From the NCBI GenBank assembly GCA_018819925.1, contig JAHJPG010000069.1, positions 1-63,611 on the forward strand: a DNA stretch of 63,611 bases, read 5' to 3'. The notes beneath the pieces are model-generated. The model ran no database searches, was not told where the DNA came from, and saw nothing but the letters and a program-made list of their open reading frames with translations. Numbering within the stretch: the stretch's first letter is position 1; every line of letters starts with the position of its first letter. The DNA is from Pseudomonadota bacterium. GTDB lineage: Bacteria; Desulfobacterota; Desulfarculia; Desulfarculales; Desulfarculaceae. A program made the position numbers and the translations under genes. Positions 1-63,611 of the stretch are shown piece by piece.

Positions 1-30
1 AGACGGCAAGGCGTTGAGCGCCGAGCAAAC

Positions 31-1401
31 GTGTTCCCCGCAGGGGCGGGGATGAACCGGCAGTTGTCCCAGCACCATTCTTGGCTGGGTTGTGTTCCCC
101 GCAGGGGCGGGGATGAACCGGCCCTAGGAGAAGGCAAATGACCAACGTACCCGTGTTCCCCGCAGGGGCGGGGATGAACCGGCTCAGGAAAGCATCAAGC
201 TTCTGGAAATCAAGTGTTCCCCGCAGGGGCGGGGATGAACCGGTCTTGCTGTGCCATAAACGGCACCACCTCGCGTGTTCCCCGCAGGGGCGGGGATGAA
301 CCGGCTGATGGCTCCCCCGCCACAGTTACCGGCGAGTGTTCCCCGCAGGGGCGGGGATGAACCGTTACCTCCGGGCCGGTTAACATCAACCCCGCGGTGT
401 TCCCCGCAGGGGCGGGGATGAACCGCTTGTCAGAGTTGACTAAATTAGCTGTCAGCGGTGTTCCCCGCAGGGGCGGGGATGAACCGGCCGCAACTTGCTT
501 AAATCATGAACCAGACCGGTGTTCCCCGCAGGGGCGGGGATGAACCGCCCGTCGTAGGGCGTCGCGTAGGCGTTCATTTGTGTTCCCCGCAGGGGCGGGG
601 ATGAACCGACAAGACCTTGGGGCATCACGCCAGGGTGCATGTGTTCCCCGCAGGGGCGGGGATGAACCGATCAGGCTGGAGACCGGCACCACCACCCTGG
701 AGTGTTCCCCGCAGGGGCGGGGATGAACCGCCAACCGAGGCGGCGGCGTATGTCGCAAAAAAGTGTTCCCCGCAGGGGCGGGGATGAACCGACTACCCCC
801 CTTTTAGACAAACCGTCAAACAAGTGTTCCCCGCAGGGGCGGGGATGAATCGGTAAACCGTGAAAGCCTTTTTCGACTACATCGGTGTTCCCCGCAGGGG
901 CGGGGATGAACCGCAAATCACCTTTGTGGAGCCAACGGCGTGAGGGTGTTCCCCGCAGGGGCGGGGATGAACCGTATCTCACCAAGGGCCGCGAGGTCTA
1001 CGTGATGTGTTCCCCGCAGGGGCGGGGATGAACCGCTCGTCCGCAAATCGCCCGGGGCCGCACAAATGTGTTCCCCGCAGGGGCGGGGATGAACCGTACC
1101 GGGTGGGCCAGCGAGTCTATACGCCAGGGTGTTCCCCGCAGGGGCGGGGATGAACCGATTTACGAACACACCGAAGTGGCCCTACGGGTGTGTTCCCCGC
1201 AGGGGCGGGGATGAACCGATCAAGGCGGCCAACGAGGAGGTCACCGAGGCGTGTTCCCCGCAGGGGCGGGGATGAACCGCCCTCCATGGATAGGCCACCG
1301 TAGATGTCTATGTGTTCCCCGCAGGGGCGGGGATGAACCGGAGATGAACGTCATGCTCCGGCTGATCCAGGGGTGTTCCCCGCAGGGGCGGGGATGAACC
1401 G
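31..1401 (+). CRISPR. CRISPR array, type I-E-like repeats (23 repeats, 22 spacers in view)
   Basis: A 29-base repeat beginning GTGTTCCCCGC and ending GGGATGAACCG recurs with an exact 61-base period from 31 to 1373, leaving 22 unique 32-base spacers. All repeats look identical except the one at 824, where the C at repeat position 27 is T. Repeat length, spacer length and the CCCCGC...GCGGGG stem match type I-E arrays. Bases 1-30 look like the end of another spacer rather than an AT-rich leader, so the array probably continues to the left. In E. coli-type arrays this repeat orientation puts the leader on the left, making 1401 the old, distal end. No cas gene is in the window; type I-E is inferred from the repeat alone. 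Confidence 0.98.
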
Positions 1402-1477
1402 ATCATGGCTAGCGTGGACATGTGCATTTCTCCAGACAACCTCGCACCACTATCAGCGGCAATGAACAGTGAAGACC

Positions 1478-1509
1478 TTGACGAGGCGAATGGAAACATG
1501 CTAGGCATG
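1478..1509 (+). promoter_or_regulatory. candidate promoter with palindromic operator
   Basis: A -35-like TTGACG (1478-1483) is followed about 18 bases later by a weak -10 region that overlaps the perfect inverted repeat CATGC-TAG-GCATG (1497-1509). The site lies 35 bases before the GntR start, so autoregulation is plausible. The -10 match is poor; the palindrome is the firmer observation. Confidence 0.3.
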
Positions 1510-1543
1510 ACATGTAAGATGTAACATATCAGATTGGGCGCAA

Positions 1544-2224
1544 ATGAACTCCCCCGAAAGCCAAACTCTTTCTGCGATAAAGACACCCCCATCCCTACGG
1601 GAGATGGCTTTCGAAGCCATCAAGGAAGGGATCATGGGCAACACCCTCAAGGCTGGGCACACCTATAGCGAGCATGTGCTGGCCAGACAATTGGGCATGT
1701 CCAAGACCCCTGTTCACGAAGCCCTGCTGGACTTGGCCAACAGGGGCTTTGTCATCTTGATCCCGCGCAAGGGCGTTAGCATACGCGCCTTGACCATTGA
1801 TGAAATAAAAGACCTCTATGAATTCCGCCTGGTTCTAGAGGTCGCGGTCATGCGTAGAATCGCCAACCACATCATCCCCGGGCAGATTGAACGCCTTTGG
1901 AAAATCCACAATGCCTGTGTGGCAGCCACCGAGTCTGACGACCACGTGGGCTATATCAAAAACGACCGCGAATATCATTCCTTCATGGCTTCATTGACCG
2001 GCAACGCCTATTTGGTAGGGGCGCTGGAAAACGTTCGCGATCTTATCGACTGGATGGGCGTTCGGGCCATGACCCGGCCCGGCCGCTTACCAGAGGTGGA
2101 CCTGGAGCACGCCGAGGTCATTGAAAAATTGGCCCAAGGCGATCCGGAGAAGGCTGCCGTGGCCATGGAAAAACATGTGCGAGCCACTGAACACAATTCG
2201 CTTGCTTGGCATGATCGCCAATAA
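1544..2224 (+). CDS. GntR family transcriptional regulator, FCD domain
   Basis: A 226-residue one-component repressor of the FadR/FCD branch. Residues about 15-80 form the winged helix (LGMSKTPVHEALLDLANRGF is the recognition region) and about 90-215 the all-helical FCD effector domain, with histidines expected to bind a metal near the ligand (EYHSF, HAEVIE, EKHV). It opens a same-strand cluster of hydrolase, ABC transporter, aminotransferase and 5-oxoprolinase genes and stops six bases before the next start, so it probably controls that operon in response to an imported acid or its product. No good Shine-Dalgarno precedes the chosen ATG. The family call is firm; the ligand is unknown. Confidence 0.9.
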   Translation: MNSPESQTLSAIKTPPSLREMAFEAIKEGIMGNTLKAGHTYSEHVLARQLGMSKTPVHEALLDLANRGFVILIPRKGVSIRALTIDEIKDLYEFRLVLEVAVMRRIANHIIPGQIERLWKIHNACVAATESDDHVGYIKNDREYHSFMASLTGNAYLVGALENVRDLIDWMGVRAMTRPGRLPEVDLEHAEVIEKLAQGDPEKAAVAMEKHVRATEHNSLAWHDRQ

Positions 2225-2230
2225 GATGGA

Positions 2231-3037
2231 GTGCTCACCTTGAACCAGCATGAGTTGGCAACCTTGGTAAAGAGCGCCAAGGTATACGACTTGGGCATGG
2301 ATTATTTTGTGGGCATGCCTCACTTTCCAACTCATCCACCCTTCACATTCTCTTTGGGCCGGGTTCACGGCGACCTTCCATATGAGGGGGGATTGGCTTC
2401 TGCCAATTGCGTTTTCTCAACCGGTGGACACACAGGGACTCATATTGACGCTCTAGGACATATAAGCATCGATGGGAAAGTCTTCGGAGTAGGAGACATT
2501 ACTCCCTGGCAGGATTATGAGGGGCTGAAAAAGGGTGGGATCGAGGAAGTGGCGCCGATCTTTTGTCCTGGCGTTCTGTTGGATATCGCCGGGGCGGAAG
2601 GAGTGGAATGCCTGGACAGCAGCTACGGTATAGGGGCGGAGGCCCTGCAATACGCCTGCGACCAAAACGGCCTGGAAGTGGGACGGGGCGACGCCGTCCT
2701 TATCCGGACCGGATGGATACAACACTACAGCGACCCTCATAAGTACATATCGCATGTCAAAGGCTCCCCCGGCCTTACGGAGGATGGCGCCCGCTGGCTT
2801 GTGGAGCGTGGCGCGGCCTATGTGGGTGGCGACACGGTTGCCTTGGAAAAGACGCCTTCGGCGGGATTGCCGGTGCATGGCATCCTGTTGGCCCAAAACG
2901 GCATACACATCATGGAAGTGCTTAATCTTGAAGAATTGGCCGCCCAAGGGGCAGACAGTTTTTTGTTCGTTGCGTTACCCCTGAAGATCAGGGGAGGGAC
3001 CGGATCGCCTATCCGCCCGGTTGCGGTGGTTTTGTGA
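2231..3037 (+). CDS. cyclase family protein (kynurenine formamidase/isatin hydrolase-like metal hydrolase)
   Basis: The protein belongs to the cyclase/KynB family of metal-dependent amidohydrolases. The diagnostic metal motif HTGTHIDA is present near residue 77, with a downstream conserved GDT near residue 198. Members hydrolyse N-formyl or cyclic amides such as formylkynurenine or isatin. A GTG at 2231 opens the frame, but GGAG at 2228-2231 lies 8 bases before an in-frame TTG at 2240, so the real start may be that TTG (265 residues). The gene follows the GntR regulator closely and precedes an amino-acid-type ABC transporter, which together with the downstream PxpABC genes suggests amide or lactam catabolism. 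The exact substrate cannot be read from sequence. Confidence 0.85.
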   Translation: MLTLNQHELATLVKSAKVYDLGMDYFVGMPHFPTHPPFTFSLGRVHGDLPYEGGLASANCVFSTGGHTGTHIDALGHISIDGKVFGVGDITPWQDYEGLKKGGIEEVAPIFCPGVLLDIAGAEGVECLDSSYGIGAEALQYACDQNGLEVGRGDAVLIRTGWIQHYSDPHKYISHVKGSPGLTEDGARWLVERGAAYVGGDTVALEKTPSAGLPVHGILLAQNGIHIMEVLNLEELAAQGADSFLFVALPLKIRGGTGSPIRPVAVVL

Positions 3038-3196
3038 CCATAGCGGCTTCTCGTCAAGGGAGGCCGGATACGCCTCATTTATGGTGACAAAAAAGTGCAC
3101 GTGGCTGGTTGGTGGCAATAAATGGAAATTAAGCTAGTTGCATGGACGAATTGCCGAATTTTGAGCCAATAAATCCAAGGACAAGGAGGTCTTGCA

Positions 3197-4408
3197 ATGC
3201 GGATTTCATTAAAATCCATTGGGATGACGGTAAAGCTGCTAGCCATAGTGGCTTTGTCCGCCGGATTGATAATGTCTCCAGCCATGACCGGAGGCGTACA
3301 GGCCGAGGTCAAGAAACTCAAGATTCTGTCAAACAATCCTTTCTCTGGTAAAGCCGCATCGTGGGGATTTTCCCAGGATCGCGGGGTGGGCTTGGCCGTG
3401 GACAAGGTCAACCAAGCCGGCGGCATCAAGATCAACGGCGAAACCTACATGTGGGAAAAGATCCAATGTGACAACCGCTACATCCCCGCAGACGCGGTCT
3501 CATGCCTCAAGCGCGGCGTGGCTCAGGGAGCCAAGTTCATGTGCACCCTGGGGGGGGCGGTCACAAAACCCCAAATTCCTCTCATCAACAAAGACAAGAT
3601 AGTCACCATAGCGGCCATCGCTGGTGGAGCCGACTTTACCAACGCCAACAATAAATACCTGTTCCGCACCATGCCTTCGGCCGACCTGACCATTGCCATA
3701 GAGGGCATCAAAATCTACAAGAAACTTGGGGTCAAGAAACTCGTGCTGCTCACGGCCGACAACGTGTTGGGCCATAGCGACGCCAAAACCCTGAAAAATG
3801 CGCTCAAGGTCAACAAGATGAGCGACATTTTGGTGGCCGAGGAGTTCGTGCCCATCGATACCGGCGACTTCACCCCTGTTCTGACCCGCGTTCTCGCCAA
3901 GAACCCGGACCACATCGAGGGCGGCGCATGGCCCGCGGCCGGCCTGGCTTTGCTGATCAAACAGGCCCGTGAGCTGGGCTACAAAGGCACTTTCACAAAC
4001 CTCTCTGGCGCCCCCAAAGTTGGTCCCCTGGTCAAGATCGGCGGCAAGAAAAATGTGGAAGGCGTGATCATGCTGCGCCTTTGGCCGCCGGACCAACTGC
4101 CCACCCAAGCCTTCAAGGACTACTGGGCAGAGTACCGCAAGCTTTATAAGCAGGATCCCGGCGCCAACAGCTGGGAGAGCTACATGGCCTTCATGCATCT
4201 TTCCGCCGCGGTCGAAAAAGCCCAGAGCCTTGATCCCGATAAGATTGTAGCGGTGATGCGGGACCTGAAGATCGTCAGCCTCTTGGGCGAGTTGCAACTC
4301 ATCGGCAAGGACAACCCATTGCTGCCGGGCTACGGCATCAATAACCAGTACACCTCGCCCTTGCCGGTAACGGTGCTCAAGGACGGAAATCCGATTATCT
4401 ATAAATAA
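3197..4408 (+). CDS. ABC transporter periplasmic substrate-binding protein, LivK type
   Basis: A 403-residue type I periplasmic binding protein (Peripla_BP_6 family). A signal peptide occupies residues 1-36 and ends in VQA. The mature part carries the usual two-lobe pattern with KKLKILSNNPFSG at its start. AAGGAGG at 3183-3189 sits 7 bases before the ATG. It should capture a small solute in the periplasm and hand it to the permeases encoded immediately downstream. The sequence resembles the divergent LivK paralogues of anaerobes used for aromatic or organic acids as much as amino acids, so the ligand is open; the neighbouring amidase-type and 5-oxoprolinase-type genes favour an amide or lactam. 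Confidence 0.9.
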   Translation: MRISLKSIGMTVKLLAIVALSAGLIMSPAMTGGVQAEVKKLKILSNNPFSGKAASWGFSQDRGVGLAVDKVNQAGGIKINGETYMWEKIQCDNRYIPADAVSCLKRGVAQGAKFMCTLGGAVTKPQIPLINKDKIVTIAAIAGGADFTNANNKYLFRTMPSADLTIAIEGIKIYKKLGVKKLVLLTADNVLGHSDAKTLKNALKVNKMSDILVAEEFVPIDTGDFTPVLTRVLAKNPDHIEGGAWPAAGLALLIKQARELGYKGTFTNLSGAPKVGPLVKIGGKKNVEGVIMLRLWPPDQLPTQAFKDYWAEYRKLYKQDPGANSWESYMAFMHLSAAVEKAQSLDPDKIVAVMRDLKIVSLLGELQLIGKDNPLLPGYGINNQYTSPLPVTVLKDGNPIIYK

Positions 4409-4444
4409 TAGCAGCTTAACGTGGACCGCCTCTGTTAAACCCCC

Positions 4445-4482
4445 GCCGGCCGGCACCAGTTAAAGACGTGGTGCCGGCCGGC
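4445..4482 (+). terminator. strong hairpin after livK-type gene (attenuator or mRNA-stabilising)
   Basis: A perfect 14-base inverted repeat (4445-4458 with 4469-4482, core GCCGGCCGGCACCA) encloses a 10-base loop. It is followed by a pyrimidine-rich stretch with short T runs. It lies 36 bases after the binding-protein stop and just before the permease gene, the usual place for a structure that keeps binding-protein mRNA in excess over permease mRNA. Confidence 0.65.
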
Positions 4483-4490
4483 CCCTTCCT

Positions 4491-5384
4491 TTGATTTTGA
4501 GTGGAAACGGTAATACGCCTGTGACGACACAGATGTTCATGCAGATGGCAGTGACCGGCTTGGTGCTTGGGTCCATCTATATGTTGGTGGCTTCAGGTCT
4601 GACCCTGATCTACGGAATCATGCACCAGGTGAACATGGCCCACGGCGTATTCTTTATGCTGGGAGCCATGGCTACCTATTATGCCACCGAGGTAATAGGT
4701 CTCCCATATTTCGTGGCTCTATTTGCCGTGGTGCTGGTTTTTCCAATAATCGGCGCCGCTTTTGAGCGCGGCATATTCCGCAACATTAGGCACATATGGC
4801 TGGCCGGCTACATGGCGACTGTCGGTGTATGGATGCTCATGGAGGGCCTTGGCTGGCAGGTGTTCGGCACGGAGCAGAAAGCCGTCTCCTTTCCCATTAC
4901 CGGCCTGATCAGACTACCCGGCGGCGCGGTGCTACCCGCGAACAAGCTATGGGTGGGCCTGATCGCCATAGCCATAATGGCCGGGGTCTACTATCTGGTG
5001 GGCCGCACCGCCTTGGGTAGGCAACTAAGGGCCGTGGAGCAGAATCCACGGGCCGCCGAGCTAATGGGCATCAATGCCGACCGGGCCATGGCCAAGGGAT
5101 TTGCTCTAGGGGTCACCCTGGCCGCCCTGGCTGGCGGCTTGGTGAGCACCTTGTATTCGGTGGACCCCTCCTGTGGCTCCACCCCCATGCTCAAGGCATT
5201 CATCATCATTATTTTGGGCGGACTGGGCAACGTAACCGGGTCGGTCATAGCCGCTTATATCTTGGGCTTCATCGATTCATTCGGGGGCAGCTTGCTGGGG
5301 TATCAGGCCGGGCATTTCATGGGCTTCGGGCTAGTAATCCTAATTTTGATCTTCAAACCTTCCGGGATTATGGGCGATGAATAG
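4491..5384 (+). CDS. branched-chain amino acid-type ABC permease, LivH family
   Basis: A polytopic inner-membrane protein of up to 297 residues with about eight hydrophobic segments and the family's N-terminal signature (GLTLIYGIMHQVNMAHG). It forms half of the translocation channel with the LivM-type protein encoded next. The frame opens with TTG at 4491, directly behind the hairpin; in-frame GTG at 4521 (after GGAAACGG) or ATG at 4533 are credible alternatives. Its 3' end overlaps the next gene by 8 bases, showing translational coupling. Confidence 0.88.
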   Translation: MILSGNGNTPVTTQMFMQMAVTGLVLGSIYMLVASGLTLIYGIMHQVNMAHGVFFMLGAMATYYATEVIGLPYFVALFAVVLVFPIIGAAFERGIFRNIRHIWLAGYMATVGVWMLMEGLGWQVFGTEQKAVSFPITGLIRLPGGAVLPANKLWVGLIAIAIMAGVYYLVGRTALGRQLRAVEQNPRAAELMGINADRAMAKGFALGVTLAALAGGLVSTLYSVDPSCGSTPMLKAFIIIILGGLGNVTGSVIAAYILGFIDSFGGSLLGYQAGHFMGFGLVILILIFKPSGIMGDE

Positions 5385-6372
5385 CAGACTGGCCCCATAT
5401 TTGACGGCTCTGGCGGTTATGGCGGCCCTGGCCTTGGTCCCGCCGCTGATCAAGTTCATCGCTCCGGACAAATGGGAGCTTACCGCCCACATTGGCATCA
5501 AGATTCTTCTTAATGTGGGCTTCGGGCTATGCCTTTGGATGATGCTACAGGCCGGCGAATTGAGCCTTGGCCAGGGTGGCTTTATCACCATCGGGGCCTA
5601 CACCACCGGCATCCTCGTGGCCAAGTACAATCTAATAAGCGTGGTTTGGCTGGGCTACTTGGCCGGAGCTTTGGCTGCCGCGGTGATCGCATTGATGTTG
5701 GGTTATCTTATCGTGCACCTCAAGCGTATCTTCTTTTTGCTGGTGACTTGGTCCTTCGCCGAGATGTTGCACCCGGTGCTCACATCCTTCGAACATCCTT
5801 TTGGCGGAGCGATGGGCATTATCGACATCCCCGCCCCAGAAGGCCTTACTCTGTTTAGCGAGAGTTGGACTGGGTACTACTACCTGGCCCTGATTTATGG
5901 TTTCGCGGTGCTGTGGATTGTCTGGCGCATAGCAGGCTCCAAGGTTGGGCTAATAACCAAGTCCATTGGCCAAAACGACACCCTGGTCACCTTTTGCGGA
6001 CTTTACGTACGCAAATATAAGGTAATGATCTTTGTCCTGGGCTGCTTTATCACCGGCATCGGCGGCGGCATTCTGGCCAGTTACCTTACGGCCATTTCCC
6101 CCGAGACTTTCACCTTCTTCACCTCGCTGGATATCATCATGTTCAATCTCATCGGAGGCATGGGCACCATGGCAGGCCCCATCGTGGGAGCGGTCATTCT
6201 TTCGGGGTTAAATGAGTATCTGTTCGCCGCCGGCTATTGGCGCATGGTGGTCTATGGATTGATCATCATCTTCTTCATTACCTTGCTGCCCGGGGGCATG
6301 GTCTCCTTGCCGGCAGCCCTCCGCAAGCGATTCACTCGCAAAACTAAAAAGCAGGAGGTGGGTCTTGGCTGA
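5377..6372 (+). CDS. branched-chain amino acid-type ABC permease, LivM family
   Basis: A 331-residue inner-membrane permease with about nine to ten hydrophobic helices and the LivM signature near residue 65 (AGELSLGQGGFITIGAYTTG). It pairs with the LivH-type subunit. The ATG lies inside the end of the previous gene and the stop overlaps the following ATPase start by 8 bases. An internal positive loop (VWRIAGSKVGLI) lies where the EAA-like ATPase contact is expected. Substrate specificity is set by the binding protein, so no solute is assigned. Confidence 0.88.
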   Translation: MNSRLAPYLTALAVMAALALVPPLIKFIAPDKWELTAHIGIKILLNVGFGLCLWMMLQAGELSLGQGGFITIGAYTTGILVAKYNLISVVWLGYLAGALAAAVIALMLGYLIVHLKRIFFLLVTWSFAEMLHPVLTSFEHPFGGAMGIIDIPAPEGLTLFSESWTGYYYLALIYGFAVLWIVWRIAGSKVGLITKSIGQNDTLVTFCGLYVRKYKVMIFVLGCFITGIGGGILASYLTAISPETFTFFTSLDIIMFNLIGGMGTMAGPIVGAVILSGLNEYLFAAGYWRMVVYGLIIIFFITLLPGGMVSLPAALRKRFTRKTKKQEVGLG

Positions 6373-7129
6373 CCGGAGCATCCTGCGAGTAGAAAATGTC
6401 AGCAAGAACTTTGGCGGCCTGGTGGCCTTGTCCGAAGTCAGCTTCCATATTGAAAAGGGAGATTTCTTCGGACTCATCGGGCCTAACGGCGCCGGCAAGT
6501 CGGTTATGGTCAATGTGATAAGTGGTCTGTATAGCCCCAACAAAGGGCGTGTGGAGTTTGACGGCCGCCAAATAACCGGACTTCGCCCGGACCGAATCAT
6601 CAGAGAGGGCCTGAGCCGCACTTTCCAGCACTCCACATTGTTTTTCGATTTGAGCGTTCGCGAAAACATAATGATGGGGGTGCGCGCCATGGCCGACATG
6701 GGGCTGGCCGAGGCCATCCTGGGGTCCTCCAGCGCCCGAAGCAAGGACAAGGCAATCGAAGATCGCTCCCAGGAGGTGATCGACCTGCTGGGGCTGGAAC
6801 AACAGGCCGAAGAGGTGGCCGCCAACCTGCCATACGGCCTGCAGAAAATAGTGGCCATCGGCATCGCCATCGCCCCCAAACCTAAGCTTCTTATACTGGA
6901 CGAGCCCCTCACTGGCCTGGTCGCGGCGGAGGTGGACCAAGTAATGGGCCACATCGCTTCTTTGAACCAGCAAGGAATGACCATCTTCATCATTGAGCAC
7001 AACATGCGGGCGGTGATGAATTTTTGCAGCCGCATTGTGGTCCTTAGCTTCGGCAACAAGATCGCCGAGGGGGCGCCCGGCGAAATTCAACGGAACCGCG
7101 AAGTGATCAAGTCCTATCTGGGGGAGTGA
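6365..7129 (+). CDS. ABC transporter ATP-binding protein, LivG family
   Basis: A 254-residue cytoplasmic ATPase. Walker A is GPNGAGKS (about residues 39-46), the signature region is NLPYGLQK, which is typical of LivG rather than LSGGQ, Walker B is LLILDEP, and the switch histidine is in IIEHNM. The start is TTG at 6365, preceded by AGGAGGTGGG at 6353-6362. It overlaps the permease before it and the LivF-type gene after it. With LivF it forms the heterodimeric motor of the importer. The D-loop reads LTGL instead of the common AAGL. Confidence 0.9.
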   Translation: MADRSILRVENVSKNFGGLVALSEVSFHIEKGDFFGLIGPNGAGKSVMVNVISGLYSPNKGRVEFDGRQITGLRPDRIIREGLSRTFQHSTLFFDLSVRENIMMGVRAMADMGLAEAILGSSSARSKDKAIEDRSQEVIDLLGLEQQAEEVAANLPYGLQKIVAIGIAIAPKPKLLILDEPLTGLVAAEVDQVMGHIASLNQQGMTIFIIEHNMRAVMNFCSRIVVLSFGNKIAEGAPGEIQRNREVIKSYLGE

Positions 7130-7848
7130 GATTGTCCTTGCTGGAGATTAAACAAGTGGTGGCGGGCTACGGTCCGGCAGTGGCCTTGCATGGTGTCAGC
7201 CTTTCTCTGGAGCAGGGCGAACGTGTTTCTCTGCTAGGCGCCAACGGAGCCGGTAAAAGCTCTATAGTCAACGTCGTCAGCGGCTTGCTACCGGTGCGCT
7301 CCGGAGAGGTTTGGTTTCAGGGTGAGCGCATTGACGGATGGGCCGCCCACCGTATCGTGGGCCTGGGTATAAGCCAGGTGCCCGAGGGGCGGCTGGTCTT
7401 TCCCAAAATGACCGTTTGGGAGAACCTGGAGTTGGGGGCGACCTCCCTGAAGGACACGGTGCAAAAGAGTCAGCTGTTGGAACAGGTGTTCGAGCTGTTT
7501 CCACGGCTGGCGGAGCGGCACAAGCAAATGGCAGGCACCATGAGCGGCGGCGAACAGCAAATGCTGGCCGTGGGACGCTCCCTGATGTCGCGGCCCAAGC
7601 TGATTCTCTCCGATGAAATATCAATGGGGCTGGCCCCGTTGGTGGTGCGCGACATATACGACACTTTGCTGCGTATCAACCAAGAATGGGGTGTAACCCT
7701 TTTGATGGTGGAGCAGGAGGCCAAACTGGCCTTGGAGGTGGCCGATTCCTGTCATCTGCTGGAATCCGGGCGTATCGTGGCCTCGGGCCCGGCTGATGAA
7801 ATGGCAAAGAGCGAGTTGGTGCGCAAGGTTTACCTGGCAGAGGACTAG
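7126..7848 (+). CDS. ABC transporter ATP-binding protein, LivF family
   Basis: A 240-residue ATPase with Walker A GANGAGKS (about residues 37-44), signature MSGGEQQ, Walker B LILSDE and the switch histidine position occupied by Glu in LMVEQEA, as is usual for LivF. GTG at 7126 overlaps the LivG stop by 4 bases. It completes a five-gene importer (binding protein, two permeases, two ATPases). In Walker B the usual LLLLDEPS reads LILSDEIS, a common LivF variation. Confidence 0.9.
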   Translation: MRLSLLEIKQVVAGYGPAVALHGVSLSLEQGERVSLLGANGAGKSSIVNVVSGLLPVRSGEVWFQGERIDGWAAHRIVGLGISQVPEGRLVFPKMTVWENLELGATSLKDTVQKSQLLEQVFELFPRLAERHKQMAGTMSGGEQQMLAVGRSLMSRPKLILSDEISMGLAPLVVRDIYDTLLRINQEWGVTLLMVEQEAKLALEVADSCHLLESGRIVASGPADEMAKSELVRKVYLAED

Positions 7849-7902
7849 AATGGTCCTGTCCTCGCCCTATTTGAATAGCCCATTTCTGCGAGAGGGTATG
7901 TG

Positions 7903-9231
7903 ATGCCTGGCAGAAAAAGTTCGGTGTTTTCCCGCCGCCTAGACCCGCCGCTACCCATGGCGGTGGCAGGCGATGGAGTGTGGATTGTCGACGCCGGCGG
8001 CAAGCGTTACTTGGATGCTTCGGGAGGGGCCGTGGTCGTAAACCTCGGCCATGGGCGAAAGGAAATCGCCCAGGCCGTGGGTGAGCAACTCGGCAAACTT
8101 TATTATGCTCATCCCACGATGTTTACTTGCCAGGCAGCCGAGGACTTGGCTGCGGCATTGGCCGTCCACACACCCGGCGACCTAAATCGGTTTTATTTCA
8201 TGACCTCGGGTTCGGAAGCCAACGAGACGGCCATAAAGCTGGCTCGCCAGATACACCAGGCCCAGGGCAGGCCCGAAAAGACGATCTTGATATCCCGTTG
8301 GCGCTCTTACCACGGCCTTACCCTGGGTGCCTTGGCCGCGGCTGGGCGTCCGGCATTTCGCGTTCCCTACATGTCCATGCTGCGCGATGCGGTGCATATA
8401 CCACCGCCCTATTGCCTGCGTTGCTCCTACGGACTCAAGCAGCCTGAATGTGGTTTGCGCTGCGCCTTGGCCCTGGATGAAACCATCCAGAACTTGGGCG
8501 CGCAGGTGGTGTCAGCCTTCATAATAGAGCCGGTTAGCGGCGCCACCCTGGCCAGCTACCCCCCTCCAGAGGGTTACCTGGCCCTGGTGCGGGATATTTG
8601 CCGCCACCATGGAGTGCTCTTGATATTCGATGAGGTAATGACCGGCATGGGCCGCACCGGGGCTTGGTTCGCCGGAGGCCGTTACGGAGTTACCCCGGAT
8701 ATGATGACCATGGGCAAGGGCCTAACTGGCGGCAGCCTGGCCCTGTCGGCCGTGGCGGTAAGAGAACCTCTGTATCAAGCGGTAAAAAGCGGACTTGGCG
8801 CCTTCAGTCATGGCGGCACCTACAGTCACCATCCGGTGGGCTGTGCCGCCGGTTTGGCTGCGGTGCGAATCCTTGAGAATGAGGCCCTTGTCGAGCGAGC
8901 CGAGCGGATGGGGCAATTTCTGGGCAGCAAACTCCATGAGCACCTGGCCGATTCTCCCTTTGTGGGTGATGTGCGCGGCGTGGGCATGCTCTGGGGGGTG
9001 GAGTTTGTGGCGAACAAGAAAACTTTGGCTCCCTTCCCCAGATCTGAGAAGGTCACTGAACGCTTGTGGCAGCATTTGTTTGATGAAGGCATCATCGTTT
9101 ACAAAGCAGTAGGTTTGGCCGGCACCGATGGAGACGCCCTTGTAGTCTCTCCGCCTTTTATAATTGAAGAGGAACAAGTTGTGCAGGTGGCCGAAGCGAT
9201 CAAAAAAGCCATCGTCGAGGTGCTGGGATAA
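7903..9231 (+). CDS. class III (omega-amino acid type) PLP-dependent aminotransferase
   Basis: A 442-residue fold-type I aminotransferase. The Schiff-base lysine lies in MTMGKGLTGG, the cofactor aspartate in LLIFDEVMTG, and the GSEANETAIKLAR segment is the phosphate-binding region. A cysteine-rich insert (CLRCSYGLKQPECGLRC, about residues 165-185) is typical of one subgroup of this family. It should move the amino group of an omega-amino acid or amine onto pyruvate or 2-oxoglutarate. ATG at 7903 has GAGAGGG 6 bases upstream; the adjacent GTG at 7900 is possible. It sits between the transporter and PxpBCA, consistent with processing the amino acid released by lactam hydrolysis. Confidence 0.88.
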   Translation: MPGRKSSVFSRRLDPPLPMAVAGDGVWIVDAGGKRYLDASGGAVVVNLGHGRKEIAQAVGEQLGKLYYAHPTMFTCQAAEDLAAALAVHTPGDLNRFYFMTSGSEANETAIKLARQIHQAQGRPEKTILISRWRSYHGLTLGALAAAGRPAFRVPYMSMLRDAVHIPPPYCLRCSYGLKQPECGLRCALALDETIQNLGAQVVSAFIIEPVSGATLASYPPPEGYLALVRDICRHHGVLLIFDEVMTGMGRTGAWFAGGRYGVTPDMMTMGKGLTGGSLALSAVAVREPLYQAVKSGLGAFSHGGTYSHHPVGCAAGLAAVRILENEALVERAERMGQFLGSKLHEHLADSPFVGDVRGVGMLWGVEFVANKKTLAPFPRSEKVTERLWQHLFDEGIIVYKAVGLAGTDGDALVVSPPFIIEEEQVVQVAEAIKKAIVEVLG

Positions 9232-9241
9232 TTTTTAAGCG

Positions 9242-9979
9242 ATGATCTACCCGAAGCCGCTTGTAAAGCCATCCGGCGACAGAGCCCTGCGCATCACATT
9301 TGGCGATGAACGCAGCCTCAGGGTAAACCGGCCCGTGCGGGCCTTGAGCCGCCTTATTGCTTCCGAAGCCCTGCCGGGCCTCCTGGAGATGGTGCCCACC
9401 TACGCCTCACTGACAGTGCTTTATGACCCCGATGCCATTGACTATGACGCGCTGGCCGGACGCTTGGAGGATTTGGCACGGCAAGCCAGCGAACAGGAAA
9501 CAATCGAAGCCAGCCCTAGGCTCTTGACCATTCCAGTTTGCTATGAGGGTGATTACGCCCCGGACATGGATTACATCTGCGACTACACCGGCCTTGACCG
9601 AAATCAAGTGGTGGGCCTGCACACCGCGGAAGCGTATTTTGTTTTTCAATTGGGATTTACTCCGGGCTGTCCTTTTATCGGTCCATTGCAGGAGCAACTG
9701 CACGTACCCCTGATGCAGTCGCCGCGGACGCGCACCCCCAAGGGCGCGGTCGCTATCAGTGTGGGGCAGACAGTGATTTATCCGCGGGCCACCCCTGGAG
9801 GCATGCGCATCGTGGGGCGCACCCCGGTCCAACTGTTTCAGCTTGAGCACCCCGACCTGACCTTATTCAAGCCTGGGGATCGCGTAAGGTTTAGAGCCGT
9901 GAGTGTTCAGGAATATAAGGCTATAGAGGCGCGGGCATCAGCCCTGTATGACGGTGTGGAGTCTCTGTCCCATGGTTGA
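9242..9979 (+). CDS. pxpB: 5-oxoprolinase subunit PxpB (KipI/allophanate hydrolase subunit 1 family)
   Basis: A 245-residue cyclophilin-like protein of the PxpB/KipI family. The C-terminal half shows the family's LGFTPGCPFIG, SPRTRTPKGAVAI and YPRATPGGMRIVGRTP motifs. With PxpC and PxpA it should form the bacterial ATP-dependent 5-oxoprolinase that opens 5-oxoproline to glutamate; homologues of these subunits also open larger lactams. It starts 10 bases after the aminotransferase stop and overlaps pxpC by 8 bases. Confidence 0.9.
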   Translation: MIYPKPLVKPSGDRALRITFGDERSLRVNRPVRALSRLIASEALPGLLEMVPTYASLTVLYDPDAIDYDALAGRLEDLARQASEQETIEASPRLLTIPVCYEGDYAPDMDYICDYTGLDRNQVVGLHTAEAYFVFQLGFTPGCPFIGPLQEQLHVPLMQSPRTRTPKGAVAISVGQTVIYPRATPGGMRIVGRTPVQLFQLEHPDLTLFKPGDRVRFRAVSVQEYKAIEARASALYDGVESLSHG

Positions 9980-10949
9980 AGGCCTCTCAATCCCTTACAT
10001 CAAAGTATTGCGCCCCGGCGCACAGAGCTCTTTGCAGGATTTGGGACGCCTCGGATATCAGAGCCTCGGTATCGCCGAGGCTGGGGCCATGGATCGCTAC
10101 TCGCTGGTGCAGGCAAATCGCCTATTGAACAACCATGACAATTCGGCGGCCTTGGAGATTACCCTGGTTGGCCCCAAGCTACGCTTTGAGCGAACGGGCA
10201 CCTTTTCTCTGACCGGGGCCGACCTCTCCGCCCAACTGGACGGCCACCCTTTGGCGCCTGGTAGGGTATATAGAACCGAGCCCGGTCAAGTGCTGAGTTT
10301 TGGACCGAGGATCAACGGCATGCGAGCCTACTTGGCGGTGCCCGGCGGATTCGATGCTCCCTTGGTCCTGGGTAGCCGTTCCACTTACGTTTATGCAGGC
10401 TTCGGTGGTCTTGAGGGCCGCGCGCTCACGAAGGGCGATGTGCTCTCTTGTCTGGTCGAGCCAGAGGTTGGCCAAGAACTCACGTCTCTGCCAGAAAGCT
10501 TTTTGCTCCCCCCTGACGGTCCTCGAGTATTGCGGGTAATCATTGGCCCGCACGAGGACCGCTTTACCAAAGAAGGTATCGAGACTTTTTTTGGGTCGTC
10601 GTTCGAGGTAACGAGTGAATCCAATCGCATGGGCTATCGGCTGGAAGGACCTCGCATTGGACACACCGACGGCCCCATAGTGGTTAGCGAGGCTACTCCG
10701 CTGGGCGCGGTGCAGGTGCCAGGCCAAGGCCAGCCGGTGCTACTGCTCAGAGAGCGCGGAACTACCGGTGGCTATACCAAGATCGCCTGTATTATCACCG
10801 CCGATATCGACCAAGTGGGCCAAGCCACTCCTGGCAGTCGGATCAGCTTCCGGCTGGTGGGACTCAAACAAGCGCATCACGCGGAAAGGGAGCGCTGGCA
10901 GTCTTTGGATTCCTGGCGGCCACGAATCGAAAAGAAGGGTGTGAAATGA
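9972..10949 (+). CDS. pxpC: 5-oxoprolinase subunit PxpC (KipA/biotin-dependent carboxyltransferase family)
   Basis: A 325-residue protein with the AHS2/KipA signature: KVLRPGAQSSLQDLGRLGYQ at the N terminus, GAMDRYSLVQANRLL, and near the C terminus RERGTTGGYTKIA. The ATG at 9972 overlaps the pxpB stop (ATGGTTGA) and fits the family N terminus better than an ATG 24 bases upstream. The stop overlaps the pxpA start. It partners PxpB in the ATP-dependent activation of the lactam. The order B-C-A is the common gene order. Confidence 0.9.
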   Translation: MVEGLSIPYIKVLRPGAQSSLQDLGRLGYQSLGIAEAGAMDRYSLVQANRLLNNHDNSAALEITLVGPKLRFERTGTFSLTGADLSAQLDGHPLAPGRVYRTEPGQVLSFGPRINGMRAYLAVPGGFDAPLVLGSRSTYVYAGFGGLEGRALTKGDVLSCLVEPEVGQELTSLPESFLLPPDGPRVLRVIIGPHEDRFTKEGIETFFGSSFEVTSESNRMGYRLEGPRIGHTDGPIVVSEATPLGAVQVPGQGQPVLLLRERGTTGGYTKIACIITADIDQVGQATPGSRISFRLVGLKQAHHAERERWQSLDSWRPRIEKKGVK

Positions 10950-11725
10950 GCGTGATTGATCTGAACTGCGATCTGGGTGAAAGCTTCGGTCCTTACAGTA
11001 TGGGTTATGACCGTGAGGTGATGGAACATATCACCTCCGCCAACATAGCCTGTGGTTGGCACGCCGGAGACCCCATGGTCATGGATTGTACCGTTGAAAT
11101 GGCCAGTGAACGGGGGGTTAGTGTAGGCGCTCACCCCGGGTACCCGGACATGCTCGGCTTTGGCCGCCGCCACATGGATTGCTCACCTGATGAACTAAAA
11201 AATTACGTAATTTACCAAGTTGGTGCACTTGATGCCTTCTGTCGGATACACGGCGTAACGCTCAACCACGTCAAACCCCACGGTAAGCTTTATTTGGATT
11301 GCCTGGATCGCCAACATCAGGCCCGGGCTATCGCTGAGGCTGTATATTCCTACAACCCACGTCTCATATATGTAGCCTTTGCAGGCGCCCGAGGTGAGGT
11401 GATGCGTAAAGTGGCCAGTGAGGTGGGGCTCAAAGTGGCGTTTGAGGCTTTTCCTGATCGTGCCTACACTCCCGAGGGGCTGCTAGTGCCTCGTGGGGTG
11501 CCTGGCGCTGTGGTCACTGACCCATCAAAGGTGGCTGAGATTTCTTTAAGAGTGGCGACTGAACAAAAGATGATAGCCTCCGATGGCACTGTTATAGATT
11601 TGGAAGCTCAGACGCTATGCGTACATGGTGATACTCCTACCGCTCTGGAATTGGTGCAATCGATACGCAACGCATTGGTCGCCAATGGGGTGGATGTGGC
11701 GCCCATGTCCAGTTTTTTGGACTAA
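10946..11725 (+). CDS. pxpA: 5-oxoprolinase subunit PxpA (LamB/YcsF family)
   Basis: A 259-residue TIM-barrel-like protein of the LamB/YcsF family. The N terminus shows the diagnostic DLNCDLGESFG, followed by NIACGWHAGDP, VGAHPGYPD, and later HVKPHGKLY. ATGA overlaps the pxpC stop. It is the last gene of the cluster that begins with the GntR regulator; the next DNA is a decayed thiM. With an aminotransferase and a solute importer in the same operon, a lactam broader than 5-oxoproline is plausible but unproven. Confidence 0.92.
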   Translation: MSVIDLNCDLGESFGPYSMGYDREVMEHITSANIACGWHAGDPMVMDCTVEMASERGVSVGAHPGYPDMLGFGRRHMDCSPDELKNYVIYQVGALDAFCRIHGVTLNHVKPHGKLYLDCLDRQHQARAIAEAVYSYNPRLIYVAFAGARGEVMRKVASEVGLKVAFEAFPDRAYTPEGLLVPRGVPGAVVTDPSKVAEISLRVATEQKMIASDGTVIDLEAQTLCVHGDTPTALELVQSIRNALVANGVDVAPMSSFLD

Positions 11726-11862
11726 TCTTGCCGGACAGATATCAGCCTGGCGGACCCCCAAGAGGCTGCCGCCGAGTTGCCGTGCGCCTTGCTTGGTTAG
11801 AACTAAACCACGAACCGCCGCCTTTTTCATGACTGGTCCTGTTAACTCACGTGAGAGACATC

Positions 11863-12546
11863 ATGGAGGCTTTGGCCCAAAAAGCGGCGGAGTGCCTGGT
11901 CAGGATCCGCGAGAAGCAATCGCTGGTCCACAACATCACCAATTTTGTGGTCATTAACTCCACGGCTAACGCTCTGCTGGCCTGCGGCGCTTCTCCGGTG
12001 ATGGCCCACGCCAGGTAAGAGGTGGAGCAGATGGTCTCATTCGCCGGGGCACTGGTGCTCAACATGGGCACCCTGACACCGCCATGGATCGAGTCCATGC
12101 TGCTGGCCGCCAAAAAAGCACGTGCCCTGGGGGTGCCAGCGGTTCTGGAGCCGGTGAGCTCCAGCGCCACCGAGCTTTGCACCCGCTCCAGCCGCCGCAT
12201 CATCGATGAGGCCGGGGCGAGAGTGGTGCGCGGCAACGCCTCCGAGGTGCTCTCGCTGACCGACAACGCCAGCCGGACCAAGGGTGTGGATTCGGCCCAC
12301 AGCGTTGATGAGGCCTCCCAGGCCGGGCGCGACCTGGCCCTGGCCACCGCCGTCATCGGCGCGTTTTTGGCCGTGGAGCCCGATCCCCTGGAGGCCACTG
12401 CGGCGGCCCTGGCCTACGTGGGCCTAGCCGGTGAGAGAGCCGCGGCCGTCTCCAGCGGCCCCGGCAGCCTCCAGGTAAATCTGCTGGACGCCATGTACAA
12501 TATTTCTCCCGCCGATCTGGCCCAGGGGGCCAATATCCGCGCCTAG
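11863..12546 (+). pseudogene. thiM: decayed hydroxyethylthiazole kinase (thiM)
   Basis: The frame from ATG 11863 starts with ThiM-like sequence ([21 protein letters not shown], then SPVMAHA) but meets TAA at 12016-12018 in place of an expected Glu codon. The same frame continues with clear ThiM sequence (LVLNMGTLTPPWIESM, VVRGNASEVLSL, KGVDSAHS). Near 12334-12345, at a tandem CTGGCC, roughly 45 residues appear to be missing: the VAVTGAVD...TGTGC segment that carries the catalytic Gly-Thr-Gly-Cys motif. The C terminus (VIGAFLAVEPDPLEA, SSGPGSLQVNLLDAMYN) is intact. A nonsense codon plus loss of the catalytic motif means it cannot make active kinase. The 137 bases before it (11726-11862) hold nothing recognisable. 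Confidence 0.85.
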
Positions 12547-12548
12547 CC

Positions 12549-12782
12549 TGGTGGCTGCTTACCGGCAAGACGGTGTGGACCAAGGGCGAGGAGCCCATGC
12601 GGTTCCTCTTTGAGAACGAAACCGGCCTGATGGAGACCACCTTTTTCCCGGCGGCCTATCGCCGCTTCGCCGTGATGCTGGACTGGGAGCGGCCCTATCT
12701 CCTGGAGGGCAGGGTGGAGGAGAACTTCGGGGCGGTGACGCTGAATGTGGAGCGGGCTAGAAGGGTGGGTGAGTTTAAATAG
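12549..12782 (+). pseudogene. C-terminal fragment of DNA polymerase III alpha subunit (dnaE-like)
   Basis: Immediately after the thiM remnant a 77-residue open stretch reads WWLLTGKTVWTKGEEPMRFL, then ETGLMETTFFPAAYRRFAVML and RPYLLEGRVEENFGAVTLNV. This matches the OB-fold near the C terminus of DnaE-type polymerases, normally over 1,000 residues long. No start codon with a ribosome site is present and the rest of the gene is absent. It is most simply the tail of a deleted or partially transferred polymerase gene. The family identification is from remembered motif similarity only. Confidence 0.7.
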
Positions 12783-13003
12783 GCGGTAAGGTTGCCAGGC
12801 CAAGCCCCGACGTCCAGGGCAATAGCGGCCAGGGGTATGGGTCCCGGGGGCTCCCAACTTTGGACAAAGGCCCAGAGGGTGATCTGTGGGGGATATCCTG
12901 TTTTAACAACCTGGCCGGGTAGGCCTACAAACCTGGCCTCATATGAAGCTCTGGTCAAGGAGGGGGTGCTTCGGCTAGAATGGGTTAATTCTTGGAGAGT
13001 GAG

Positions 13004-13522
13004 ATGATCACCTTCGCCGCCGGCCCGCGCGGCCTGTTGACGTTGAGCTTGGCCCTTCTGCTGCTGGGCCTGGCCTCAGGCTGCGCCACCGTGAGCACGG
13101 AGCTGGAAAAGGGCTACCATGCCCTGGCCCAGGAGGAGTACTACGTCAAGCGACCGGGCAAGCTCTGGGCTCGGCCCGACCGCGGCTCCTCCGAGCGCGG
13201 CTACGCCCTCCAGGGCGAAAAGGTGGTCAAGCTGGAAGGCGACGTACGCGGCTGGAGCAAGGTCAGGGTGGAAGGCCGCCAAGTGGAAGGCTGGCTGCCC
13301 GCCGCATCCCTGTCCAAGAGCCCGGTGAGCCCGGCCCGGTCCACGCCAGCGGCCAGCCAGCCGGCCGCCCCGGCCAAGGCCCCGGCTGCAGCCAGCCCGG
13401 AGCCGGCCAAGAGCGGCTCCATCCTGTCGCCGTCCTCGGCCGAGGCCTCCGAGGCGCCTCCGCCCAAGAGCGAGACTGCGCCCAAGCGCCATGCCGACCC
13501 CAAGAAGTTCGAGCCGCTCTAA
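13004..13522 (+). CDS. SH3-domain lipoprotein, Pro/Ala-rich C terminus
   Basis: A 172-residue predicted lipoprotein. Residues 1-24 form a signal peptide ending in the lipobox LASGC. Residues about 40-100 resemble a bacterial SH3 domain (YYVKRPGKLWARPDRGSSER, GWSKVRVEGRQVEGWLPAASL), often a peptidoglycan-binding module. The rest is a low-complexity Ala/Pro/Ser-rich tether. The ATG at 13004 follows GGAGAGTGAG. A possible promoter lies at TGGTCA (12952)/18 bases/TAGAAT (12976). It converges on the DUF389 gene. The 200 bases upstream hold no gene. Function is probably envelope-related; no partner is evident. Confidence 0.7.
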   Translation: MITFAAGPRGLLTLSLALLLLGLASGCATVSTELEKGYHALAQEEYYVKRPGKLWARPDRGSSERGYALQGEKVVKLEGDVRGWSKVRVEGRQVEGWLPAASLSKSPVSPARSTPAASQPAAPAKAPAAASPEPAKSGSILSPSSAEASEAPPPKSETAPKRHADPKKFEPL

Positions 13523-13538
13523 TATTCCAACCTAAATT

Positions 13539-15236
13539 CTATTTGGCGGGAGCCTGGCGCTCCCGTGCCGCTTGCTGTTCGCGGATGAAGCGTTCCCGGG
13601 GCAGGGACCGCCGGTCGGTTACCACCAGCTCGGCCCGCGACCAGGCCAGCAGCTTGACCGGCTGGCCCATCAACTCGGCCACCTTGTGCTCGGCCTGGTT
13701 GATCTGCATGGGGCTGATCACCGTGGGTCCATAGACCTCGGCCCGCACCTGCCAGTGGTTTTGGTCCCAGGCCGCGTCCAGGTTGGTTACGTAGTACACC
13801 CCCGAGGCCTCCAGAGCCTGCCGGGCCAATTTGGCCACCCGCCGTGCGCGGGGGTCCTGCTGACCGAAGTGGGCCCCGCTGAGCAGAATGCGCCCCCGCG
13901 AGGTCACATCCACCGGCACCTGGCACTGCACCAGCAGGCGCAGGCCGGGCTCCTTCAGCCGCTTTTGGATGGCCCCCTCGAACTCGGCCACCTCCTGGGC
14001 CAGCAGCGGGCGAGGGGTCTGCACCGTGGCCAGGATGACCGGATCGCCGGCCAAGTGGAGCAGATCCACGTCCAGGAGCAGGAGGTGGGGCCTGGAGCTG
14101 AACATCTCCCGGAGTATCTGCTCCGAGGCCTGGATGCGCTGCACACTGGGGTCCACCTTGTCGCTGAAGATGCGGCCGTCAAGGGTGGGGTTGACCACCG
14201 CGCTGGTGGTGCCGGTGGAGGAGATGTCCTTGGACAGGGCATTGCGCACCACCAGGATGACCGGGTTCTCGACCTTTTTGGCGATTTTTTCCTGCATGCG
14301 TCCCACCCTGTCTGGTGGGAAGACCTTGGGGGTGCGCACCACGGCCAGCACGTGCATCTTGCCTTCGATTTCCTTGTGCATGGCCCGCACCAGGGAGGTG
14401 TTGGGCTCGCTGCGCAGGGACTCGGCGAAGACCTGTTCGATGATCTTGCTGCGCTGGCGCTGTTCCAGCATGGTGGCCATGGTGTTGGTGAGCACCACCG
14501 CCACCAGGGCGAAGCCCAGGCCGGTGAAGGTCAGGCGGCGCAGGAGTTGCTTGCGGGTTATCTGGCCGTGGCTGGTGGCCAGTCCGGCGATGATGAAGGC
14601 CAGGGCCGAGACCAGCAGGATGGCCAGGAAGTTGGCCGCGAAGAGCAGAAAGGCCCCCCAGGCCCCGGCAAAAGCGCCCATGGCTATGCATAGGCCGCAG
14701 GTGGACAGCGGCGGCACGATGGCCGTGGAGATGGCCACCCCGGGCAGCACCGGGCTGATGCGCTCGTCCAGCACCGCCAGGGTGCCGGCCAGCCCGGCGA
14801 AGACCGCCACCAAAAGATCCAGCAGGGTGGGATAGGTGCGCGCCAGCATCTCGCTGGTCACGTCCTGCACCACCGGCAGGGCGCCGAAGACCGTGCCGAA
14901 GGCCACGGCCAAAAACACCCCGCCGAACTCGGCCCGGAAGGCCTGGGAGAGCAGGGGGGTGTCGCCGCGCACCATGCCCAGGGCGATGCCGAAGATGGGG
15001 GTCATCAGGGGCGAGACCAGCATGGCCCCGATGACCACTGCGGCGCTGTTGGCCACCAGGCCCAGGCTGGCGATGAGCGTGGCCGCCGAGATCAGGGCGT
15101 AGTAGCCCAGGGCCGGTGTGGAGCCCACGGATATCTCGTTGATGATTTGCTTGCCCCTGGCCTCGGATACCTTGAAGCCCTTCCAGGACAATAACTGGTT
15201 CAGCAAGCCGCGGGAGAGGCGCTCGTTGTCGGCCAT
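13539..15236 (-). CDS. DUF389 domain membrane protein (TIGR00341-like)
   Basis: A 565-residue protein. The N-terminal half (about residues 40-260) has at least six hydrophobic segments with the DUF389 motif LVANSAAVVIGAMLVSPLMT and the repeated pattern around GVAISTAIVPPLSTCG. The C-terminal half is soluble and contains a repeated OsmY/BON-like alpha-beta pattern (LLLDVDLLHLAGDPVILATV; YYVTNLDAAW). The biochemical role of this family is not established. It is flanked by decayed housekeeping fragments on both sides and shares no operon with them. Confidence 0.85.
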   Translation of the reverse strand: MADNERLSRGLLNQLLSWKGFKVSEARGKQIINEISVGSTPALGYYALISAATLIASLGLVANSAAVVIGAMLVSPLMTPIFGIALGMVRGDTPLLSQAFRAEFGGVFLAVAFGTVFGALPVVQDVTSEMLARTYPTLLDLLVAVFAGLAGTLAVLDERISPVLPGVAISTAIVPPLSTCGLCIAMGAFAGAWGAFLLFAANFLAILLVSALAFIIAGLATSHGQITRKQLLRRLTFTGLGFALVAVVLTNTMATMLEQRQRSKIIEQVFAESLRSEPNTSLVRAMHKEIEGKMHVLAVVRTPKVFPPDRVGRMQEKIAKKVENPVILVVRNALSKDISSTGTTSAVVNPTLDGRIFSDKVDPSVQRIQASEQILREMFSSRPHLLLLDVDLLHLAGDPVILATVQTPRPLLAQEVAEFEGAIQKRLKEPGLRLLVQCQVPVDVTSRGRILLSGAHFGQQDPRARRVAKLARQALEASGVYYVTNLDAAWDQNHWQVRAEVYGPTVISPMQINQAEHKVAELMGQPVKLLAWSRAELVVTDRRSLPRERFIREQQAARERQAPAK

Positions 15237-15386
15237 GGTCGGCTCCTGGCCTGGCCGCGGGTCGGGCGGGCAGAGATGGGGCGAGCAAGGCGGTGCCGGC
15301 GGCCGGGCCGGCTGGCGGGGCCGCCCGGCGGTCCCGCGTTGGGTGGTCAGCAGGAAATTATTCTACAACGCCGAAGCCCCGCCGGG

Positions 15387-15502
15387 CTACGGCAAAGCCG
15401 CGCTCTTGATCTCCAGCACCTTGAGCAGGTTGGTGGTGGCCGAGAGGCGCCCATTGGTGAGCTGTTGGTGACGATGACGTGGTCGCCCTTGCCCGCCAGG
15501 CC
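15387..15502 (-). pseudogene. C-terminal fragment of pyruvate kinase with frameshift
   Basis: On the minus strand one frame reads GLAGKGDHVIVTNSSPMG and, after a one-base shift near 15450-15456, the next frame reads GRLSATTNLLKVLEIKS before a stop at 15387. Together these match the last strand-helix unit of pyruvate kinase (GDxVxVTxGxPxGxxxTTNLLKV). The rest of the enzyme is missing. The surrounding gene-free stretches (15237-15386 and 15503-15659) hold nothing else recognisable. Confidence 0.65.
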
Positions 15503-15659
15503 CGGGGACGGCACACACCCCCCGAGTGTGCCGGGCCATCCGCTCGATTCAGCTCCGTCCCTAGGCGCGGAGCAAGATATGAGCCTTTTTCGGCCCTTGG
15601 GCCTCATTCCGGCCCCCAACTTGGAAGGCCGGGATGAGGCATTTCAAGTGCATTTCAGG

Positions 15660-17128
15660 TCATGCCCCTTGGTCCTCGGGCTCTTTTAGCACCGGATGGC
15701 GGGCAGCGGCCACCTCATCCAGACGCCCCACCGGCGTGGTGATGGGCGCGGCGTGCAGGGCCTCGGGGTCGCCGGCCGCCTTGTCGGCGATGCGCCCCAT
15801 GGCCGCGATGAAGGCGTCCAGGTTCTCCAGGGCCTCGGTCTCGGTGGGCTCGATCATCAGGGATTCCTTGACCACCAGGGGGAAGTAGACCGTGGGCGGG
15901 TGGAAGCCCTCGTCGATAAGCGCCTTGGCCACGTCCAGCGCGGAGACGCCGTAATCGGCCGCCTTGTCCTCGGCGCTGAACACCACCTCGTGCATGCATG
16001 GGCGGTTGAAGGCGACCTCCCACTTGTCGCCCAGCTTCACCCGCAGGTAATTGGCCGCCAGCACCGCGTCCTCGCTGACCTCCTTGAGCCCCTCGCCGCC
16101 CAGGGCCAGGATGTAGGCGAAGGCCTTGAGGCACACCCCGAAGTTGCCGTAGAACGGGGCCACGTACCCGATGGAATTGGGATGGTCGTAGTTGAGGAAC
16201 AAGGTGCCATCGGCGCGCATCTCCACCCGGGAGATGGGCAGATAGTCCATCAACTTCTCCACCACGCCCACCGGCCCCGCGCCCGGGCCGCCTCCGCCGT
16301 GGGGGGTGCCGAAGGTCTTGTGCAGGTTCAGGTGAACGATGTCGAACCCCAGATCCGCCGGCTTGGCGTAGCCCATGATGGCGTTGAGGTTGGCCCCGTC
16401 GTAGTACATGATGGCGTCGGCCCGGTGGGCCGCTTCGGTGATCTCGGCGATGTGCGGGTTGAACAGGCCCAGGGTGTTGGGGTTGGTCATCATCACCCCG
16501 GCCACCTCGTCGTTGAGCTTTTCCTTGAAGGCCACCGGGTCCATGACCCCGTCCTTGGAGGGCACGGTCACCACCTGGTAGCCCGCGATGGCCGCCGAGG
16601 CCGGGTTGGTGCCGTGGGCCGAGTCGGGCACCAGCACGATGGACTTCTGGTTGCCCTTGTCTTTGTGGTAGGCGGCCATGAGCATGATGCCGGTGAGTTC
16701 GCCGTGGGCCCCGGCCAGGGGCTGCATGGTGAAGGCGTCCATGCCGGTGATCTGCTTGAGAAGCTGCTCCAGCTCGTACACCACCCTGAGGGCGCCCTGG
16801 GCCAATAGCCCGCCCCGCCGAAGCTGGGGCAGCAGCGGATGCAGACCGGCGAAGCCGGGCAGCCGGGCAGCCCATTCGGTGAACTTGGGGTTGTACTTCA
16901 TGGTGCAGGAGCCCAGGGGATAGGTGCCCACGTCCACCCCGAAGTTCATGCGCGAAAGCAGGGTGTAGTGGCGCACCAAGTCTATCTCCGCCACCTCGGG
17001 CAGCTCGGCGGGCTTCTCCCGGCGCAGTTCCGGGGGGAGTTGGCTCAGTTGGCAGAAGCGCTCATCCACCCGGGAGCAGGGCAGGGAGGCCGCCCGGCGG
17101 CCGGGCCTGCTTTTTTCAAATATGGTCT

Positions 17129-17132
<4 letters not shown>
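15660..17132 (-). CDS. gcvPB: glycine dehydrogenase (decarboxylating) subunit 2
   Basis: A 490-residue P-protein beta subunit of the two-subunit type. The PLP lysine is in HLNLHKTFGTPHGGGGPG near residue 270; other conserved segments are YPLGSCTMKYNP and MQPLAGAHGELTG. With GcvPA it decarboxylates glycine and passes the aminomethyl group to lipoyl-GcvH. Its ATG overlaps the gcvPA stop by 4 bases. It ends the gcvT-H-PA-PB operon. In an anaerobe the system may run oxidatively or in the reductive, CO2-fixing direction; the sequence does not say which. Confidence 0.97.
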
Positions 17133-18448
<1,316 letters not shown>

Positions 18449-18452
18449 TTTC

Positions 18453-18851
18453 TCACTCCCCTTCGGCCATGAGCAGGCGGTAGGCCGCGGCGTCCATGAG
18501 GTTTTCCAACTCGGCCCGGTCAAAATCCCCCAGCTTGACCAGCCAGCCCGCGCCGTAGCAGTCCTGGTTGATAAGCTCGGGCGCGTCCCCCAGGGCGGAG
18601 TTCACCTCCACCACCACCCCGCTGAGAGGCGCGTAGACGTCCGCCGCCGTCTTTACCGATTCCACCACGCACATCTCGCCCATCTGCTCCACCTCGGACT
18701 CCGGCTCGGGCAGCTCCACGTAGGTGATGTCGCCCAATTGATCCTGGGCGAAATCGGTAAGCCCCACCACGGCCAGGTCTCCCTCCACCCGCAGCCACTC
18801 GTGTTCCTTGGTATAGTAAAGACCCTCGGGCGCCTTCTTGACTTCGCTCAC
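18453..18851 (-). CDS. gcvH: glycine cleavage system H protein
   Basis: A 132-residue lipoyl carrier. The lipoylated lysine lies in the classic ESVKTAADVYAP segment (about residue 66), and the N-terminal YYTKEHEWLRVEGD is diagnostic. It shuttles the aminomethyl group from the P protein to GcvT. ATG overlaps the gcvT stop by 4 bases, so the two are translationally coupled. No lipoate ligase or dihydrolipoyl dehydrogenase gene is nearby. Confidence 0.97.
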   Translation of the reverse strand: MSEVKKAPEGLYYTKEHEWLRVEGDLAVVGLTDFAQDQLGDITYVELPEPESEVEQMGEMCVVESVKTAADVYAPLSGVVVEVNSALGDAPELINQDCYGAGWLVKLGDFDRAELENLMDAAAYRLLMAEGE

Positions 18852-20041
18852 TTCTCACCTCCATCGAACTCAATCGGTTCAAGATACCGGCCCGCCGGCC
18901 GGGTAAAGGCCTTCACCACCCTGCCGGGCAGGGTGCGCTTGCGGTAGATGATCTCAACTTCCCGCCCCACCAGGGTTCCGCTGTCCAGCAGGGCCAGGCC
19001 CAGGGGGCGAACATAGTGCTCCCCGCCGGGCCGGCCTCCCTCGAAGCGCCAGGCCGGGATGGTGGTGGCGCTGGTCAACTCGCCCAATGGCTCGCCGCCG
19101 GCCAGCACCTCGGAGCCCTCGCGCATCATGCCCTTGGCCAGGGCGGCCACCGCGAAGACCCGCTGGGGCAGCTCATCAAACTCGCCCGAGGCCAGAGCCC
19201 GGGCCTGGGCCTCAAGGGCCCGGCGGCCCATGAACTCACCGCGCTCGGGGTTCAGGTCCACCCCCAAACGGGCGGTGGGCACGGCCATCACCGGGCGGTC
19301 GGCCTGATATTCGTGGCCGTACAGGGGCAGGCAGGCCTCCAGGCGCAGGGTGTCCCTAGCGCCCAGGCCCACCGGCATCACCCCCAGGGGCGCGCCGGCC
19401 TGGGCCAGCTTCTCCCACACCGCCTCGGCGCGGTCCCACGGCGGGAACAACTCGAAGCTCAGGGGCTCGCCGGTGTAGCCGGTGCGCGAGAGGTACATCT
19501 CCACCCCGCCCAGGCGGTTGAAGCCGCCGTGGTTGCGCCCCGGCGGGGGCAAGGGCTCGGCCAACAGCGAAGCCAAGAGTTGCTCGCTGTCCGGCCCCTG
19601 CACCGCCAGCATGGCCAGGCGCGCACTGTGGTCCTCGAACTCCACGCCGCCGCTCAGGTGCTCTTGCAGCCACTGAAGATCCCTGGCCCGGTTGGCCGCG
19701 TTGACCACCAGCAAATACTGCCCGGACTTTTGTTGGTAGAGGTAGGCGTCGTCCAGGGGCCGGCCCGCCGGATCGGAGATGAGGGTGTACTGGGCCTTGC
19801 CGGGGGTCAGCTTGCGGGGGTCGTTGGTGAGCAGGGCGGACAGCCAGGGCAGGGCCTGGGGGCCGCGCACCGCAAAGCGGCCCATGTGGGATATGTCGAA
19901 CAGGCCGCCATGCTTGCGGGTGGCCAGGTGTTCGGCGATCTGCCCTGCCTGGTAGGATACCGGCAGCCACCATCCGGCGAAATCCACCAGTTTGCCACCG
20001 GCGCGGGCGTGCCAGTCATACAACGGGGTCTTGGCTGTCAT
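18848..20041 (-). CDS. gcvT: glycine cleavage system aminomethyltransferase
   Basis: A 397-residue T protein that transfers the one-carbon unit to tetrahydrofolate and releases ammonia. The N terminus TPLYDWHARAGGKLVDFAGW, then GLFDISHMGRF and later RTGYTGEPLSFELFP are characteristic. The start at 20041 has GGAG 8 bases upstream; the frame remains open further upstream but runs through the riboswitch. It is the first gene of the gcv operon. Confidence 0.96.
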   Translation of the reverse strand: MTAKTPLYDWHARAGGKLVDFAGWWLPVSYQAGQIAEHLATRKHGGLFDISHMGRFAVRGPQALPWLSALLTNDPRKLTPGKAQYTLISDPAGRPLDDAYLYQQKSGQYLLVVNAANRARDLQWLQEHLSGGVEFEDHSARLAMLAVQGPDSEQLLASLLAEPLPPPGRNHGGFNRLGGVEMYLSRTGYTGEPLSFELFPPWDRAEAVWEKLAQAGAPLGVMPVGLGARDTLRLEACLPLYGHEYQADRPVMAVPTARLGVDLNPERGEFMGRRALEAQARALASGEFDELPQRVFAVAALAKGMMREGSEVLAGGEPLGELTSATTIPAWRFEGGRPGGEHYVRPLGLALLDSGTLVGREVEIIYRKRTLPGRVVKAFTRPAGRYLEPIEFDGGEK

Positions 20042-20090
20042 GAAGGAGGCTCCTCTCTGGCCGAACCTGGGGTTGGGCCGCTTAGAGATT

Positions 20091-20282
20091 CCTCCTGTCG
20101 GTGGGCCTGAGAGATTCACCCGCTCGGGGCTTGCTCCTTCGGCGGCCGGAGCCTCCGGCACTTTCCAGGAGTGTCAGGTGTTCAGCGGTCCTTTTGCCTG
20201 AGAGTTTCGGCCCCATGGCTGGCCTTGCACCTTCGGCGGCCGCTGGCCAACAATGGCCCGGCGGCGCTCTCCCGCTGATCAT
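20091..20282 (-). promoter_or_regulatory. tandem glycine riboswitch
   Basis: Read on the minus strand, the leader contains two glycine aptamers in series. Aptamer 1 (about 20278-20183) has GCGGGAGAGC, GCCGCCGAAGGTGCAA and CTCTCAGGCAAAAGGACCGC. Aptamer 2 (about 20174-20091) has GCCGCCGAAGGAGCAAGCC and TCTCAGGCCCACCGACAGG. These are the hallmark conserved segments of the class. Glycine binding would switch on expression of the gcv operon. The 3' edge can pair with sequence near the gcvT ribosome site (GGAGG/CCTCC, TCTCT/AGAGA, GGCC/GGCC), suggesting translational control. Confidence 0.95.
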
Positions 20283-20293
20283 CGATGTTCAGC

Positions 20294-20322
20294 TATAGAA
20301 TAACACCATCCTTGGGGTTCAA
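20294..20322 (-). promoter_or_regulatory. predicted gcv operon promoter
   Basis: On the minus strand TTGAAC (20322-20317) is separated by 17 bases from TCTATA (20299-20294). The predicted transcription start near 20287 falls just before the first riboswitch aptamer, which makes the placement coherent. The -10 match is only partial. Confidence 0.4.
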
Positions 20323-20363
20323 GAAAGGCCGCGAAGCTTTTGCTCCCGTCCTTTTTCTCTACC

Positions 20364-21917
20364 CTAGTGCTTGAACTCCTCGGGCACCTCCAGGACGCCC
20401 TTGGCTCCTCGGGTTTTGCGCCACAGTGACCAGCCCAGAGCGGCCACCGCCAGGATGAGCAGGCCCAGGGCGATGGGGCTCTGCACGAAAATCATGGGGC
20501 TGTCGTTACTAAGCAGCAAGGCGGTTCGGGTGTTGCGCTCCAAGATGGGCCCCAGGATGAAGGCCAGGATGAAGGGCGGAATGGACATGCCCATCTTGCG
20601 CATGATGTAGCCCACGAAGCCAAGCATCAAAAAGATGCGCAGGTTGAATACGTTGAACTCCTCGGCGTAGACTCCCACCACGCAGCAGACCACCACCCCG
20701 GGGAAGAACAGCGAGTAGTTTAGATTCTTGAATATCTTCTGCACCACCGAGATGAAGGGCAGAGCCACCACGAAGGCCCCCAGGAAGTCGGTGATGATCA
20801 GAAGCACGAACAGCCCGTAGATGATCTCGGGATGCTCCATCATCAGCATGGGGCCGGGGATCATTCCCTGGATCATGAAGGCCCCGTACATGACCGCCGC
20901 GGCAACCGAGCCGGGTATGCCCAGGGTGATGAGGGGGATGAGCGAGGAGGCCGCCACTGCGTTGTTGCCCGCCTCCGGGGCGGCGATGCCCCGGGGGTCG
21001 CCGTTGCCGAAGCGGGCGTCCTTTTTGGCCGAGCGCCGCGCTTCGCCGTAGCAGACAAAGGCGGCGGTGGTGGCTCCGATGCCGGGCAGCGCCCCCAACA
21101 GCGACCCCACGAAGGAGGAGCGGATGAGGTCCTTGAGGCAAAATTTGAGGTCTTTCCAGCGCTGCTTCCAGGTGTAGGGAATGATGCGCGACACCGCGCC
21201 CGCCGCGTCGCCCAGGGTGAAGCTGCCCACCTTTTCGGCCTGGATGAACACCTCGGATAGGGCCAGCATGGCGATGATGGTCAGCACGAAGGGCACGCCG
21301 TTGTCCAGGTCCTCGATGCCGAAGACGTAGCGCCGCGAGGCGCTCATGTTGTCCAGGCCCACCGTGGCCAGCATCAGGCCCAGGGTGATGGAAATGAAGC
21401 CTTTCCAAATGTCCATGCGGCTGTCGCCCAGCAGGGTGATGACCGCCGTCAGGGAGAACAGGATCAGGGCGGCGATCTCCGGCGGGCCCAGACGCAGGGC
21501 CACCTCGGCCAGGGGAGGGGCGGTGAACACCAACAGCAGGTTGCTCACCGTGCCGCCGAACACCGAGGCCCATAGGGCGATCTCCAGGGAGCGCTTCTGC
21601 ATGCCCTGCTTGAACATGGGGTAGCTGTCCAAGGCGGTGGCCGCCGCCTCGGGGGTGCCGGGTATGTTGAACAGGGTGGCGGTGATGGACCCGGCGTAGG
21701 CCCCCCCTTTGTAGATTCCCATCAAAAGGGAGATGGCGAACAGGGGCTCAAGGGTGAAGGTGTAGGGAAGAATGAGCACCATGGCGGTGACCGCCATGAC
21801 CCCCGGAATGGCCCCGGCGATGATGCCGATGATGTAGCCGATGATGATGGCCAGGATGTTCCATGCCGACAGGGCATAAACTGCCCCATCCCAAAGATGA
21901 TTGAATATCTCGCCCAT
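20364..21917 (-). CDS. tctA: tripartite tricarboxylate transporter large permease TctA
   Basis: A 517-residue inner-membrane protein with about eleven to twelve hydrophobic segments and the TctA signatures GAIPGVMAVTAMVLILPYTF and GALPGIGATTAAFVCYG (the two GxPGxG-type repeats). It is the ion-driven transport subunit of a TTT importer with TctB and TctC. It ends the operon; gcv begins about 80 bases downstream with its own promoter and riboswitch. The solute is likely a carboxylate, not specified by sequence. Confidence 0.95.
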   Translation of the reverse strand: MGEIFNHLWDGAVYALSAWNILAIIIGYIIGIIAGAIPGVMAVTAMVLILPYTFTLEPLFAISLLMGIYKGGAYAGSITATLFNIPGTPEAAATALDSYPMFKQGMQKRSLEIALWASVFGGTVSNLLLVFTAPPLAEVALRLGPPEIAALILFSLTAVITLLGDSRMDIWKGFISITLGLMLATVGLDNMSASRRYVFGIEDLDNGVPFVLTIIAMLALSEVFIQAEKVGSFTLGDAAGAVSRIIPYTWKQRWKDLKFCLKDLIRSSFVGSLLGALPGIGATTAAFVCYGEARRSAKKDARFGNGDPRGIAAPEAGNNAVAASSLIPLITLGIPGSVAAAVMYGAFMIQGMIPGPMLMMEHPEIIYGLFVLLIITDFLGAFVVALPFISVVQKIFKNLNYSLFFPGVVVCCVVGVYAEEFNVFNLRIFLMLGFVGYIMRKMGMSIPPFILAFILGPILERNTRTALLLSNDSPMIFVQSPIALGLLILAVAALGWSLWRKTRGAKGVLEVPEEFKH

Positions 21918-21939
21918 GGTTTAACTCCGCCTGCCCGTC

Positions 21940-22431
21940 TCAGCCCAGAATCAGGTTGATCAATTCCTCGGCCGGGCCTTCCGGCAACAAGGCGTTTAAT
22001 ACCCGGAACACAAAATAGATGATCAAGGGCATCGCCACGCTCATTATCAGGGCCTTGCTCCAGCTCTTGGAGCCGAAGATGCGCGAGGCGATGATCAGGA
22101 AAACAAAGGTGGAGATGATGAAACCCAGGTACTCCATGCTGAGCACCCATGCCCCGGTGACCACCAGCATGGCCAGGGGCCGCATCATCACCTTGCCCCC
22201 GCCGGTGGAGCAGGCTTGCCCTTCGCCCTCGGCCTTCTTTTGCTGGCGCCAGCAGCGGATGCCATCCCCCATATAGGCCAGGGAGAAGCACAAAAGCATG
22301 GTGTTGACCAACATGGGATAGACCGGCGAGGAGCCTTCGGCCACCACCTGGGTGGGTATCAAGTAGAAATAGTTGAGCAAGCTGAAGCCGATGAGCACGC
22401 CGGCGATGGACAGCTCTGACCGTGCGTTCAT
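21940..22431 (-). CDS. tctB: tripartite tricarboxylate transporter small subunit TctB
   Basis: A 163-residue membrane protein with four hydrophobic segments, the expected topology of TctB. The start at 22431 (MNARSELSIAGVLIGF) is chosen because upstream in-frame sequence is not hydrophobic or conserved. It lies between TctC and TctA and helps anchor the permease complex. A strong hairpin separates it from tctC. Confidence 0.88.
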   Translation of the reverse strand: MNARSELSIAGVLIGFSLLNYFYLIPTQVVAEGSSPVYPMLVNTMLLCFSLAYMGDGIRCWRQQKKAEGEGQACSTGGGKVMMRPLAMLVVTGAWVLSMEYLGFIISTFVFLIIASRIFGSKSWSKALIMSVAMPLIIYFVFRVLNALLPEGPAEELINLILG

Positions 22432-22448
22432 GGGACCCCTCGTCCGGC

Positions 22449-22474
22449 CGGCCGGCTCCTGGGGGAGCCGGCCG
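22449..22474 (-). terminator. strong hairpin after tctC (attenuator or mRNA-stabilising)
   Basis: A perfect 11-base inverted repeat (22449-22459 with 22464-22474, CGGCCGGCTCC) with a 4-base loop lies between the binding-protein and membrane-subunit genes. There is no long T run, so partial termination or mRNA protection is more likely than full termination. Confidence 0.55.
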
Positions 22475-22528
22475 CCGTGGTTCGTTGGGTTATGCCAATC
22501 TCGGGGCGCCACGGCGCCCCGGATCATC

Positions 22529-23494
22529 CTAGAATTTCTTCAGGCCGACCTCTTTGAGGATGCCGCCCCAGATGCCCCAGTACTGGTCGCAAAGCTCCCG
22601 GTACTTCTTGCCGTCCAGGAAGTCGATGCTCACGTAGAGCTCATCCTTGGCTTTCTTCTGCACTTCGGGCTGGGACAAGGCGAACTTGATCGCCTCCTCG
22701 ATTTTTTTGCGAATGGGCTCGGGGGTGCCCTTGGGGAACACAGCGCCCAGGCAGGAGAACTGGCTGAAGTCGTAGCCCAGTTCCTTGAGGGTCTTGGTGT
22801 CCGGGGTCAGGGGGATGCGGTTGGCGCTCATGATGACCAGGGGCTTGAGCTTGCCGCCCTTGAACGAGGACACCGAGGCGGTGGTGGAGGTGTTGCAGGC
22901 CACCACGTGGCCGCCCAGGACTGCGGCCACCGACTTGGGGTTGCCCTTGAAGGGGATGGGGACCATCTTGACCTTCTCGTGATTGGCCAGCCAAGCCACG
23001 CCCAGGTGGTTGGTGGTGCCCAGACCAGGAGTGCCGTAGGTCGCCTTGCCCGGATTCTTGCGGGCGAAGTCGATGAGTTCCTTGAGACTGTTGAAGGGCG
23101 AGTCCTTGGCTACATACAGGACGTAGTCATAGTGCATGGGCGAGGCGATGTAGACCAGCTCCTTGGGGTCGTAGGTCAGCTTGCGCATCTGGGGAATGGT
23201 CACCAGGGTGGGCAGGTTGGCCCAGGAGAAGGTGTAGCCGTCGGGCTTGGCCTTTGCCAGGGTGGAGATGGCCACCGCGCCGCCGGAGCCGGGCTTGTTC
23301 ACCAGAATAAGCGGCTTGCCCAGATATTTTTCCATGTAGGGCGCTATGGTGCGCACGAACACGTCGGTGGTCCCGCCGGCCGACAGGGGAACGTAGGCCG
23401 TGATGGGCTTGGTGGGGTAGTCCTTGGCCAACGCAGGCACGGCCGCCAGGGCCAGGGCCAGACAGCAGGTCAGCACCACCAGCAACTTTTTCAT
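22529..23494 (-). CDS. tctC: tripartite tricarboxylate transporter substrate-binding protein TctC
   Basis: A 321-residue Bug/TctC-family binding protein. Residues 1-23 are a signal peptide ending ALA. The mature protein starts KDYPTKPITAYVPLSAGGTTD, the family signature that forms the ligand carboxylate-binding loop, and carries KPGSGGAVA. ATG at 23494 has GGGAGG about 7 bases upstream. Bug proteins usually bind organic acids. It is followed by TctB and TctA, giving a complete TTT system. Confidence 0.93.
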   Translation of the reverse strand: MKKLLVVLTCCLALALAAVPALAKDYPTKPITAYVPLSAGGTTDVFVRTIAPYMEKYLGKPLILVNKPGSGGAVAISTLAKAKPDGYTFSWANLPTLVTIPQMRKLTYDPKELVYIASPMHYDYVLYVAKDSPFNSLKELIDFARKNPGKATYGTPGLGTTNHLGVAWLANHEKVKMVPIPFKGNPKSVAAVLGGHVVACNTSTTASVSSFKGGKLKPLVIMSANRIPLTPDTKTLKELGYDFSQFSCLGAVFPKGTPEPIRKKIEEAIKFALSQPEVQKKAKDELYVSIDFLDGKKYRELCDQYWGIWGGILKEVGLKKF

Positions 23495-23550
23495 GATTTT
23501 CCTCCCAGACAATAATTGCCTTTAGCTAAAAAAGAGACTTGATTAATCCC

Positions 23551-25143
23551 TTAGCGAAGCAAATAGGGGATATCCACCCAAAGGGCCTCCTGGGGGCATT
23601 CCACCTCGCAGGGCAGGCAGAACCAGCAGGTGCGGTATTTGCCAAAGGGAGCCCCGCAGCTATAGCATCGGCCCGCTTCCACCCGCGCCTGCTCCGCGCT
23701 CAGGCCCAGTTCCACCTCGGCGAAGTCGCCCGCGCCCGCCAGGCGGTGCAGGGGCGTTGCCACCCGCCCGGCGTCGGAGCCCCGGCTGGTGTCTATGTCG
23801 AATTCGGTCTCCACCGGCCCGGGGTAATCCCGGCCGTAGCTCAGGTGCTGGCCGGCGACCAGGCGGTGGGCGCTCTCGGCCGCCCGGCGGCCGGAGGCCA
23901 TGGCCTCCACTATGGTGCTGGGCCCGCTCAAGGCGTCGCCCGCCAAAAACACGTTGGCCACCGGGGTTTGCAGGGTGCGCGGGTCGCAGGAGCCGGGGCC
24001 GCCGGGCAGGGCCGCGTCGCGCTCCTGGCCGATGGCCACGATCACCGCGTCGGCCTCCATGGTCTTAAGGGAGCACTCGTCAAAGCTGGGGGCGAAGTTG
24101 CCCTGCTCGTCCAGCACTCCCAAACAGCGCTTGAGCTCCAACCCGGTGACCACGCCCCCCTCGCTCACAATGCGGGTGGGGCCCCAGGAGCCGTCCAACA
24201 CCACGTCTTCGGCCTCGGCCAGGGCCAGGGCATCGGGGCTGGCGGGCATGCCCTGGCGGTCCTCAAGACTGACCACGGTGACCGTTTCCGCACCCAGGCG
24301 CAGGGCGCTCTGGGCCGCGTCCAGGGCCACCTCGCCGCCGCCGACCACCACCACCGAACCGCTCATCTGGGGCGGGCGGCCCGAGCGCACCGCCTTGAGC
24401 AGCTCCAGGGCGTGGCTGACGCCCTGGGCGTCCTCGCCGTCGATGCCCAGGCGCTTGGGACGGGGGCAGCCCACGGCCACCACCACCGCATCGTAATCGC
24501 GGCTCAATTCCTCCAAGGAGATATCGCGGCCCAGGGCGGCGTTGCCCTTGAACTGGACACCCAGGGCCTGGAGCTTGGCCCACTCGGCGGAAAGCACCTC
24601 CGAGGGCAGGCGGAAGGAAGGAACCGCCCAGCGCAGCATGCCGCCGGGCTCGGGCTCGGAGTCAAAGACCGTTACCGCGTGGCCCTTGACCAGGAGGTCC
24701 CAGGCGGCCAACATGCCCGCCGGGCCCGAGCCCACCACCGCGCAACGCTTGCCGCTGGCCGGTTCCTTGTCCGGCACGCGGACCTCGCCCGCGTCCGCCG
24801 CATCGCTCAAATAGCGCTTCAGGGCCCGGATGGCCACAGCCTCGCCGGTTTCTTTTTTGCGCTGGCAGCCGGCCTCGCACTGGGCCGAGCACAGGCGGCC
24901 CAGGATGCCCGGGAAGGGAAGCTCGCGCTCCACCATTTCCAGGCCGGCCTGGTCCTCGCCGCGCAGGATTAGCTGGACATAGCCCTGACAGTTGACCCCC
25001 AGGGGACATGCTTGGCGGCACGGGGCCAACTTCAGGCGCAGGTTGTCCAGTATGCAGGTGTCCACGCACACGCCGCAGGCGGTGCACTTGTCCTTGTTGA
25101 CCACGATGTTGTCGGACAGGGCCTCGAGCAGATTTATACGCAT
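23551..25143 (-). CDS. Fe-S and FAD/NAD(P)-binding oxidoreductase (GltD-like) with ferredoxin ends
   Basis: A 530-residue protein built from an N-terminal 4Fe-4S motif (CTACGVCVDTC), a second cysteine-rich block typical of glutamate synthase small-subunit-like enzymes (CRQACPLGVNC, CSAQCEAGC), an FAD-binding GSGPAGMLAAWDL near residue 137, an NAD(P)-binding GGGEVALDAAQSAL near residue 290, a second FAD motif ending VFLAGDALSG, and a C-terminal cysteine cluster (CYSCG, CWFCLPCEVECP). It should pass electrons between NAD(P)H and the flavoprotein encoded 10 bases upstream. The pair lies directly before tctCBA, implying reductive or oxidative handling of the imported acid. Confidence 0.85.
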   Translation of the reverse strand: MRINLLEALSDNIVVNKDKCTACGVCVDTCILDNLRLKLAPCRQACPLGVNCQGYVQLILRGEDQAGLEMVERELPFPGILGRLCSAQCEAGCQRKKETGEAVAIRALKRYLSDAADAGEVRVPDKEPASGKRCAVVGSGPAGMLAAWDLLVKGHAVTVFDSEPEPGGMLRWAVPSFRLPSEVLSAEWAKLQALGVQFKGNAALGRDISLEELSRDYDAVVVAVGCPRPKRLGIDGEDAQGVSHALELLKAVRSGRPPQMSGSVVVVGGGEVALDAAQSALRLGAETVTVVSLEDRQGMPASPDALALAEAEDVVLDGSWGPTRIVSEGGVVTGLELKRCLGVLDEQGNFAPSFDECSLKTMEADAVIVAIGQERDAALPGGPGSCDPRTLQTPVANVFLAGDALSGPSTIVEAMASGRRAAESAHRLVAGQHLSYGRDYPGPVETEFDIDTSRGSDAGRVATPLHRLAGAGDFAEVELGLSAEQARVEAGRCYSCGAPFGKYRTCWFCLPCEVECPQEALWVDIPYLLR

Positions 25144-25153
25144 GACGCTCTCC

Positions 25154-26815
25154 CTAGGCCGGCATCTTGATGATGTCTTTGTGCTGAATCTTGACCTCGC
25201 CGGGCCCCTCGCCCTGACTGAGCACGATGTGCTTTAGCCAATCGGCGTCGTTTTTTTCCGGGAAGTCGGCGCGGTAGTGCCAGGGAAGCCAGCGGCTCTC
25301 GGTGCGCTCCAAAGAGGCCGCGGCGCTCAAGGTGGCGCACTGGATGATGTTGGCCACCTCGTAGGTTTTGAAAAGGTCGTGCATGTCCTTGACGAAGACC
25401 ATCTCGTCCAACTCGCGCCGGAAACGATCCATCCACCACAGCACCCGCTTGAGCTTGTATTCGTTTTTGGGCGGGGTCAGGTAGTCGGTGATGATGCGGC
25501 GCACCTTGAACTCGAATTCCTCCACCGCGATGGGGTTCTTGCCCTGGGACAGGCGCTTTTCCCGCCGGACCCAAAAGGCATCAACCTGGGCCGGGTTGAA
25601 ATCGGTCAAGCCGTTGGCCTTGGCGAATTCGCTGCCGCTCTCGGCGCAGATCTCGCCATAGACAAAGGCTCCGGAGAGGTGGCCCCGGGCGCACAGGGAG
25701 GTGTCGCCGGCGGCGTAGAGGCCGGGCAGGCTGCTCTCGCCCCGCTCGTTGATGCGCACCCCGGTCATGCCGTGCCCGCCGCAGAGGTACACCTCGGTGG
25801 GCCACAGCTCGATCTCGCCGGTGCGGAAGTCGTTGCCCCGCCCGGCGTGGAAGCGCTCGCAGGCCGGGCGCTCGGTGGTGAAGAGGATCTCTTCGATTTC
25901 CTTGATCTTTTCCTCTGGCAGGTGGTCCATGCGGATGCGCAGGGGGCCGGTGCGGTCGAAGAAGTCCTCCATGCACATGCTCTTGATGGAGGGGTGCTCC
26001 TTGTCCCGGCGCTGATCCATGGCGTTGAGCAGATGGGCCCCGCGGGTCAGGGTGATGTAGAGCAGCGGGGCGTTGATGTCCTTGGTTATGTAGTAGTACA
26101 GGGTGTATTCCAGGCCGCTGAGTTCGGCCCCGGCCCGGTAGGCCAGGCAGTAGCCGTCGCCGGTGTTGCCCGGGAAGTCGTAGACCCCGTAGAGGTTGCC
26201 GTTGGCCGGCAGGCCGAAGCGGGCGGTGCCTCCGGCGCTGAGGATCACGCTGGGAGCGCGGATGACCATCACCTCGCCGGTGCGCACGTTCATGGCGATG
26301 ACCCCGGCCACCCGGCCGTCCTCCACCAATATCTCGGCGGCCATGGTGCGGTTGAACACCTTGGCTCCGCCCTCCACCAGGCGCTGGTGCAGGATAGACT
26401 TGAGCTCCGGCTCCTTCATGGTCACGCAGAAGCGGCCCTTGGGGTGCACCTGGAGAATCTCGTATTCGCCCTTGTCGTCGGTGGGGAAGCAGACTCCCCA
26501 GTCGATGAGCTTTTTCATCAGCGGCCAACTGCGCTCGGCCATGCGGTAGTTCACCGGCTCGTCCATGATGCCTTCACAGGCCATCCGGTTGGACTCCACA
26601 TATAGCTCCGGGGAGCTGATCCCGGGAACCGCCACGATGTTTAGTGCGTCCATGCCCCGGGCGATGCAGCCGGAATACTTGGCGTCGCCTTTTTCCAGGA
26701 CGATGACCTCCTGGTCCGGGGCCACCTCCTTGGCCCGGATGCCGGCCATGACCCCGGCGCTGCCGCCTCCCACCACCACCACATCGGCGTTGATTACTGG
26801 ATAGTCGTAAGCCAT
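25154..26815 (-). CDS. FAD-dependent oxidoreductase, fumarate reductase/AprA-like flavoprotein
   Basis: A 553-residue flavoprotein of the succinate dehydrogenase/fumarate reductase/adenylylsulfate reductase alpha superfamily. The Rossmann motif is VVVVGGGSAGVMAGIRA (residues about 12-28), with GGTARFG in the middle and LPGLYAAGDTSLCARGHLSGAFVYG binding FAD near residue 360. There is no signal peptide, so it is cytoplasmic. With the GltD-like Fe-S partner it forms a two-component redox enzyme. The real substrate is unknown; an unsaturated acid taken up by the adjacent TctCBA is the natural guess. The start has a GGGAG-type site upstream. Confidence 0.85.
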   Translation of the reverse strand: MAYDYPVINADVVVVGGGSAGVMAGIRAKEVAPDQEVIVLEKGDAKYSGCIARGMDALNIVAVPGISSPELYVESNRMACEGIMDEPVNYRMAERSWPLMKKLIDWGVCFPTDDKGEYEILQVHPKGRFCVTMKEPELKSILHQRLVEGGAKVFNRTMAAEILVEDGRVAGVIAMNVRTGEVMVIRAPSVILSAGGTARFGLPANGNLYGVYDFPGNTGDGYCLAYRAGAELSGLEYTLYYYITKDINAPLLYITLTRGAHLLNAMDQRRDKEHPSIKSMCMEDFFDRTGPLRIRMDHLPEEKIKEIEEILFTTERPACERFHAGRGNDFRTGEIELWPTEVYLCGGHGMTGVRINERGESSLPGLYAAGDTSLCARGHLSGAFVYGEICAESGSEFAKANGLTDFNPAQVDAFWVRREKRLSQGKNPIAVEEFEFKVRRIITDYLTPPKNEYKLKRVLWWMDRFRRELDEMVFVKDMHDLFKTYEVANIIQCATLSAAASLERTESRWLPWHYRADFPEKNDADWLKHIVLSQGEGPGEVKIQHKDIIKMPA

Positions 26816-26845
26816 CTCATCTCCCAGAAACGGACCGGGCCGCCC

Positions 26846-27595
26846 TTACATCTCGCGGAACATTTTGTTGTCGCCGGTGATGCAGTAGCTGATCCGGTAT
26901 TCGTATGGTTTTTCCTTGTAGGTGAAGGAAAGCATCTCGATCTTGAGGGCCGGCGTCCCGGCCTCGGCGCCCAGCACCTCGGCCTCCTCCTGGCCGGCGG
27001 CCACGGCGCTGAACAACTCCTGGTTGAAGACGGTCGGCAGGCCGTACTTCTTCTCGATGATTTCGTACAGGGTCATCTTTTCCATGAGGGGGGCTACTAT
27101 CTGACCCAGATCTTTGAACAGGCGCTGAGGCAGGTAGGAGACGTAGTACATGAGGGGGCCCTTGCGGTTTACGAATAGCCTCCGCACCCGCCACAGCTTG
27201 CTGGTGCTTCTGAGCTTCAGCAGGCGGTTGGCCGGCTGGAAGCCGGGCACCGCCTCCATCCCCAGCACCTGGATCTTGAAACGGGGGTCGGGGTCGCCGA
27301 AATCCCGGCGCAGCCTGGTGTAGCGCACGCTTTCCAGGGGGATGGTGGTGCCGGCCACAAAGGTGCCCTTGCCCTGGATGCGCTTGAGGTAGCCGTCGTT
27401 GACCAAGTTGGCCAGGGCGCGGTTCACCGTGCCCAGGCTGACCCCGAAGTCTTCGGCGATCTTGCGCTCGGGCGGTATGGCCTCTCCAGGAGCCCAACGG
27501 CCGTTTTCGATGCCCTTGAGCAGTTCCATCTGGAGTCTGTAATAGGCGGGTAACGGAGCTTCGCCGCGCCGGTTTTGGGATTTGGGCCTGCCCAC
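26846..27595 (-). CDS. GntR family transcriptional regulator, HutC type with UTRA domain
   Basis: A 249-residue regulator. Residues about 15-80 are the winged helix (PPERKIAEDFGVSLGTVNRA) and about 95-249 the UTRA effector-binding domain with YYVSYLP and EYRISYCI strands. It is the first gene of the flavoprotein-Fe-S-tctCBA operon, 30 bases before the flavoprotein gene. A perfect TTGTA-TAG-TACAA palindrome lies 126 bases upstream, consistent with autoregulation. UTRA proteins usually respond to small metabolites such as sugars, urocanate or phosphonates; the ligand here is open. Confidence 0.9.
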   Translation of the reverse strand: MGRPKSQNRRGEAPLPAYYRLQMELLKGIENGRWAPGEAIPPERKIAEDFGVSLGTVNRALANLVNDGYLKRIQGKGTFVAGTTIPLESVRYTRLRRDFGDPDPRFKIQVLGMEAVPGFQPANRLLKLRSTSKLWRVRRLFVNRKGPLMYYVSYLPQRLFKDLGQIVAPLMEKMTLYEIIEKKYGLPTVFNQELFSAVAAGQEEAEVLGAEAGTPALKIEMLSFTYKEKPYEYRISYCITGDNKMFREM

Positions 27596-27720
27596 TTGAA
27601 TCGCCTCCCATGGGTTGAATCGAGGTCTCTGGTCCCCCGCAGGCTAACCGACGAATGGCCCAGGCTCCTCCAACATCTTAAGAATGCAACAACCCCGAGT
27701 ACGTTGCAACACTTAATTGG

Positions 27721-27733
27721 TTGTATAGTACAA
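27721..27733. promoter_or_regulatory. candidate GntR/HutC operator
   Basis: The perfect inverted repeat TTGTA-TAG-TACAA sits in AT-rich DNA upstream of the UTRA regulator. An 8-base palindrome GTTGCAAC lies just nearer the gene at 27703-27710. Either could be the binding site; HutC-type operators are commonly AT-rich palindromes of this size. Confidence 0.45.
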
Positions 27734-28172
27734 TTTCAATTATTAATAATAATATCAATGAACTGTAAATAGCAAATAGCGCATTTAAAGTAGGAATCTC
27801 GGTTTGGATTGAATTTTACCAAACCAATGAGGCATCCCGTGCATCTGGCCAAAGGGCTATGTGTCACCGGATCGGTTGTACGATTTTCCGATATGGGACA
27901 ACTTGAGGCTGAAGGCGGCGGGGCCTTAAACAAAAAGGCTACGCTAGTTCCAAATCTTTGCCCATTCTTTACACTTCCAGCCACATTCTGATGTAATCAA
28001 GTTCATCTTACTGCTTTTACATTACTATTCATCTTAAATGAGTATTCTGGATTTATGCATCGGCCTCAAACTAGGAGTCCCCAAAAAACGAATAGAGGGT
28101 CAACAATATTTTGTGACTGCTTCACTATCGAGGTAGTTTACGAAGAAGTAACTCATTAAAGCAATTTTATAT
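27734..28172. other. AT-rich intergenic stretch without a convincing gene
   Basis: About 440 bases of markedly AT-rich sequence. It holds a 7-base inverted repeat GGTTTGG/CCAAACC (27801-27807 and 27819-27825), a 60-residue open frame (27809-27991, plus) without a ribosome site or recognisable domain, and a 32-residue frame at 28038-28136 (plus), also without a ribosome site. I cannot support any of these as genes. Confidence 0.5.
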
Positions 28173-29216
28173 TCAGTATCGGTCGGAGATTTCTTCGTTT
28201 GCAACAGTGTCCAGCGATGATTTTCTATGATTAATACATGAACGAACATAGTTAGCTAAAATATCGTAATTTATTGCCCGATTAGTTAAGCTAGAAAAGC
28301 TATACATGTCCAAGCAATTGCAGAAAGAGTTAGGGCATGGCGTTTGTTTTAAAAAACGCTCTGGTAAATTGTTTTTAACAAAATGGCCGCTTTTTTGGGG
28401 GAAGCATCCAACACTTATTATACCCATAGGATCCAAACTATACGCATAGACAGGATATGCGCATAAGTGGCCTTTACTGTTCTTAGTATGTGATTTCAGT
28501 TGGAAATCAATTTCTGGCAGTAGTTGACTGTAAATTTCTAACATTTCATCGGTTTGTTTGTCTGGTCCAGTGTATACATTTACATTTGTAAAGACATCAA
28601 TCCTCTCGAGTGCATTTTTAATGACAAAAAAATCTTCTATTTGTTTGTGGTGTAGAACGAAATTAACCATGCCGACATTGATCCCCGCCCCTTTTTTTTC
28701 TTTAATATTTTCAATGAATTTATCAGCGGATATCATCGTTGGGTGAAATGAAATGTTTAACTCAATTTTATCCCAATTAATGCCAGCATACTTTTCGGGT
28801 GACCAAAACCCATTAGTATCAATCCTAATGCATTTTATGTGTTCCATTTCACAGAGATTTTTTAATAAAATATAAAAATTTTTTCTGTCGAGGAATGGCT
28901 CTCCCCCTGTGATAGTTATAGAAACACCACGCGGTGATAAAGCTGAGAAAGATTCTACCCATTGCTGTGGCCGGTAATTATCAAATGCATGCGAATGAGT
29001 GTGGCCGAAATTGGTAACAAAACGTTTTAACAAGCTTGGATAACGTAAAAGTTGATAGTGTTTTATATAAGATATTTTACGGTTCCTAGTTCGCTGAAAG
29101 CAATAGTGGCAGTTGTAGTTACACCACAAAGAAATGAGCCAACGAATATATATAGGGCGATGATCACCAGCGTTTGTGTTCCAAACTGATTTGTCCGCGT
29201 GGTTTGCATTTGGCAT
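28173..29216 (-). CDS. orphan radical SAM protein with C-terminal cysteine cluster
   Basis: A 347-residue radical SAM enzyme. The cluster motif CNYNCHYC (CX3CX2C) is at residues 32-39 and the SAM-contact motif ITGGEPFL follows about 100 residues later. The C-terminal third has further cysteines (HLCAYPVYAY, GCFPQ, CPNSFCNC), suggesting a SPASM/twitch-like auxiliary cluster. The start at 29216 has GGAG 8 bases upstream; the frame extends further upstream but that part is GC-rich and unlike the family. Base composition is strongly AT-rich compared with all neighbours, so recent transfer is likely. No maturase partner or obvious precursor peptide is adjacent. Reaction unknown. Confidence 0.8.
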   Translation of the reverse strand: MPNANHADKSVWNTNAGDHRPIYIRWLISLWCNYNCHYCFQRTRNRKISYIKHYQLLRYPSLLKRFVTNFGHTHSHAFDNYRPQQWVESFSALSPRGVSITITGGEPFLDRKNFYILLKNLCEMEHIKCIRIDTNGFWSPEKYAGINWDKIELNISFHPTMISADKFIENIKEKKGAGINVGMVNFVLHHKQIEDFFVIKNALERIDVFTNVNVYTGPDKQTDEMLEIYSQLLPEIDFQLKSHTKNSKGHLCAYPVYAYSLDPMGIISVGCFPQKSGHFVKNNLPERFLKQTPCPNSFCNCLDMYSFSSLTNRAINYDILANYVRSCINHRKSSLDTVANEEISDRY

Positions 29217-29532
29217 TAAAATGGCTCCATTTATGCGATAAGCGTCACAATGAACCGAGATTATGCGGGCAGCCGCCGCGCTTCGCCCCATTTTGAGCCT
29301 TTTGATACTCCCGATGCACATTATCGCGCGGTTGGGCCGCATCCAAAGGCTTCGTTGCCTACCAGGCAAAGCAATTTCTCACTGAAAATCTAGCGGTAAA
29401 TACATTACCTTAGCTTGCGTATAGTAGCCCAATTTAATTCAGAGGATCAAGATACTTTTTTGGTGTGCCAAATTACTTTGCGTTGAGTCCAGTTACCAGC
29501 ATAATTGCCAGAGCGGGGACGTTGGATTTGCC
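29217..29532. other. intergenic stretch, no gene seen
   Basis: About 316 bases between the divergently oriented radical SAM gene and the papain-like pseudogene. The half next to the radical SAM gene is GC-rich and forms an unused upstream extension of its frame; the rest is AT-rich. I see no RNA gene, repeat or convincing promoter. Confidence 0.4.
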
Positions 29533-29930
29533 GTGCGCCCTGTCACATCCCTTCACAACAATACAGCCTTGGAAACTGACCGGGCCAACCAAGAAGCAGG
29601 CCGGTTGGTGCCAAGCCATGCCCTTTTAATCACCGGCCCCAATCAAATAGTTGAGGCCACGTGGCCCAACGTGCGCGAAGCCGAGCTTTCGCCCCTCATT
29701 GAAAACCCCGTAACGCTCCTTTGGGTTTGCAGACCCCTTGGCCAAACCGAGGCGGCTATACAGGAATCCATACGGCTTGCCGGGGACATTGCAAACGACA
29801 AGGCTCCTCTTATGATTGGCAAGCCCATTTGGAGTTCCTTGCCAGCGACTCAGACGGCGCGGACGGCAGTCCCTGCCCAGAGGCGGCCTGCAAGGGATTG
29901 GGTTGGGACGAACCAGCGTGGCCGGTTTGA
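29533..29930 (+). pseudogene. frameshifted permuted papain-like (YiiX/NlpC-P60 type) protein
   Basis: One frame reads VPSHALLITGPNQIVEATWP and continues to RLAGDIANDKAP (up to 29808); the next frame continues YDWQAHLEFLASDSD and PCPEAACKGLGWDEPAW to a stop at 29928. Joining them gives a layout like permuted papain-fold hydrolases: an SHxxxxxG histidine block, a YDW segment and a late cysteine (PCPEA). The break is one missing or two extra bases at about 29808-29811. The N terminus is also short. It may be a real pseudogene or a sequencing error. Family assignment is by motif only. Confidence 0.5.
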
Positions 29931-29946
29931 GAGTTGCGGCCTGGGC

Positions 29947-31464
29947 TTAGAACGTGAACTTGGTGGTCAGTTGCAAGCGGGTGTCGTCGCCGCTGGCGCC
30001 GTCTTTGTCCACGCGTTCGCCCCAGAGCAGTTCACCGCCAAAAAGCCACCGGCTGGATGGTTGCCAGATCAGGTTTGCGCAGGAATATTGGGTGGAGTGG
30101 TAGGAGTCGTAGGGCTGGTTGTCGGCATTATCCACCTTGAGCGCGCCGTAGAGAACCACCGAGCTGAGGGTCTTGGCCCATTTGTGTTCGTAGGCCAGGT
30201 AATATCCCCAAACCGGCAGGACCTCCAGGCTGTTGTTGGTGGAGTCGTAAAAGGCGTCGGGCGGAGAGTCGTTTATGGTGGAGCCCATACCCTGGCCATA
30301 AGAAATGGAGAAGGTCAGATTGTCCCCTTCATGCAGAAAGGGAAGCCCCAGGTTGCCGTTGCCCACCACGCCCCAGCCCAGGGCGGTCTCGGTGGGGCCG
30401 TCGTTTAAGCTGGCGCGCAGATCGCGCACCATGGCCGAGCCCTGAAACTTGAGCGGGCCGGCAATCCACTCCAGGGAAGCCACCCCATCGGGCCAGGCGG
30501 TGAGCAGATCCGCCCCCTGGATGGAATGCTCAGTGGGGGTTTCCAAAGCCAATTTCAAGATGAGGCCCTGGTCAAGCTGTCGACTCCAGCGAATTTGCGG
30601 CACCCGCTGGCCGACCTCGGCGTTGGGCCCCTCGTAATCCAGGATATTGGGCCAGGCCACGCCGTAATAAGCCGTGGACCAGGCTTGACCAGCCAGCAGG
30701 TCTCCGCCAAACACATACTTGGTCAGTTCGCCGTAGGCCTCGCGCATCCGGAAATCGGGGGTGGTGCTTTGGGCATTGGCAAAAAAGTCCATGGAGACAT
30801 AGGTCTTCAGATGCCCCTGCTCCACCGGGGTTCTGGTCTCCAGCCATAGCTGGGTGGTCTTGACGCTGAAATTGGTCTTGCCGCTCGACCCCTGGGCCTT
30901 GGTGGCGCCCCGGGTGACGATGGCGGAGGTGACGAAGTCGGTCGGAGTGGTGATGGCGCCGGTGTCGTGGATCACATCCAACTGGGCAAAGCCGCCCAAG
31001 GCGAAACGGGTCTTCGATCCCTGCACCTCGAAAGACCCCGGCCAATCGGGCTGCGGGGCCTTGGATGAAGTCACGGCAGCCGTTGCCAGTCTGCCGGTGG
31101 TTTTAACTTCCGGCCGCTGGGCTTCGGCGGTTTTTTCCGCGCCGGCCTCCACCAAGCCGCGTACCTGTTTTTGTAGTGATTGGAGCATGTTGCGCTGCTG
31201 CTCCAATTGCTTTTGTTGCGCCTCGAGTTGGCGCTGCTGCAACTCGATGACCTTTTGCAGTTGCTGCACCTTGCCGGCATAATCCGGCGCCGAGGCGCCT
31301 CCGCCCTGTTGGGCCAGGGAATGCGGGACTGCGGCAAAGAGCGCCCCGGCGGTTATGACGGCAAAAATCAACAGCGTTTTTGGGAAAAGTTGCAACCTGT
31401 CCCCCAAAAGAGTGTTTTTGCGCTTCACGCGACCGCTTTCATTTTTGGCTGTCATTGATTTCAC
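29947..31464 (-). CDS. DcaP-like outer-membrane trimeric porin
   Basis: A 505-residue protein with a signal sequence (about residues 1-51, ending SLAQ) and a long glutamine-rich coiled coil (about 60-105, QQLQKVIELQQRQLEAQQKQ) typical of DcaP-family trimers. The remainder is amphipathic beta strands, and the chain ends in Phe (TTKFTF) as outer-membrane barrels do. DcaP porins are linked to dicarboxylate entry in Acinetobacter. A terminator after the upstream metallo-hydrolase gene makes it a separate transcript of the same-strand catabolic cluster, for which it is probably the outer-membrane port. Confidence 0.85.
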   Translation of the reverse strand: MKSMTAKNESGRVKRKNTLLGDRLQLFPKTLLIFAVITAGALFAAVPHSLAQQGGGASAPDYAGKVQQLQKVIELQQRQLEAQQKQLEQQRNMLQSLQKQVRGLVEAGAEKTAEAQRPEVKTTGRLATAAVTSSKAPQPDWPGSFEVQGSKTRFALGGFAQLDVIHDTGAITTPTDFVTSAIVTRGATKAQGSSGKTNFSVKTTQLWLETRTPVEQGHLKTYVSMDFFANAQSTTPDFRMREAYGELTKYVFGGDLLAGQAWSTAYYGVAWPNILDYEGPNAEVGQRVPQIRWSRQLDQGLILKLALETPTEHSIQGADLLTAWPDGVASLEWIAGPLKFQGSAMVRDLRASLNDGPTETALGWGVVGNGNLGLPFLHEGDNLTFSISYGQGMGSTINDSPPDAFYDSTNNSLEVLPVWGYYLAYEHKWAKTLSSVVLYGALKVDNADNQPYDSYHSTQYSCANLIWQPSSRWLFGGELLWGERVDKDGASGDDTRLQLTTKFTF

Positions 31465-31727
31465 CCTGAATCACACGACAGGTTACGCGTTTTTCCCGCC
31501 CTTGCCGTGCTGATGCCACAGGATGCACAACATCGCACCAACGATCAGCGTCTAAAGGCCGTTTGCCGTATCCCGACAATGGTTTTTGTGCAAAACCCAC
31601 GGTGAAGATCACGCTTCCCCATATTTCAAAAATAGTAGCCCATTTTCGTTCCGTTGGTCAAAGGTGCATTCTCATCTCAGCCGGTGGCCGGCACCTCTTG
31701 GGAATGTTGGGCAAGGAGGAGTTGAAA

Positions 31728-31770
31728 GAAAATATATAAAAAAATGATGGCTTGCCTGGCAGGGCGTGCC
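31728..31770 (-). terminator. rho-independent terminator after the metallo-hydrolase gene
   Basis: On the minus strand GGCACGCC-ctgcca-GGCAAGCC (31770-31749) forms an 8-position stem with one mismatch, followed by ATCATTTTTTTATATATTTT. It starts 2 bases after the stop codon. The 263 bases from here to the porin gene hold no gene. Confidence 0.7.
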
Positions 31771-31771
31771 C

Positions 31772-32743
31772 CTAGTCCGCAATGTGGAAAGTGGTCAGCC
31801 TCGATTCCTCGCCACGGCGTACAACCTGTTTGCACTCCAGATAGCGCAGGTGGGCAAGGGCCTCTCCGGTGGCGAACCACTTCTGGGCCACGGGGAACTC
31901 TTCCCAGGAACGGCAGTTGATATCCCAACTCATCCGAGCGGCGGTTTGATAGGCGCTCAAGGGGCTCGAAGCCAGAATGCCTACTATCTCATCCAGCCGT
32001 TGGTGGTGGTGATCCTTTAATTCGATTATCCGCCGCCCACAGTCGTTAATGAGACGCCGATGACCGGGAAGGACCAGCTTCACTTTGAGATGAGACACTT
32101 TGTCCAGGCTGTCCAAATAATTTGCCAGCGGATCACAGTCGTCTTTCCAGCACTGGATATTGGGGGTTATGTCGTCCAGGATGTGATCTCCGGCCAGCAA
32201 TATCCCTTTGTCCGCTTCCCATAAGCAGGTGTGGCCAAGGGTGTGGCCCGGGGTCAGCAGGCAGCTGAAGTTGTAATCGCCCACGGACAGGATGTCGCCA
32301 TCGTTGATTAGACTCAACTGCGGCACCCACTCGGAGCCAAACTTGTAGCCAGGATGGTTGTTGAGGGCGGCTTCCAGTTCATCTCGGGGAAAACCGTTCA
32401 AGCCGCCATACTCGATCATCGGCTCCCAACCGCCGCCAGCCTCTATGATCTCGGCCTCCGGGCGGTTGAAGAATATGCGGCTGCCCTCCTTGGCGATCTT
32501 GGGGGTGAGCGCGAAGTGATCGGCGTGCAGATGGGTTATGAAAAAATCGGTGCGCTCCAGATTCACCCCCAACTCCTCTATCCCTTGCCGCATTGCCTCG
32601 AGACACTCTGGCCGGTTAAGCCCCGTGTCCACGATAAGATTGCGTGGCGATCCCAAGACAAAATAGGAGTTAAGGTACTTCAGGGGGCTGTTGGGGAGCG
32701 GGATGTTGACCCGGAACAAGCCGGGCGAAACCTCTTCGATCAT
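31772..32743 (-). CDS. MBL-fold metallo-hydrolase
   Basis: A 323-residue metallo-beta-lactamase-fold hydrolase. Metal ligands are visible in HLHADH (about residues 71-76), PGHTLGHT, AGDHIL and PGHRR. A C-terminal winged-helix-like tail (about residues 270-323) is typical of the glyoxalase-II/LACTB2-like subgroup. Its place at the end of an acyl-CoA ligase and beta-oxidation cluster suggests a thioesterase or lactonase role, for example releasing CoA from a dead-end thioester. This role is inference. The transcript ends at the terminator that follows. Confidence 0.85.
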   Translation of the reverse strand: MIEEVSPGLFRVNIPLPNSPLKYLNSYFVLGSPRNLIVDTGLNRPECLEAMRQGIEELGVNLERTDFFITHLHADHFALTPKIAKEGSRIFFNRPEAEIIEAGGGWEPMIEYGGLNGFPRDELEAALNNHPGYKFGSEWVPQLSLINDGDILSVGDYNFSCLLTPGHTLGHTCLWEADKGILLAGDHILDDITPNIQCWKDDCDPLANYLDSLDKVSHLKVKLVLPGHRRLINDCGRRIIELKDHHHQRLDEIVGILASSPLSAYQTAARMSWDINCRSWEEFPVAQKWFATGEALAHLRYLECKQVVRRGEESRLTTFHIAD

Positions 32744-32837
32744 TTAGACACACATTTTTCTTTTATCCGGAGTGATCATTAATGGGGCCAACCGCCAGAA
32801 GATTGTACTGCGTCGCGCTGGATTGTCCAAAGACAAC

Positions 32838-34424
32838 CTAATGAATGTTCCGTTGCGACTTGTCCCAGTATTTCTTTCTCACCTCGCGGCGCAGCACCTT
32901 GCCCACCGCGCTAAGCGGCAGTTCGTTGACAAACTCGATGCTCTTGGGCACCTTGTAGCGGGTCAGGTTTTCCTTGCAAAACGCGAGGATATCCTCTTGG
33001 CTGGCCGAAGCGCCATCCTTTAGCACCACCACTCCGCACACGGCCTCACCCCAATAATCATCGGGCATCCCAACCACGGCTGAGTTTTGAATGGTGGGAT
33101 GGGCATTGAGGACGTTTTCCACTTCTTGGGCGTAAACGTTGAAACCGCCGGTTATGATCATGTCCTTTTTGCGGTCTACCAGATAGATGCGCCCGAACTC
33201 GTCGCAATAACCGATATCGCCTGATTTCCAGAAACCGTTTTCGCTGAAATTAGCCCGCGTCTGCTCTGGGTCGTTGTAGTAGCCCGCTATGGTGTTGCCG
33301 CCTCTGATCCAGATTTCTCCTTCCTGGCCAGAGGACAGCTCTTGGCCCGAGTCGTCGCAGATCATCACCTCCACCCCTGGCACAGGCGACCCCACGGATT
33401 TCAGGATGCGCCTCTGCTCTTCGGTTTCAAAGGCGTGATCCTTGCGTCCCAGCACCGTGGCCGGCGGCCACGATTCGGTGGATGCGTATCCTTGCACGAA
33501 AATCTGGCCGAACTGCCCAATCAATTCTTCCAGTTTGGCCGGGGAGATGGGGGATGATCCGTATCGGATGGTTTTCAGGCTGCTCAAGTCGTATTTCTTG
33601 GGCAGGCCCATGTCGAGCATGCGGTAGAGGACGGTGGGAACAGTGTAAATCAAATCGGCCTTGGATCGCGCTACCGTTTGACACATTAGATCAATGTCCA
33701 CCCGGTTGAGGGTTATGGTCTCGCCGCCCTTGAAGTAGGCGGGCAGGACTACGGCGCCGGAGGCGTGAGTGATGGGGGTAGACAGTATGGCTTTGGGTTG
33801 ATCAAAAGGATAAAGTTCGATGTAGTGGATTGGGTTGAGGCCGGCGCTGAACATGTTGGAAATGCTATACATGGTGCATTTGGCTTGACCGGTGGTTCCT
33901 CCGGTGAACCTCATGATCGCAATATGTTTGCTTGCGTCTTCATATATAAATTCGTCGTCCGGGTCCGTGGTGGAGGCCTGTGCCACCAAGTCCCAAAAGT
34001 AATACACGCCCTCCATGGGCCGGGTGGGCTTGTCCATGGACACCATGCTTATGCCCCTGCCACGCAGATCGTCGTAATATTCCTCCACGAGCCTTTCTTC
34101 GATAAACGCCAGCCGCGCGTTCACCCAATCGACCTGATGCAGATGCTCCTGCCGGGAGTCGCGAATACCCATCCACAAAGCGGTAGCTTTGGATTTGGCC
34201 ATCCAAAGATGCAAAAGACCCATGTTATCGTTTTCCAACAAGGTGGCGTAGCGGTCGCCATTTCCCAGGCCGAACTTGCCTTGAAGGACGTGACAGACTT
34301 GGTTGGTCAACTCGTGCAACTGGCCAAAGGTGAACCTCCGGTTCCTTTCCACGTTGTAAAGCGCCGGCGAGTTCCAATAGCGGCGGGCAGTCTGTTTCAT
34401 AAGCCTGGCGACATTTATCATCAT
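32838..34424 (-). CDS. AMP-forming acyl-CoA ligase
   Basis: A 528-residue member of the adenylate-forming (ANL) family. The phosphate loop is FTGGTTGQAKCT (about residue 175), the A5 motif GYASTESWPP, the A7 region SGDIGYCDEFGRIYLVDRKKD and the C-terminal acyl-adenylate lysine in SAVGKVLRRE. It should activate a carboxylic acid as its CoA thioester. ATG at 34424 (and an adjacent one at 34421) follows GAGGGG; a GTG at 34433 also opens the frame. The phosphate loop is unusual in having KCT in place of KG. Confidence 0.9.
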   Translation of the reverse strand: MMINVARLMKQTARRYWNSPALYNVERNRRFTFGQLHELTNQVCHVLQGKFGLGNGDRYATLLENDNMGLLHLWMAKSKATALWMGIRDSRQEHLHQVDWVNARLAFIEERLVEEYYDDLRGRGISMVSMDKPTRPMEGVYYFWDLVAQASTTDPDDEFIYEDASKHIAIMRFTGGTTGQAKCTMYSISNMFSAGLNPIHYIELYPFDQPKAILSTPITHASGAVVLPAYFKGGETITLNRVDIDLMCQTVARSKADLIYTVPTVLYRMLDMGLPKKYDLSSLKTIRYGSSPISPAKLEELIGQFGQIFVQGYASTESWPPATVLGRKDHAFETEEQRRILKSVGSPVPGVEVMICDDSGQELSSGQEGEIWIRGGNTIAGYYNDPEQTRANFSENGFWKSGDIGYCDEFGRIYLVDRKKDMIITGGFNVYAQEVENVLNAHPTIQNSAVVGMPDDYWGEAVCGVVVLKDGASASQEDILAFCKENLTRYKVPKSIEFVNELPLSAVGKVLRREVRKKYWDKSQRNIH

Positions 34425-34517
34425 GGCATGCACCCCTCTTGCTCGGCTGGGTCAGTCCCCGGCCTTCCCATAACTTGAGACGGCCCCGTTTTTTAAAAAA
34501 CATTAAATCTGAAAGCA

Positions 34518-35423
34518 TCAGGCTTCGTAAGGCGAAACCATTTCCTCGATTATCTCGCGCACCGTTTTGACCTCATGTACGATTCCGGCCACCTGACCGG
34601 CGGCCAAGGTGTATGCGTCCAGGTCGCCCTGAATCCAAGCCTTGCCGATATTCTGCCTGGGAATGGCCGCGGAACGTCCTCCGCTTGGGTCTTCCCGCAG
34701 GCGCTGGGCCAAGGCGGTGGGCAACACGCGCACCATTATCCTGTCGGTGCGGTCGATCAAGATGGTGTCCGTCTCCGTTGCTTGGCAAATCATGGCCTTG
34801 TAGTTTTCATGGGCGATGCATTCGGCCGAGGCGATAAAGCGGGTTCCCACCTGAACCCCCTTGGCTCCCAGGGCCAAGGCGGCGCGGAAACCTCTCGAGT
34901 CGCCGATGCCTCCCGCCGCCACCACCGGCAGCGTCACCGCGTCGGCCACCGCCGGCACCAATACCATGGTTGAAACCGCGTCATGGCCCTGGATGCCACC
35001 CGATTCGGCCCCTTCGGCGATAACCGCATCCACCCCCGCGGCCTGTGCTTTCTTGGCCTTGTCCACAGTGGGGCAAACATGCAGGACCTTGACCCCCTGC
35101 GGCTTGAGCATTTGGACCAAAGGGCCGGGGTCTCCCGCGCTGGTGGTAATGGCCTTGATACCCATCTCCACCATGACTTGGGCCATCTCGGCGCAGCGGG
35201 GGTTCAAGACCGTAAGGTTGGCCCCAAATGGCTTGCCGGTCAGGGTCTGAACCTGCTGTATTTGGCGGCGCAACTCCTCGGCATCTTCCTGGAAGGCCGA
35301 TCCCAAGACGCCGTAGCCCCCGGCCTCGGAAACCGCCGCAACCATCTCCGGGTTGCAGATAACTCCCATCGCGCCTTGGATGATGGGATATTGGCATCCC
35401 AGCAACTCGGCAATATTTTGCAT
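34518..35423 (-). CDS. nitronate monooxygenase/FabK-like FMN protein
   Basis: A 301-residue TIM-barrel flavoprotein of the 2-nitropropane dioxygenase/FabK family. The N terminus PIIQGAMGVICNPEMVAAVS and the FMN-phosphate block VVAAGGIGDSRGF...GAKGVQVGTRF are diagnostic. The family's catalytic-histidine motif AGGHxG reads SGGIQGHD here, so the usual base is displaced or lost. In an anaerobe the monooxygenase name is unlikely to be literal; an enoyl-thioester reductase or double-bond isomerase role within the CoA pathway is an alternative. It lies 26 bases after the FrhB-type gene. Confidence 0.85.
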   Translation of the reverse strand: MQNIAELLGCQYPIIQGAMGVICNPEMVAAVSEAGGYGVLGSAFQEDAEELRRQIQQVQTLTGKPFGANLTVLNPRCAEMAQVMVEMGIKAITTSAGDPGPLVQMLKPQGVKVLHVCPTVDKAKKAQAAGVDAVIAEGAESGGIQGHDAVSTMVLVPAVADAVTLPVVAAGGIGDSRGFRAALALGAKGVQVGTRFIASAECIAHENYKAMICQATETDTILIDRTDRIMVRVLPTALAQRLREDPSGGRSAAIPRQNIGKAWIQGDLDAYTLAAGQVAGIVHEVKTVREIIEEMVSPYEA

Positions 35424-35448
35424 GATGCTCTCCGTTATTTCGGGGCGG

Positions 35449-36639
35449 TTACTCAGTCAGATCGATTCGGAAAGGAGCCCTTTTGCGATGACGCCAGTTA
35501 AACTGGCAGCCAAAATCCGGGGTGGGCCAGCCGTGGCGGCTTCGTTGCTGCAGGTTGTAAACCGCCCCATGCTTTTTGGACTCGAAGCCGATGTTGCCGT
35601 AAAAGGCCGCCTCCTCCAACGGCCCCACGGCAATAGCCCCGGCTTGCCGGGCATGCTCCACCAACTCGCCTCCCTTTTGGCTGCGCACGATGAAGCCGTT
35701 CCAATGAGGAATTTTCTTCCAGGGCCCCTCCTGCCCTCCGGCGAAGATATCCCCCAAGGAGATGTCGGCCAGTTCCGCGGTCCAGTCAGGGCACATGCGG
35801 CAACGGTCCCTGATTAGCCAGAGGTAATTGCTGACCCGGTCGAGGTTGGAGATGGTCGTTACGGAACCGTCGGTACATAGCAATTTGATGTCCTGGGAGT
35901 CGCGTCCTCCCCGGTAAACCAGCTTGGTTATGTCTTCAAGCCTCACGTCGCTGAATTCGCCTATCACGTGTTCGGTCACGCGATAGGAGGTGTTGGCTCC
36001 GCAGAACAGGCCTAGGATGAAAACGATGTTATTGCTTAGACCCTCCGCCTCTCCGGAGGCCGCCAGTTTGCGCAGGCCATGCACTTGGCACGGCAACCCC
36101 ACCACGGCGAGCTTTTCGCCGGGCTTCGCTTGCTTCAGTCCCGCCAAGGAAGGGCACAGCTGATACTTCGAGCCCGCGGCTTTTCTTATCTCATCAGGGG
36201 TTCTGGCCAGCAAAGGCAGGGTGCGCCAGGGGCGCTGTTGGTCCATCCCTGCGAGCACAGCCGCATCTATAAGCCCCTGCTCCATGGCGTAGATAAGGAG
36301 GGCGGAAGTCATCCCCCCGCTGGCCGAGGCGCGGCGCAGAGACTCATCTTTGGCATGCCCCCTGAGCAAGGCTGTGTAAACCCCGAGATATTCTTCCTCT
36401 TGGGCGCGGGCTCGACCAAAAAATTTCTTTTCCAGCAAGGGTAGGGGGATCAACGCCCCGGGACAGGCAAGGCCGCATATGCCGCAAGCGAGACATTCGC
36501 CGCTTAAATATGGCTCCTCTTGCTCCATGTCCCATTCAAGACATCCGCTCGGGCAAGCGCCCACACACAGGCCGCAAGCTGTGCAAAGCCCTTTTTGAAC
36601 CACCTGTTCTTCCAGGCCTTGGAAATCTTCGGTGCGCAT
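35449..36639 (-). CDS. coenzyme F420 hydrogenase/dehydrogenase beta-subunit family Fe-S flavoprotein
   Basis: A 396-residue FrhB/FdhB-type protein. Two ferredoxin-like clusters open it (CTACGLCVGACPSGC and CLACGICGLACPG, residues about 18-65), followed by the FrhB N domain (ASGGMTSALLIYAME) and C domain with a further cysteine motif (RDRCRMCPDWTAELADISLGDIF). It should transfer electrons between a ferredoxin or flavin and a deazaflavin or other acceptor. The start MRTEDFQGLEEQ at 36639 has GGGGAAG upstream; earlier in-frame starts run into the TAXI gene. It could reduce or re-oxidise the acyl-CoA dehydrogenase pool of the same cluster. Confidence 0.82.
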   Translation of the reverse strand: MRTEDFQGLEEQVVQKGLCTACGLCVGACPSGCLEWDMEQEEPYLSGECLACGICGLACPGALIPLPLLEKKFFGRARAQEEEYLGVYTALLRGHAKDESLRRASASGGMTSALLIYAMEQGLIDAAVLAGMDQQRPWRTLPLLARTPDEIRKAAGSKYQLCPSLAGLKQAKPGEKLAVVGLPCQVHGLRKLAASGEAEGLSNNIVFILGLFCGANTSYRVTEHVIGEFSDVRLEDITKLVYRGGRDSQDIKLLCTDGSVTTISNLDRVSNYLWLIRDRCRMCPDWTAELADISLGDIFAGGQEGPWKKIPHWNGFIVRSQKGGELVEHARQAGAIAVGPLEEAAFYGNIGFESKKHGAVYNLQQRSRHGWPTPDFGCQFNWRHRKRAPFRIDLTE

Positions 36640-36686
36640 ATGGAACTTCCCCAGGGCGTTGGTTTTTTCGCGGGCCGGTGATGAAA

Positions 36687-36718
36687 ACTGGCCGCGGGCG
36701 CGCTGGCCCGCCGCCAGT
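36687..36718 (-). terminator. strong hairpin after TAXI binding-protein gene
   Basis: ACTGGC-c-GCGGGC (36687-36699) pairs with GCCCGC-c-GCCAGT (36706-36718) around a 6-base loop, giving 12 pairs with one C-C mismatch. There is no T run. It lies 23 bases after the TAXI stop. Confidence 0.5.
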
Positions 36719-36740
36719 GAGAAAGTCGGGGCAAGACTTA

Positions 36741-37796
36741 CTACTTGCCCACCTTCCACTCGGTTCTCCAAAGGCCGACCTCCTTCAGATACTTGGCCAC
36801 CCCTGGGTGTACCGGTACGCCCTGAACGGCGCTTATGCCCTTTTCTTGCATTTCCCGGGCAAATTTAGGGTCGGTGATGCCCCTGAAGAACTTGTGGCCC
36901 TTCTTGAAATCGGCTTGCGCCTCAGGAGAAAAGATGGTCTTTAAATATGTGTAGGCATCATCGGCCTTGACCTCCGAGCCAAAGTGCCAGCCCCACCACT
37001 CCACGCCCATCCAGGTAGTCTTACCCTTGATGCCCGTGTCCTGTTTGAAGGGCGTGGCCAGCTTTTCAAAACCGATGCCGTACTTGCCCAGTTCTGTCGC
37101 CAGCTTTTTCACCTCCGCCTCGTTGGGTTCGATAATTTTGATTTTCACCTGGGACTCGATATTCTGGGTCCAACTGGGCATGGCCTTGGCGCGGGCAACC
37201 AGATACACGCCAACGACATCCACCAAACCCGACTTCAGGGCATTGGCCGCATCCATGTAGCCCATCTGGACGTTTTTTCCCATCTTGATGTCCAGGGCCG
37301 TTAGCATGTATTTGAAGCCCTCGGATATGCCGCTACCCATCTTGCCGGGGAAGACCTTTTTACCGTTAATGTCAGTCAGGCTTTTAATGTCGTCGCGGTC
37401 GGCCCGGGTGATCCAAAAGAGGTTGGCGTCAAAGTAGTAAAACCCCTGATAAATTTTATTCTTGAGTGGCGTCTGGGCGTAAGGGCCCTTGGCGTTGAAC
37501 GCCTGCCATAAGTCCACACCGCTGCCATAGGGAATGGCGCATTTGCCTTCAGCGGCGTCCCTGAAACCGGCCACGGGCGAGGAATAGGGTATGCCCGATA
37601 TCCGCAGGCTCGAGTATTTGCTTACGGTTTTCGCGATAGTGGTTCCAACGGCATAGCCAGCGGTGCCTTCGCGGTTGATGTTCATGATCAAGGTGTCGCC
37701 CGCGGAAGCCTTGACCGGAATGACCAAGGCCCCCGCGGCCAAGGCCAAGCCAACCATCCAAATGGAAATGTTCATTTTGAGGCCTTTGAATAACAT
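36741..37796 (-). CDS. TAXI family TRAP transporter solute-binding protein
   Basis: A 351-residue periplasmic protein. A signal peptide covers residues 1-28 (ending ASA), and the mature part begins DTLIMNINREGTAGYAVGTTIA, the TAXI-type N terminus. Further family features are GKKVFPGKMGSG and the C-terminal HPGVAKYLKEVGLW. ATG at 37796 has AAGGAAGGGAAG upstream. It delivers solute to the fused 4TM/12TM permease encoded just upstream in the same operon. TAXI systems commonly carry glutamate or other dicarboxylates; within this cluster a dicarboxylic acid is likely. Confidence 0.9.
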   Translation of the reverse strand: MLFKGLKMNISIWMVGLALAAGALVIPVKASAGDTLIMNINREGTAGYAVGTTIAKTVSKYSSLRISGIPYSSPVAGFRDAAEGKCAIPYGSGVDLWQAFNAKGPYAQTPLKNKIYQGFYYFDANLFWITRADRDDIKSLTDINGKKVFPGKMGSGISEGFKYMLTALDIKMGKNVQMGYMDAANALKSGLVDVVGVYLVARAKAMPSWTQNIESQVKIKIIEPNEAEVKKLATELGKYGIGFEKLATPFKQDTGIKGKTTWMGVEWWGWHFGSEVKADDAYTYLKTIFSPEAQADFKKGHKFFRGITDPKFAREMQEKGISAVQGVPVHPGVAKYLKEVGLWRTEWKVGK

Positions 37797-37891
37797 GAGC
37801 TTCCCTTCCTTATTAAAAGATACGCTGATTCCCTCAGGTGACCCTGAGAGGCGTTGCCCACCACCATGAGTAACTTTTAAAAGCATTCTCC

Positions 37892-39823
37892 TTATGCCGG
37901 TTTCGCGCCTAGCTTCTTTTTCCAAAGAACGGCCATGAAACTGATAACGATTACGTTCATCACCATGGAGCCCCAGGCTAGGCCAGCATGTGACGAGAAG
38001 AGGGTAAAGAAGCCCAAGACCAGCAAGAGGACCCTCAGTCCGGCGGCCATTATTCCGGGATATTTAATTTGCAAACCGATGGTGATGGCGATGATTCCCA
38101 CCCCGACGCGTATGAAGGCCACAAGGCCATCTCCGTCAAGCTTGAGTAGGTTTGGTTGGAAAATGAAACAGAAGGGCAGCAGGTACTTGGCCACGCCAAG
38201 CTTCATGGCCTCCCAAGCGGTTTCCATATACCCAGATCCGCTGAGGCCGCAGGCGATGGGGATGATACCGGCCACCGGCGGAGTGATGGCGGAAAGCATG
38301 GCGAAATAGAAGATGGCGAAGTGAGTGGCCAATTCCGGGATTCCGAAGGACTGCAGGGCCGGCGCGGCTACGATAATGGTGAGAATGTAGGCGGCCACAG
38401 TGGTCACCGCCATCCCGAAAAGAATGCAAACCAGCATTACCAATAAAATAACCGGCACCATCTGGTTGCCGCCAAGTTCCACCAGGCCAGAGGACAGGCG
38501 GGTGGAGAGGCCCGAACCCACCAAAATCTTGACAACGATGCCTAAGCAAGCCAGCAACAATATGATGGGTGCCGTTCCGGCAGCGGCCCGCACGGCCCCA
38601 TCGATCACGGTGTCGGCCAATTCTTTGGCCGGCTTGCGACGCGAAGGAACCGCCACGCGCAATAAAATTTGCGCGGCCAAATAGACTGCTACGCCGTAGA
38701 ATCCGCAGGTCATTGCGTCCAACTTGGGCATAATCAGCAAATAGAAAATGGTCCCCATGCCCAAGGCCAGGCAGAGGCCATCCGCAAGTGATCCCTGCCC
38801 GGCAACATCTTGATCCTTCTCTGATGCGCGCTTGATGTTATCGGTCGGCTTCATGTAGAGGAGGGTTATGATGTAGACAGCGACCATTATGGAAAAGTAG
38901 AAAAGAATCGCCGGGAACACACCCGCGACCACGACGTCCAAATATTGAATGCCTAGATACTCGGCAATCACAAACGCGGTGGTGCCCATGATGGGCGGCA
39001 TGATCTGGCTACCGGCCGAAGCAGTCGCCTCTATGCCTCCCGCGACCTTGGGTGGGATGCCGTGGTTTTTCATGAGGGGAATGGTAAAGGCGCCGGTGCC
39101 GGCCAGGTTGGCTGCCGCGCTGCCAGTAAAAGAGCCGAATATCATGCTGGCCAGCACGCTGATCTGCGGGATCATGCGCTCGTTTCTGCGAGACAGCCGG
39201 CGCACTGAATCAATGACGTAATCCATCCCGCCAAATACTCGTACAAAACCGGCGAAGATGATGAAGATGGCTACGTACTTGAGCCCCACTTGGGGCAGCA
39301 TGCCGAATATGCCGCTGAAACTAAGTGATGTCTCCTGCAGAAGCCTCTCCAGGCGCATGCCGGGATGGTACAAAAAACCCGGGAAGAACTGGCCCAGGAT
39401 GCCGTAGATAAGGAAGGCGGTTACAACCAGGGGGATGGTCAAGCCATAGCAAACGTAAGTGTAGAAAATCGTCAATATGATCAGCAGTCCGGCCAGGACG
39501 AAATCCAGGGTGTTGTTTGCCCCGTCTCTTTCATAGAGCAGAGTCGGGTATTCAAGGTAGAAGTAAAGGCCTATGAACACCCAGATCAGCACCAGCAAAG
39601 TGGCGATACCGCCGGAGAGCCAGGCGCCTAAGCGTGCGGTGAAAAGCCTGACCTGGTTGAGGGTGACGAAGATGGCGGATAGCGCGATAAGCCCCACCAC
39701 CACCTGCTGGGGGGAGGCGAAATAGGTAATTATGAAATAACCGACGTAGGCGACGTAGAAAACGGACAAGACTTTTATTAGCCAGTCCCGAAATTCGCTG
39801 GCTTTTGATGGTTCTTTGGCCAT
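37892..39823 (-). CDS. TRAP transporter permease, fused 4TM/12TM subunits
   Basis: A 643-residue inner-membrane protein combining the small (DctQ-like, about residues 15-140) and large (DctM-like) TRAP membrane subunits, as is standard for TAXI systems. Conserved pieces include SGSFTGSAAANLAGTGAFTIPLMK-type sequence near residue 220 and the repeated VAGIIPIACGLSGSGY near 535. Numerous hydrophobic helices span the chain. It works with the TAXI binding protein as a sodium-coupled importer. It lies 69 bases after the thiolase gene. Confidence 0.93.
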   Translation of the reverse strand: MAKEPSKASEFRDWLIKVLSVFYVAYVGYFIITYFASPQQVVVGLIALSAIFVTLNQVRLFTARLGAWLSGGIATLLVLIWVFIGLYFYLEYPTLLYERDGANNTLDFVLAGLLIILTIFYTYVCYGLTIPLVVTAFLIYGILGQFFPGFLYHPGMRLERLLQETSLSFSGIFGMLPQVGLKYVAIFIIFAGFVRVFGGMDYVIDSVRRLSRRNERMIPQISVLASMIFGSFTGSAAANLAGTGAFTIPLMKNHGIPPKVAGGIEATASAGSQIMPPIMGTTAFVIAEYLGIQYLDVVVAGVFPAILFYFSIMVAVYIITLLYMKPTDNIKRASEKDQDVAGQGSLADGLCLALGMGTIFYLLIMPKLDAMTCGFYGVAVYLAAQILLRVAVPSRRKPAKELADTVIDGAVRAAAGTAPIILLLACLGIVVKILVGSGLSTRLSSGLVELGGNQMVPVILLVMLVCILFGMAVTTVAAYILTIIVAAPALQSFGIPELATHFAIFYFAMLSAITPPVAGIIPIACGLSGSGYMETAWEAMKLGVAKYLLPFCFIFQPNLLKLDGDGLVAFIRVGVGIIAITIGLQIKYPGIMAAGLRVLLLVLGFFTLFSSHAGLAWGSMVMNVIVISFMAVLWKKKLGAKPA

Positions 39824-39891
39824 CTACGACACCTCCGGTGGAATCAACCCGGCAAAATATTTTCTTTGTGGTCCAAGTGCCTAAGGGTGGC

Positions 39892-41052
39892 TCAACGGGT
39901 CAAAATGGTTATGGAGCTATTGGGCCCAGCCCCCATGGCGTGCGCCAAGCCGACCCTCGCCTTTTTCACCTGACGCGCCCCGGCCTCATTACGCAGTTGG
40001 GTGACCAACTCGCAAATCTGGCCCAGGCCCGTGGCTCCCAAAGGATGCCCACGGGACATGAGGCCACCGTCCGTGTTCACGGGTAGCTCCCCGTCAAGAT
40101 CGAACTTGCCGTCCCGTAGCAGGCCAGCGGCCTCGCCTTTGTTGCAGAAGCCCAGTTTTTCCATGCCCCAAAGCTCCGAAGGCACGGTGGTGTCATAGCC
40201 CTGCACGATGTCGATATCCTCGGGCCCGTAGCCGGAAGCCTCGTATGCCTGCTGGGCCGACAGTTCTAAGATTCCAACCTCTGGCGGGTATTTCAGGCTA
40301 TTGACAATTCCGGCGGCCGGCATGCCATCGCCGTACACGCCGGAGGTAAGGGCCGAAGCCGCAACCTTGATCCCACGGGATAGAGACTTCAGCTTGTCCT
40401 TGCCACACAACACCGCCGCGGCGGCGCCGTCGGCCAGCGGACAGCAATGCAACAGGCGTAGCGGCTCGGCCACCATGCGCGAACCCATGACCTCTTCCAG
40501 ACTCACCGGCTTCTGGAAGCGGGCGTTGGGATTCATGGCTCCATTTTTGCGGTTTTTAACCGTGACCCTGGCCAGGTCCTCCTCGGTGACGCCGGTCTCC
40601 TTCATGTACTCCACGGTTTCCAGGGCGTAGTTGCCCACCTGGATATTGAAACCGGAAGCAAGCTCCCATGGCCGGAAGGCCGTGCTGGGTATGGGGCCCC
40701 GGGGCATTTTCTCCATGCCCAGCGCGATCACGACATCGTAAATTTCCGCAGCGACCATGAGATATGCCAGGCGCAGGGACGATCCCCCGCTGGAGCAGGC
40801 GTTTTCCACGTTGACCACGGGGATTCCCGTCAAGCCGACTTCCTTGATGGCTTGGTGGCCAGAGGCCGTCCCCTGGTAAACGCTGCCACAGAAGGCCGCC
40901 TGCACTTCAGTCCAGCCCATCCCGGCATCGGCTAAGGCTTTGAAAATGGCCTCGCTCCCAAAGTCGTAGCACTCCTGGTCTTCATAGACGCCCCACTTGG
41001 TAAGCCCTATGCCGGCTACAAAGACTTCTCGCATTTCCTTGAGGTTTTTCAT
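39892..41052 (-). CDS. thiolase family protein (BbsB/SCP2-thiolase type)
   Basis: A 386-residue non-canonical thiolase. The nucleophile cysteine lies in VENACSSGGSSLR (about residue 87) and the catalytic histidine in SRGHPLGATGLGQ (about 340). The C terminus (LAHAMGAGPNSSITIL) lacks the second cysteine of classical CxGGG thiolases. This class partners with a DUF35 Zn/OB protein, which is encoded 13 bases upstream, as in BbsA/BbsB and the steroid Ltp2 retro-aldolases. It should cleave a 3-oxoacyl-CoA or a tertiary hydroxyacyl-CoA. Confidence 0.88.
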   Translation of the reverse strand: MKNLKEMREVFVAGIGLTKWGVYEDQECYDFGSEAIFKALADAGMGWTEVQAAFCGSVYQGTASGHQAIKEVGLTGIPVVNVENACSSGGSSLRLAYLMVAAEIYDVVIALGMEKMPRGPIPSTAFRPWELASGFNIQVGNYALETVEYMKETGVTEEDLARVTVKNRKNGAMNPNARFQKPVSLEEVMGSRMVAEPLRLLHCCPLADGAAAAVLCGKDKLKSLSRGIKVAASALTSGVYGDGMPAAGIVNSLKYPPEVGILELSAQQAYEASGYGPEDIDIVQGYDTTVPSELWGMEKLGFCNKGEAAGLLRDGKFDLDGELPVNTDGGLMSRGHPLGATGLGQICELVTQLRNEAGARQVKKARVGLAHAMGAGPNSSITILTR

Positions 41053-41065
41053 GGCGGCCTCCGAA

Positions 41066-41518
41066 TCAGGCGACTGGCGTAAACATGAAGGTAAGAACTT
41101 CCCGGCCCTCTGAATTTTGATACAAGGGCCTGATCACTAGCTCCGCCTCGGCGCCGACCGGGACGGCTTCCAAATTGTCCGCGGTGATTTGGCTGACCAG
41201 CCGCAGTCCGTCTGGCAGATCCACCAGCCCATAGGCATAGGGCACCGGCCCGTGGTAGAAGCCGCCGGCCGGCGGCTGCCGCACGACAGTCACGGCGGAT
41301 ATTCTGCCCCTGGGACTAAGCAGTATTTCCTCCAGGGTCTGTTGCTGGCAATGCACGCACCAGCCCTTGGGTTTTTTGGGAAAATAGACCTCGCCGCATT
41401 GGGTGCAGCGACTGCCGATAAGCCTGGGACCACTATCCGGGGCCCCGGAGGTCCAGAAGCCTTCCCTCAGGGGAATCTGTTGATGGCTGTTGTCGCCCAT
41501 TGCTCGCTTTTCTCCCAT
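41066..41518 (-). CDS. Zn-ribbon OB-fold protein (DUF35/BbsA-like)
   Basis: A 150-residue protein with a rubredoxin-like Zn finger (CTQCGEVYFPKKPKGWCVHC, about residues 38-57) followed by an OB fold (GRISAVTVV; YAYGLVDLPDGLRLVSQI). DUF35 proteins form complexes with thiolase-like enzymes and shape their acyl-CoA channel. Adjacency to the SCP2-type thiolase makes it its partner. A second in-frame ATG at 41500 is also possible as the start. Confidence 0.88.
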   Translation of the reverse strand: MGEKRAMGDNSHQQIPLREGFWTSGAPDSGPRLIGSRCTQCGEVYFPKKPKGWCVHCQQQTLEEILLSPRGRISAVTVVRQPPAGGFYHGPVPYAYGLVDLPDGLRLVSQITADNLEAVPVGAEAELVIRPLYQNSEGREVLTFMFTPVA

Positions 41519-41551
41519 GAATCTTGTTGCTAAAGGGGGTGCCGGCGGCGG

Positions 41552-42331
41552 CTATTTCCCCTGGAACACAGGTTTGCGCTTTTGTTTAAAGGCATTGATC
41601 GCTTCCTGGTAATCATCGGTAAGGCTGACCAGGGCCGCGCACTTGGCCTCGAAGTCGATGCCCTGGGCAAAGGGCATCTGCATGCCTTCATCTATGGCCG
41701 CCTTGTAGAGCTTGAGCACCACGGGCGGCCTCTGCTTGTAAAGCTCCGCCAACTCCCTGGCCGTATCCATCAGCTCGGCGGTGGGCACCACCCGGTTAAC
41801 CAGGTTGATGCGCTCGGCCTGGTGTGGGTCCATGGGCAGGCCGCTGAAGATGAGCTCCTTGGCGCGGGCAATGCCGATGAGGCGCGGCAGTCTTTGGGCG
41901 CTGCCGCCCCCGCCCATGATTCCCAACTTGGTGTGCGCGTCGCCCAGCTTGGCGTTGTCGGCCGCGATACGGATGTCGCAGGTGCAGGCCAGCTCCAGGC
42001 CGCCGCCCAGGCAATAGCCGGCAATGGCCGCGATCACCGGCTTGCCCAGGTCTTCGATGAGGTGGTAGTAGCTGTAGGTCCGCTTGGGACTCAGCTTGTC
42101 CCATAGGGTGGATGGGCCCGGCTGGTCGCTCACGTCGGCGCCGGCGCAAAAGACCTCCAGGCCGCCAGTTATTATCAGAACCCTTATTTGCGGGTCCTGG
42201 CCGGTATCCACGACGGCCTCGATCAGCTCATCACGCATGACCGAGTTGATGGTGTTGAGCTTGCCGGGCCGGTTCAGGGTGATGGTGGCCACGCCATCGG
42301 TCTTGTCATAAATAATCGTTTGATAAGACAT
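41552..42331 (-). CDS. enoyl-CoA hydratase/isomerase (crotonase) family protein
   Basis: A 259-residue crotonase. The oxyanion-hole segments are FCAGADVSD and AGYCLGGGLELA, with the first catalytic glutamate at residue 113. The second glutamate of true hydratases (QPEIxLG) is replaced by His133 in GDAHTKLGI. The start at 42331 has GGGAGG upstream; the frame stays open into the SDR gene but is not conserved there. In a bbs-like set it would correspond to the BbsH hydration step, though the substitution leaves isomerase or lyase activity possible. Confidence 0.88.
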   Translation of the reverse strand: MSYQTIIYDKTDGVATITLNRPGKLNTINSVMRDELIEAVVDTGQDPQIRVLIITGGLEVFCAGADVSDQPGPSTLWDKLSPKRTYSYYHLIEDLGKPVIAAIAGYCLGGGLELACTCDIRIAADNAKLGDAHTKLGIMGGGGSAQRLPRLIGIARAKELIFSGLPMDPHQAERINLVNRVVPTAELMDTARELAELYKQRPPVVLKLYKAAIDEGMQMPFAQGIDFEAKCAALVSLTDDYQEAINAFKQKRKPVFQGK

Positions 42332-42360
42332 CGATACCTCCCGCCTTAATGCGGCCGGGC

Positions 42361-43143
42361 CTAGAACAGGGAGTAGCCGCCGTTGACGCTCAACGTCTGG
42401 CCGGTGATCCAATCTGCCCGGGTTGAGCACAGGAAGCAGATAGCGTCGGCCGCATCCTGGGGACGGCCGAAACGGCGGATCAGGTAGCTGGACATGAAGC
42501 CCTTCTGTAGCGCCTCCAGGGTGATGCCTTTGCGCTCGGCGATCTGCGCCTGGTACTTGCGGCCGCCGGGAGTGTCCATGGCCGACAGGGCCACGCAATT
42601 GACCCGAATCAAGTGACGGCCCAACTCACGGGCCAGGGACTTGCTGAAGGCGATCACTCCGCCCTTGGCCGCCGAGTACACCGGGTTGTTCACTTCGCCC
42701 ACCCGGCCCGCGTCCGACACCACATAGACGATGCTGCCGCCCTTGTTGGCGATCATGTTGTCGATCACCGCTTTGGTGGAGTACAGCGGCCCCATCAGGT
42801 TGAGGTTCAGGGCGAAGTCCCAATCCTCCCTGTTGGAGCGCTGGAACGGCTTGCGCTCGCCCCGGCCGGGGATATGGACGAGGATGTCGATTTTGCCGTA
42901 ATGATCGATGGCTTTGTGGACTGCCTGTTCCACCTGCGCCTGGTTGGTGACATCCACTTCAAACCAAATGGCCTCGCCGCCCAGGGCCTTTACCTTGGCT
43001 GCCGTTTCCTGGACCTTTTCCACGTTCAAGTCGGCAAGCGCGATGTTGGCTCCTTCCTGGGCCAACATCTGAGCCACCAAAACGCCTATTCCCTCTCCGC
43101 CCCCATTGATGAAGACGCTTTTGCCTTTCACTCCCAAATCCAT
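42361..43143 (-). CDS. short-chain dehydrogenase/reductase
   Basis: A 260-residue SDR. The nucleotide-binding motif appears as NGGGEGIGVLVAQ (residues 13-25, with G in place of the common T/S), the catalytic serine in VYVVSDAG, the YxxxK motif in PVYSAAKGG and the C-terminal ITGQTLSVNGGYS. It should oxidise the 3-hydroxyacyl-CoA made by the crotonase. The bbs operon has two SDR genes forming a heterodimer; only one is present here. Confidence 0.9.
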   Translation of the reverse strand: MDLGVKGKSVFINGGGEGIGVLVAQMLAQEGANIALADLNVEKVQETAAKVKALGGEAIWFEVDVTNQAQVEQAVHKAIDHYGKIDILVHIPGRGERKPFQRSNREDWDFALNLNLMGPLYSTKAVIDNMIANKGGSIVYVVSDAGRVGEVNNPVYSAAKGGVIAFSKSLARELGRHLIRVNCVALSAMDTPGGRKYQAQIAERKGITLEALQKGFMSSYLIRRFGRPQDAADAICFLCSTRADWITGQTLSVNGGYSLF

Positions 43144-43200
43144 TTTTCTTCCCTTTTTTTAATATGCGGGCGCGATGCCGCCGTCCGGATCGCCTGAGTT

Positions 43201-44352
43201 TTAGGCGAAGGCCGACACGCCGAGGATTTCCCGCCCCAATAGCAGTTTCTGTATTTCAGTGGTCCCCTCGGCCATGGTTAGATGGCGCACGTCCCGGAAG
43301 TATCGCTCCACCGGGAACTCTGCGGTGTATCCGTAGCCCCCATGCACTTGAATCGCCTGGTTGCACACTTCCACCATGGCCTCGGTTGCGTAGAGCTTGG
43401 CAAAGGAGGCCTCGCGCCGGCAGTCCACCCCGCGATCCACCAGCCCTGCGGCCCGAAGACCCAGCAGACGGGCCGTGTCCACTTTCAGGGCCATTTTCAC
43501 GATCATGTCTTGGATCAATTGGAAGTGAGCGATGGTCTTGCCGAACTGGACCCGCTCCTGGGCGTAGCGTATGGAGGCCTCCAGAGCGGCCTGTCCCAAT
43601 CCCACCACGGCGAAGGTGACGTTGACCCTGCCCTCGTTGAGTCCGCTCAAGGCGATGCGCTGTCCCTCGCCTTCTTCACCCAGCCGGTTTTCCGCCGGCA
43701 CCCGGCAATCCACGAACGCCAGTTCGGAAAGCGGCGAGGAGTGCATGCCCATCTTGCGGATGTTGCGCGCCTCGAAGGAGGACTCGCTTTTATGCACCAG
43801 GAAGGCGGTTATGCCCTTGCCACCGGCGTCATTTTTCACCTTGGCGTAGACCAGCACCAGATCAGCCAGGCTGCCGCCGGTGATCAGGGTCTTGGTTCCG
43901 TTGAGGATGTAATGGTCGCCGTCGCGCTCGGCCTTGGCTTCCAGAGCGCTGGTGTCCGAGCCCACGTTAGGCTCGGTAAGGGCGAAGCAGGCCAACTCGT
44001 CCATGGCCATGAGCTGGTCCAGAAACTTCTCCCGCTGTCGCTCCGTGCCTTTTCGCGACAGGAGCTTGGTGACCAAAGCCGATGAGGTGACCACGGTACG
44101 CAGAGAGGCCCAGGTCCGGCTTAACTCCTCCACCATGATGCAGTAGCTGACAAAGTCCAGGCCCAAGCCGCCGTGCTCTTCCGCGACAAGGCCGCTGGCA
44201 TAGCCGTAGGGCTCCAGCCTTTTGATGATGTCTTTGGATATCAACTTGCGCCCTGTCTCGTGATCCTCCACCAGAGGAGTTATCTCCTTGGCCAGAAACT
44301 TGCGCACGCTGTCCTTGATGATCCGCTGCTGTTGGTTCAGTTCAATTTCCAT
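43201..44352 (-). CDS. acyl-CoA dehydrogenase
   Basis: A 383-residue FAD enzyme with the usual three-domain layout: helical N terminus, CFALTEPNVGSDTSALEAKAE-type flavin-contact block near residue 125, and C-terminal GGYGYTAEFPVERYFRDVR. The catalytic glutamate lies in MAEGTTEIQ (about residue 366). The start MEIELNQQQRIIKDSV at 44352 fits the family; an upstream open extension is not conserved. It should desaturate the activated acid and give electrons to ETF or the FrhB-like protein. BbsG of anaerobic toluene degraders is the analogous enzyme. Confidence 0.92.
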   Translation of the reverse strand: MEIELNQQQRIIKDSVRKFLAKEITPLVEDHETGRKLISKDIIKRLEPYGYASGLVAEEHGGLGLDFVSYCIMVEELSRTWASLRTVVTSSALVTKLLSRKGTERQREKFLDQLMAMDELACFALTEPNVGSDTSALEAKAERDGDHYILNGTKTLITGGSLADLVLVYAKVKNDAGGKGITAFLVHKSESSFEARNIRKMGMHSSPLSELAFVDCRVPAENRLGEEGEGQRIALSGLNEGRVNVTFAVVGLGQAALEASIRYAQERVQFGKTIAHFQLIQDMIVKMALKVDTARLLGLRAAGLVDRGVDCRREASFAKLYATEAMVEVCNQAIQVHGGYGYTAEFPVERYFRDVRHLTMAEGTTEIQKLLLGREILGVSAFA

Positions 44353-44395
44353 TACGCAATCACCTTGGTCTAGTTGAAAGTCCTTGCCGCGAGCG

Positions 44396-45568
44396 CTAGA
44401 TGACCCTTTGCTCACGCAGGGATTCGATTTCTTTCGGGTCCAATCCTTTGGCCAGAAGCCATTTCTCCGTGTCCCGGCCCAGGGGCATTTCCCGGGGCGA
44501 ATCTTGGGCGCTTCGGCCCAAGCCGGGGACTGGAAAATGGGGCATCCGCGTGACCTGCTCTGCCGCGTCTGAGGCTGACTTGAAAAATCCTCGGGCCAAA
44601 AACTGGGGATCTTGTGTCCATTCATCCAGGCCATGCACCGGAGCCACAGGCACGTCGGCGGCGGTCAGGACCTCGAGCCATTCCCTGAGGTCCCGGCTTT
44701 TAAAAATCTCCTCCAGAAGAGGCTTGAGGCGCTCGGCCTGACGGTTCCGGGCGTCCCATCCCCGCAGCTCCGGGTCCGCGGCCAAATCAGACCAGCCCAC
44801 CACCTGGCAGAAGTTGGCCCAGAAATGATCTTCCACGATGCCCAGGGTCAAGAATCTGCCGTCGCGGGTTTCAAAAACCCCGTAGGGCCCGCGGGCCATG
44901 AATTCCCGTTTGGGCGGGCGGCCCTTTTCCAGGTAATCCAAATAGCGCGGCATCATCAGCATGGCCGTGCTCTCGGCCAGGGAGACGTCCAAGAATTGGG
45001 CCTCGCGGCTTTCGCCGCGCCCCACCAGGGCCGCCAGTATGGCGTTTGCCCCGAATAACGAACCAGCCAAGTCGGAATATTGCGGCCCGGAGGGAGACTC
45101 CGGCTTGCCAGAGGATGGATCGCCGGAGATGCTCAACAAACCGGCCACGCCCATGTAGTTGATGTCGTGCCCCGGCAAATTGCTGTAAGGACCGCTGTGA
45201 CCGTATCCCGAAAGGGTGCAATAAATGATAGAGCCGTTGACCTTGGCCACGGATTCGAAGTCCACTCCCAGCCGGGCGGCCACACCGGGGCGGAAGCCTT
45301 CCACCAACACGTCGCAACCAGCCGCAAGGTCAAGGAATATCTTTCGCCCCCGTGGGTTTTTTAAATCAAGGCACAGAAGGTCCTTTTGCCCGTTCAGATA
45401 TCGAAAAGCCCCGGGCGACATGACCCGCATCAGGTCGCCGCTCTTTGGGTTTTCCACCTTAATCACCTGGGCCCCCAGGGTGGCCAAAAGCATGGTGCAG
45501 TAGGGGCCCGGCAGCAGCGCGGTAAGATCCAAAACCTTGATTTGCTTCAGGGGCGTAAGGGTATTCAA
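44396..45568 (-). CDS. class III CoA-transferase (CaiB/BaiF family)
   Basis: A 390-residue family III CoA-transferase. N-terminal VLDLTALLPGPYCTMLLATLGAQVIKVE-type sequence and the catalytic aspartate in PQYSDLAGSLFGA (about residue 169) are present, with later RDGRFLTLG and VPVAPVHGLDE. It should move CoA from a donor such as succinyl-CoA to the imported acid, saving ATP compared with the ligase encoded downstream. BbsEF, the analogue in benzylsuccinate degradation, has two subunits; here there is a single gene. Confidence 0.9.
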   Translation of the reverse strand: MNTLTPLKQIKVLDLTALLPGPYCTMLLATLGAQVIKVENPKSGDLMRVMSPGAFRYLNGQKDLLCLDLKNPRGRKIFLDLAAGCDVLVEGFRPGVAARLGVDFESVAKVNGSIIYCTLSGYGHSGPYSNLPGHDINYMGVAGLLSISGDPSSGKPESPSGPQYSDLAGSLFGANAILAALVGRGESREAQFLDVSLAESTAMLMMPRYLDYLEKGRPPKREFMARGPYGVFETRDGRFLTLGIVEDHFWANFCQVVGWSDLAADPELRGWDARNRQAERLKPLLEEIFKSRDLREWLEVLTAADVPVAPVHGLDEWTQDPQFLARGFFKSASDAAEQVTRMPHFPVPGLGRSAQDSPREMPLGRDTEKWLLAKGLDPKEIESLREQRVI

Positions 45569-45623
45569 ACCGGACTTCCTCTAAAGTTCAAAATGAGGCC
45601 GTTTTGTTGACGACGGGGCTTTA

Positions 45624-46349
45624 TTAAATGTCTGGGGCCGCATTAACGCTGTGCCCGGGGGGCATTTTGAATTGGTACCGTCCTTCGGTGTCGAACTTGG
45701 ATTGTTTGAGGAACCGGTCCAGCACGTTTTCGATGTGCTCCTTGACCTGATTTTCCACCAGATGGGTGTCCTTGCGCTTAAAGGCGTCCAAGATTAGGCC
45801 GTGTTCGGCAATGGACGAGGGAATAATGGTGTTGTTTTTGTAATACTGGGTGGTCAGCCAAAGCCACATGGTGGATTTGACGATTGAGCGGATGGCTCGG
45901 CGCAGGGCCTTGTTGTCCGCCACTTTGAGGAATGTCCGGTGAAAGGCGAAGTTCAACGCCGCGCATTGGGCGAAATTGCCGGCGGTGAACTCATGCTGGA
46001 TTTCCCGATTTATTGCTTCCAGCTCCTCGATCTGCTCCGGAGTGATCTTTTCGGCGGCCAGTTTGGCGGCCAGGCTTTCCAGGCAGGCCAGCACGGGGAT
46101 GTTGTCGGTCAAATCCTCCCGGGTTAAATTCCGGACGTACTTTTTCGTGTAGGCGTCAACCACCACGAGACCGTCCGCCTCCAGGAGGCGTATCGCTTCT
46201 CGGATGGGGGCGCGGCTGACCCCAAAATCCTTTTGCAGATCCTGTTCCACCAGGCGGCAGCCCGGCTCCAAGATGCCGGTGGTAATTGCCTTGGAGATAC
46301 TCAAGTAGATTTGGTCGACCATGGACTTAGGCTTACTGAAATCGGCCAT
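45624..46349 (-). CDS. GntR family transcriptional regulator, FCD domain
   Basis: A 241-residue regulator heading the dicarboxylate beta-oxidation cluster. Winged helix at about residues 10-75 (DFGVSRAPIREAIRLLEADG) and FCD domain at about 80-220 with potential metal ligands (NFAFHRTF, AEHGLILDA, VKEHIENV). Its own predicted promoter contains a TTGTCGACAA palindrome, so it probably represses itself and the divergent MFS gene. The effector is likely the imported acid or its CoA ester. Confidence 0.9.
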   Translation of the reverse strand: MADFSKPKSMVDQIYLSISKAITTGILEPGCRLVEQDLQKDFGVSRAPIREAIRLLEADGLVVVDAYTKKYVRNLTREDLTDNIPVLACLESLAAKLAAEKITPEQIEELEAINREIQHEFTAGNFAQCAALNFAFHRTFLKVADNKALRRAIRSIVKSTMWLWLTTQYYKNNTIIPSSIAEHGLILDAFKRKDTHLVENQVKEHIENVLDRFLKQSKFDTEGRYQFKMPPGHSVNAAPDI

Positions 46350-46401
46350 TGGTCATCCCTCCTTTCAGTGTTGGTGCAATTCACGATGTGGTGTGCCATC
46401 A

Positions 46402-46431
46402 AATATATTAATGTTGTCGACAATATGTCAA
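46402..46431 (-). promoter_or_regulatory. GntR promoter with internal operator
   Basis: On the minus strand TTGACA (46431-46426), an 18-base spacer and TATATT (46407-46402) form a good sigma-70 promoter. The perfect palindrome TTGTCGACAA (46414-46423) fills the spacer and matches the FadR/VanR-type TNGTNNNACNA pattern. A related half-site (GGTAGACAAC) lies at 46531-46540 nearer the divergent gene. Repressor binding would block RNA polymerase directly. Confidence 0.65.
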
Positions 46432-46580
46432 GAATAAATTAGATTTACATCCAATTTATATGGCAGCCTTGGTTCCGGCGGGGTTTTTTACTGGACCAAA
46501 CGATTAATGCCAGCAATAGATATATAAAATGGTAGACAACGAGGGGGACAGTCTTTGACTCAGTGGAAAAGGGGGGCAGA

Positions 46581-47924
46581 TTGCCAAGTAAACTAGATCC
46601 CTTCAGGAACAACGCCAAACAAGGTTTTTATCTTGGCTGGGTGATGGTAGGCCTGGCCTTCATTAATTTAGGTGTAATTTTCGGCATTTGGTATTCTTTT
46701 TCGGTGTTTTTCTTGGCTTTGGTTCAAGAGTTCCATTGGAGTCGGGCCGTCGCCGCAAGCATCTTTTCAATTTTCATCTTTTGTCAGTCCCTGACCGGGC
46801 CTTTGGCCGGCCGGCTTATGGACAGCGCAGGCCCTCGTGTGACAATCCCTCTGGGGGCGGTTATCCTAGCCGGTGGGTTGGTTTTGGTCAGTCAGGCCGG
46901 AAGCCTCAACGAATTCCGCCTGGCCTATGGTGTTGCCGCCAGCTTCGGGGTGGGCCTGATGGGATTCAGCGCCCACGCGGCTTGGCTGCCGCGCTGGTTC
47001 GAGCGGCAAAGGGGCCTGTCCCTGGGCATAGCCATGTCGGGAATAGGGGTGGGCGTTCTGCTTCTGGTCCCGGCTGCGGAGTTTTTAATCTCCCATTATG
47101 GCTGGAGGAACGCTTATCTCGTGCTGGCTGCGATAGTCCTTGTAATTCTGTTGCCCTTAAATTTACTTTTCGCGCGAAGGTCGCCAGCCGATTTGGGATT
47201 GCAGCCTGATGGTGGCCGGCCATCCCACAAATCCGGCCAGAGTGGGCCGGCGACCATAGTCGTAATGGACAAAACCTGGGCCCATAAAGACTGGGGACTC
47301 AAGGAAGCCGCAAAGACCCGAAGGTTTTGGCTTCTTATGGCAGCGGTGGGCTTTGGCAGCTTTTGCTATCAGGGTGCATTTATGCACGCCGTGGCCGGCA
47401 TGGTCGATGGAGGCGTTGACAAGAGCCGGGCAGCGCTATTTCTGGGAATCATGGGGATAGTTGGTTCCATGGGCAAAATTGGGTTTGGTTTTATCTCCGA
47501 CCGGCTGGGCAGGGAGTTGGCCAATACACTGGCTGCGGGGGTGGCCTCTCTAGGTATATTTTTTATGGTGATACTCACCCCGAACTCCGTAGTGCTCCCT
47601 TTGCTATTCGCGATTCTGTTCGGATTTGGCTATGGAGCCGCCGCCCCGCTTTTCCCATCGGTGGCGGCGGATTTGTTTTTTGGGAGATCCTTTGGGGTGA
47701 TAGTGGCCGTAATCTTCTTGGGCGCCAGCATCGGCGGGTCGCTGGGACCGCTGATTATGGGTCTGCTCCGCGATATCTCTGGCGACTATGACCTCTCTTT
47801 TGAATTTGCCATGGTCATGCTTTGGTTGTCCTGCCTTTTGATATGGTTGACCGCGCCCCGTAAAGTTAGAAGGGTTGGGCGGACTAAACCCAGCAAAGGC
47901 AGTGGTGAGGTTCCCCCGATTTGA
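46581..47924 (+). CDS. MFS transporter, oxalate/formate antiporter-like (monocarboxylate) family
   Basis: A 447-residue carrier with twelve predicted hydrophobic segments. Motif A-like sequence appears as GPLAGRLMDSAGPRV after helix 2 and FISDRLGRE in the second half. The N terminus GFYLGWVMVGLAFINLGVIFG is typical of the OFA/monocarboxylate branch. TTG at 46581 has AAGGGGGGC just upstream and is preferred to GTG at 46563. It is divergent from the FCD regulator and shares its operator region, so it may be a second entry or an exit route for acids of that pathway. Confidence 0.85.
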   Translation: MPSKLDPFRNNAKQGFYLGWVMVGLAFINLGVIFGIWYSFSVFFLALVQEFHWSRAVAASIFSIFIFCQSLTGPLAGRLMDSAGPRVTIPLGAVILAGGLVLVSQAGSLNEFRLAYGVAASFGVGLMGFSAHAAWLPRWFERQRGLSLGIAMSGIGVGVLLLVPAAEFLISHYGWRNAYLVLAAIVLVILLPLNLLFARRSPADLGLQPDGGRPSHKSGQSGPATIVVMDKTWAHKDWGLKEAAKTRRFWLLMAAVGFGSFCYQGAFMHAVAGMVDGGVDKSRAALFLGIMGIVGSMGKIGFGFISDRLGRELANTLAAGVASLGIFFMVILTPNSVVLPLLFAILFGFGYGAAAPLFPSVAADLFFGRSFGVIVAVIFLGASIGGSLGPLIMGLLRDISGDYDLSFEFAMVMLWLSCLLIWLTAPRKVRRVGRTKPSKGSGEVPPI

Positions 47925-48269
47925 TGGACACCTCGAAAAGCATGTATAACATGTATAAAGTGTGAGTGACGTTTTGGATGCCAATAAAGCGAGGTGGCCC
48001 GCACGCATCCGGTCACGAAGTTATCTGTATTCCTCCCTTTCTTAGCGCCAGGCAACAGTCGGAATTTCAGACGATTTAATAGTAAGGAATTCGACTGGGG
48101 GAAGTTTGCCGAGGGCCTCGTGGGGCGATCCTCGTTGTATTCCTTGTGTAAGTGGTTCGTGATACCCCGCACCTCATCTGGAGAGGGGAAATATGTATAG
48201 AAGGGGGCTGGGCCCTCGCGAGGTTTTTGTAGATATATTTGAAATCGAATTGGTATTGGAAAATATTTC
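47925..48269. other. intergenic stretch with a 9-base tandem repeat
   Basis: About 345 bases between convergent genes (MFS, plus; GntR, minus). The only structure seen is the exact tandem repeat CATGTATAA-CATGTATAA at 47941-47958. No T-run terminator or convincing gene is visible. Confidence 0.4.
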
Positions 48270-48962
48270 CTAGTCGCCTTCACGCCACAGGCCAATCGGG
48301 ATGTTTTTTCTTAGAAAATCAACTACATACGTTCCTGCATCAATAATGTGTGATTCCATGAGCATCCTGGCGGTGTCTGGGCGCTTGTCTTTTAAAGCCT
48401 GCAGCAACTCCTGATGCTCCCTGATGTTGATGGAAATTCGGCCAGGCACGGACAGTACGATGAACCAATAACTCCTGAAGTTCGAGTTTTGCCGGATCAA
48501 CTCTATTAATCTCTGGTTGCCACAGCTTAGGTTAATTATTCTGTGAAACTGAATATTTATATGTTGCCATTGGCTTACATCTTCCAGCAGGATGGCCTCC
48601 TGGCTTTTAAGGTTTTCTTCCAAGGTTTGCAGGTCGGCCGGGGTCAGCTTGAAGGCGGCCAGTCCAGCGGCGTATCCTTCCAACATTCCAATAACTTGGT
48701 ACTTCTCCTGGACGTCGACGAGGGAAATCTCGGCTACGGAAGCTCCTTTGTAGGGCTCTATCGCCACCAGCCCCTCGGAGGACAAAATGCCAAGGGCTTG
48801 CCGAACCACCATTCGGTTAACCCCATAAGAGCTTGTCAGATCCTTTTCCACCAACCGCTCTCGCGGCAGCCGCTGTCCGGCATAAATTTCTTTTCGCAAG
48901 TTCTTGGTGACTTGCTCTAAATCAGCCTGGGCAGTGGATGGTTTTAAATGGTGATCGCTCAT
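48270..48962 (-). CDS. GntR family transcriptional regulator, FCD domain
   Basis: A 230-residue FCD regulator. Winged helix about residues 15-80 (SSYGVNRMVVRQALGILSSEG) and FCD about 90-215 (NIQFHRIINL, REHQELLQAL, MESHIIDAG supply the likely metal histidines). It is divergent from the DctPQM operon. TTGTTAAC-type sequences occur upstream of both, at about 49154-49162 and 49402-49410, suggesting that one repressor controls both directions. Confidence 0.9.
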   Translation of the reverse strand: MSDHHLKPSTAQADLEQVTKNLRKEIYAGQRLPRERLVEKDLTSSYGVNRMVVRQALGILSSEGLVAIEPYKGASVAEISLVDVQEKYQVIGMLEGYAAGLAAFKLTPADLQTLEENLKSQEAILLEDVSQWQHINIQFHRIINLSCGNQRLIELIRQNSNFRSYWFIVLSVPGRISINIREHQELLQALKDKRPDTARMLMESHIIDAGTYVVDFLRKNIPIGLWREGD

Positions 48963-49153
48963 GCCGCCCCTTGGGGGTTTAGGTGTTGGCCTACCTCATG
49001 AAAGCCGAAGGCCGGACCGTAGCAACAGCCGCGCCATAAGGCCGGCTTGCCCGTCAGGCTCTTTTGGGACGCTCTGGCCTGACTACTCAACTGAGTTGCT
49101 GACACTTTTATTACCGTATCCATAGGGGGTTAGCAAGCGAACAAAATAAAATA

Positions 49154-49162
49154 GTTAACAAT
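49154..49162 (-). promoter_or_regulatory. candidate GntR operator upstream of the regulator gene
   Basis: Minus-strand ATTGTTAACTAT contains the same TTGTTAAC core as the site in the divergent dctP promoter. A TTGGCA box lies upstream of it on the minus strand, so it would fall inside the regulator's promoter. The promoter itself is weakly defined. Confidence 0.35.
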
Positions 49163-49235
49163 AATGTGCCAAGCTGCTTGCTGGCCATCTGCCAGATTCA
49201 ACTAATTGTTTACGAAAAGAATAAAATTTGAAAGC

Positions 49236-49263
49236 GAAAAAATTTGCCGGCACTTAGTGCCGG
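49236..49263 (-). terminator. rho-independent terminator, minus strand
   Basis: CCGGCAC-tta-GTGCCGG (49247-49263) is a perfect 7-base stem. On the minus strand it is followed by CAAATTTTTTCGC. No minus-strand gene is evident to its right, so it may insulate the regulator from stray antisense transcription. The rest of 48963-49392 shows no gene. Confidence 0.5.
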
Positions 49264-49392
49264 GAGGCTGCCGTCATCCAGCCATGGGTTGGGTGAGATA
49301 ACTAAGTAAATAAAATCGGAAAGATAAGTTCAGAAGCCCCCCAGATGCGAGAAAAAGGCGGAGGGCTCCTGAAGATGTGCGCAATTAAATAG

Positions 49393-49420
49393 TTGACATT
49401 TTTGTTAACATAATTAATAT
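49393..49420 (+). promoter_or_regulatory. predicted dctPQM promoter with TGTTAACA operator
   Basis: TTGACA (49393-49398), a 16-base spacer and TAATAT (49415-49420) form the promoter. The perfect palindrome TGTTAACA (49403-49410) lies in the spacer. The predicted transcript would have a leader of about 350 bases before dctP. Confidence 0.55.
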
Positions 49421-49495
49421 CAATAATGCTATACAGGAATAGCCGGCCTGGATTTGGTGTGGGCCTTGCCTTAGGGCTGAAAAGGGGTGAACTCA

Positions 49496-49597
49496 ATGGC
49501 CCAACATTCGGCTTGGCGTTTCCTGGACTCGCCACTTGGAGTTTTGGCTCCGGCCTCGGGCGGCTATGCCCTATACGGCAATGAGCAAGTGTCTTGA
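49496..49597 (+). CDS. possible 33-residue leader peptide
   Basis: ATG at 49496 is preceded by AAAAGGGGTGA at a normal distance and opens a 33-codon frame (MAQHSAWRFL...GNEQVS) ending in TGA. It lies in the long leader of dctP. It has no recognisable domain. The good ribosome site is the only support; it could be a regulatory upstream frame or chance. Confidence 0.25.
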   Translation: MAQHSAWRFLDSPLGVLAPASGGYALYGNEQVS

Positions 49598-49780
49598 TTT
49601 TTATTCACGAAAACGATGAGCGGACAATTTTAAATCCCGCAGCAAAATTATTAGTTCGTTATGCATCCCTGAAGCATAGCCAGGCTTTGCCGCTTTGCAT
49701 GGTTTCAACAAGAGATGGAGGGAGGCACGGGGATGCCGGCGCCTGCAAGTTTGCATTGTTATAGTGGAAAGGAGCCCATA

Positions 49781-50794
49781 ATGGAAAAGTTGACAGTGGC
49801 CAAGCGTCTTGTGGGGTGTTTGATAATCACATTATGTCTAATCAGCATGTTAAGCACGCAGGTCTTTGCGCAGACGCGAACGTTGAAACTCGCTACGTTA
49901 TATTCACCAGGCAGGGAGCTTTACGAGACCGTTAAATATTTTGCCGACGAGGTAGAAAAACGAACAAAGGGCGAGGTCAAATTCAAAATTTTCCCAGGTA
50001 ACTCACTGGTCCCCGCCAAACAAGCCTTGTCCAGTGTACATAACGGAGTGGTTGATTCCGCCTTCGTGCCTGGGGCCTATGAGCAGTCCCTGTGGCCTTT
50101 GACTGGCATGCTAATGACTTTTGGGGCGCCCAACATCACCTATCAAAAATGGCGCACCATCCATGACCCCATTCGGGATATATTGAACAAAAACCTAAAA
50201 ATAAATGTGGTTATTGTAAGCATGCCCCATGTTTTGCAATACCTTTTCTATTCAAAAGATCCTCTGACCGGGACTCTAAAAGACTTTAAAAACACCATGG
50301 TCAGAAGCGCGGGAGGCGCATACGATATTTCCTTCAAGGCACTGGGATGCGCTCCCGTAAAGATCCCCGCCAGCGAGACCTATATGGCTCTGCAAAAGGG
50401 AACTATTGACAGCGGTTGGAATATTTATGGCCGATACGTGGGGGCCAAACTGTATGAGGTGGCACCCCATGTGGTAGTCATACCCAAAGGGATGATCATC
50501 TGTGGGCAATACTTTGTAATCAACAAGGCGGTTTGGGAAAGCCTTTCTCCCAAGAACAGAAATGTGATCATGGAGGTGGGCAAGGATGTGGTGGCCTACA
50601 CCAACGATAGGTCGGCAGCCTCGGATCAAAACGTATTAAACAAAAAATTGCCACAGCTTGGCATCAAGCCCACGATCATGTCTACCGAGGTGAATCAGAA
50701 ACTACTGGAAAAGCTTGCGCCCACATGGGGGCCGGTGATTAGTAAAAACGGCAAGCAAGGCCAGGAAATCGCTAAGATCCTGGGAGTCCGTTGA
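49781..50794 (+). CDS. TRAP transporter solute-binding protein, DctP family
   Basis: A 337-residue DctP-type periplasmic protein. Signal peptide at residues 1-30 (ending VFAQ). The mature chain shows KLATLYSPGRELYETVKYFADEV-like family sequence, FPGNSLVPAKQALSSVHNGVVD near residue 70 and SETYMALQKGTIDSGWN near 205, the conserved ligand-carboxylate region. ATG at 49781 has AAAGGAG 7 bases upstream. It supplies the DctQ/DctM pair encoded next, after a hairpin. The substrate is probably an organic acid that the CoA ligase downstream activates. Confidence 0.93.
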   Translation: MEKLTVAKRLVGCLIITLCLISMLSTQVFAQTRTLKLATLYSPGRELYETVKYFADEVEKRTKGEVKFKIFPGNSLVPAKQALSSVHNGVVDSAFVPGAYEQSLWPLTGMLMTFGAPNITYQKWRTIHDPIRDILNKNLKINVVIVSMPHVLQYLFYSKDPLTGTLKDFKNTMVRSAGGAYDISFKALGCAPVKIPASETYMALQKGTIDSGWNIYGRYVGAKLYEVAPHVVVIPKGMIICGQYFVINKAVWESLSPKNRNVIMEVGKDVVAYTNDRSAASDQNVLNKKLPQLGIKPTIMSTEVNQKLLEKLAPTWGPVISKNGKQGQEIAKILGVR

Positions 50795-50809
50795 CCGTTC
50801 GCAAAAAGT

Positions 50810-50835
50810 AGTGGCGCCCCGCAAGGGGCGCCACT
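50810..50835 (+). terminator. strong GNRA-looped hairpin after dctP
   Basis: AGTGGCGCCCC (50810-50820) pairs perfectly over 11 bases with GGGGCGCCACT (50825-50835) around a GCAA tetraloop. It lies 15 bases after the dctP stop and 150 bases before dctQ. There is no T run. Confidence 0.6.
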
Positions 50836-50983
50836 TCCATATAGACACTAAAAGTCAATGTCTGAGACGTATTTTGTAGAGGGTAAATAACTGCGAAAAC
50901 ACGATTTTGGCGCCGCTGGCGGGCCGCTTTATACCGCCCCGCCAGCGGCATTTAAATGCCCCAAGCTAGAGCGGAAAATTGAC

Positions 50984-51478
50984 ATGTTTAAAATAATTAA
51001 TCGCATCAACAGTGTTGCCGATTACGTCAACGCCGTTCTTTTTGCGGTTATAGCTTTTGGCGTTTTGGTGGCGGTTTTCGGGCGCTACCTTTTTCGAATT
51101 CCAATACCAGCCGCCATGGAGTTGGCATATTTTGCCATGCTTTGGTGCGCCTTTCTCAAAACCGGTCAGGCCTTGTTTGAAGACCGGCACATTGGTATGG
51201 CCTTGCTCAAAGGTAGACTTCACGGCAAGGCCGAAGCGTCAGTAGGCATAATAATTAATGCTGTTGTGTTGGTCCCTTCTCTTTACATGGGAGCTTACGC
51301 CAGCAAGATGGCTTGGGAGGCGTGGATTTTCGGTTGGCGGACATCGGGCGGGCTTCCAATGCCACAGTGGGCACTTTATGGCGCTATGGCTTTAGGCTCT
51401 TTTTATTTGGTTTTAATTGCAGGTTATAAAATTTGGGGACATATCACTCTTATAATCGGGAAAAACAATGGACGCTAG
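50984..51478 (+). CDS. TRAP transporter small permease, DctQ family
   Basis: A 164-residue membrane protein with four hydrophobic segments and the DctQ pattern (NAVLFAVIAFGVLVAVFGRY; AMELAYFAMLWCAFLKTG; EDRHIGMALL). It joins DctP and DctM in the importer. Its 3' end overlaps dctM by 11 bases. The ribosome site (GAGCGGAAA) is weak. The GC content is lower than in most of the window. Confidence 0.88.
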   Translation: MFKIINRINSVADYVNAVLFAVIAFGVLVAVFGRYLFRIPIPAAMELAYFAMLWCAFLKTGQALFEDRHIGMALLKGRLHGKAEASVGIIINAVVLVPSLYMGAYASKMAWEAWIFGWRTSGGLPMPQWALYGAMALGSFYLVLIAGYKIWGHITLIIGKNNGR

Positions 51479-52772
51479 CATATATCCATCGTTAATTCTT
51501 AGCTGCTTGCTTTTGGCGTTGCTTTTATTAGGGGTGCCCATTGCTTTTGCCTTATCTTTTTTAGGCATTACCGCCTGCTTTTTATGGATTGGCAGCGGAT
51601 CGATAATACAGATAGTTCAAAGTTTTTACGGCACCTGTTCATCGGACATCTTGCTATGTTTGCCCTTATTCTTGTTGATGGCTGAAGTTGTGGTGGTAGC
51701 CGGCATCGGCGAGGATTTGTTCAACTCCATCAAGATTTGGACTGGTAGGCTGCATGGTGGGATCGCCGCGGCCACGGTGATCGGATGCGGCATGTTCGCG
51801 GCGGTCAGCGGCTCAAGCACCGCTACCATCGCCGCAGTGGGTGTCATCGCCTTGGTGGAAATGCTACGCTTGGGGTATCAAAAATCCTTCGCCAGCGGGA
51901 CGGTTGGCGTTGGAGGCACCTTGGGGGTTATGATACCGCCCAGCATAATCATGATTCTCTATGGGGCTCTGGCGGATCAGTCCATAGGAAAACTTTTTAT
52001 CGCCGGAGTGGTGCCTGGGGTTTTGATGGCATTGGGTTTTGTGATAGTAACTCTCATCAAGGGCTATACAAACCCTCAGAGCGCTCCGGTTTATAGTGAG
52101 CGCCTTTCCTTTGCCGCCAAAATGCGTGTGTCCAGGTCGGTCATTCCCTTCGTCCTAATATTTTTAACTATGTTCTACGCCTTTTATACCGGGATCGCCA
52201 CACCCACAGAGGTGGCGGCGTTAGGGGTTTTGGCTTCGGTGGGCATCGGTTTTGCCATGCGGAGATTGTCTCTGGCCAAGCTATTCCATGCGACCAAAAA
52301 AGCCGGCCTCACCACTGCCTTTGTATTGTTCATTATCGCTGGAGCGAAGTTCTTCACGTTTTCTGTTTCGGCCACGGGAGTCTCTGATCTAATCACCCAG
52401 ACCATAAGTGGAATGGGGTTGGGCCCCATACAATTGGTGCTGGCAATGATGTTGGTCTATCTGGTCATGGGTTGTTTCATAGATCCGGCGGGGATGCTGA
52501 CCTTGACCATCCCTTTCTTTTTGCCCGCCCTTGTCGCCGCAAACGTTGACCTAATCTGGTTCGGTGTGCTGGCCACGCTGTTGTCGGAAATTGGGTATTG
52601 TACTCCACCTTTCGGATTTAATTTGTTTGTCTTGAAAGGGGTGGCGCCACCCGAAATAAACATGAGTCACATCGTAAGAGGAGTGTTGCCCTTTCTGGTG
52701 GTTGATTTGATATTGCTCGTATTAATTATAGTGTTTCCCGAATTGGCGCTGTGGTTGCCTTCTAAAATGTAA
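51468..52772 (+). CDS. TRAP transporter large permease, DctM family
   Basis: A 434-residue inner-membrane protein with about eleven to twelve helices. Family hallmarks are GVPIAFALSFLGI near residue 22, GCGMFAAVSGSSTATIAAVGVIA near 105 and GTVGVGGTLGVMIPPSIIMILYG near 145. A second TM repeat carries MGCFIDPAGMLTLTIPFFLPA. It is the ion-coupled transport subunit of the DctPQM system. Confidence 0.95.
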   Translation: MDASIYPSLILSCLLLALLLLGVPIAFALSFLGITACFLWIGSGSIIQIVQSFYGTCSSDILLCLPLFLLMAEVVVVAGIGEDLFNSIKIWTGRLHGGIAAATVIGCGMFAAVSGSSTATIAAVGVIALVEMLRLGYQKSFASGTVGVGGTLGVMIPPSIIMILYGALADQSIGKLFIAGVVPGVLMALGFVIVTLIKGYTNPQSAPVYSERLSFAAKMRVSRSVIPFVLIFLTMFYAFYTGIATPTEVAALGVLASVGIGFAMRRLSLAKLFHATKKAGLTTAFVLFIIAGAKFFTFSVSATGVSDLITQTISGMGLGPIQLVLAMMLVYLVMGCFIDPAGMLTLTIPFFLPALVAANVDLIWFGVLATLLSEIGYCTPPFGFNLFVLKGVAPPEINMSHIVRGVLPFLVVDLILLVLIIVFPELALWLPSKM

Positions 52773-52860
52773 CTCGTTCAATGAAGGCGTTCAGGCAATG
52801 TCCCCCGTGCGATAACCGGGCCTAAACCTAAGTTCATGCACTATAAGTGAGAGATTAACT

Positions 52861-54429
52861 ATGCTGATCGGCGATATTATTACGTACAACGCCATGCACC
52901 ACCCACACAAACTGGCCTTGGTTGATGGTGACAAAAAAGTTACTTACCGCGAGTTGGAACAGCAATCCAATAGAGTGGCCAGAGTACTGTCTGGCTTGGG
53001 CGTGGGGCCTGGCCAGAGAGTGGCGGTAATAGAAGATACCAATATAAGCTGTATCGAATGCGCGCTAGGGGTCATAAAAACCGGTGCCGTTTTAGTCAAT
53101 ATCAACAATCTTTACAACTCCAGTGAACTGCTGAAGGTTCTGAAGGATTGCGACCCATCCGCAGTGATATTTGGGCCGAATTACGGGCAGCTGGTAGAAC
53201 AAATACACGATGATCTTTCAAACTTGGGGCGCCTCCTCTGCATAGGGGCGTGCAATTTCGCGATCAATTTGGCTGCGGAGCTATCCAAGGCGTCGGACGA
53301 TAAACTGACTTTGGATATCCCTGAAGACCAAGCGTTCATGATTTTGTACACTGCTGGGACCACCGGCGAAGCCAAAGGGGCCGTTTATACCCACAAGGCC
53401 TTTTGGCAAAATCTATTACTTACCATTATCGACACCTATAAACAGACCCACGACGAAAAATGGATTGGTCCAATCCCCATGTATCATATCGGGGGCTTTG
53501 GAACGATTATGCGTATATTCCTAATGTCCAATACCTTTTATATGAAAAACAGGTTTGATCCTTTTGACTATTTGAAAACCATTGAACGTGAAAAAATAAC
53601 CATACTTTACGCCTATCCCACCATGATAAACGCGATGGTTAATGTCCCCCAGCGCGCCCAATTTGATTTGTCCTCGCTAAGATTGGTCATCTACGGCGGC
53701 TCCCCCATCCCTGAACAAATTTTGCGCGATGCCTATGACCTGTTCAAGTGCGACTTTTTGCAGCGCTATGGAGCCACCGAGTGCTGTGGCTCCGCAATCC
53801 TGATTTTGACCCCCGATGATCATCGGGAACTGCTGGCCGGCAAGAAGGAAGACTTGAGGAGGCTGCAATCAGCCGGAAAACCCAGCCTGGCAACCCAAGT
53901 GAAGCTGGTGGACCCCCAAGGCCAAACTATAAACCAACCTTGGCAGCCCGGAGTATTGCTGGCCAAACTGCCCGCGGCCATGGAAGGCTACTGGTGCGCC
54001 CCCGAGGAAACCGCCAAGGTTTTATGCGATGGATGGCTGCGCTTGGGCGACATCGCGCAGTTCGACGAGCAGGGGTTCTACTACCTGGTTGATCGCGAAA
54101 AGGACATGATCGTCAGCGGGGCGCGCAATATCTACCCCCGGGAGGTGGAAGAGGTCCTCTATGTTCACCCTGCGGTGAAGGAGGCCTGCGTGATAGGTGT
54201 GCCCGACGATTATTGGGGAGAGGCGGTCAAAGCGGTGGTTGTCCTTAAAGAGCCCGGCGGGGCAACCGAGTCCCAGTTGATTGATTTCTGCAAATCGCAA
54301 TTGGCCAGCTACAAAAAACCAAAGTCGGTTGATTTTGTCGAGATATTGCCCAAAAACGCCGGCGGCAAGATTTTGAAAAAAATGATTCGGCAACAATATT
54401 GGGTGGGTAGGGATCGGCTAGTTAACTGA
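52861..54429 (+). CDS. AMP-forming acyl-CoA ligase
   Basis: A 522-residue ANL-family enzyme. Phosphate loop YTAGTTGEAKGAVYTH (about residue 162), A5 RYGATECCG, A7-A8 DGWLRLGDIAQFDEQGFYYL-type region and catalytic lysine in NAGGKILKKM near the C terminus. It should convert the acid delivered by the DctPQM transporter into a CoA ester. It lies 88 bases after dctM and 52 bases before the hexapeptide protein, same strand, so the whole set from dctP is probably one operon. Confidence 0.92.
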   Translation: MLIGDIITYNAMHHPHKLALVDGDKKVTYRELEQQSNRVARVLSGLGVGPGQRVAVIEDTNISCIECALGVIKTGAVLVNINNLYNSSELLKVLKDCDPSAVIFGPNYGQLVEQIHDDLSNLGRLLCIGACNFAINLAAELSKASDDKLTLDIPEDQAFMILYTAGTTGEAKGAVYTHKAFWQNLLLTIIDTYKQTHDEKWIGPIPMYHIGGFGTIMRIFLMSNTFYMKNRFDPFDYLKTIEREKITILYAYPTMINAMVNVPQRAQFDLSSLRLVIYGGSPIPEQILRDAYDLFKCDFLQRYGATECCGSAILILTPDDHRELLAGKKEDLRRLQSAGKPSLATQVKLVDPQGQTINQPWQPGVLLAKLPAAMEGYWCAPEETAKVLCDGWLRLGDIAQFDEQGFYYLVDREKDMIVSGARNIYPREVEEVLYVHPAVKEACVIGVPDDYWGEAVKAVVVLKEPGGATESQLIDFCKSQLASYKKPKSVDFVEILPKNAGGKILKKMIRQQYWVGRDRLVN

Positions 54430-54481
54430 TTGTTTCCAATTACTCCCCCCGGCTTGCAGCGAAATTTGAGGAAGGCGGAGC

Positions 54482-55006
54482 ATGGCGGTCTATAAATTCG
54501 AAGACTTCGAGCCTGTTATAGGACAGGGTTGTTACATCAGCGATTCGGCCCGGGTAATCGGCGACGTGATCTTGGGAGACAACTGTTATGTGGGCCACGG
54601 CGCGGTGATCCGGGCCGATCACGGGCAGATCAAACTGGGGCGTGGTTGCGCCGTGGAAGAAAACGTGGTGATCCATGTGCGCTATAACCAGCAAAGCGTT
54701 CTGGAAGAGCGGGTGACCTTAGGCCACGGGGCCATCATCCACGGCGATTGGATAGGGGCCAACGCGGTGGTGGGCATGGGGGCGGTGGTGGGGCGAGAGA
54801 CTTGGGTGGGCCCCTGGGCCATTTTGGCCGAGGGCTGCGTGTTGACCAGGGGGAGCAGGGTGGAGGCCGGGATTATCGTGGGTGGCATCCCCGCCAAGCC
54901 AGTGGGCGAGGTGGCCCCTCAGCACAAGAAGTATTGGGTATGGGCCAAGGACGTGTATGAAGAGTTTGCCCAGAACTATGAACAAAAGTTGGTCAGGCTT
55001 TATTAA
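54482..55006 (+). CDS. gamma-carbonic anhydrase-like hexapeptide-repeat protein
   Basis: A 174-residue left-handed beta-helix protein. Isoleucine/valine-rich hexapeptide repeats run from about residue 15 to 140 (ARVIGDVILGDNCYVGHGAVI). Candidate zinc histidines are in VVIHVR, LGHGAIIHG. It resembles the CaiE/PaaY branch, which accompanies CoA-dependent catabolic operons; PaaY is a thioesterase. Location directly after an acyl-CoA ligase supports a CoA-ester housekeeping role, but carbonic anhydrase activity is also possible. Confidence 0.85.
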   Translation: MAVYKFEDFEPVIGQGCYISDSARVIGDVILGDNCYVGHGAVIRADHGQIKLGRGCAVEENVVIHVRYNQQSVLEERVTLGHGAIIHGDWIGANAVVGMGAVVGRETWVGPWAILAEGCVLTRGSRVEAGIIVGGIPAKPVGEVAPQHKKYWVWAKDVYEEFAQNYEQKLVRLY

Positions 55007-55054
55007 TTCCGTGTAGATGCTTTCGCCTGGAATACGTGTGACCCCGGTGGTTAG

Positions 55055-55088
55055 CCCGCTTGCCTTGTGTTTGGGCGGACTGCTTTTT
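55055..55088 (+). terminator. possible terminator between convergent genes
   Basis: A weak stem (CCGC at 55056-55059 with GCGG at 55075-55078, plus two inner pairs) is followed by ACTGCTTTTTAG. It would end the dctPQM-ligase-hexapeptide transcript, but the stem is short and the T run overlaps the end of the convergent gene. Confidence 0.3.
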
Positions 55089-56601
55089 AGCTTCGCGCAT
55101 GGCGGAGCTTGTTTTTGAGCGCCTTGCCGGCAGGGGAGCGCGGTATGCTGTCCACGAACTCCACCGAGCGCGGCTTTTTATAAGTGGCAAGCCTGCTTTT
55201 GCAGAACTCGATGATTTCGGGTTCGCTTAGGGCCTCTCCCGGCTTGATGACGATCACGCCGTGGACCCGCTCTCCCCACACGGGGTCCGGCATACCGATC
55301 ACCACCGCGTCGGCCACCGCAGGGTGGCTGAACAATACCTCCTCCACCTCGCGCGGATAGATGTTTTCGCCGCCGGAGATAATCATGTCCTTCTTACGGT
55401 CCACCAGGTAAAGAAGGCCCTCCCCGTCAAGATAGCCCAGGTCGCCGGTGTGCAGCCAGCCATCCTTGAGGGTGCGCGAGGTTTCCTCGGGATCCCGATA
55501 GTAGCCCCGCATCACGTTGGGGCCTCGGACCACCACCTCGCCCACATGGCCTGGCCCCAAGGCCTGCCCCCGGTCGTCGGCAACCAGCACTTCCAGGTTG
55601 GTGAACGCCCGGCCCACGCAGCTGGTCTTGCCCAGCCCCTCGCCGGGTCCCAGGGTGGTTATGGCGGCGGCGGTTTCGGTCATGCCGTAGGTTTCGCCCA
55701 GCTTCGCCCGAGGGAACAGCTCCTTTAGCTTTCGCTTGGTTTCCTGGGGCATGGCCGAGCCGCCCGATGAGATTGATTCAACCGAGGAGGTGTCATAGCG
55801 CTCCAGGTCCGGTAGTTGCAGGATGAAATTCCACACCGTGGGCGGGAAGGCCAACTTGCTCAATCGTTCCCGCCCGACAGTTTCCATCACCGATTGGGGC
55901 GAAAACTGGGCCATGCTTACCAAGGTGCAGCCAAGGTAGAGGCTGGTGGTGACCATGCTGAAGGCGGCGGCGTGAAACAAGGGGAACACCAAAAGTATCC
56001 GATGGTGACGGGCGAATTGGCTGTCTTGGGCCAGGTTGACCGCCGCCCAAAGACAATTGCGATGGGTGAGGATCACCCCTTTGGGAAGACCGGTGGTGCC
56101 GGCGGTGTAGAGGATGCAGGCTACATCTTCCTCCCTGGCCCGTATTGGCATTTCCCGGGGGGCTTGTCTTTGCATGAGATCAATTAGGTCCGGATCGGGC
56201 CCGGGTTGGCAGGCCAGCCAACGCTCGACGCCAGGCGTTTGCCCTCGCATTTCCTCCACGGCCTGGGCGAAGCCCGGCCCGTAGATTAGCGTCGTGGCCT
56301 GGCAGTGATCGATGACCTGGGCCATCTCCCGTGGGGTCATGCGCGTGTTCAGGGGTATCACCACCGCCCCCAGCTTCCACAGGGCGGGGTAGGTCTGCAG
56401 CACCTCTTGGCCATTGAGGAAAAGGGTGGCCACGTGCTGGCCGGGCCCGACGCCCAGATCGGCCAAGGCTCCGGCCAGGCGGGTGGCGTTATCCTCCCAC
56501 TGGGCAAAGCTCCAGCGGCCCTTTTCGCAAACCAGGCCTTGTTTGCCGGGAAATTTGTCGGCGCAACGCTTCAGCAGATGAGCCAGGGTTATTTGTATCA
56601 T
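55087..56601 (-). CDS. AMP-forming acyl-CoA ligase
   Basis: A 504-residue ANL enzyme. Phosphate loop YTAGTTGLPKGVILTH (about residue 160), A5 ETYGMTETAAAI, hinge region DGWLHTGDLGYLDGEGLLYL-type and C-terminal lysine in SPAGKALKNK. The start MIQITLAHLLKRCADKFPG at 56601 is preferred; an upstream extension is not conserved. It is the last gene of the mutase-lyase operon and presumably activates the acid that this pathway handles, in addition to the CoA-transferase of the same operon. Confidence 0.92.
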   Translation of the reverse strand: MIQITLAHLLKRCADKFPGKQGLVCEKGRWSFAQWEDNATRLAGALADLGVGPGQHVATLFLNGQEVLQTYPALWKLGAVVIPLNTRMTPREMAQVIDHCQATTLIYGPGFAQAVEEMRGQTPGVERWLACQPGPDPDLIDLMQRQAPREMPIRAREEDVACILYTAGTTGLPKGVILTHRNCLWAAVNLAQDSQFARHHRILLVFPLFHAAAFSMVTTSLYLGCTLVSMAQFSPQSVMETVGRERLSKLAFPPTVWNFILQLPDLERYDTSSVESISSGGSAMPQETKRKLKELFPRAKLGETYGMTETAAAITTLGPGEGLGKTSCVGRAFTNLEVLVADDRGQALGPGHVGEVVVRGPNVMRGYYRDPEETSRTLKDGWLHTGDLGYLDGEGLLYLVDRKKDMIISGGENIYPREVEEVLFSHPAVADAVVIGMPDPVWGERVHGVIVIKPGEALSEPEIIEFCKSRLATYKKPRSVEFVDSIPRSPAGKALKNKLRHARS

Positions 56602-56629
56602 GCAGCGCCTTCCCCCCGCCGGATCGGGA

Positions 56630-57037
56630 TCAGTCCACCCGCTCCGGCCCAAATTTTTCCCGTAAAAAATCTATGCCAGCTTCCAGGGGCGTGCCGGGCA
56701 CGAAGACCCGGGCCACGCCCATCTGTTGCAAGGCAGGCACGTCTTGATCCAAAATCGTGCCGCCGACGATCACAACTACATCTCCGGCATCGCTTTGGGC
56801 AAGGCCGTTAATGACCTTGCGGCAGATGCTCATGTGGGCTCCGGACAGAATGCTCAGGGCCACCACGTCCACGTCTTCTTGCAAGGCGGCCGTAACTATT
56901 TGTTCCGGGCTCTGGTGCAAGCCGGTGTATATCACTTCCATCCCCGCGTCGCGGAAGGTGCGGGCGATGACCTTGGCTCCCCGGTCGTGGCCGTCCAAGC
57001 CCGGTTTGGCCATCAGGATGCGCAGTTTACGATGCAT
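56630..57037 (-). CDS. cobalamin B12-binding protein (acyl-CoA mutase small subunit)
   Basis: A 135-residue B12-binding domain protein. The base-off cobalamin motif DxHxxG is at residues 15-20 (DGHDRG) with SILSG and the GGTILDQD turn following at the expected spacings. It corresponds to the C-terminal domain of methylmalonyl-CoA mutase and to the small subunits of isobutyryl- and hydroxyisobutyryl-CoA mutases. It lies 24 bases after the large-subunit gene, with which it must form the active enzyme. Confidence 0.93.
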   Translation of the reverse strand: MHRKLRILMAKPGLDGHDRGAKVIARTFRDAGMEVIYTGLHQSPEQIVTAALQEDVDVVALSILSGAHMSICRKVINGLAQSDAGDVVVIVGGTILDQDVPALQQMGVARVFVPGTPLEAGIDFLREKFGPERVD

Positions 57038-57061
57038 GGCTTTCTCCCTGGAAGTGGTTTT

Positions 57062-58723
57062 TTAGATAACCACCGGTTCTTGGTAGGCCCCGTATATGTC
57101 GCGCAGGGCGTTCATGATCTCTCCCAAGGTGGCGTAGGCGCTCACCGCCTCCACCAGTATGGGGATGAGGTTTTCCCCCGCCTCGGCTCCGCGCCTCAGC
57201 CGATCCAGGGACTTTTGCACCCCGTCCACGTCGCGCTGGGCGCGAACCGCTTCCAGGCGTTCAACTTGGCGTTGGGCGGCGGCGGGGTCATGGCGGTGCA
57301 CCTGGAGCTTGGGCCGCTCGATGTTGGGGTCCACGAACTTGTTCACACCCACCACCACCCTGCCGCCGTCCTTTTCTTCTTGGGCCGTCCGATAGGCCTC
57401 GGCGGCGATGGCCCGTTGCATATAGCCGGACTCGATGGCCCGGGCCGCCCCGCCCTGGGAGTCCACCTCGTGCAGCACCCCTTCTATCTCGTTTTCCAAC
57501 TTGTCGGTGAGGGCTTCCACGAAATAGGAGCCGCCCAGGGGGTCCACCGTTTTGCACACGCCGGTCTCATAGGCGCAAATCTGCTGGGTGCGCAGGGCCA
57601 GGCGGGCGGTCTCCTCGGTGGGTATGGCAAAGGGTTCGTCCATGGCCGGGTGCAACATGCCCTGGGCCCCTCCCAGGATATTGGCCAGCAGCCCATAGGC
57701 GCCCCGGATCAGGTTGTTCATGGGCTCCTGGGCCCGGTAGAAGCTGCCGCCTACGGTTCCGGTGAACCTAAAGAGCATCGACGCGGGCTTGACGGCGCCC
57801 AGGCGCTCCTTCATAAGCCGGGCCCACAGGCGCCGGGCCGCGCGGTAGCGGGCCACCTCCTCGAAGATTTGGGTGCCCGTGGAAAAAAAGAAGCTGATGC
57901 GGGGCGCGAATTGGTCCACCGACAGGCCGCGCTCCAGGGCCTTTTCTATGTAGCCCAGGGCGTTGGCAAAGGCGAAGCCGGCCTCCTGCACCATGGATGC
58001 GCCCGCCTCGCGCATGATTATGCCCCTTATGTTGAAAGGGTAGAACTTGGGCATATGCCGGGTGCAGTATTCCACGATGTCTATGGTCAGCTTCAGGGCG
58101 CCCTCCACCCCCAACACCCACATGCCCCGGGAGACGAATTCGCAGAGCATGTCGTTGGATAGGGTCCCCCCCAACTGGGCCGGTTCCAACCCCCGCTTGC
58201 GGCCCACGGCTACGTACATGGCCAGGATCACCGCCGCCGGGGCATTGATATTAAAGGAGGTTATCAGGCTCTCCAGCGGCAACTGGTCATAGAGCAATTC
58301 CATATCGGCCAGAGTGTCTATGGACACTCCCAGACGCCCCACCTCGTCCTCGGCCAGTGGGTCGTCGGAGTCAAGGCCCATCTGGGTGGGCAGGTCAAAG
58401 GCGCAGGCCACCCCGTGGTTGCCCTGCTCCAAGAGGAACTTCCAGCGGCGGTTGGTGTCCTCGGCCGTGCCAAAGCCCGAGTATAGGCGCATGGCCCAGG
58501 GCCGAACCCGGTACATGGCCGGGTAGACTCCCCGGGTGAAGGGGTATTGGCCCGGCAGGCCGATCCTCTCCAGATAGTCGCCGCCGGCCGTGTCCAACGG
58601 CGTGTAGACCACCTTGAGGGGCTCGCCCAGATCGTCTTTGGCCGGGGGCATATCCTGGATATGGCAGTCTTGCTCCCAATGCTCCAGGGCCTGGCGCAGT
58701 CGCTGTTGTTTTTCGCTGTTCAT
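57062..58723 (-). CDS. methylmalonyl-CoA mutase family large subunit, atypical active site
   Basis: A 553-residue TIM-barrel subunit without its own B12 domain. Family features: TRGVYPAMYRVRPWAMRLYSG, HGVACAFDLPTQMGLDSDDP, QFAPRISFFFSTGTQIFEEVA and DPLGGSYFVEALT. Comparison by eye with methylmalonyl-CoA mutase suggests Tyr89 is kept (Tyr81), Arg207 that binds the free carboxylate is Lys211, and His244 is Ile236 in RGIIMREAGA. It therefore matches neither the methylmalonyl (Tyr/Arg), isobutyryl (Phe/Gln) nor 2-hydroxyisobutyryl (Ile/Gln) pattern. It probably rearranges the carbon skeleton of a branched CoA ester, perhaps with a negatively charged group held by the lysine. The start at 58723 follows the CoA-transferase stop by 10 bases. 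Confidence 0.9.
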   Translation of the reverse strand: MNSEKQQRLRQALEHWEQDCHIQDMPPAKDDLGEPLKVVYTPLDTAGGDYLERIGLPGQYPFTRGVYPAMYRVRPWAMRLYSGFGTAEDTNRRWKFLLEQGNHGVACAFDLPTQMGLDSDDPLAEDEVGRLGVSIDTLADMELLYDQLPLESLITSFNINAPAAVILAMYVAVGRKRGLEPAQLGGTLSNDMLCEFVSRGMWVLGVEGALKLTIDIVEYCTRHMPKFYPFNIRGIIMREAGASMVQEAGFAFANALGYIEKALERGLSVDQFAPRISFFFSTGTQIFEEVARYRAARRLWARLMKERLGAVKPASMLFRFTGTVGGSFYRAQEPMNNLIRGAYGLLANILGGAQGMLHPAMDEPFAIPTEETARLALRTQQICAYETGVCKTVDPLGGSYFVEALTDKLENEIEGVLHEVDSQGGAARAIESGYMQRAIAAEAYRTAQEEKDGGRVVVGVNKFVDPNIERPKLQVHRHDPAAAQRQVERLEAVRAQRDVDGVQKSLDRLRRGAEAGENLIPILVEAVSAYATLGEIMNALRDIYGAYQEPVVI

Positions 58724-58733
58724 TGTGGTCTCC

Positions 58734-60005
58734 CTAGGCCATTTGGGCGGCCTGCCGCTGGAGGTCTTCGCGGAAGGTGGGGTGGGCGATGGCTGCCAGG
58801 GCCCGGGCTCTCTCGCCGAGAGAGCGGCCCCAGAGGTCGGCCACGCCGAATTCGGTGATGACGTAGCGCACCGAGTGCCGCGGGGTGGTGACCGCCGAGC
58901 CCGGCGGCAACTGCGCCACGATACGGGAAACCTTGTCGCCGGGGGTGGTGGCGGGCAGGGCGATGACGGACACACCTCCGGGTGAGAACAAGGCTCCTTG
59001 TAAGAAGTCGAAGCTTCCTCCCACCGCGCTGAATTGCTGGCCCTTTATGGTCTCGGCGTTTACCTGGCCGGTCAGATCGATTTCCAGGGCCGAAAGAATG
59101 GAGCAGAAGCGGGGAATTTGGGCTATGACCCGGGCGTTGATAACCGAGGGAAGATCCCGCCCCTGGCAGAGGGGATTTTGGTGCATGAACTGGAAAACCT
59201 TGGTGCTGCCCAGGGTTTCGGTAACGGTTATGGCCGGGTCGGGTCCTTGGGCCAGGGCCCCGCTTTGGGCCAGGTCCACCATCTTGTCGCCCCCCATGGC
59301 CCAGAACTTCAGGTTTCGCTTGTGGGTCAACGAATCCAATATGGCCTCGGGGATGGCCCCCAGGCCCACCTGGATGGTGGCCCCGTCGGGTATCAACTCG
59401 GCGGCCAGGCGGCCGATCTCGAGCTCTTTGGGTCCGGGCGGGTCCCCCGAGGGAAACTCCAAGAGCTTTCGGTCGGACTCCACCATGTAATCGATTTGTG
59501 AGATGTGTATGGAGCCGGGGCCCGGCAAACGGGGCATGCGCTGATTGACCTCGGCGATGACCAGCTTGGCCTCCAAGGCCAGGGGCAGGGAGTGGCCTAT
59601 GGAAACCCCCAGGGAGCAGTAGCCGTTTTCGTCGGGGGGTGCCACTTGCAGCAAAACGGCGTCCACCGGCCAGGGGCCCCCGGCCCCGAAGACCCGCACC
59701 GCGTCTCCCTGGCGCATGGGGATGTACTTCACGCGGCCGGTGGACAGTTGCTTTCTGATGGCCGGGGCGCATTGCCAGGTGCGGAAGGTGAAGGATTCCT
59801 CCAGGCCATCGGCCAAAAAGGGGTAAGCCACCTGCAGGCCGCTGACCACCTCCATGCCCTTCAAGCGTTCACTGTCGGCCACCAGGGCTTCCATCAGGGT
59901 TTGCGGCATGCCGCAGCACAAGGGCAGGCTGAATCTCTGGCCGGGGGCCAGGGCGGCTATGGCCTTGTCCGCGCTCACCCAGAGGGTTCCTTTTTGGCTT
60001 TTCAT
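58734..60005 (-). CDS. acetyl-CoA hydrolase/4-hydroxybutyrate CoA-transferase family protein
   Basis: A 423-residue family I-type CoA-transferase. The C-terminal half carries LPPGSAVTTPRHSVRYVITEFG and LGERARALAAIAHPTFRE, typical of the family, and VGLGAIPEAILDSL in the middle. Where 4-hydroxybutyrate CoA-transferase has its catalytic glutamate (GIHTEM), this protein reads KFWAMGGDKMVDL, placing Ala236 at that position. This might mean altered chemistry, a displaced nucleophile or a misalignment. Itaconate CoA-transferase (Ict) belongs to the same family. It overlaps the MaoC gene by 4 bases. Confidence 0.85.
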   Translation of the reverse strand: MKSQKGTLWVSADKAIAALAPGQRFSLPLCCGMPQTLMEALVADSERLKGMEVVSGLQVAYPFLADGLEESFTFRTWQCAPAIRKQLSTGRVKYIPMRQGDAVRVFGAGGPWPVDAVLLQVAPPDENGYCSLGVSIGHSLPLALEAKLVIAEVNQRMPRLPGPGSIHISQIDYMVESDRKLLEFPSGDPPGPKELEIGRLAAELIPDGATIQVGLGAIPEAILDSLTHKRNLKFWAMGGDKMVDLAQSGALAQGPDPAITVTETLGSTKVFQFMHQNPLCQGRDLPSVINARVIAQIPRFCSILSALEIDLTGQVNAETIKGQQFSAVGGSFDFLQGALFSPGGVSVIALPATTPGDKVSRIVAQLPPGSAVTTPRHSVRYVITEFGVADLWGRSLGERARALAAIAHPTFREDLQRQAAQMA

Positions 60006-60442
60006 GATTCCTTCCCGCCCAGGGTGACCACGCCCAGCCCGGTCACCGCCGTGGTTTCACCGCCGTCCTTGCGGATTTCCAGGCGGCAATGCAGGGTTTG
60101 GGCCTTGCCGTCTTCCTCCACCCGCTCCACCTGGCCGCTGATCACGATGTGGTCGCCGGGGCGGATGGGCGCCAAAAAGCGAACCTCCCGCAGACGCCCC
60201 CCCTGGGCCCAGGGCAGGCCGAAACAGGACATCATCAGTTCATTCAGAAAACCCAATGACATGGGTCCGTGGGCGATGGTCCCCCCAAACTTGGTCTTTT
60301 CGGCGTAGTCCGGGTCCACGTGCAGCCGGTTGAAGTCGCCGGACAACTCGGCCCATCCCGCGATGCGGGCTTGGTCTATATCCTTGTCTATGGCCGGCAA
60401 ATGTTCTCCGGCCTTGAAGGTGTTGGTCACCATATCCTCCAT
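60002..60442 (-). CDS. MaoC-like (R)-specific enoyl-CoA hydratase
   Basis: A 146-residue hotdog-fold protein. The hydratase 2 motif is clear: ELSGDFNRLHVDPDYA followed by FGGTIAHGPM, with catalytic Asp and His present. It should hydrate an enoyl-CoA or dehydrate a hydroxyacyl-CoA. The next gene upstream in the operon encodes a second hotdog protein, so the two may form the heteromeric MaoC pair seen in steroid and itaconate pathways. ATG at 60442 or 60433 are both possible. Confidence 0.88.
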   Translation of the reverse strand: MEDMVTNTFKAGEHLPAIDKDIDQARIAGWAELSGDFNRLHVDPDYAEKTKFGGTIAHGPMSLGFLNELMMSCFGLPWAQGGRLREVRFLAPIRPGDHIVISGQVERVEEDGKAQTLHCRLEIRKDGGETTAVTGLGVVTLGGKES

Positions 60443-60446
60443 GGAT

Positions 60447-60884
60447 TCACTTTGGCCATATTGCGTACAGGCGAACTACGCAGACCCGGTCCCCTTGCCC
60501 GTCGCGGGCCACGATCAAAAAATTGACCCGTTTGCGGTCTTTGGGGTCCAGGTAACTTTCAAAGACTTCGGCCTGCACCGTTAAAACCGCGCCAGGCTTC
60601 ACCGGCTTTAGGAACTCGAACTCTTGGCCGGCCAGCACTCCGCCTGAAGGCATGGTGTTTTCTTGCAGATATGACAGGCGGGCGTAGATGGCGGCCAAGC
60701 CGGGCGGAGCCACCAGACCGCCGGCCGCGCCGGCCTTGGCCTGGTCCCAGTAAAGAGGGTTGCGATCGCCCACGGTGTCCATGTAGGCGTTCACCAACCG
60801 CGGGGTGATTTCGTAGCGCAATGGCGTGAATTTGCGTCCTTTGGGCAGATCGTCGAAAACAAGTTCTGGCTTGGGACTGGTCAT
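60447..60884 (-). CDS. MaoC/FAS1-like dehydratase-domain protein
   Basis: A 145-residue protein of the MaoC N-terminal/FAS1-like dehydratase type (FDDLPKGRKFTPLRYEIT; TVGDRNPLYWDQ; VAPPGLAAIYARLSY; GQEFEFLKPVKPGAVL). The start MTSPKPELVFDD at 60884 is preferred over an upstream extension. It ends 4 bases before the other MaoC gene. Members often pair with a catalytic MaoC subunit and shape the acyl-binding pocket. Confidence 0.82.
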   Translation of the reverse strand: MTSPKPELVFDDLPKGRKFTPLRYEITPRLVNAYMDTVGDRNPLYWDQAKAGAAGGLVAPPGLAAIYARLSYLQENTMPSGGVLAGQEFEFLKPVKPGAVLTVQAEVFESYLDPKDRKRVNFLIVARDGQGDRVCVVRLYAIWPK

Positions 60885-60916
60885 TGATCGCACCTTTTGC
60901 ATCCGCTGAGGCCGGA

Positions 60917-62191
60917 TTAACCGGCGGTGAAGGTCACCGAGAGGGGACCTTGGAACACGATTTCGCCGTCGGATTTCTGGCACAAGGCCTGCAGCCGGGG
61001 GCGTTCCCCCACTTCAAGTACGGTGAACCGGGTGAGTAACACCGACCGCTGACCGGGCCAGGGCTTGATATCCAGGTCGTCCAGTTTCAGCTTCAACCCC
61101 CCGGGCACGGGCCAGCTCTTGCCCAAGGCATGGCGGATGATGTCTTCGGCCACCTGGGCGTCGGAGGCGCCGGCCATCTCCGGCTGCCACAGCAACAGGG
61201 CGGGCGCCACCTCGCGGCCGGGCTTGAGCGCCGAGGCGCCGAGGGGCTGGCTGGAGCAGCGGCGCACCGGGCCGCTACGGGTGGTGTGCCCCAGCATCTC
61301 CCGGCCGCAGATCTCCTCGGCGCGCCGGGACAACTCGATGGCTCCAATGGTGTCTATGCCGGTGTCCACCCCCAACTCGTCGAGCATCACCAGCATGTCC
61401 TCGGTGCAGGTGTTGCCGGAGAGCCCATAGTGATATTTGGGGCGTTTGGTGGAAGGCTGGCCGCCGATGCCGCCCAGGGAGCTGTCGTGATACACCACCC
61501 CCTGCTCCAGGGCGGCCAGGGTGTTGGCCAGGCCCATGCCCCGGGTGTCATGGAAATGGGCGATGAAATCCACTCCCGGGTAGCGCCCCAGCATCTCCTG
61601 ATAGACCCGGCGCACCTGCAAGGGGTTGGCCTCGCCGGTGGTGTCGCCCAGCATGATGTAGTCCGCGCCTTGTTCCAGATACCAATCAGTGAGTTCCACA
61701 ACCCGCTGGAGCGGCACCTCGCCGGACAGGGGGCAGCCAAAGGAGGTGCCAATGCAGCCGATGACCTTCAGCCCCTCGCTGCGGGCCTGGCGCACGATCT
61801 TGGCCAGGGGCGGCTTGGCCTCCTCCATGGTGCGTTCCAGATTGGCCAACAAGTGGTCCTCGCTGGCGGAGATGATGGCGGTTATTTCTTGGACCCCATA
61901 GCCGGCCTGGCAACAATCCAGTAGGCGCTCCAGGGCCTTTTGATTCGGGACGATGGCTATATAGGAGATATCGTCCGCCCGGGGAAGCCCCTTGAGCACC
62001 TCCACCGAATCAGCGAACTGCTTCACCAGCTTGGGGTGGGAAAAAGAGGTGGCTTCCATGCGCCGAAAGCCTAGACGCACCATCTGGTTGATCATCTGGA
62101 GCTTGATTTCAGTGGGGATGAAGCGCTCCTCGCCTTGAATCCCGTCCCTGGCCCAACATTCACAAATGTTTACTTGCCTAGGTATGGCCAC
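60917..62191 (-). CDS. HMG-CoA lyase-like aldolase with C-terminal extension
   Basis: A 424-residue protein. Residues 1-300 form an HMG-CoA-lyase-type TIM barrel: RDGIQGEE (residues 15-22), GDTTGEANP, and the metal pair HFH at 212-214 in AHFHDTRGMGLANTLAALEQ. The catalytic-loop cysteine of HMG-CoA lyases (GGCPYA) is Gln245 here (GIGGQPSTKRPKYHYG). About 120 extra residues follow, including LLLWQPEMAGASDAQVAEDI and LTRFTVLEVGERPRLQAL; I do not recognise this part with confidence. GTG at 62191 has GGGAG about 9 bases upstream. It heads the mutase operon and probably cleaves a branched 3-hydroxyacyl-CoA. Confidence 0.85.
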   Translation of the reverse strand: MAIPRQVNICECWARDGIQGEERFIPTEIKLQMINQMVRLGFRRMEATSFSHPKLVKQFADSVEVLKGLPRADDISYIAIVPNQKALERLLDCCQAGYGVQEITAIISASEDHLLANLERTMEEAKPPLAKIVRQARSEGLKVIGCIGTSFGCPLSGEVPLQRVVELTDWYLEQGADYIMLGDTTGEANPLQVRRVYQEMLGRYPGVDFIAHFHDTRGMGLANTLAALEQGVVYHDSSLGGIGGQPSTKRPKYHYGLSGNTCTEDMLVMLDELGVDTGIDTIGAIELSRRAEEICGREMLGHTTRSGPVRRCSSQPLGASALKPGREVAPALLLWQPEMAGASDAQVAEDIIRHALGKSWPVPGGLKLKLDDLDIKPWPGQRSVLLTRFTVLEVGERPRLQALCQKSDGEIVFQGPLSVTFTAG

Positions 62192-62246
62192 TTTCTTTCT
62201 CCCAGAGATTAAGGTGAAAACCGTTTTAGAGATCATGTTTGATTTG

Positions 62247-62313
62247 CTTTTAATTTTCAAGAACAATATTGTCAACAAAAAAATTACATATTTGACCAAA
62301 ATTTTGTTGACAA
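62247..62313 (-). promoter_or_regulatory. lyase-mutase operon promoter with paired TTGTxxACAA sites
   Basis: On the minus strand TTGACA (62275-62270) and TAAAAG (62252-62247) with a 17-base spacer form a promoter whose -35 lies inside TTGTTGACAA (62269-62278 on either strand). A second copy, TTGTTGACAA, lies at 62304-62313, 35 bases away. The pattern matches the TTGTCGACAA operator found before the FCD regulator at 45624. No regulator gene is adjacent in view. Confidence 0.5.
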
Positions 62314-62381
62314 AATATGGCCGGGTGTATTTTACTGGTCCCCAGTTGAAGCCAACGGGATATTTCCTAGTGGAGCAACTA

Positions 62382-62411
62382 TTGACAACATAATGAAACA
62401 ATTGGTTAAAC
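62382..62411 (+). promoter_or_regulatory. possible promoter of the terminal dctP gene
   Basis: TTGACA (62382-62387) is followed after 18 bases by TTAAAC, a weak -10. TATTGACAACATA around the -35 resembles the operator motif of the divergent promoter. Evidence is thin. Confidence 0.25.
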
Positions 62412-62546
62412 CAGCAGGCACCTGGGAGGCGGCAAAAGGGGAGTGCCTACGAGTTTGGTCCCCGGGGCAGGTGGAGCCAATTGGGTCGTCAACAGGACTC
62501 GCGCCCTTGGGAGGGTGCATCTAAAAAACGGCGGGAGGAGGGTTAC

Positions 62547-63560
62547 ATGGGCATGAAGGGGAGCAGGCGCCTGCTATCGGTAGTGCTGGCCATGTTGTTG
62601 GCCATAGGTTTGACCGGCAGTGTCGCCTGGAGTGGGGAAACGGTCCTGCGCTTCCAGGTGAACTACGCCGGCACGAGCAAGGGCGGGGCCAGCATGCGCT
62701 ATTTTGCCGATCAGGTTGCCAAGGAGAGCGGCGGGGCGTTGAAATGCCAACTGTTCTTCGCCGGCCAAATCCTTAAAACCAAAGAGGCCTTTTCGGCTCT
62801 GCAAAAGGGAATGGTTGATGGCTTGTACTCAGCCCTTTTGTATTACGGAGGCATAGTCAAGGAGGCCAGCTGGGAATGGCTGCCTTTTACTTGGCAAGAC
62901 CCGACCCAGGTCCTGGATTTGTACTACAAACACGGCTTGCTTGAATTGATGCAGCAGGCGTTGGCTCCTCATGGGGTGCAGTATCTGGGCGCCATCCCAA
63001 TGGGCACGTTGGGTTTTTTGACGAGATTCCCCGTGGAAAATCTGGGCGATTTTAAGGGTAAGAAAATTAGGGGCGCCGGGCCCCAGGCCTCGGTGATCAA
63101 GTTGCTGGGAGGCACTCCGGTATCCCTGGCGGCGGCCGAGCAATACACCGCCTTGCAAAGAGGCACCATCGAGGGCACCATTTACCCTTGGTATACGGTG
63201 GGGGCGTACAAATTTTATGAAGTAATAGACTATATTATCACTCCAGGAGTGTATTCTCCTTGCGTGATCGACCTGATGATGAACCGCAAATCCTGGGAAC
63301 GGCTATCTACCGCGGAAAGGCAGGCGATAAGCCGGGCCGCAGTTAACACCGTAAAGTGGACTGCGGGAGAAAATGCGGCTTGGGACCAGGATGGGCTTGC
63401 CGTAACCGCGAAGCACAAAGTCAAAATCATTAAGCTTTCCGACCAGGACATGAAGCAGCTGCGCAAGGCAACCAAGCCCATGTGGGACAAGGTGGCGGCC
63501 CGTAGCGAGCTTTCCGGCAAGGCGGTCAAGATTCTAAGAGAATATTTAAAGGCCGAATAA
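62547..63560 (+). CDS. TRAP transporter solute-binding protein, DctP family
   Basis: A 337-residue DctP-type periplasmic protein with a signal peptide (residues 1-28, LLAIGLTGSVAWSG). The conserved pieces are FADQVAKESGGALKCQLFF, GQILKTKEAFSALQKGMVDG and AAEQYTALQRGTIEGTIYPW. ATG at 62547 follows GGAGGAGGG; ATG at 62553 is an alternative. It is divergent from the lyase-mutase operon, whose substrate it probably delivers. Its membrane subunits should lie beyond the right edge. It differs clearly from the DctP at 49781. Confidence 0.93.
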   Translation: MGMKGSRRLLSVVLAMLLAIGLTGSVAWSGETVLRFQVNYAGTSKGGASMRYFADQVAKESGGALKCQLFFAGQILKTKEAFSALQKGMVDGLYSALLYYGGIVKEASWEWLPFTWQDPTQVLDLYYKHGLLELMQQALAPHGVQYLGAIPMGTLGFLTRFPVENLGDFKGKKIRGAGPQASVIKLLGGTPVSLAAAEQYTALQRGTIEGTIYPWYTVGAYKFYEVIDYIITPGVYSPCVIDLMMNRKSWERLSTAERQAISRAAVNTVKWTAGENAAWDQDGLAVTAKHKVKIIKLSDQDMKQLRKATKPMWDKVAARSELSGKAVKILREYLKAE

Positions 63561-63571
63561 CCTAAATTATC

Positions 63572-63605
63572 GCGTGCCGGCCGGCGTAATTGCCGGCCGG
63601 CACGC
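63572..63605 (+). terminator. strong hairpin after the second dctP gene
   Basis: A perfect 14-base inverted repeat (63572-63585 with 63592-63605, GCGTGCCGGCCGGC) with a 6-base loop. Its GTGCCGGCCGGC core is shared with the hairpin after the LivK-type gene at 4445-4482. The window ends 6 bases later. Confidence 0.6.
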
Positions 63606-63611
63606 CGCCAA

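Follow-up and report, generated by a model that had tools for sequence, protein, structure and literature searches.

We describe an eleven-gene operon from an anaerobic bacterium that joins a LIV-type ABC importer and a class III aminotransferase to the three subunits of PxpABC, and in which the PxpB subunit departs from its family at several near-invariant positions. On the basis of its gene content, its conservation, a promoter footprint and the divergence of both PxpB and the binding-protein pocket, we tentatively read the operon as an inducible catabolic unit (importer, lactamase and transaminase) for a small, neutral cyclic amide other than 5-oxoproline, a reading that falls somewhat short of an even chance of being correct. 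More speculatively, the altered PxpB core (TPGC...VPLM...QTVIYP...PGGM) may mark a distinct PxpABC subfamily of ATP-dependent lactamases that act on rings without a carboxylate, 2-pyrrolidone for example. The subfamily would then be a bacterial counterpart of fungal lamA/lamB which, in anaerobes, is paired with an omega-transaminase of its own, a proposal that we consider doubtful.

Wherever PxpABC occurs, it carries the annotation 5-oxoprolinase, and many of these annotations would need a finer reading if the marked subfamily opens other lactams. If the proposal is true, PxpB alone could predict which bacteria degrade other lactams, and the operon would provide a simple ATP-dependent lactamase along with a lactam-specific regulator and binding protein that are usable as sensors.

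Gene content and conservation of the operon

The window, by which we mean the whole stretch of DNA that was analysed (63,611 nucleotides), is one entire contig (G000:C65) from a genome of 4.03 Mb. Positions 1544 to 11725 hold eleven intact, tightly spaced and co-directional ORFs that constitute one operon, in the order gntR, the gene for a PF04199 hydrolase (cyc), the LIV-type importer genes, the class III aminotransferase gene and pxpB-pxpC-pxpA (Table 1). Each of the operon subunits scanned passes its Pfam cut-off, and every part of a LIV-type ABC importer is represented (a PF13458 binding protein, two permeases and two ATPases), which bears out the claim of a first-pass annotation that the operon has its own importer. 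All of the genes listed in that annotation are present, intact and co-directional, with coordinates that are right within the uncertainty of the start codons. It had also credited the operon with its own regulator, and the GntR/FCD gene is indeed part of the unit, lying just outside the interval then considered. The start codon of cyc is probably the TTG at 2240, located behind a GGAG sequence, instead of the GTG at 2231, since the relatives begin at the former position.

Table 1. Features of the operon and its upstream region.
Feature	Position	Strand	Basis
Probable promoter and operator	1475..1525	+	TTGAC(A/G)-N18-TAnnnn box and imperfect inverted repeat (GAGATnTnAtATCTgATATCTC in relatives); five-genome alignment
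GntR-family regulator with FCD domain	1544..2224	+	PF00392, PF07729; 80-83% identity to sister species
PF04199 cyclase-family metal hydrolase	2231..3037	+	PF04199, 99 bits; invariant HxGTHxDxxxH; start probably 2240
LIV-type periplasmic binding protein, signal peptide	3197..4408	+	PF13458 (Peripla_BP_6); 87-92% identity in sisters
GC-rich hairpin in the gap between binding-protein gene and livH	4445..4482	+	Same place in four genomes, sequence differing
LivH-type permease	4491..5384	+	PF02653 (BPD_transp_2)
LivM-type permease	5377..6372	+	PF02653 (BPD_transp_2)
LivG-type ATPase	6365..7129	+	PF00005 (ABC_tran), PF12399
LivF-type ATPase	7126..7848	+	PF00005 (ABC_tran); LivF/UrtE models
Class III aminotransferase, PRK07483-like, omega-transaminase type	7900..9231	+	PF00202 (Aminotran_3), 310.6 bits
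PxpB-like subunit, clade-specific substitutions	9242..9979	+	CT_C_D, TIGR00370
PxpC-like subunit	9948..10949	+	CT_A_B, TIGR00724
PxpA-like subunit (LamB/YcsF)	10946..11725	+	PF03746; NF003814, 340 bits (cut-off 226)

The identical eleven-gene order recurs in three other species of the same genus (G053, locus L039; G282, L074; G396, L108), with protein identities of ~70-94%, and thus the arrangement is not a chance one. A further genome (G321, L107) carries gntR, cyc and the binding-protein gene before the contig end cuts off the rest. Given that the genes flanking the operon vary among the three species and the window genome, the unit spans gntR to pxpA. Outside the phylum, a search of 398 and 299 genomes from two other phyla, run without a positive control, returned no match at E<=1e-130 to the operon with its aminotransferase, which is a weak negative. 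One scan of a genome contig collection found only distant matches to the aminotransferase, none of them adjoining pxp genes. Plasmid-borne matches to this enzyme reach at most 45% identity, and the three that were inspected reside in unrelated contexts, two of which have a beta-keto-acid cleavage enzyme (BKACE) alongside.

Upstream of gntR, the five-genome alignment reveals an invariant TTGAC and a conserved inverted repeat, arranged as TTGAC(A/G), 18 bases, a TA-rich box and then the imperfect repeat (GAGATnTnAtATCTgATATCTC in relatives). Of the five copies, that in the window matches this pattern least well. The pattern fits a single autoregulated promoter. A strong GC hairpin also lies between the binding-protein gene and livH in all four complete loci, where its sequence differs. 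Hairpins of this kind are common where a binding protein is produced in excess, and the example in the window probably sets a higher dose of this protein.

Several other elements surround the operon. A CRISPR array at 31-1401, which runs towards the contig start and ends ~75 bases before the operon promoter, comprises 23 repeats (GTGTTCCCCGCAGGGGCGGGGATGAACCG, with a single mismatch in one) and spacers of exactly 32 bases, and is type I-E-like. Downstream of pxpA, a thiM (hydroxyethylthiazole kinase) remnant at 11863-12546 is interrupted by an in-frame stop and, judging by its profile match, by an internal loss. This is followed at 12573-12782 by a short fragment that weakly matches a nucleic-acid-binding domain of the OB-fold type and may be the end of a DNA polymerase III alpha gene. 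An ordinary glycine riboswitch occupies 20176-20284 on the minus strand, directly upstream of apparent glycine cleavage genes on that strand (18848-20161 onwards).

Altered residues in PxpB and the binding-protein pocket

The operon encodes PxpA (PF03746), PxpB (PF02682) and PxpC (PF02626) together, as expected of a PxpABC 5-oxoprolinase, and both PxpA and PxpB pass the NCBI models for 5-oxoprolinase subunits. PxpC scores 245 bits against NF045499, whose cut-off of 500 looks narrow, judged on this one PxpC. The model matches of PxpA and PxpB weigh against the cyclic-amide reading and are consistent with plain 5-oxoproline utilisation, wherein the importer would take up 5-oxoproline, PxpABC would convert it to L-glutamate, and the aminotransferase and hydrolase would be accessory, either redistributing glutamate nitrogen or acting on a side substrate. 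This alternative also draws on the pxpTABC genes of Corynebacterium glutamicum, which form a 5-oxoproline operon under GntR control (PMC13274462), and on a locus (G058:C16) that pairs a PxpB of the same clade as ours with an adjoining gene of the D-glutamate-cyclase family. Nonetheless, we judge it to be rather improbable, as an omega-transaminase is not needed for glutamate, another PxpABC set of canonical appearance, complete with a LIV importer, is present in the genome, and both PxpB and the binding protein diverge in the manner described below.

The PxpB clade is made up of six loci (G000, G053, G282, G396, G058:C16 and G299:C16), which come from three bacterial families, and is set apart from 36 other PxpB proteins by substitutions at six near-invariant positions: A113C, R157L, A173S, G178V, W188M and P206L (window numbering). 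The clade has Leu at position 157, where the others have Arg (33), Lys (2) or His (1); Val at position 178, which is Gly in 28 of the 36; and Met at position 188, which is otherwise Trp (30), Phe (3), Tyr (2) or Val (1). The near-invariant core of PxpABC 5-oxoprolinase (Arg157, Gly178 and Trp188) is therefore absent from the clade. Change is concentrated in this subunit, given that PxpC and PxpA of the clade show one clade-specific position each. Both Arg and Trp are kept in Escherichia coli PxpB, Bacillus subtilis KipI and PH0987. We considered whether fused PxpBC proteins also lack the Arg, and this was ruled out by alignment, in which they retain it; the substitution is thus specific to the clade. 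We infer that the substituted residues may line the substrate pocket. The Arg cannot be assigned as the ligand for the carboxylate of 5-oxoproline, because family members of unknown function keep it too.

The binding protein diverges as well. At the amino-acid-binding positions Ser79, Thr102, Tyr202 and Glu226 of LivJ, of which the Glu binds the ammonium group, the operon protein has Gly, Gly, Ala and Ser/Thr, in an alignment of ~21% identity with a three-residue deletion nearby. The residues typical of LivJ/LivK-type amino-acid binding are thus missing, which is a weak negative at such low identity. With identity at only ~21%, the pattern suggests a ligand that lacks a free alpha-amino group and perhaps also a carboxylate.

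The window genome carries three PxpABC-type sets in all. One, on contig C103 (L047), resembles the operon in that PxpA and PxpBC are encoded together with a LIV importer, but differs in having PxpB fused to PxpC, an ordinary PxpB core and a partner gene for a DUF1445 D-glutamate cyclase, and in lacking the aminotransferase and the PF04199 hydrolase. Because of the DUF1445 gene, this set looks like an ordinary 5-oxoproline system. Its binding protein retains the Ser that is missing from the operon protein, although it likewise has no acid at the LivJ Glu position. The third set (L048, G000:C74, 4315-9966) has a PxpA-B-C that is strongly diverged, with genes for a biotin carrier, biotin carboxylase and FMN oxidoreductase next in line, and possibly participates in biotin-dependent carboxylation.

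Loci in other lineages link parts of the operon. G386 has a PxpA grouping with that of the operon (support 98), next to a LIV importer, BKACE and an aminotransferase of the operon's family, and in G299 the pxpB-pxpC-pxpA genes of the PxpB clade stand with BKACE and SDR genes. Thus, the aminotransferase and the PxpABC proteins of the clade have common partners elsewhere. The G299 locus (L128, G299:C16, 8524-17289) has two different pxpB-pxpC-pxpA sets adjacent to each other, with a class IV aminotransferase gene between them and an aldehyde:ferredoxin oxidoreductase (AOR) gene beyond. The G058 locus (L040, G058:C16, 3426-12733) has GntR, DUF1445 and LIV importer genes alongside a pxpB-pxpC pair from the divergent clade, and no pxpA is nearby.

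The aminotransferase, the hydrolase and a possible route

The nearest model to the operon aminotransferase is PRK07483, and its best solved relatives are omega-transaminases. The PLP Lys and catalytic Asp are kept and there is no Glu switch, as in enzymes of the omega-transaminase type. The positions of Arg141, Glu211 and Arg398 in E. coli GabT are Leu, Ala and Val, and therefore the enzyme is not GabT-type, which counts against the favoured cyclic-amide reading. Its relatives were surveyed at 22 loci (at least 45% identity, with an upper value of 64%) for neighbours within 7 kb, with examples checked by Pfam: an AOR family member occurs at 9 loci, BKACE at 7 and an AbfD-type protein at 3. One AbfD-type protein, beside an aminotransferase paralogue in G053, matches 4-hydroxybutyryl-CoA dehydratase 1u8v with E=9e-178, and the FeS cluster ligands (Cys, Cys, His, Cys) are complete in all three. 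These neighbourhoods would fit aldehydes or keto acids derived from gamma- or beta-amino acids. Our literature search yielded nothing useful on BKACE/aminotransferase pairs. Separately, loci L082, L076 and L091, where a class III aminotransferase adjoins an AbfD-type 4-hydroxybutyryl-CoA dehydratase and a thiolase, are candidate GABA-fermentation clusters in anaerobes of the phylum.

The BKACE neighbours suggest beta- over gamma-amino acids, a further point against that reading. They also raise an alternative in which a cyclic ureide or imide (of the dihydropyrimidine, hydantoin or glutarimide type) would be opened in two steps by the PF04199 enzyme and PxpABC, and the aminotransferase would act on the resulting beta-amino acid, for instance beta-alanine. 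BKACE, which is associated with beta-keto acids, adjoins both the aminotransferase and the PxpABC clade in other genomes, and PF04199 is weakly related to isatin hydrolase, a cyclic amidohydrolase. However, Pfam searches of the operon found no dihydropyrimidinase, ureidopropionase or HyuA/B genes, and the AbfD and AOR neighbours suit aldehydes from gamma-amino acids equally well, so we regard this possibility as unlikely.

The PF04199 protein has an invariant metal motif (HxGTHxDxxxH) with an invariant C-terminal His and Glu, and is weakly similar to the structures of isatin hydrolase and kynurenine formamidase. Paralogues in the genus, at 63-65% identity with one at 48%, reside in operons with CoA ligase/acyl-CoA dehydrogenase/SDR, Ldh_2/UxaA-like or TRAP/enolase-family genes, and with no nitrogen genes. 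The protein was consequently set aside as a lactam-specific marker and is best described, from its sequence relatives, as a putative general hydrolase; the earlier label of an amidase-type enzyme is not established, given these 63-65% identical paralogues. If the substrate is a plain lactam, the role of PF04199 is left unexplained. One scheme that would cover all of the enzyme types, including an amidase-like PF04199 activity, is import of a conjugate (an omega-amino acid or amine bound as its pyroglutamyl- or gamma-glutamyl-amide) that PF04199 splits, with the 5-oxoproline part going to PxpABC and the amine part to the aminotransferase. Such a ligand would agree with a binding-protein pocket that lacks the free-amino-acid signature. 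Yet the paralogues in operons without nitrogen genes speak against it, and the change in the PxpB core has no explanation if 5-oxoproline is the PxpB substrate, making this a quite remote prospect.

Reactions and substrate for the favoured reading, a cyclic amide other than 5-oxoproline, can be sketched from these features as follows. The GntR/FCD protein would repress its own promoter until the substrate or product releases repression, and the LIV-type importer would bring in the ring compound. PxpB-PxpC would then use ATP to activate the ring amide for hydrolysis by PxpA to an omega- or beta-amino acid, which the aminotransferase would convert to a semialdehyde or keto acid. The PF04199 hydrolase probably acts on a larger or imide-like precursor to set the ring free. 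The semialdehyde or keto acid could enter central metabolism via enzymes encoded elsewhere, namely AOR, or Fe-alcohol dehydrogenase with 4-hydroxybutyryl-CoA dehydratase, or BKACE. In the window genome, locus L119 groups AOR, an AMP-dependent ligase and an Fe-alcohol dehydrogenase within 20 kb of sequence that also encodes an AbfD-type dehydratase with its cluster ligands, and L120 has BKACE; the host might use a C4 omega-amino acid through these enzymes. The ring would be 2-pyrrolidone, yielding GABA, or a close lactam; conversion of 2-pyrrolidone to GABA is our best single guess, and one that is considerably more apt to be wrong than right.

We favour this reading because the genome has a second, canonical-looking PxpABC set, the PxpB core is altered, the binding protein lacks amino-acid-binding residues and there is a precedent in Aspergillus. 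It is favoured further because relatives of the aminotransferase adjoin AOR, BKACE and AbfD genes, and because G386 and G299 link parts of the operon.

Comparison with known systems

Characterized PxpABC systems (E. coli pxpBCA, B. subtilis ycsF-kipIA and C. glutamicum pxpTABC) have the same three subunits as the operon, whose B-C-A order is that of E. coli, and the C. glutamicum genes are accompanied by PxpR, a GntR-family regulator like that of the operon. The operon differs from these systems by R157L, W188M and the four other core changes in PxpB, by a LIV ABC importer where they use an APC-type permease, and by the addition of the aminotransferase and the PF04199 hydrolase.

The CapAB/OplAB enzymes of Pseudomonas resemble the proposed route in that ATP-dependent lactam opening is followed by a transaminase. 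However, these valero- and caprolactamases are of the hydantoinase/oxoprolinase (HyuA/HyuB) type and have no similarity to PxpABC (PMC8453981), and no operon protein has a Pfam match to the HyuA/HyuB domains. An analogy between the operon PxpABC and valerolactamase is thereby ruled out, and with it the premise of the first-pass annotation that 5-oxoprolinase homologues act on valerolactam. The lactam/imide route built on that premise survives in part: it is unusual for a PxpABC operon to include an aminotransferase of the omega type, and several lines of evidence lead away from 5-oxoproline, whereas the valerolactam premise and the amidase reading do not stand.

Our literature search produced nothing useful on a bacterial 2-pyrrolidone gene cluster; the precedent that we can cite is fungal. 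In Aspergillus nidulans, AmdR controls gatA and gabA, for omega-amino acids, together with lamA and lamB, for lactams (PMC8016842), and ycsF, the pxpA gene of B. subtilis, was first linked to lamB, a gene for the use of 2-pyrrolidinone (PMC3412718). From these two reports, a PxpA-family gene and a GABA transaminase are documented in one lactam regulon of a fungus. The Aspergillus system differs from the operon in its host and its regulator class, and the likeness is drawn from literature descriptions instead of sequences; but as in the operon, a PxpA-family gene (lamB) is tied to an omega-amino-acid transaminase (the GABA transaminase gatA), and there the purpose is the use of lactams.

Follow-up and report, generated by a model that had tools for sequence, protein, structure and literature searches.

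The window analysed here is a stretch of 63,611 nt that represents one entire contig (C65, GenBank JAHJPG010000069.1) of a 4.03-Mb draft genome in 145 contigs assigned to the Desulfarculaceae (GCA_018819925.1). Four genome-wide family searches placed exactly five genes for transporter solute-binding proteins (SBPs) on this contig, namely a livK-type gene, a tctC gene, a TAXI-type gene and two dctP genes, and each of the five is followed by a strong GC hairpin (Table 1). The initial annotation had described such a hairpin after every one of these genes, with perfect or near-perfect stems of 11-14 bases and no long T run, and its description was confirmed by the Pfam identities of the genes, by inverted repeats and by folding: four of the stems are perfect (14, 14, 11 and 11 nt), the TAXI stem carries one mismatch, and none of the five is followed by a long T run. 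Two further hairpins, the proximal one after tctC and the second in the dctP-dctQ gap, had been overlooked.

Table 1. Binding-protein genes, associated permease gene and hairpins in the window.
Feature	Position	Strand	Details
livK-type SBP gene	3197..4408	+	Pfam Peripla_BP_6 1.8e-45
livK-livH gap hairpin	4445..4482	+	perfect 14-bp stem, -34.9 kcal/mol, z -6.7
tctC-tctB gap distal hairpin	22449..22474	-	perfect 11-nt arms, -34.8 kcal/mol, z -4.0
tctC proximal hairpin	22502..22521	-	7-8 bp, directly past tctC stop
tctC SBP gene	22529..23494 or 23512	-	Pfam TctC 4.2e-55
Hairpin past TAXI gene	36687..36718	-	12 pairs, one 1x1 mismatch, -26.1 kcal/mol, z -3.8
TAXI-type SBP gene	36741..37796 or 37925	-	Pfam NMT1_3 8.1e-20
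Fused DctM permease gene	37892-39823		upstream of TAXI SBP gene; Pfam DctM 5.7e-59
dctP SBP gene 1	49715..50794	+	Pfam DctP 1.8e-36
dctP1 hairpin	50810..50835	+	perfect 11-bp stem, 15 nt past stop, -25.5 kcal/mol, z -3.3
Second dctP-dctQ gap hairpin	50912..50949	+	15-nt arms, 93% complementary; dctQ at 50984
dctP SBP gene 2	62481..63560	+	Pfam DctP 5.7e-47; stop 51 nt before contig end
dctP2 hairpin	63572..63605	+	perfect 14-bp stem, 11 nt past stop, -36.2 kcal/mol, z -6.1

The list of 20 inverted repeats in the window includes six with non-overlapping arms, and five of these six are G+C-rich, all five lying after an SBP gene. Within the window a fold at or below -25 kcal/mol followed 4/4 SBP genes vs 2/49 other genes, a count that omits the fifth SBP gene, for which the contig end leaves too little downstream DNA. 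The gene next after the TAXI hairpin is FrhB-like, and the TAXI SBP gene and the fused DctM-type permease gene (36741-39823) sit in a row with genes of acyl-CoA metabolism. At the gathering score no Rfam family matched at the hairpin sites, the single match in the window being an ordinary glycine riboswitch (RF00504, 67.8 bits; 20176-20284, minus strand) upstream of a gcvT-gcvH-gcvP operon. The window also contains palindromes with TTGTCNACAA-like cores at 62266-62316 and 46411-46426. Two of them precede dctP2 and a third precedes the gene for a GntR/FCD regulator, and an FCD-type regulator may use them as operators; a loose TTGTCNACAA-like pattern showed no excess over chance when counted within the window.

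Hairpins after binding-protein genes across the genome

Across the whole genome 71 SBP genes were found, belonging to four unrelated families (23 DctP, 29 Peripla_BP_6, 4 TctC and 15 TAXI/NMT1_3), a set in which we kept two of the 29 Peripla_BP_6 matches that are probable gene pieces and one of the 15 TAXI matches that lies under the family cut-off. These four families alone thus give a 4-Mb genome about 70 SBP genes. Genes were called with a dicodon model in 47 stretches around the SBP matches and, after removal of duplicates, the 71 SBP genes were compared with 719 other genes by folding 46-nt windows over the first 150 nt past each stop codon, with z values calculated against dinucleotide-preserving shuffles. 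The same folding pipeline applied to the gap between malE and malF in E. coli K-12, whose intergenic structure consists of repeated REP elements, gave -22.0 with a z of -3.2, so that the pipeline also finds a known case.

A hairpin at or below -20 kcal/mol directly past the stop codon was present for 57 of the 71 SBP genes. The enrichment after SBP genes over other gaps, which the initial annotation had proposed as a check, was strong: in co-directional gaps of 30-150 nt, 34/49 SBP genes reached z<=-3 vs 12/182 other genes, where gap-length matching gives an expectation of 3.7. In the same gaps a fold at or below -25 kcal/mol followed 44/49 SBP genes vs 22/182 others, and an uninterrupted stem of at least 10 bp followed 41/49 vs 15/182. 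When all gaps of at least 25 nt were considered, 57/63 SBP genes vs 151/408 others reached -20 kcal/mol, and 43/63 vs 51/408 had z<-3. Since the gene caller missed some genes, including the window's dctQ, we added a fixed 100-nt window blind to the next gene call, in which z<=-3 was reached by 43/70 SBP genes vs 70/715 others, or by 40/66 vs 67/666 when the window's own genes were subtracted. Each of the four families was enriched separately by this measure (DctP 14/22, Peripla_BP_6 16/29, TctC 3/4 and TAXI 10/15, vs 70/715 others), in support of the suggestion that the hairpins are a common device across unrelated transporter families.

Eight of the 14 SBP genes lacking a hairpin of -20 have a gap of less than 25 nt. 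The held-out SBP families SBP_bac_5 and NMT1 showed a weaker fit, with two of five genes positive (L140 and L149; negative, L139, L141 and L142); NMT1 gave 11 matches, of which L142, L149 and L152 were folded, L152 being excluded because it has no downstream DNA, and the eight remaining matches overlap genes that the TAXI count includes. A Pfam look-up of 20 of the 32 co-directional control genes with z<-3 returned mostly metabolic enzymes before wide gaps, and no SBP was present among these 20.

The hairpin profile climbs from -10 to +10 around the stop codon and is again at background by about +70. On the 5' side there was no SBP excess (12/71 SBP genes vs 169/719 others), and inside genes SBP genes were not above others. 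Permease and ATPase genes like the window's components rarely carried a strong fold (3/25 at or below -25 kcal/mol in co-directional gaps of 30-150 nt), and 91/135 such genes have a gap of less than 25 nt or overlap the next gene, whilst exported non-SBP genes, chosen by a crude signal-peptide rule, gave 2/17 at or below -25 and 0/17 at z<=-3. The 5' side, permease genes and exported proteins in general were thereby ruled out as the source of the signal.

Where a permease or ATPase gene comes next, 39/51 SBP genes have a hairpin at or below -20 kcal/mol, and the hairpin is kept in 18/20 SBP genes where none comes next, including 8/8 of those with a permease or ATPase gene upstream, which argues that the element is a feature of the SBP gene itself. 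In consequence, the cross-family device envisaged in the initial annotation is upheld but its placement at the junction between SBP and permease is not, given these 18 genes and the window's TAXI gene, which follows its permease.

The SBP hairpins usually have 10-18 bp and usually start 5-25 nt past the stop codon, with the stem beginning at a median of 13 nt and a median longest uninterrupted stem of 12 bp. In most cases a U tract directly after the stem is absent, with at least five T in the next 8 nt for only 6/53. Operon-end hairpins in the genome have equally T-poor tails (p 0.43), so that missing T runs cannot tell a stabiliser from a terminator here; there are hints of U-independent 3' ends in this lineage. 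Hairpins of convergent and operon-end gaps in the 47 stretches had no more T past the stem than SBP hairpins.

The core GTGCCGGCCGGC that the initial annotation had reported as shared is indeed present in two of the window's stems, although sharing of this length is no more than random hairpins give: a 12-base word was common to three pairs among the 57 SBP hairpins, where random hairpins of like make-up give 3.2. Word sharing among the 57 reaches 12 bases at most, about like random hairpins, and shorter common words are somewhat more frequent than among random hairpins, which a common GC-rich make-up would lead one to expect; GGCCGG or CCGGCC occurs in 21/57. The form GCCGGCCGGC-loop-GCCGGCCGGC occurs at only two places in 4.03 Mb, both of them stems of the window.

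Conservation among relatives

Orthologues of livK with 86-92% identity were found in 5/7 congeners, and the hairpin stands at the same place in all five, one being truncated by the end of its own contig. In the alignment of the six sequences 98.7% of 77 cells pair, and seven cells, in three pairs, have changed on both sides; when the partner is shifted by 1-3 columns, pairing falls to 24-50%. None of 500 shuffles matched the covariation score, although this is a small set of related sequences and the shuffles ignore relatedness. Pairing of the livK hairpin is thus conserved within the genus. Both the proximal and the distal stem of the tctC gap are retained in 4/4 congeneric orthologues, and in this gap (five sequences) pair changes were not above shuffles, 203/500 of which attained the score. 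For the window's dctP2 the genus yielded only distant relatives (38-42% identity, in 4/7 other genomes), which are followed by stems of -24.9 to -35.0 with z values of -2.5 to -4.5.

The best DctP matches carried a fold at or below -25 kcal/mol at 18/26 loci from the family and at 11/29 from the phylum, and z<=-3 at 14/26 and 13/29 respectively; these loci are best-scoring matches rather than a random sample and have no gap-matched controls, three of 29 family loci were excluded for too little downstream DNA, and one counted locus is probably in the wrong frame. One DctP query gave, as the closest named records, a Desulfarculaceae MAG and a Deltaproteobacteria MAG, with three loci at 37-39% identity, which tentatively puts the genome in or near the Desulfarculaceae. 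The DctP genes of the three named relatives gave two cases of z<=-3 and one of z -2.7. For plasmid-borne DctP genes we took seven of the 40 records listed, out of 505 with a match, and in two of the seven the gap does not exceed 11 nt. Among the five that were folded, Caballeronia and Azospirillum reached z<=-3 and Sinorhizobium (z -1.9), Tistrella (-1.6) and Ilyobacter (0.0) did not, the Ilyobacter stem having a long loop and being wider than the 46-nt folding window.

Proposed function and alternative explanations

Hairpins after SBP genes are already known as a device of ABC importers (PMC9045158; PMC5927463). In Ruminiclostridium cellulolyticum, U-poor hairpins with long stems after SBP genes end transcripts with an efficiency of 20.7-96.1%; relative to canonical terminators these clostridial structures are poorer in U and have longer GC stems, part of the transcripts end there, stem energy is argued to set upstream stability, and at least 15 such internal SBP terminators are predicted in E. 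coli (PMC9045158). According to PMC5927463, it is the SBP gene that is stabilised in five ABC operons of E. coli regulated by decay; protective structures, in the same paper's account, lie generally within coding regions. The hairpins described here are like the clostridial internal terminators in that the stem-loop stands right past an SBP gene within a transporter operon and has a long GC stem and few U; unlike the clostridial cases, which belong to ABC importers of Gram-positive bacteria and were tested with reporters (PMC9045158), they come from a GC-rich, Desulfarculaceae-like genome and are known from its sequence. The 29 Peripla_BP_6 genes correspond to the ABC importers of that work, and 42 of our 71 SBP genes (DctP, TctC and TAXI) do not. 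The hairpins also resemble E. coli malE-malF, where a structure 3' of the SBP gene goes with an SBP message that is kept and a permease message that is lost (PMC5927463). Each stem here is intergenic and, unlike the repeated REP elements of malE-malF, unique, and the stems are not copies of one palindromic repeat as in 3' stabilisers of the REP/BIME type. With canonical Rho-independent terminators they share a GC stem-loop past the stop codon, and they differ from these in mostly having no U tract, in their longer stems and in often lying inside operons; operon-end hairpins in this genome also have no U tract.

Our preferred reading, to which we assign a probability of roughly three in four, is that the hairpins act as leaky, U-poor terminators combined with a barrier to 3' exonucleases, and so would yield a separate, stable SBP message. 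Every SBP gene would come with a 3'-end element of its own in the form of a GC hairpin poor in U, at which part of transcription would stop, or to which longer transcripts would be trimmed back by 3'-5' exonucleases, or both, and the stem would then shield the SBP message upstream. The predicted outcome is plentiful, stable SBP mRNA together with less read-through mRNA for the permease and later genes, whilst for an SBP gene that closes an operon this hairpin would simply be the operon's 3' end. What the sequences show is the presence, position and enrichment of the hairpins, irrespective of sequence family, and the conserved pairing of the livK hairpin; partial termination, exonuclease protection and the resulting SBP excess are what we infer, and the device probably serves to produce more binding protein than membrane channel.

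The closest competitor is one arm of this reading taken by itself, a purely differential stability in which nothing terminates at the stem and full-length mRNA is cut and decayed from its 3' end back to the hairpin, like in E. coli malE-malF. It has a substantial chance of being correct, a little short of even: the tails are U-poor, the stems are very stable and near the stop codon, the malE-malF gap scores alike in our pipeline, and unequal operon output based on decay is described in E. coli, with the SBP gene stabilised (PMC5927463), and against it stands the termination at comparable U-poor stems in clostridia (PMC9045158). It is improbable that we are dealing with ordinary terminators of any gene before a wide gap, with gap length or GC content behind the link to SBP genes. 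Operon-end controls do often have hairpins (29/94 convergent gaps at or below -25 kcal/mol) and SBP gaps exceed control gaps in length and in GC content (0.666 vs 0.577), but the excess at z<=-3 is far above that given by gap-length matching, most SBP stems precede a co-directional gene at short distance, and GC content is accounted for since the shuffles behind each z value preserve the dinucleotides of the gap in question. Gap length and GC content were on these grounds ruled out as the source of the signal.

Slightly less probable still are regulated attenuators or protein-binding dyads that would act on permease or metabolic genes lying downstream, an idea to which the two window gaps with two stems in series lend something, and against which stand the lack of Rfam family matches at the sites and the persistence of the hairpin where no permease or ATPase gene comes next. 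The 12-base core common to two window stems and the recurrent GGCCGG or CCGGCC might recall a dispersed palindromic repeat (REP/BIME-like) that happened to insert past SBP genes; with the shared form confined to those two places in the genome and word sharing at the random level, this possibility is very remote and we reject it.

Extending the favoured reading of a leaky terminator and exonuclease barrier beyond this genome, we suggest, tentatively and with some doubt, that a 3' hairpin may be near-obligatory for SBP genes in the Desulfarculaceae and looser in the phylum, for any family (ABC, TRAP, TAXI or TTT) and with any downstream gene, that it may have evolved anew for each gene, and that hairpins without a U tract may be general mRNA ends in this lineage. 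The use of such hairpins for TRAP, TAXI and TTT transporters is an extension of the published ABC-importer device. Neither this use nor so complete a coverage of one genome was found in the open-licence literature searched, and the main text of a TRAP/TTT review (PMC5812351) has neither 'stem-loop' nor 'intergenic'. We do not claim the TRAP case as unreported, since a Rhodobacter capsulatus dctPQM paper of 1997 reportedly may mention stem-loops in the dctP-dctQ gap.

The present analysis offers a genome-wide, quantitative case in which an unequal output of transporter parts would be written in 3' hairpins, in an uncultured and transporter-rich lineage, and it would carry a device that has been tested for ABC importers over to tripartite transporters driven by ions. 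Should the pattern be general, hairpins past stop codons could aid the recognition of SBP-like genes needed in excess, and the hairpins could serve as graded natural parts.
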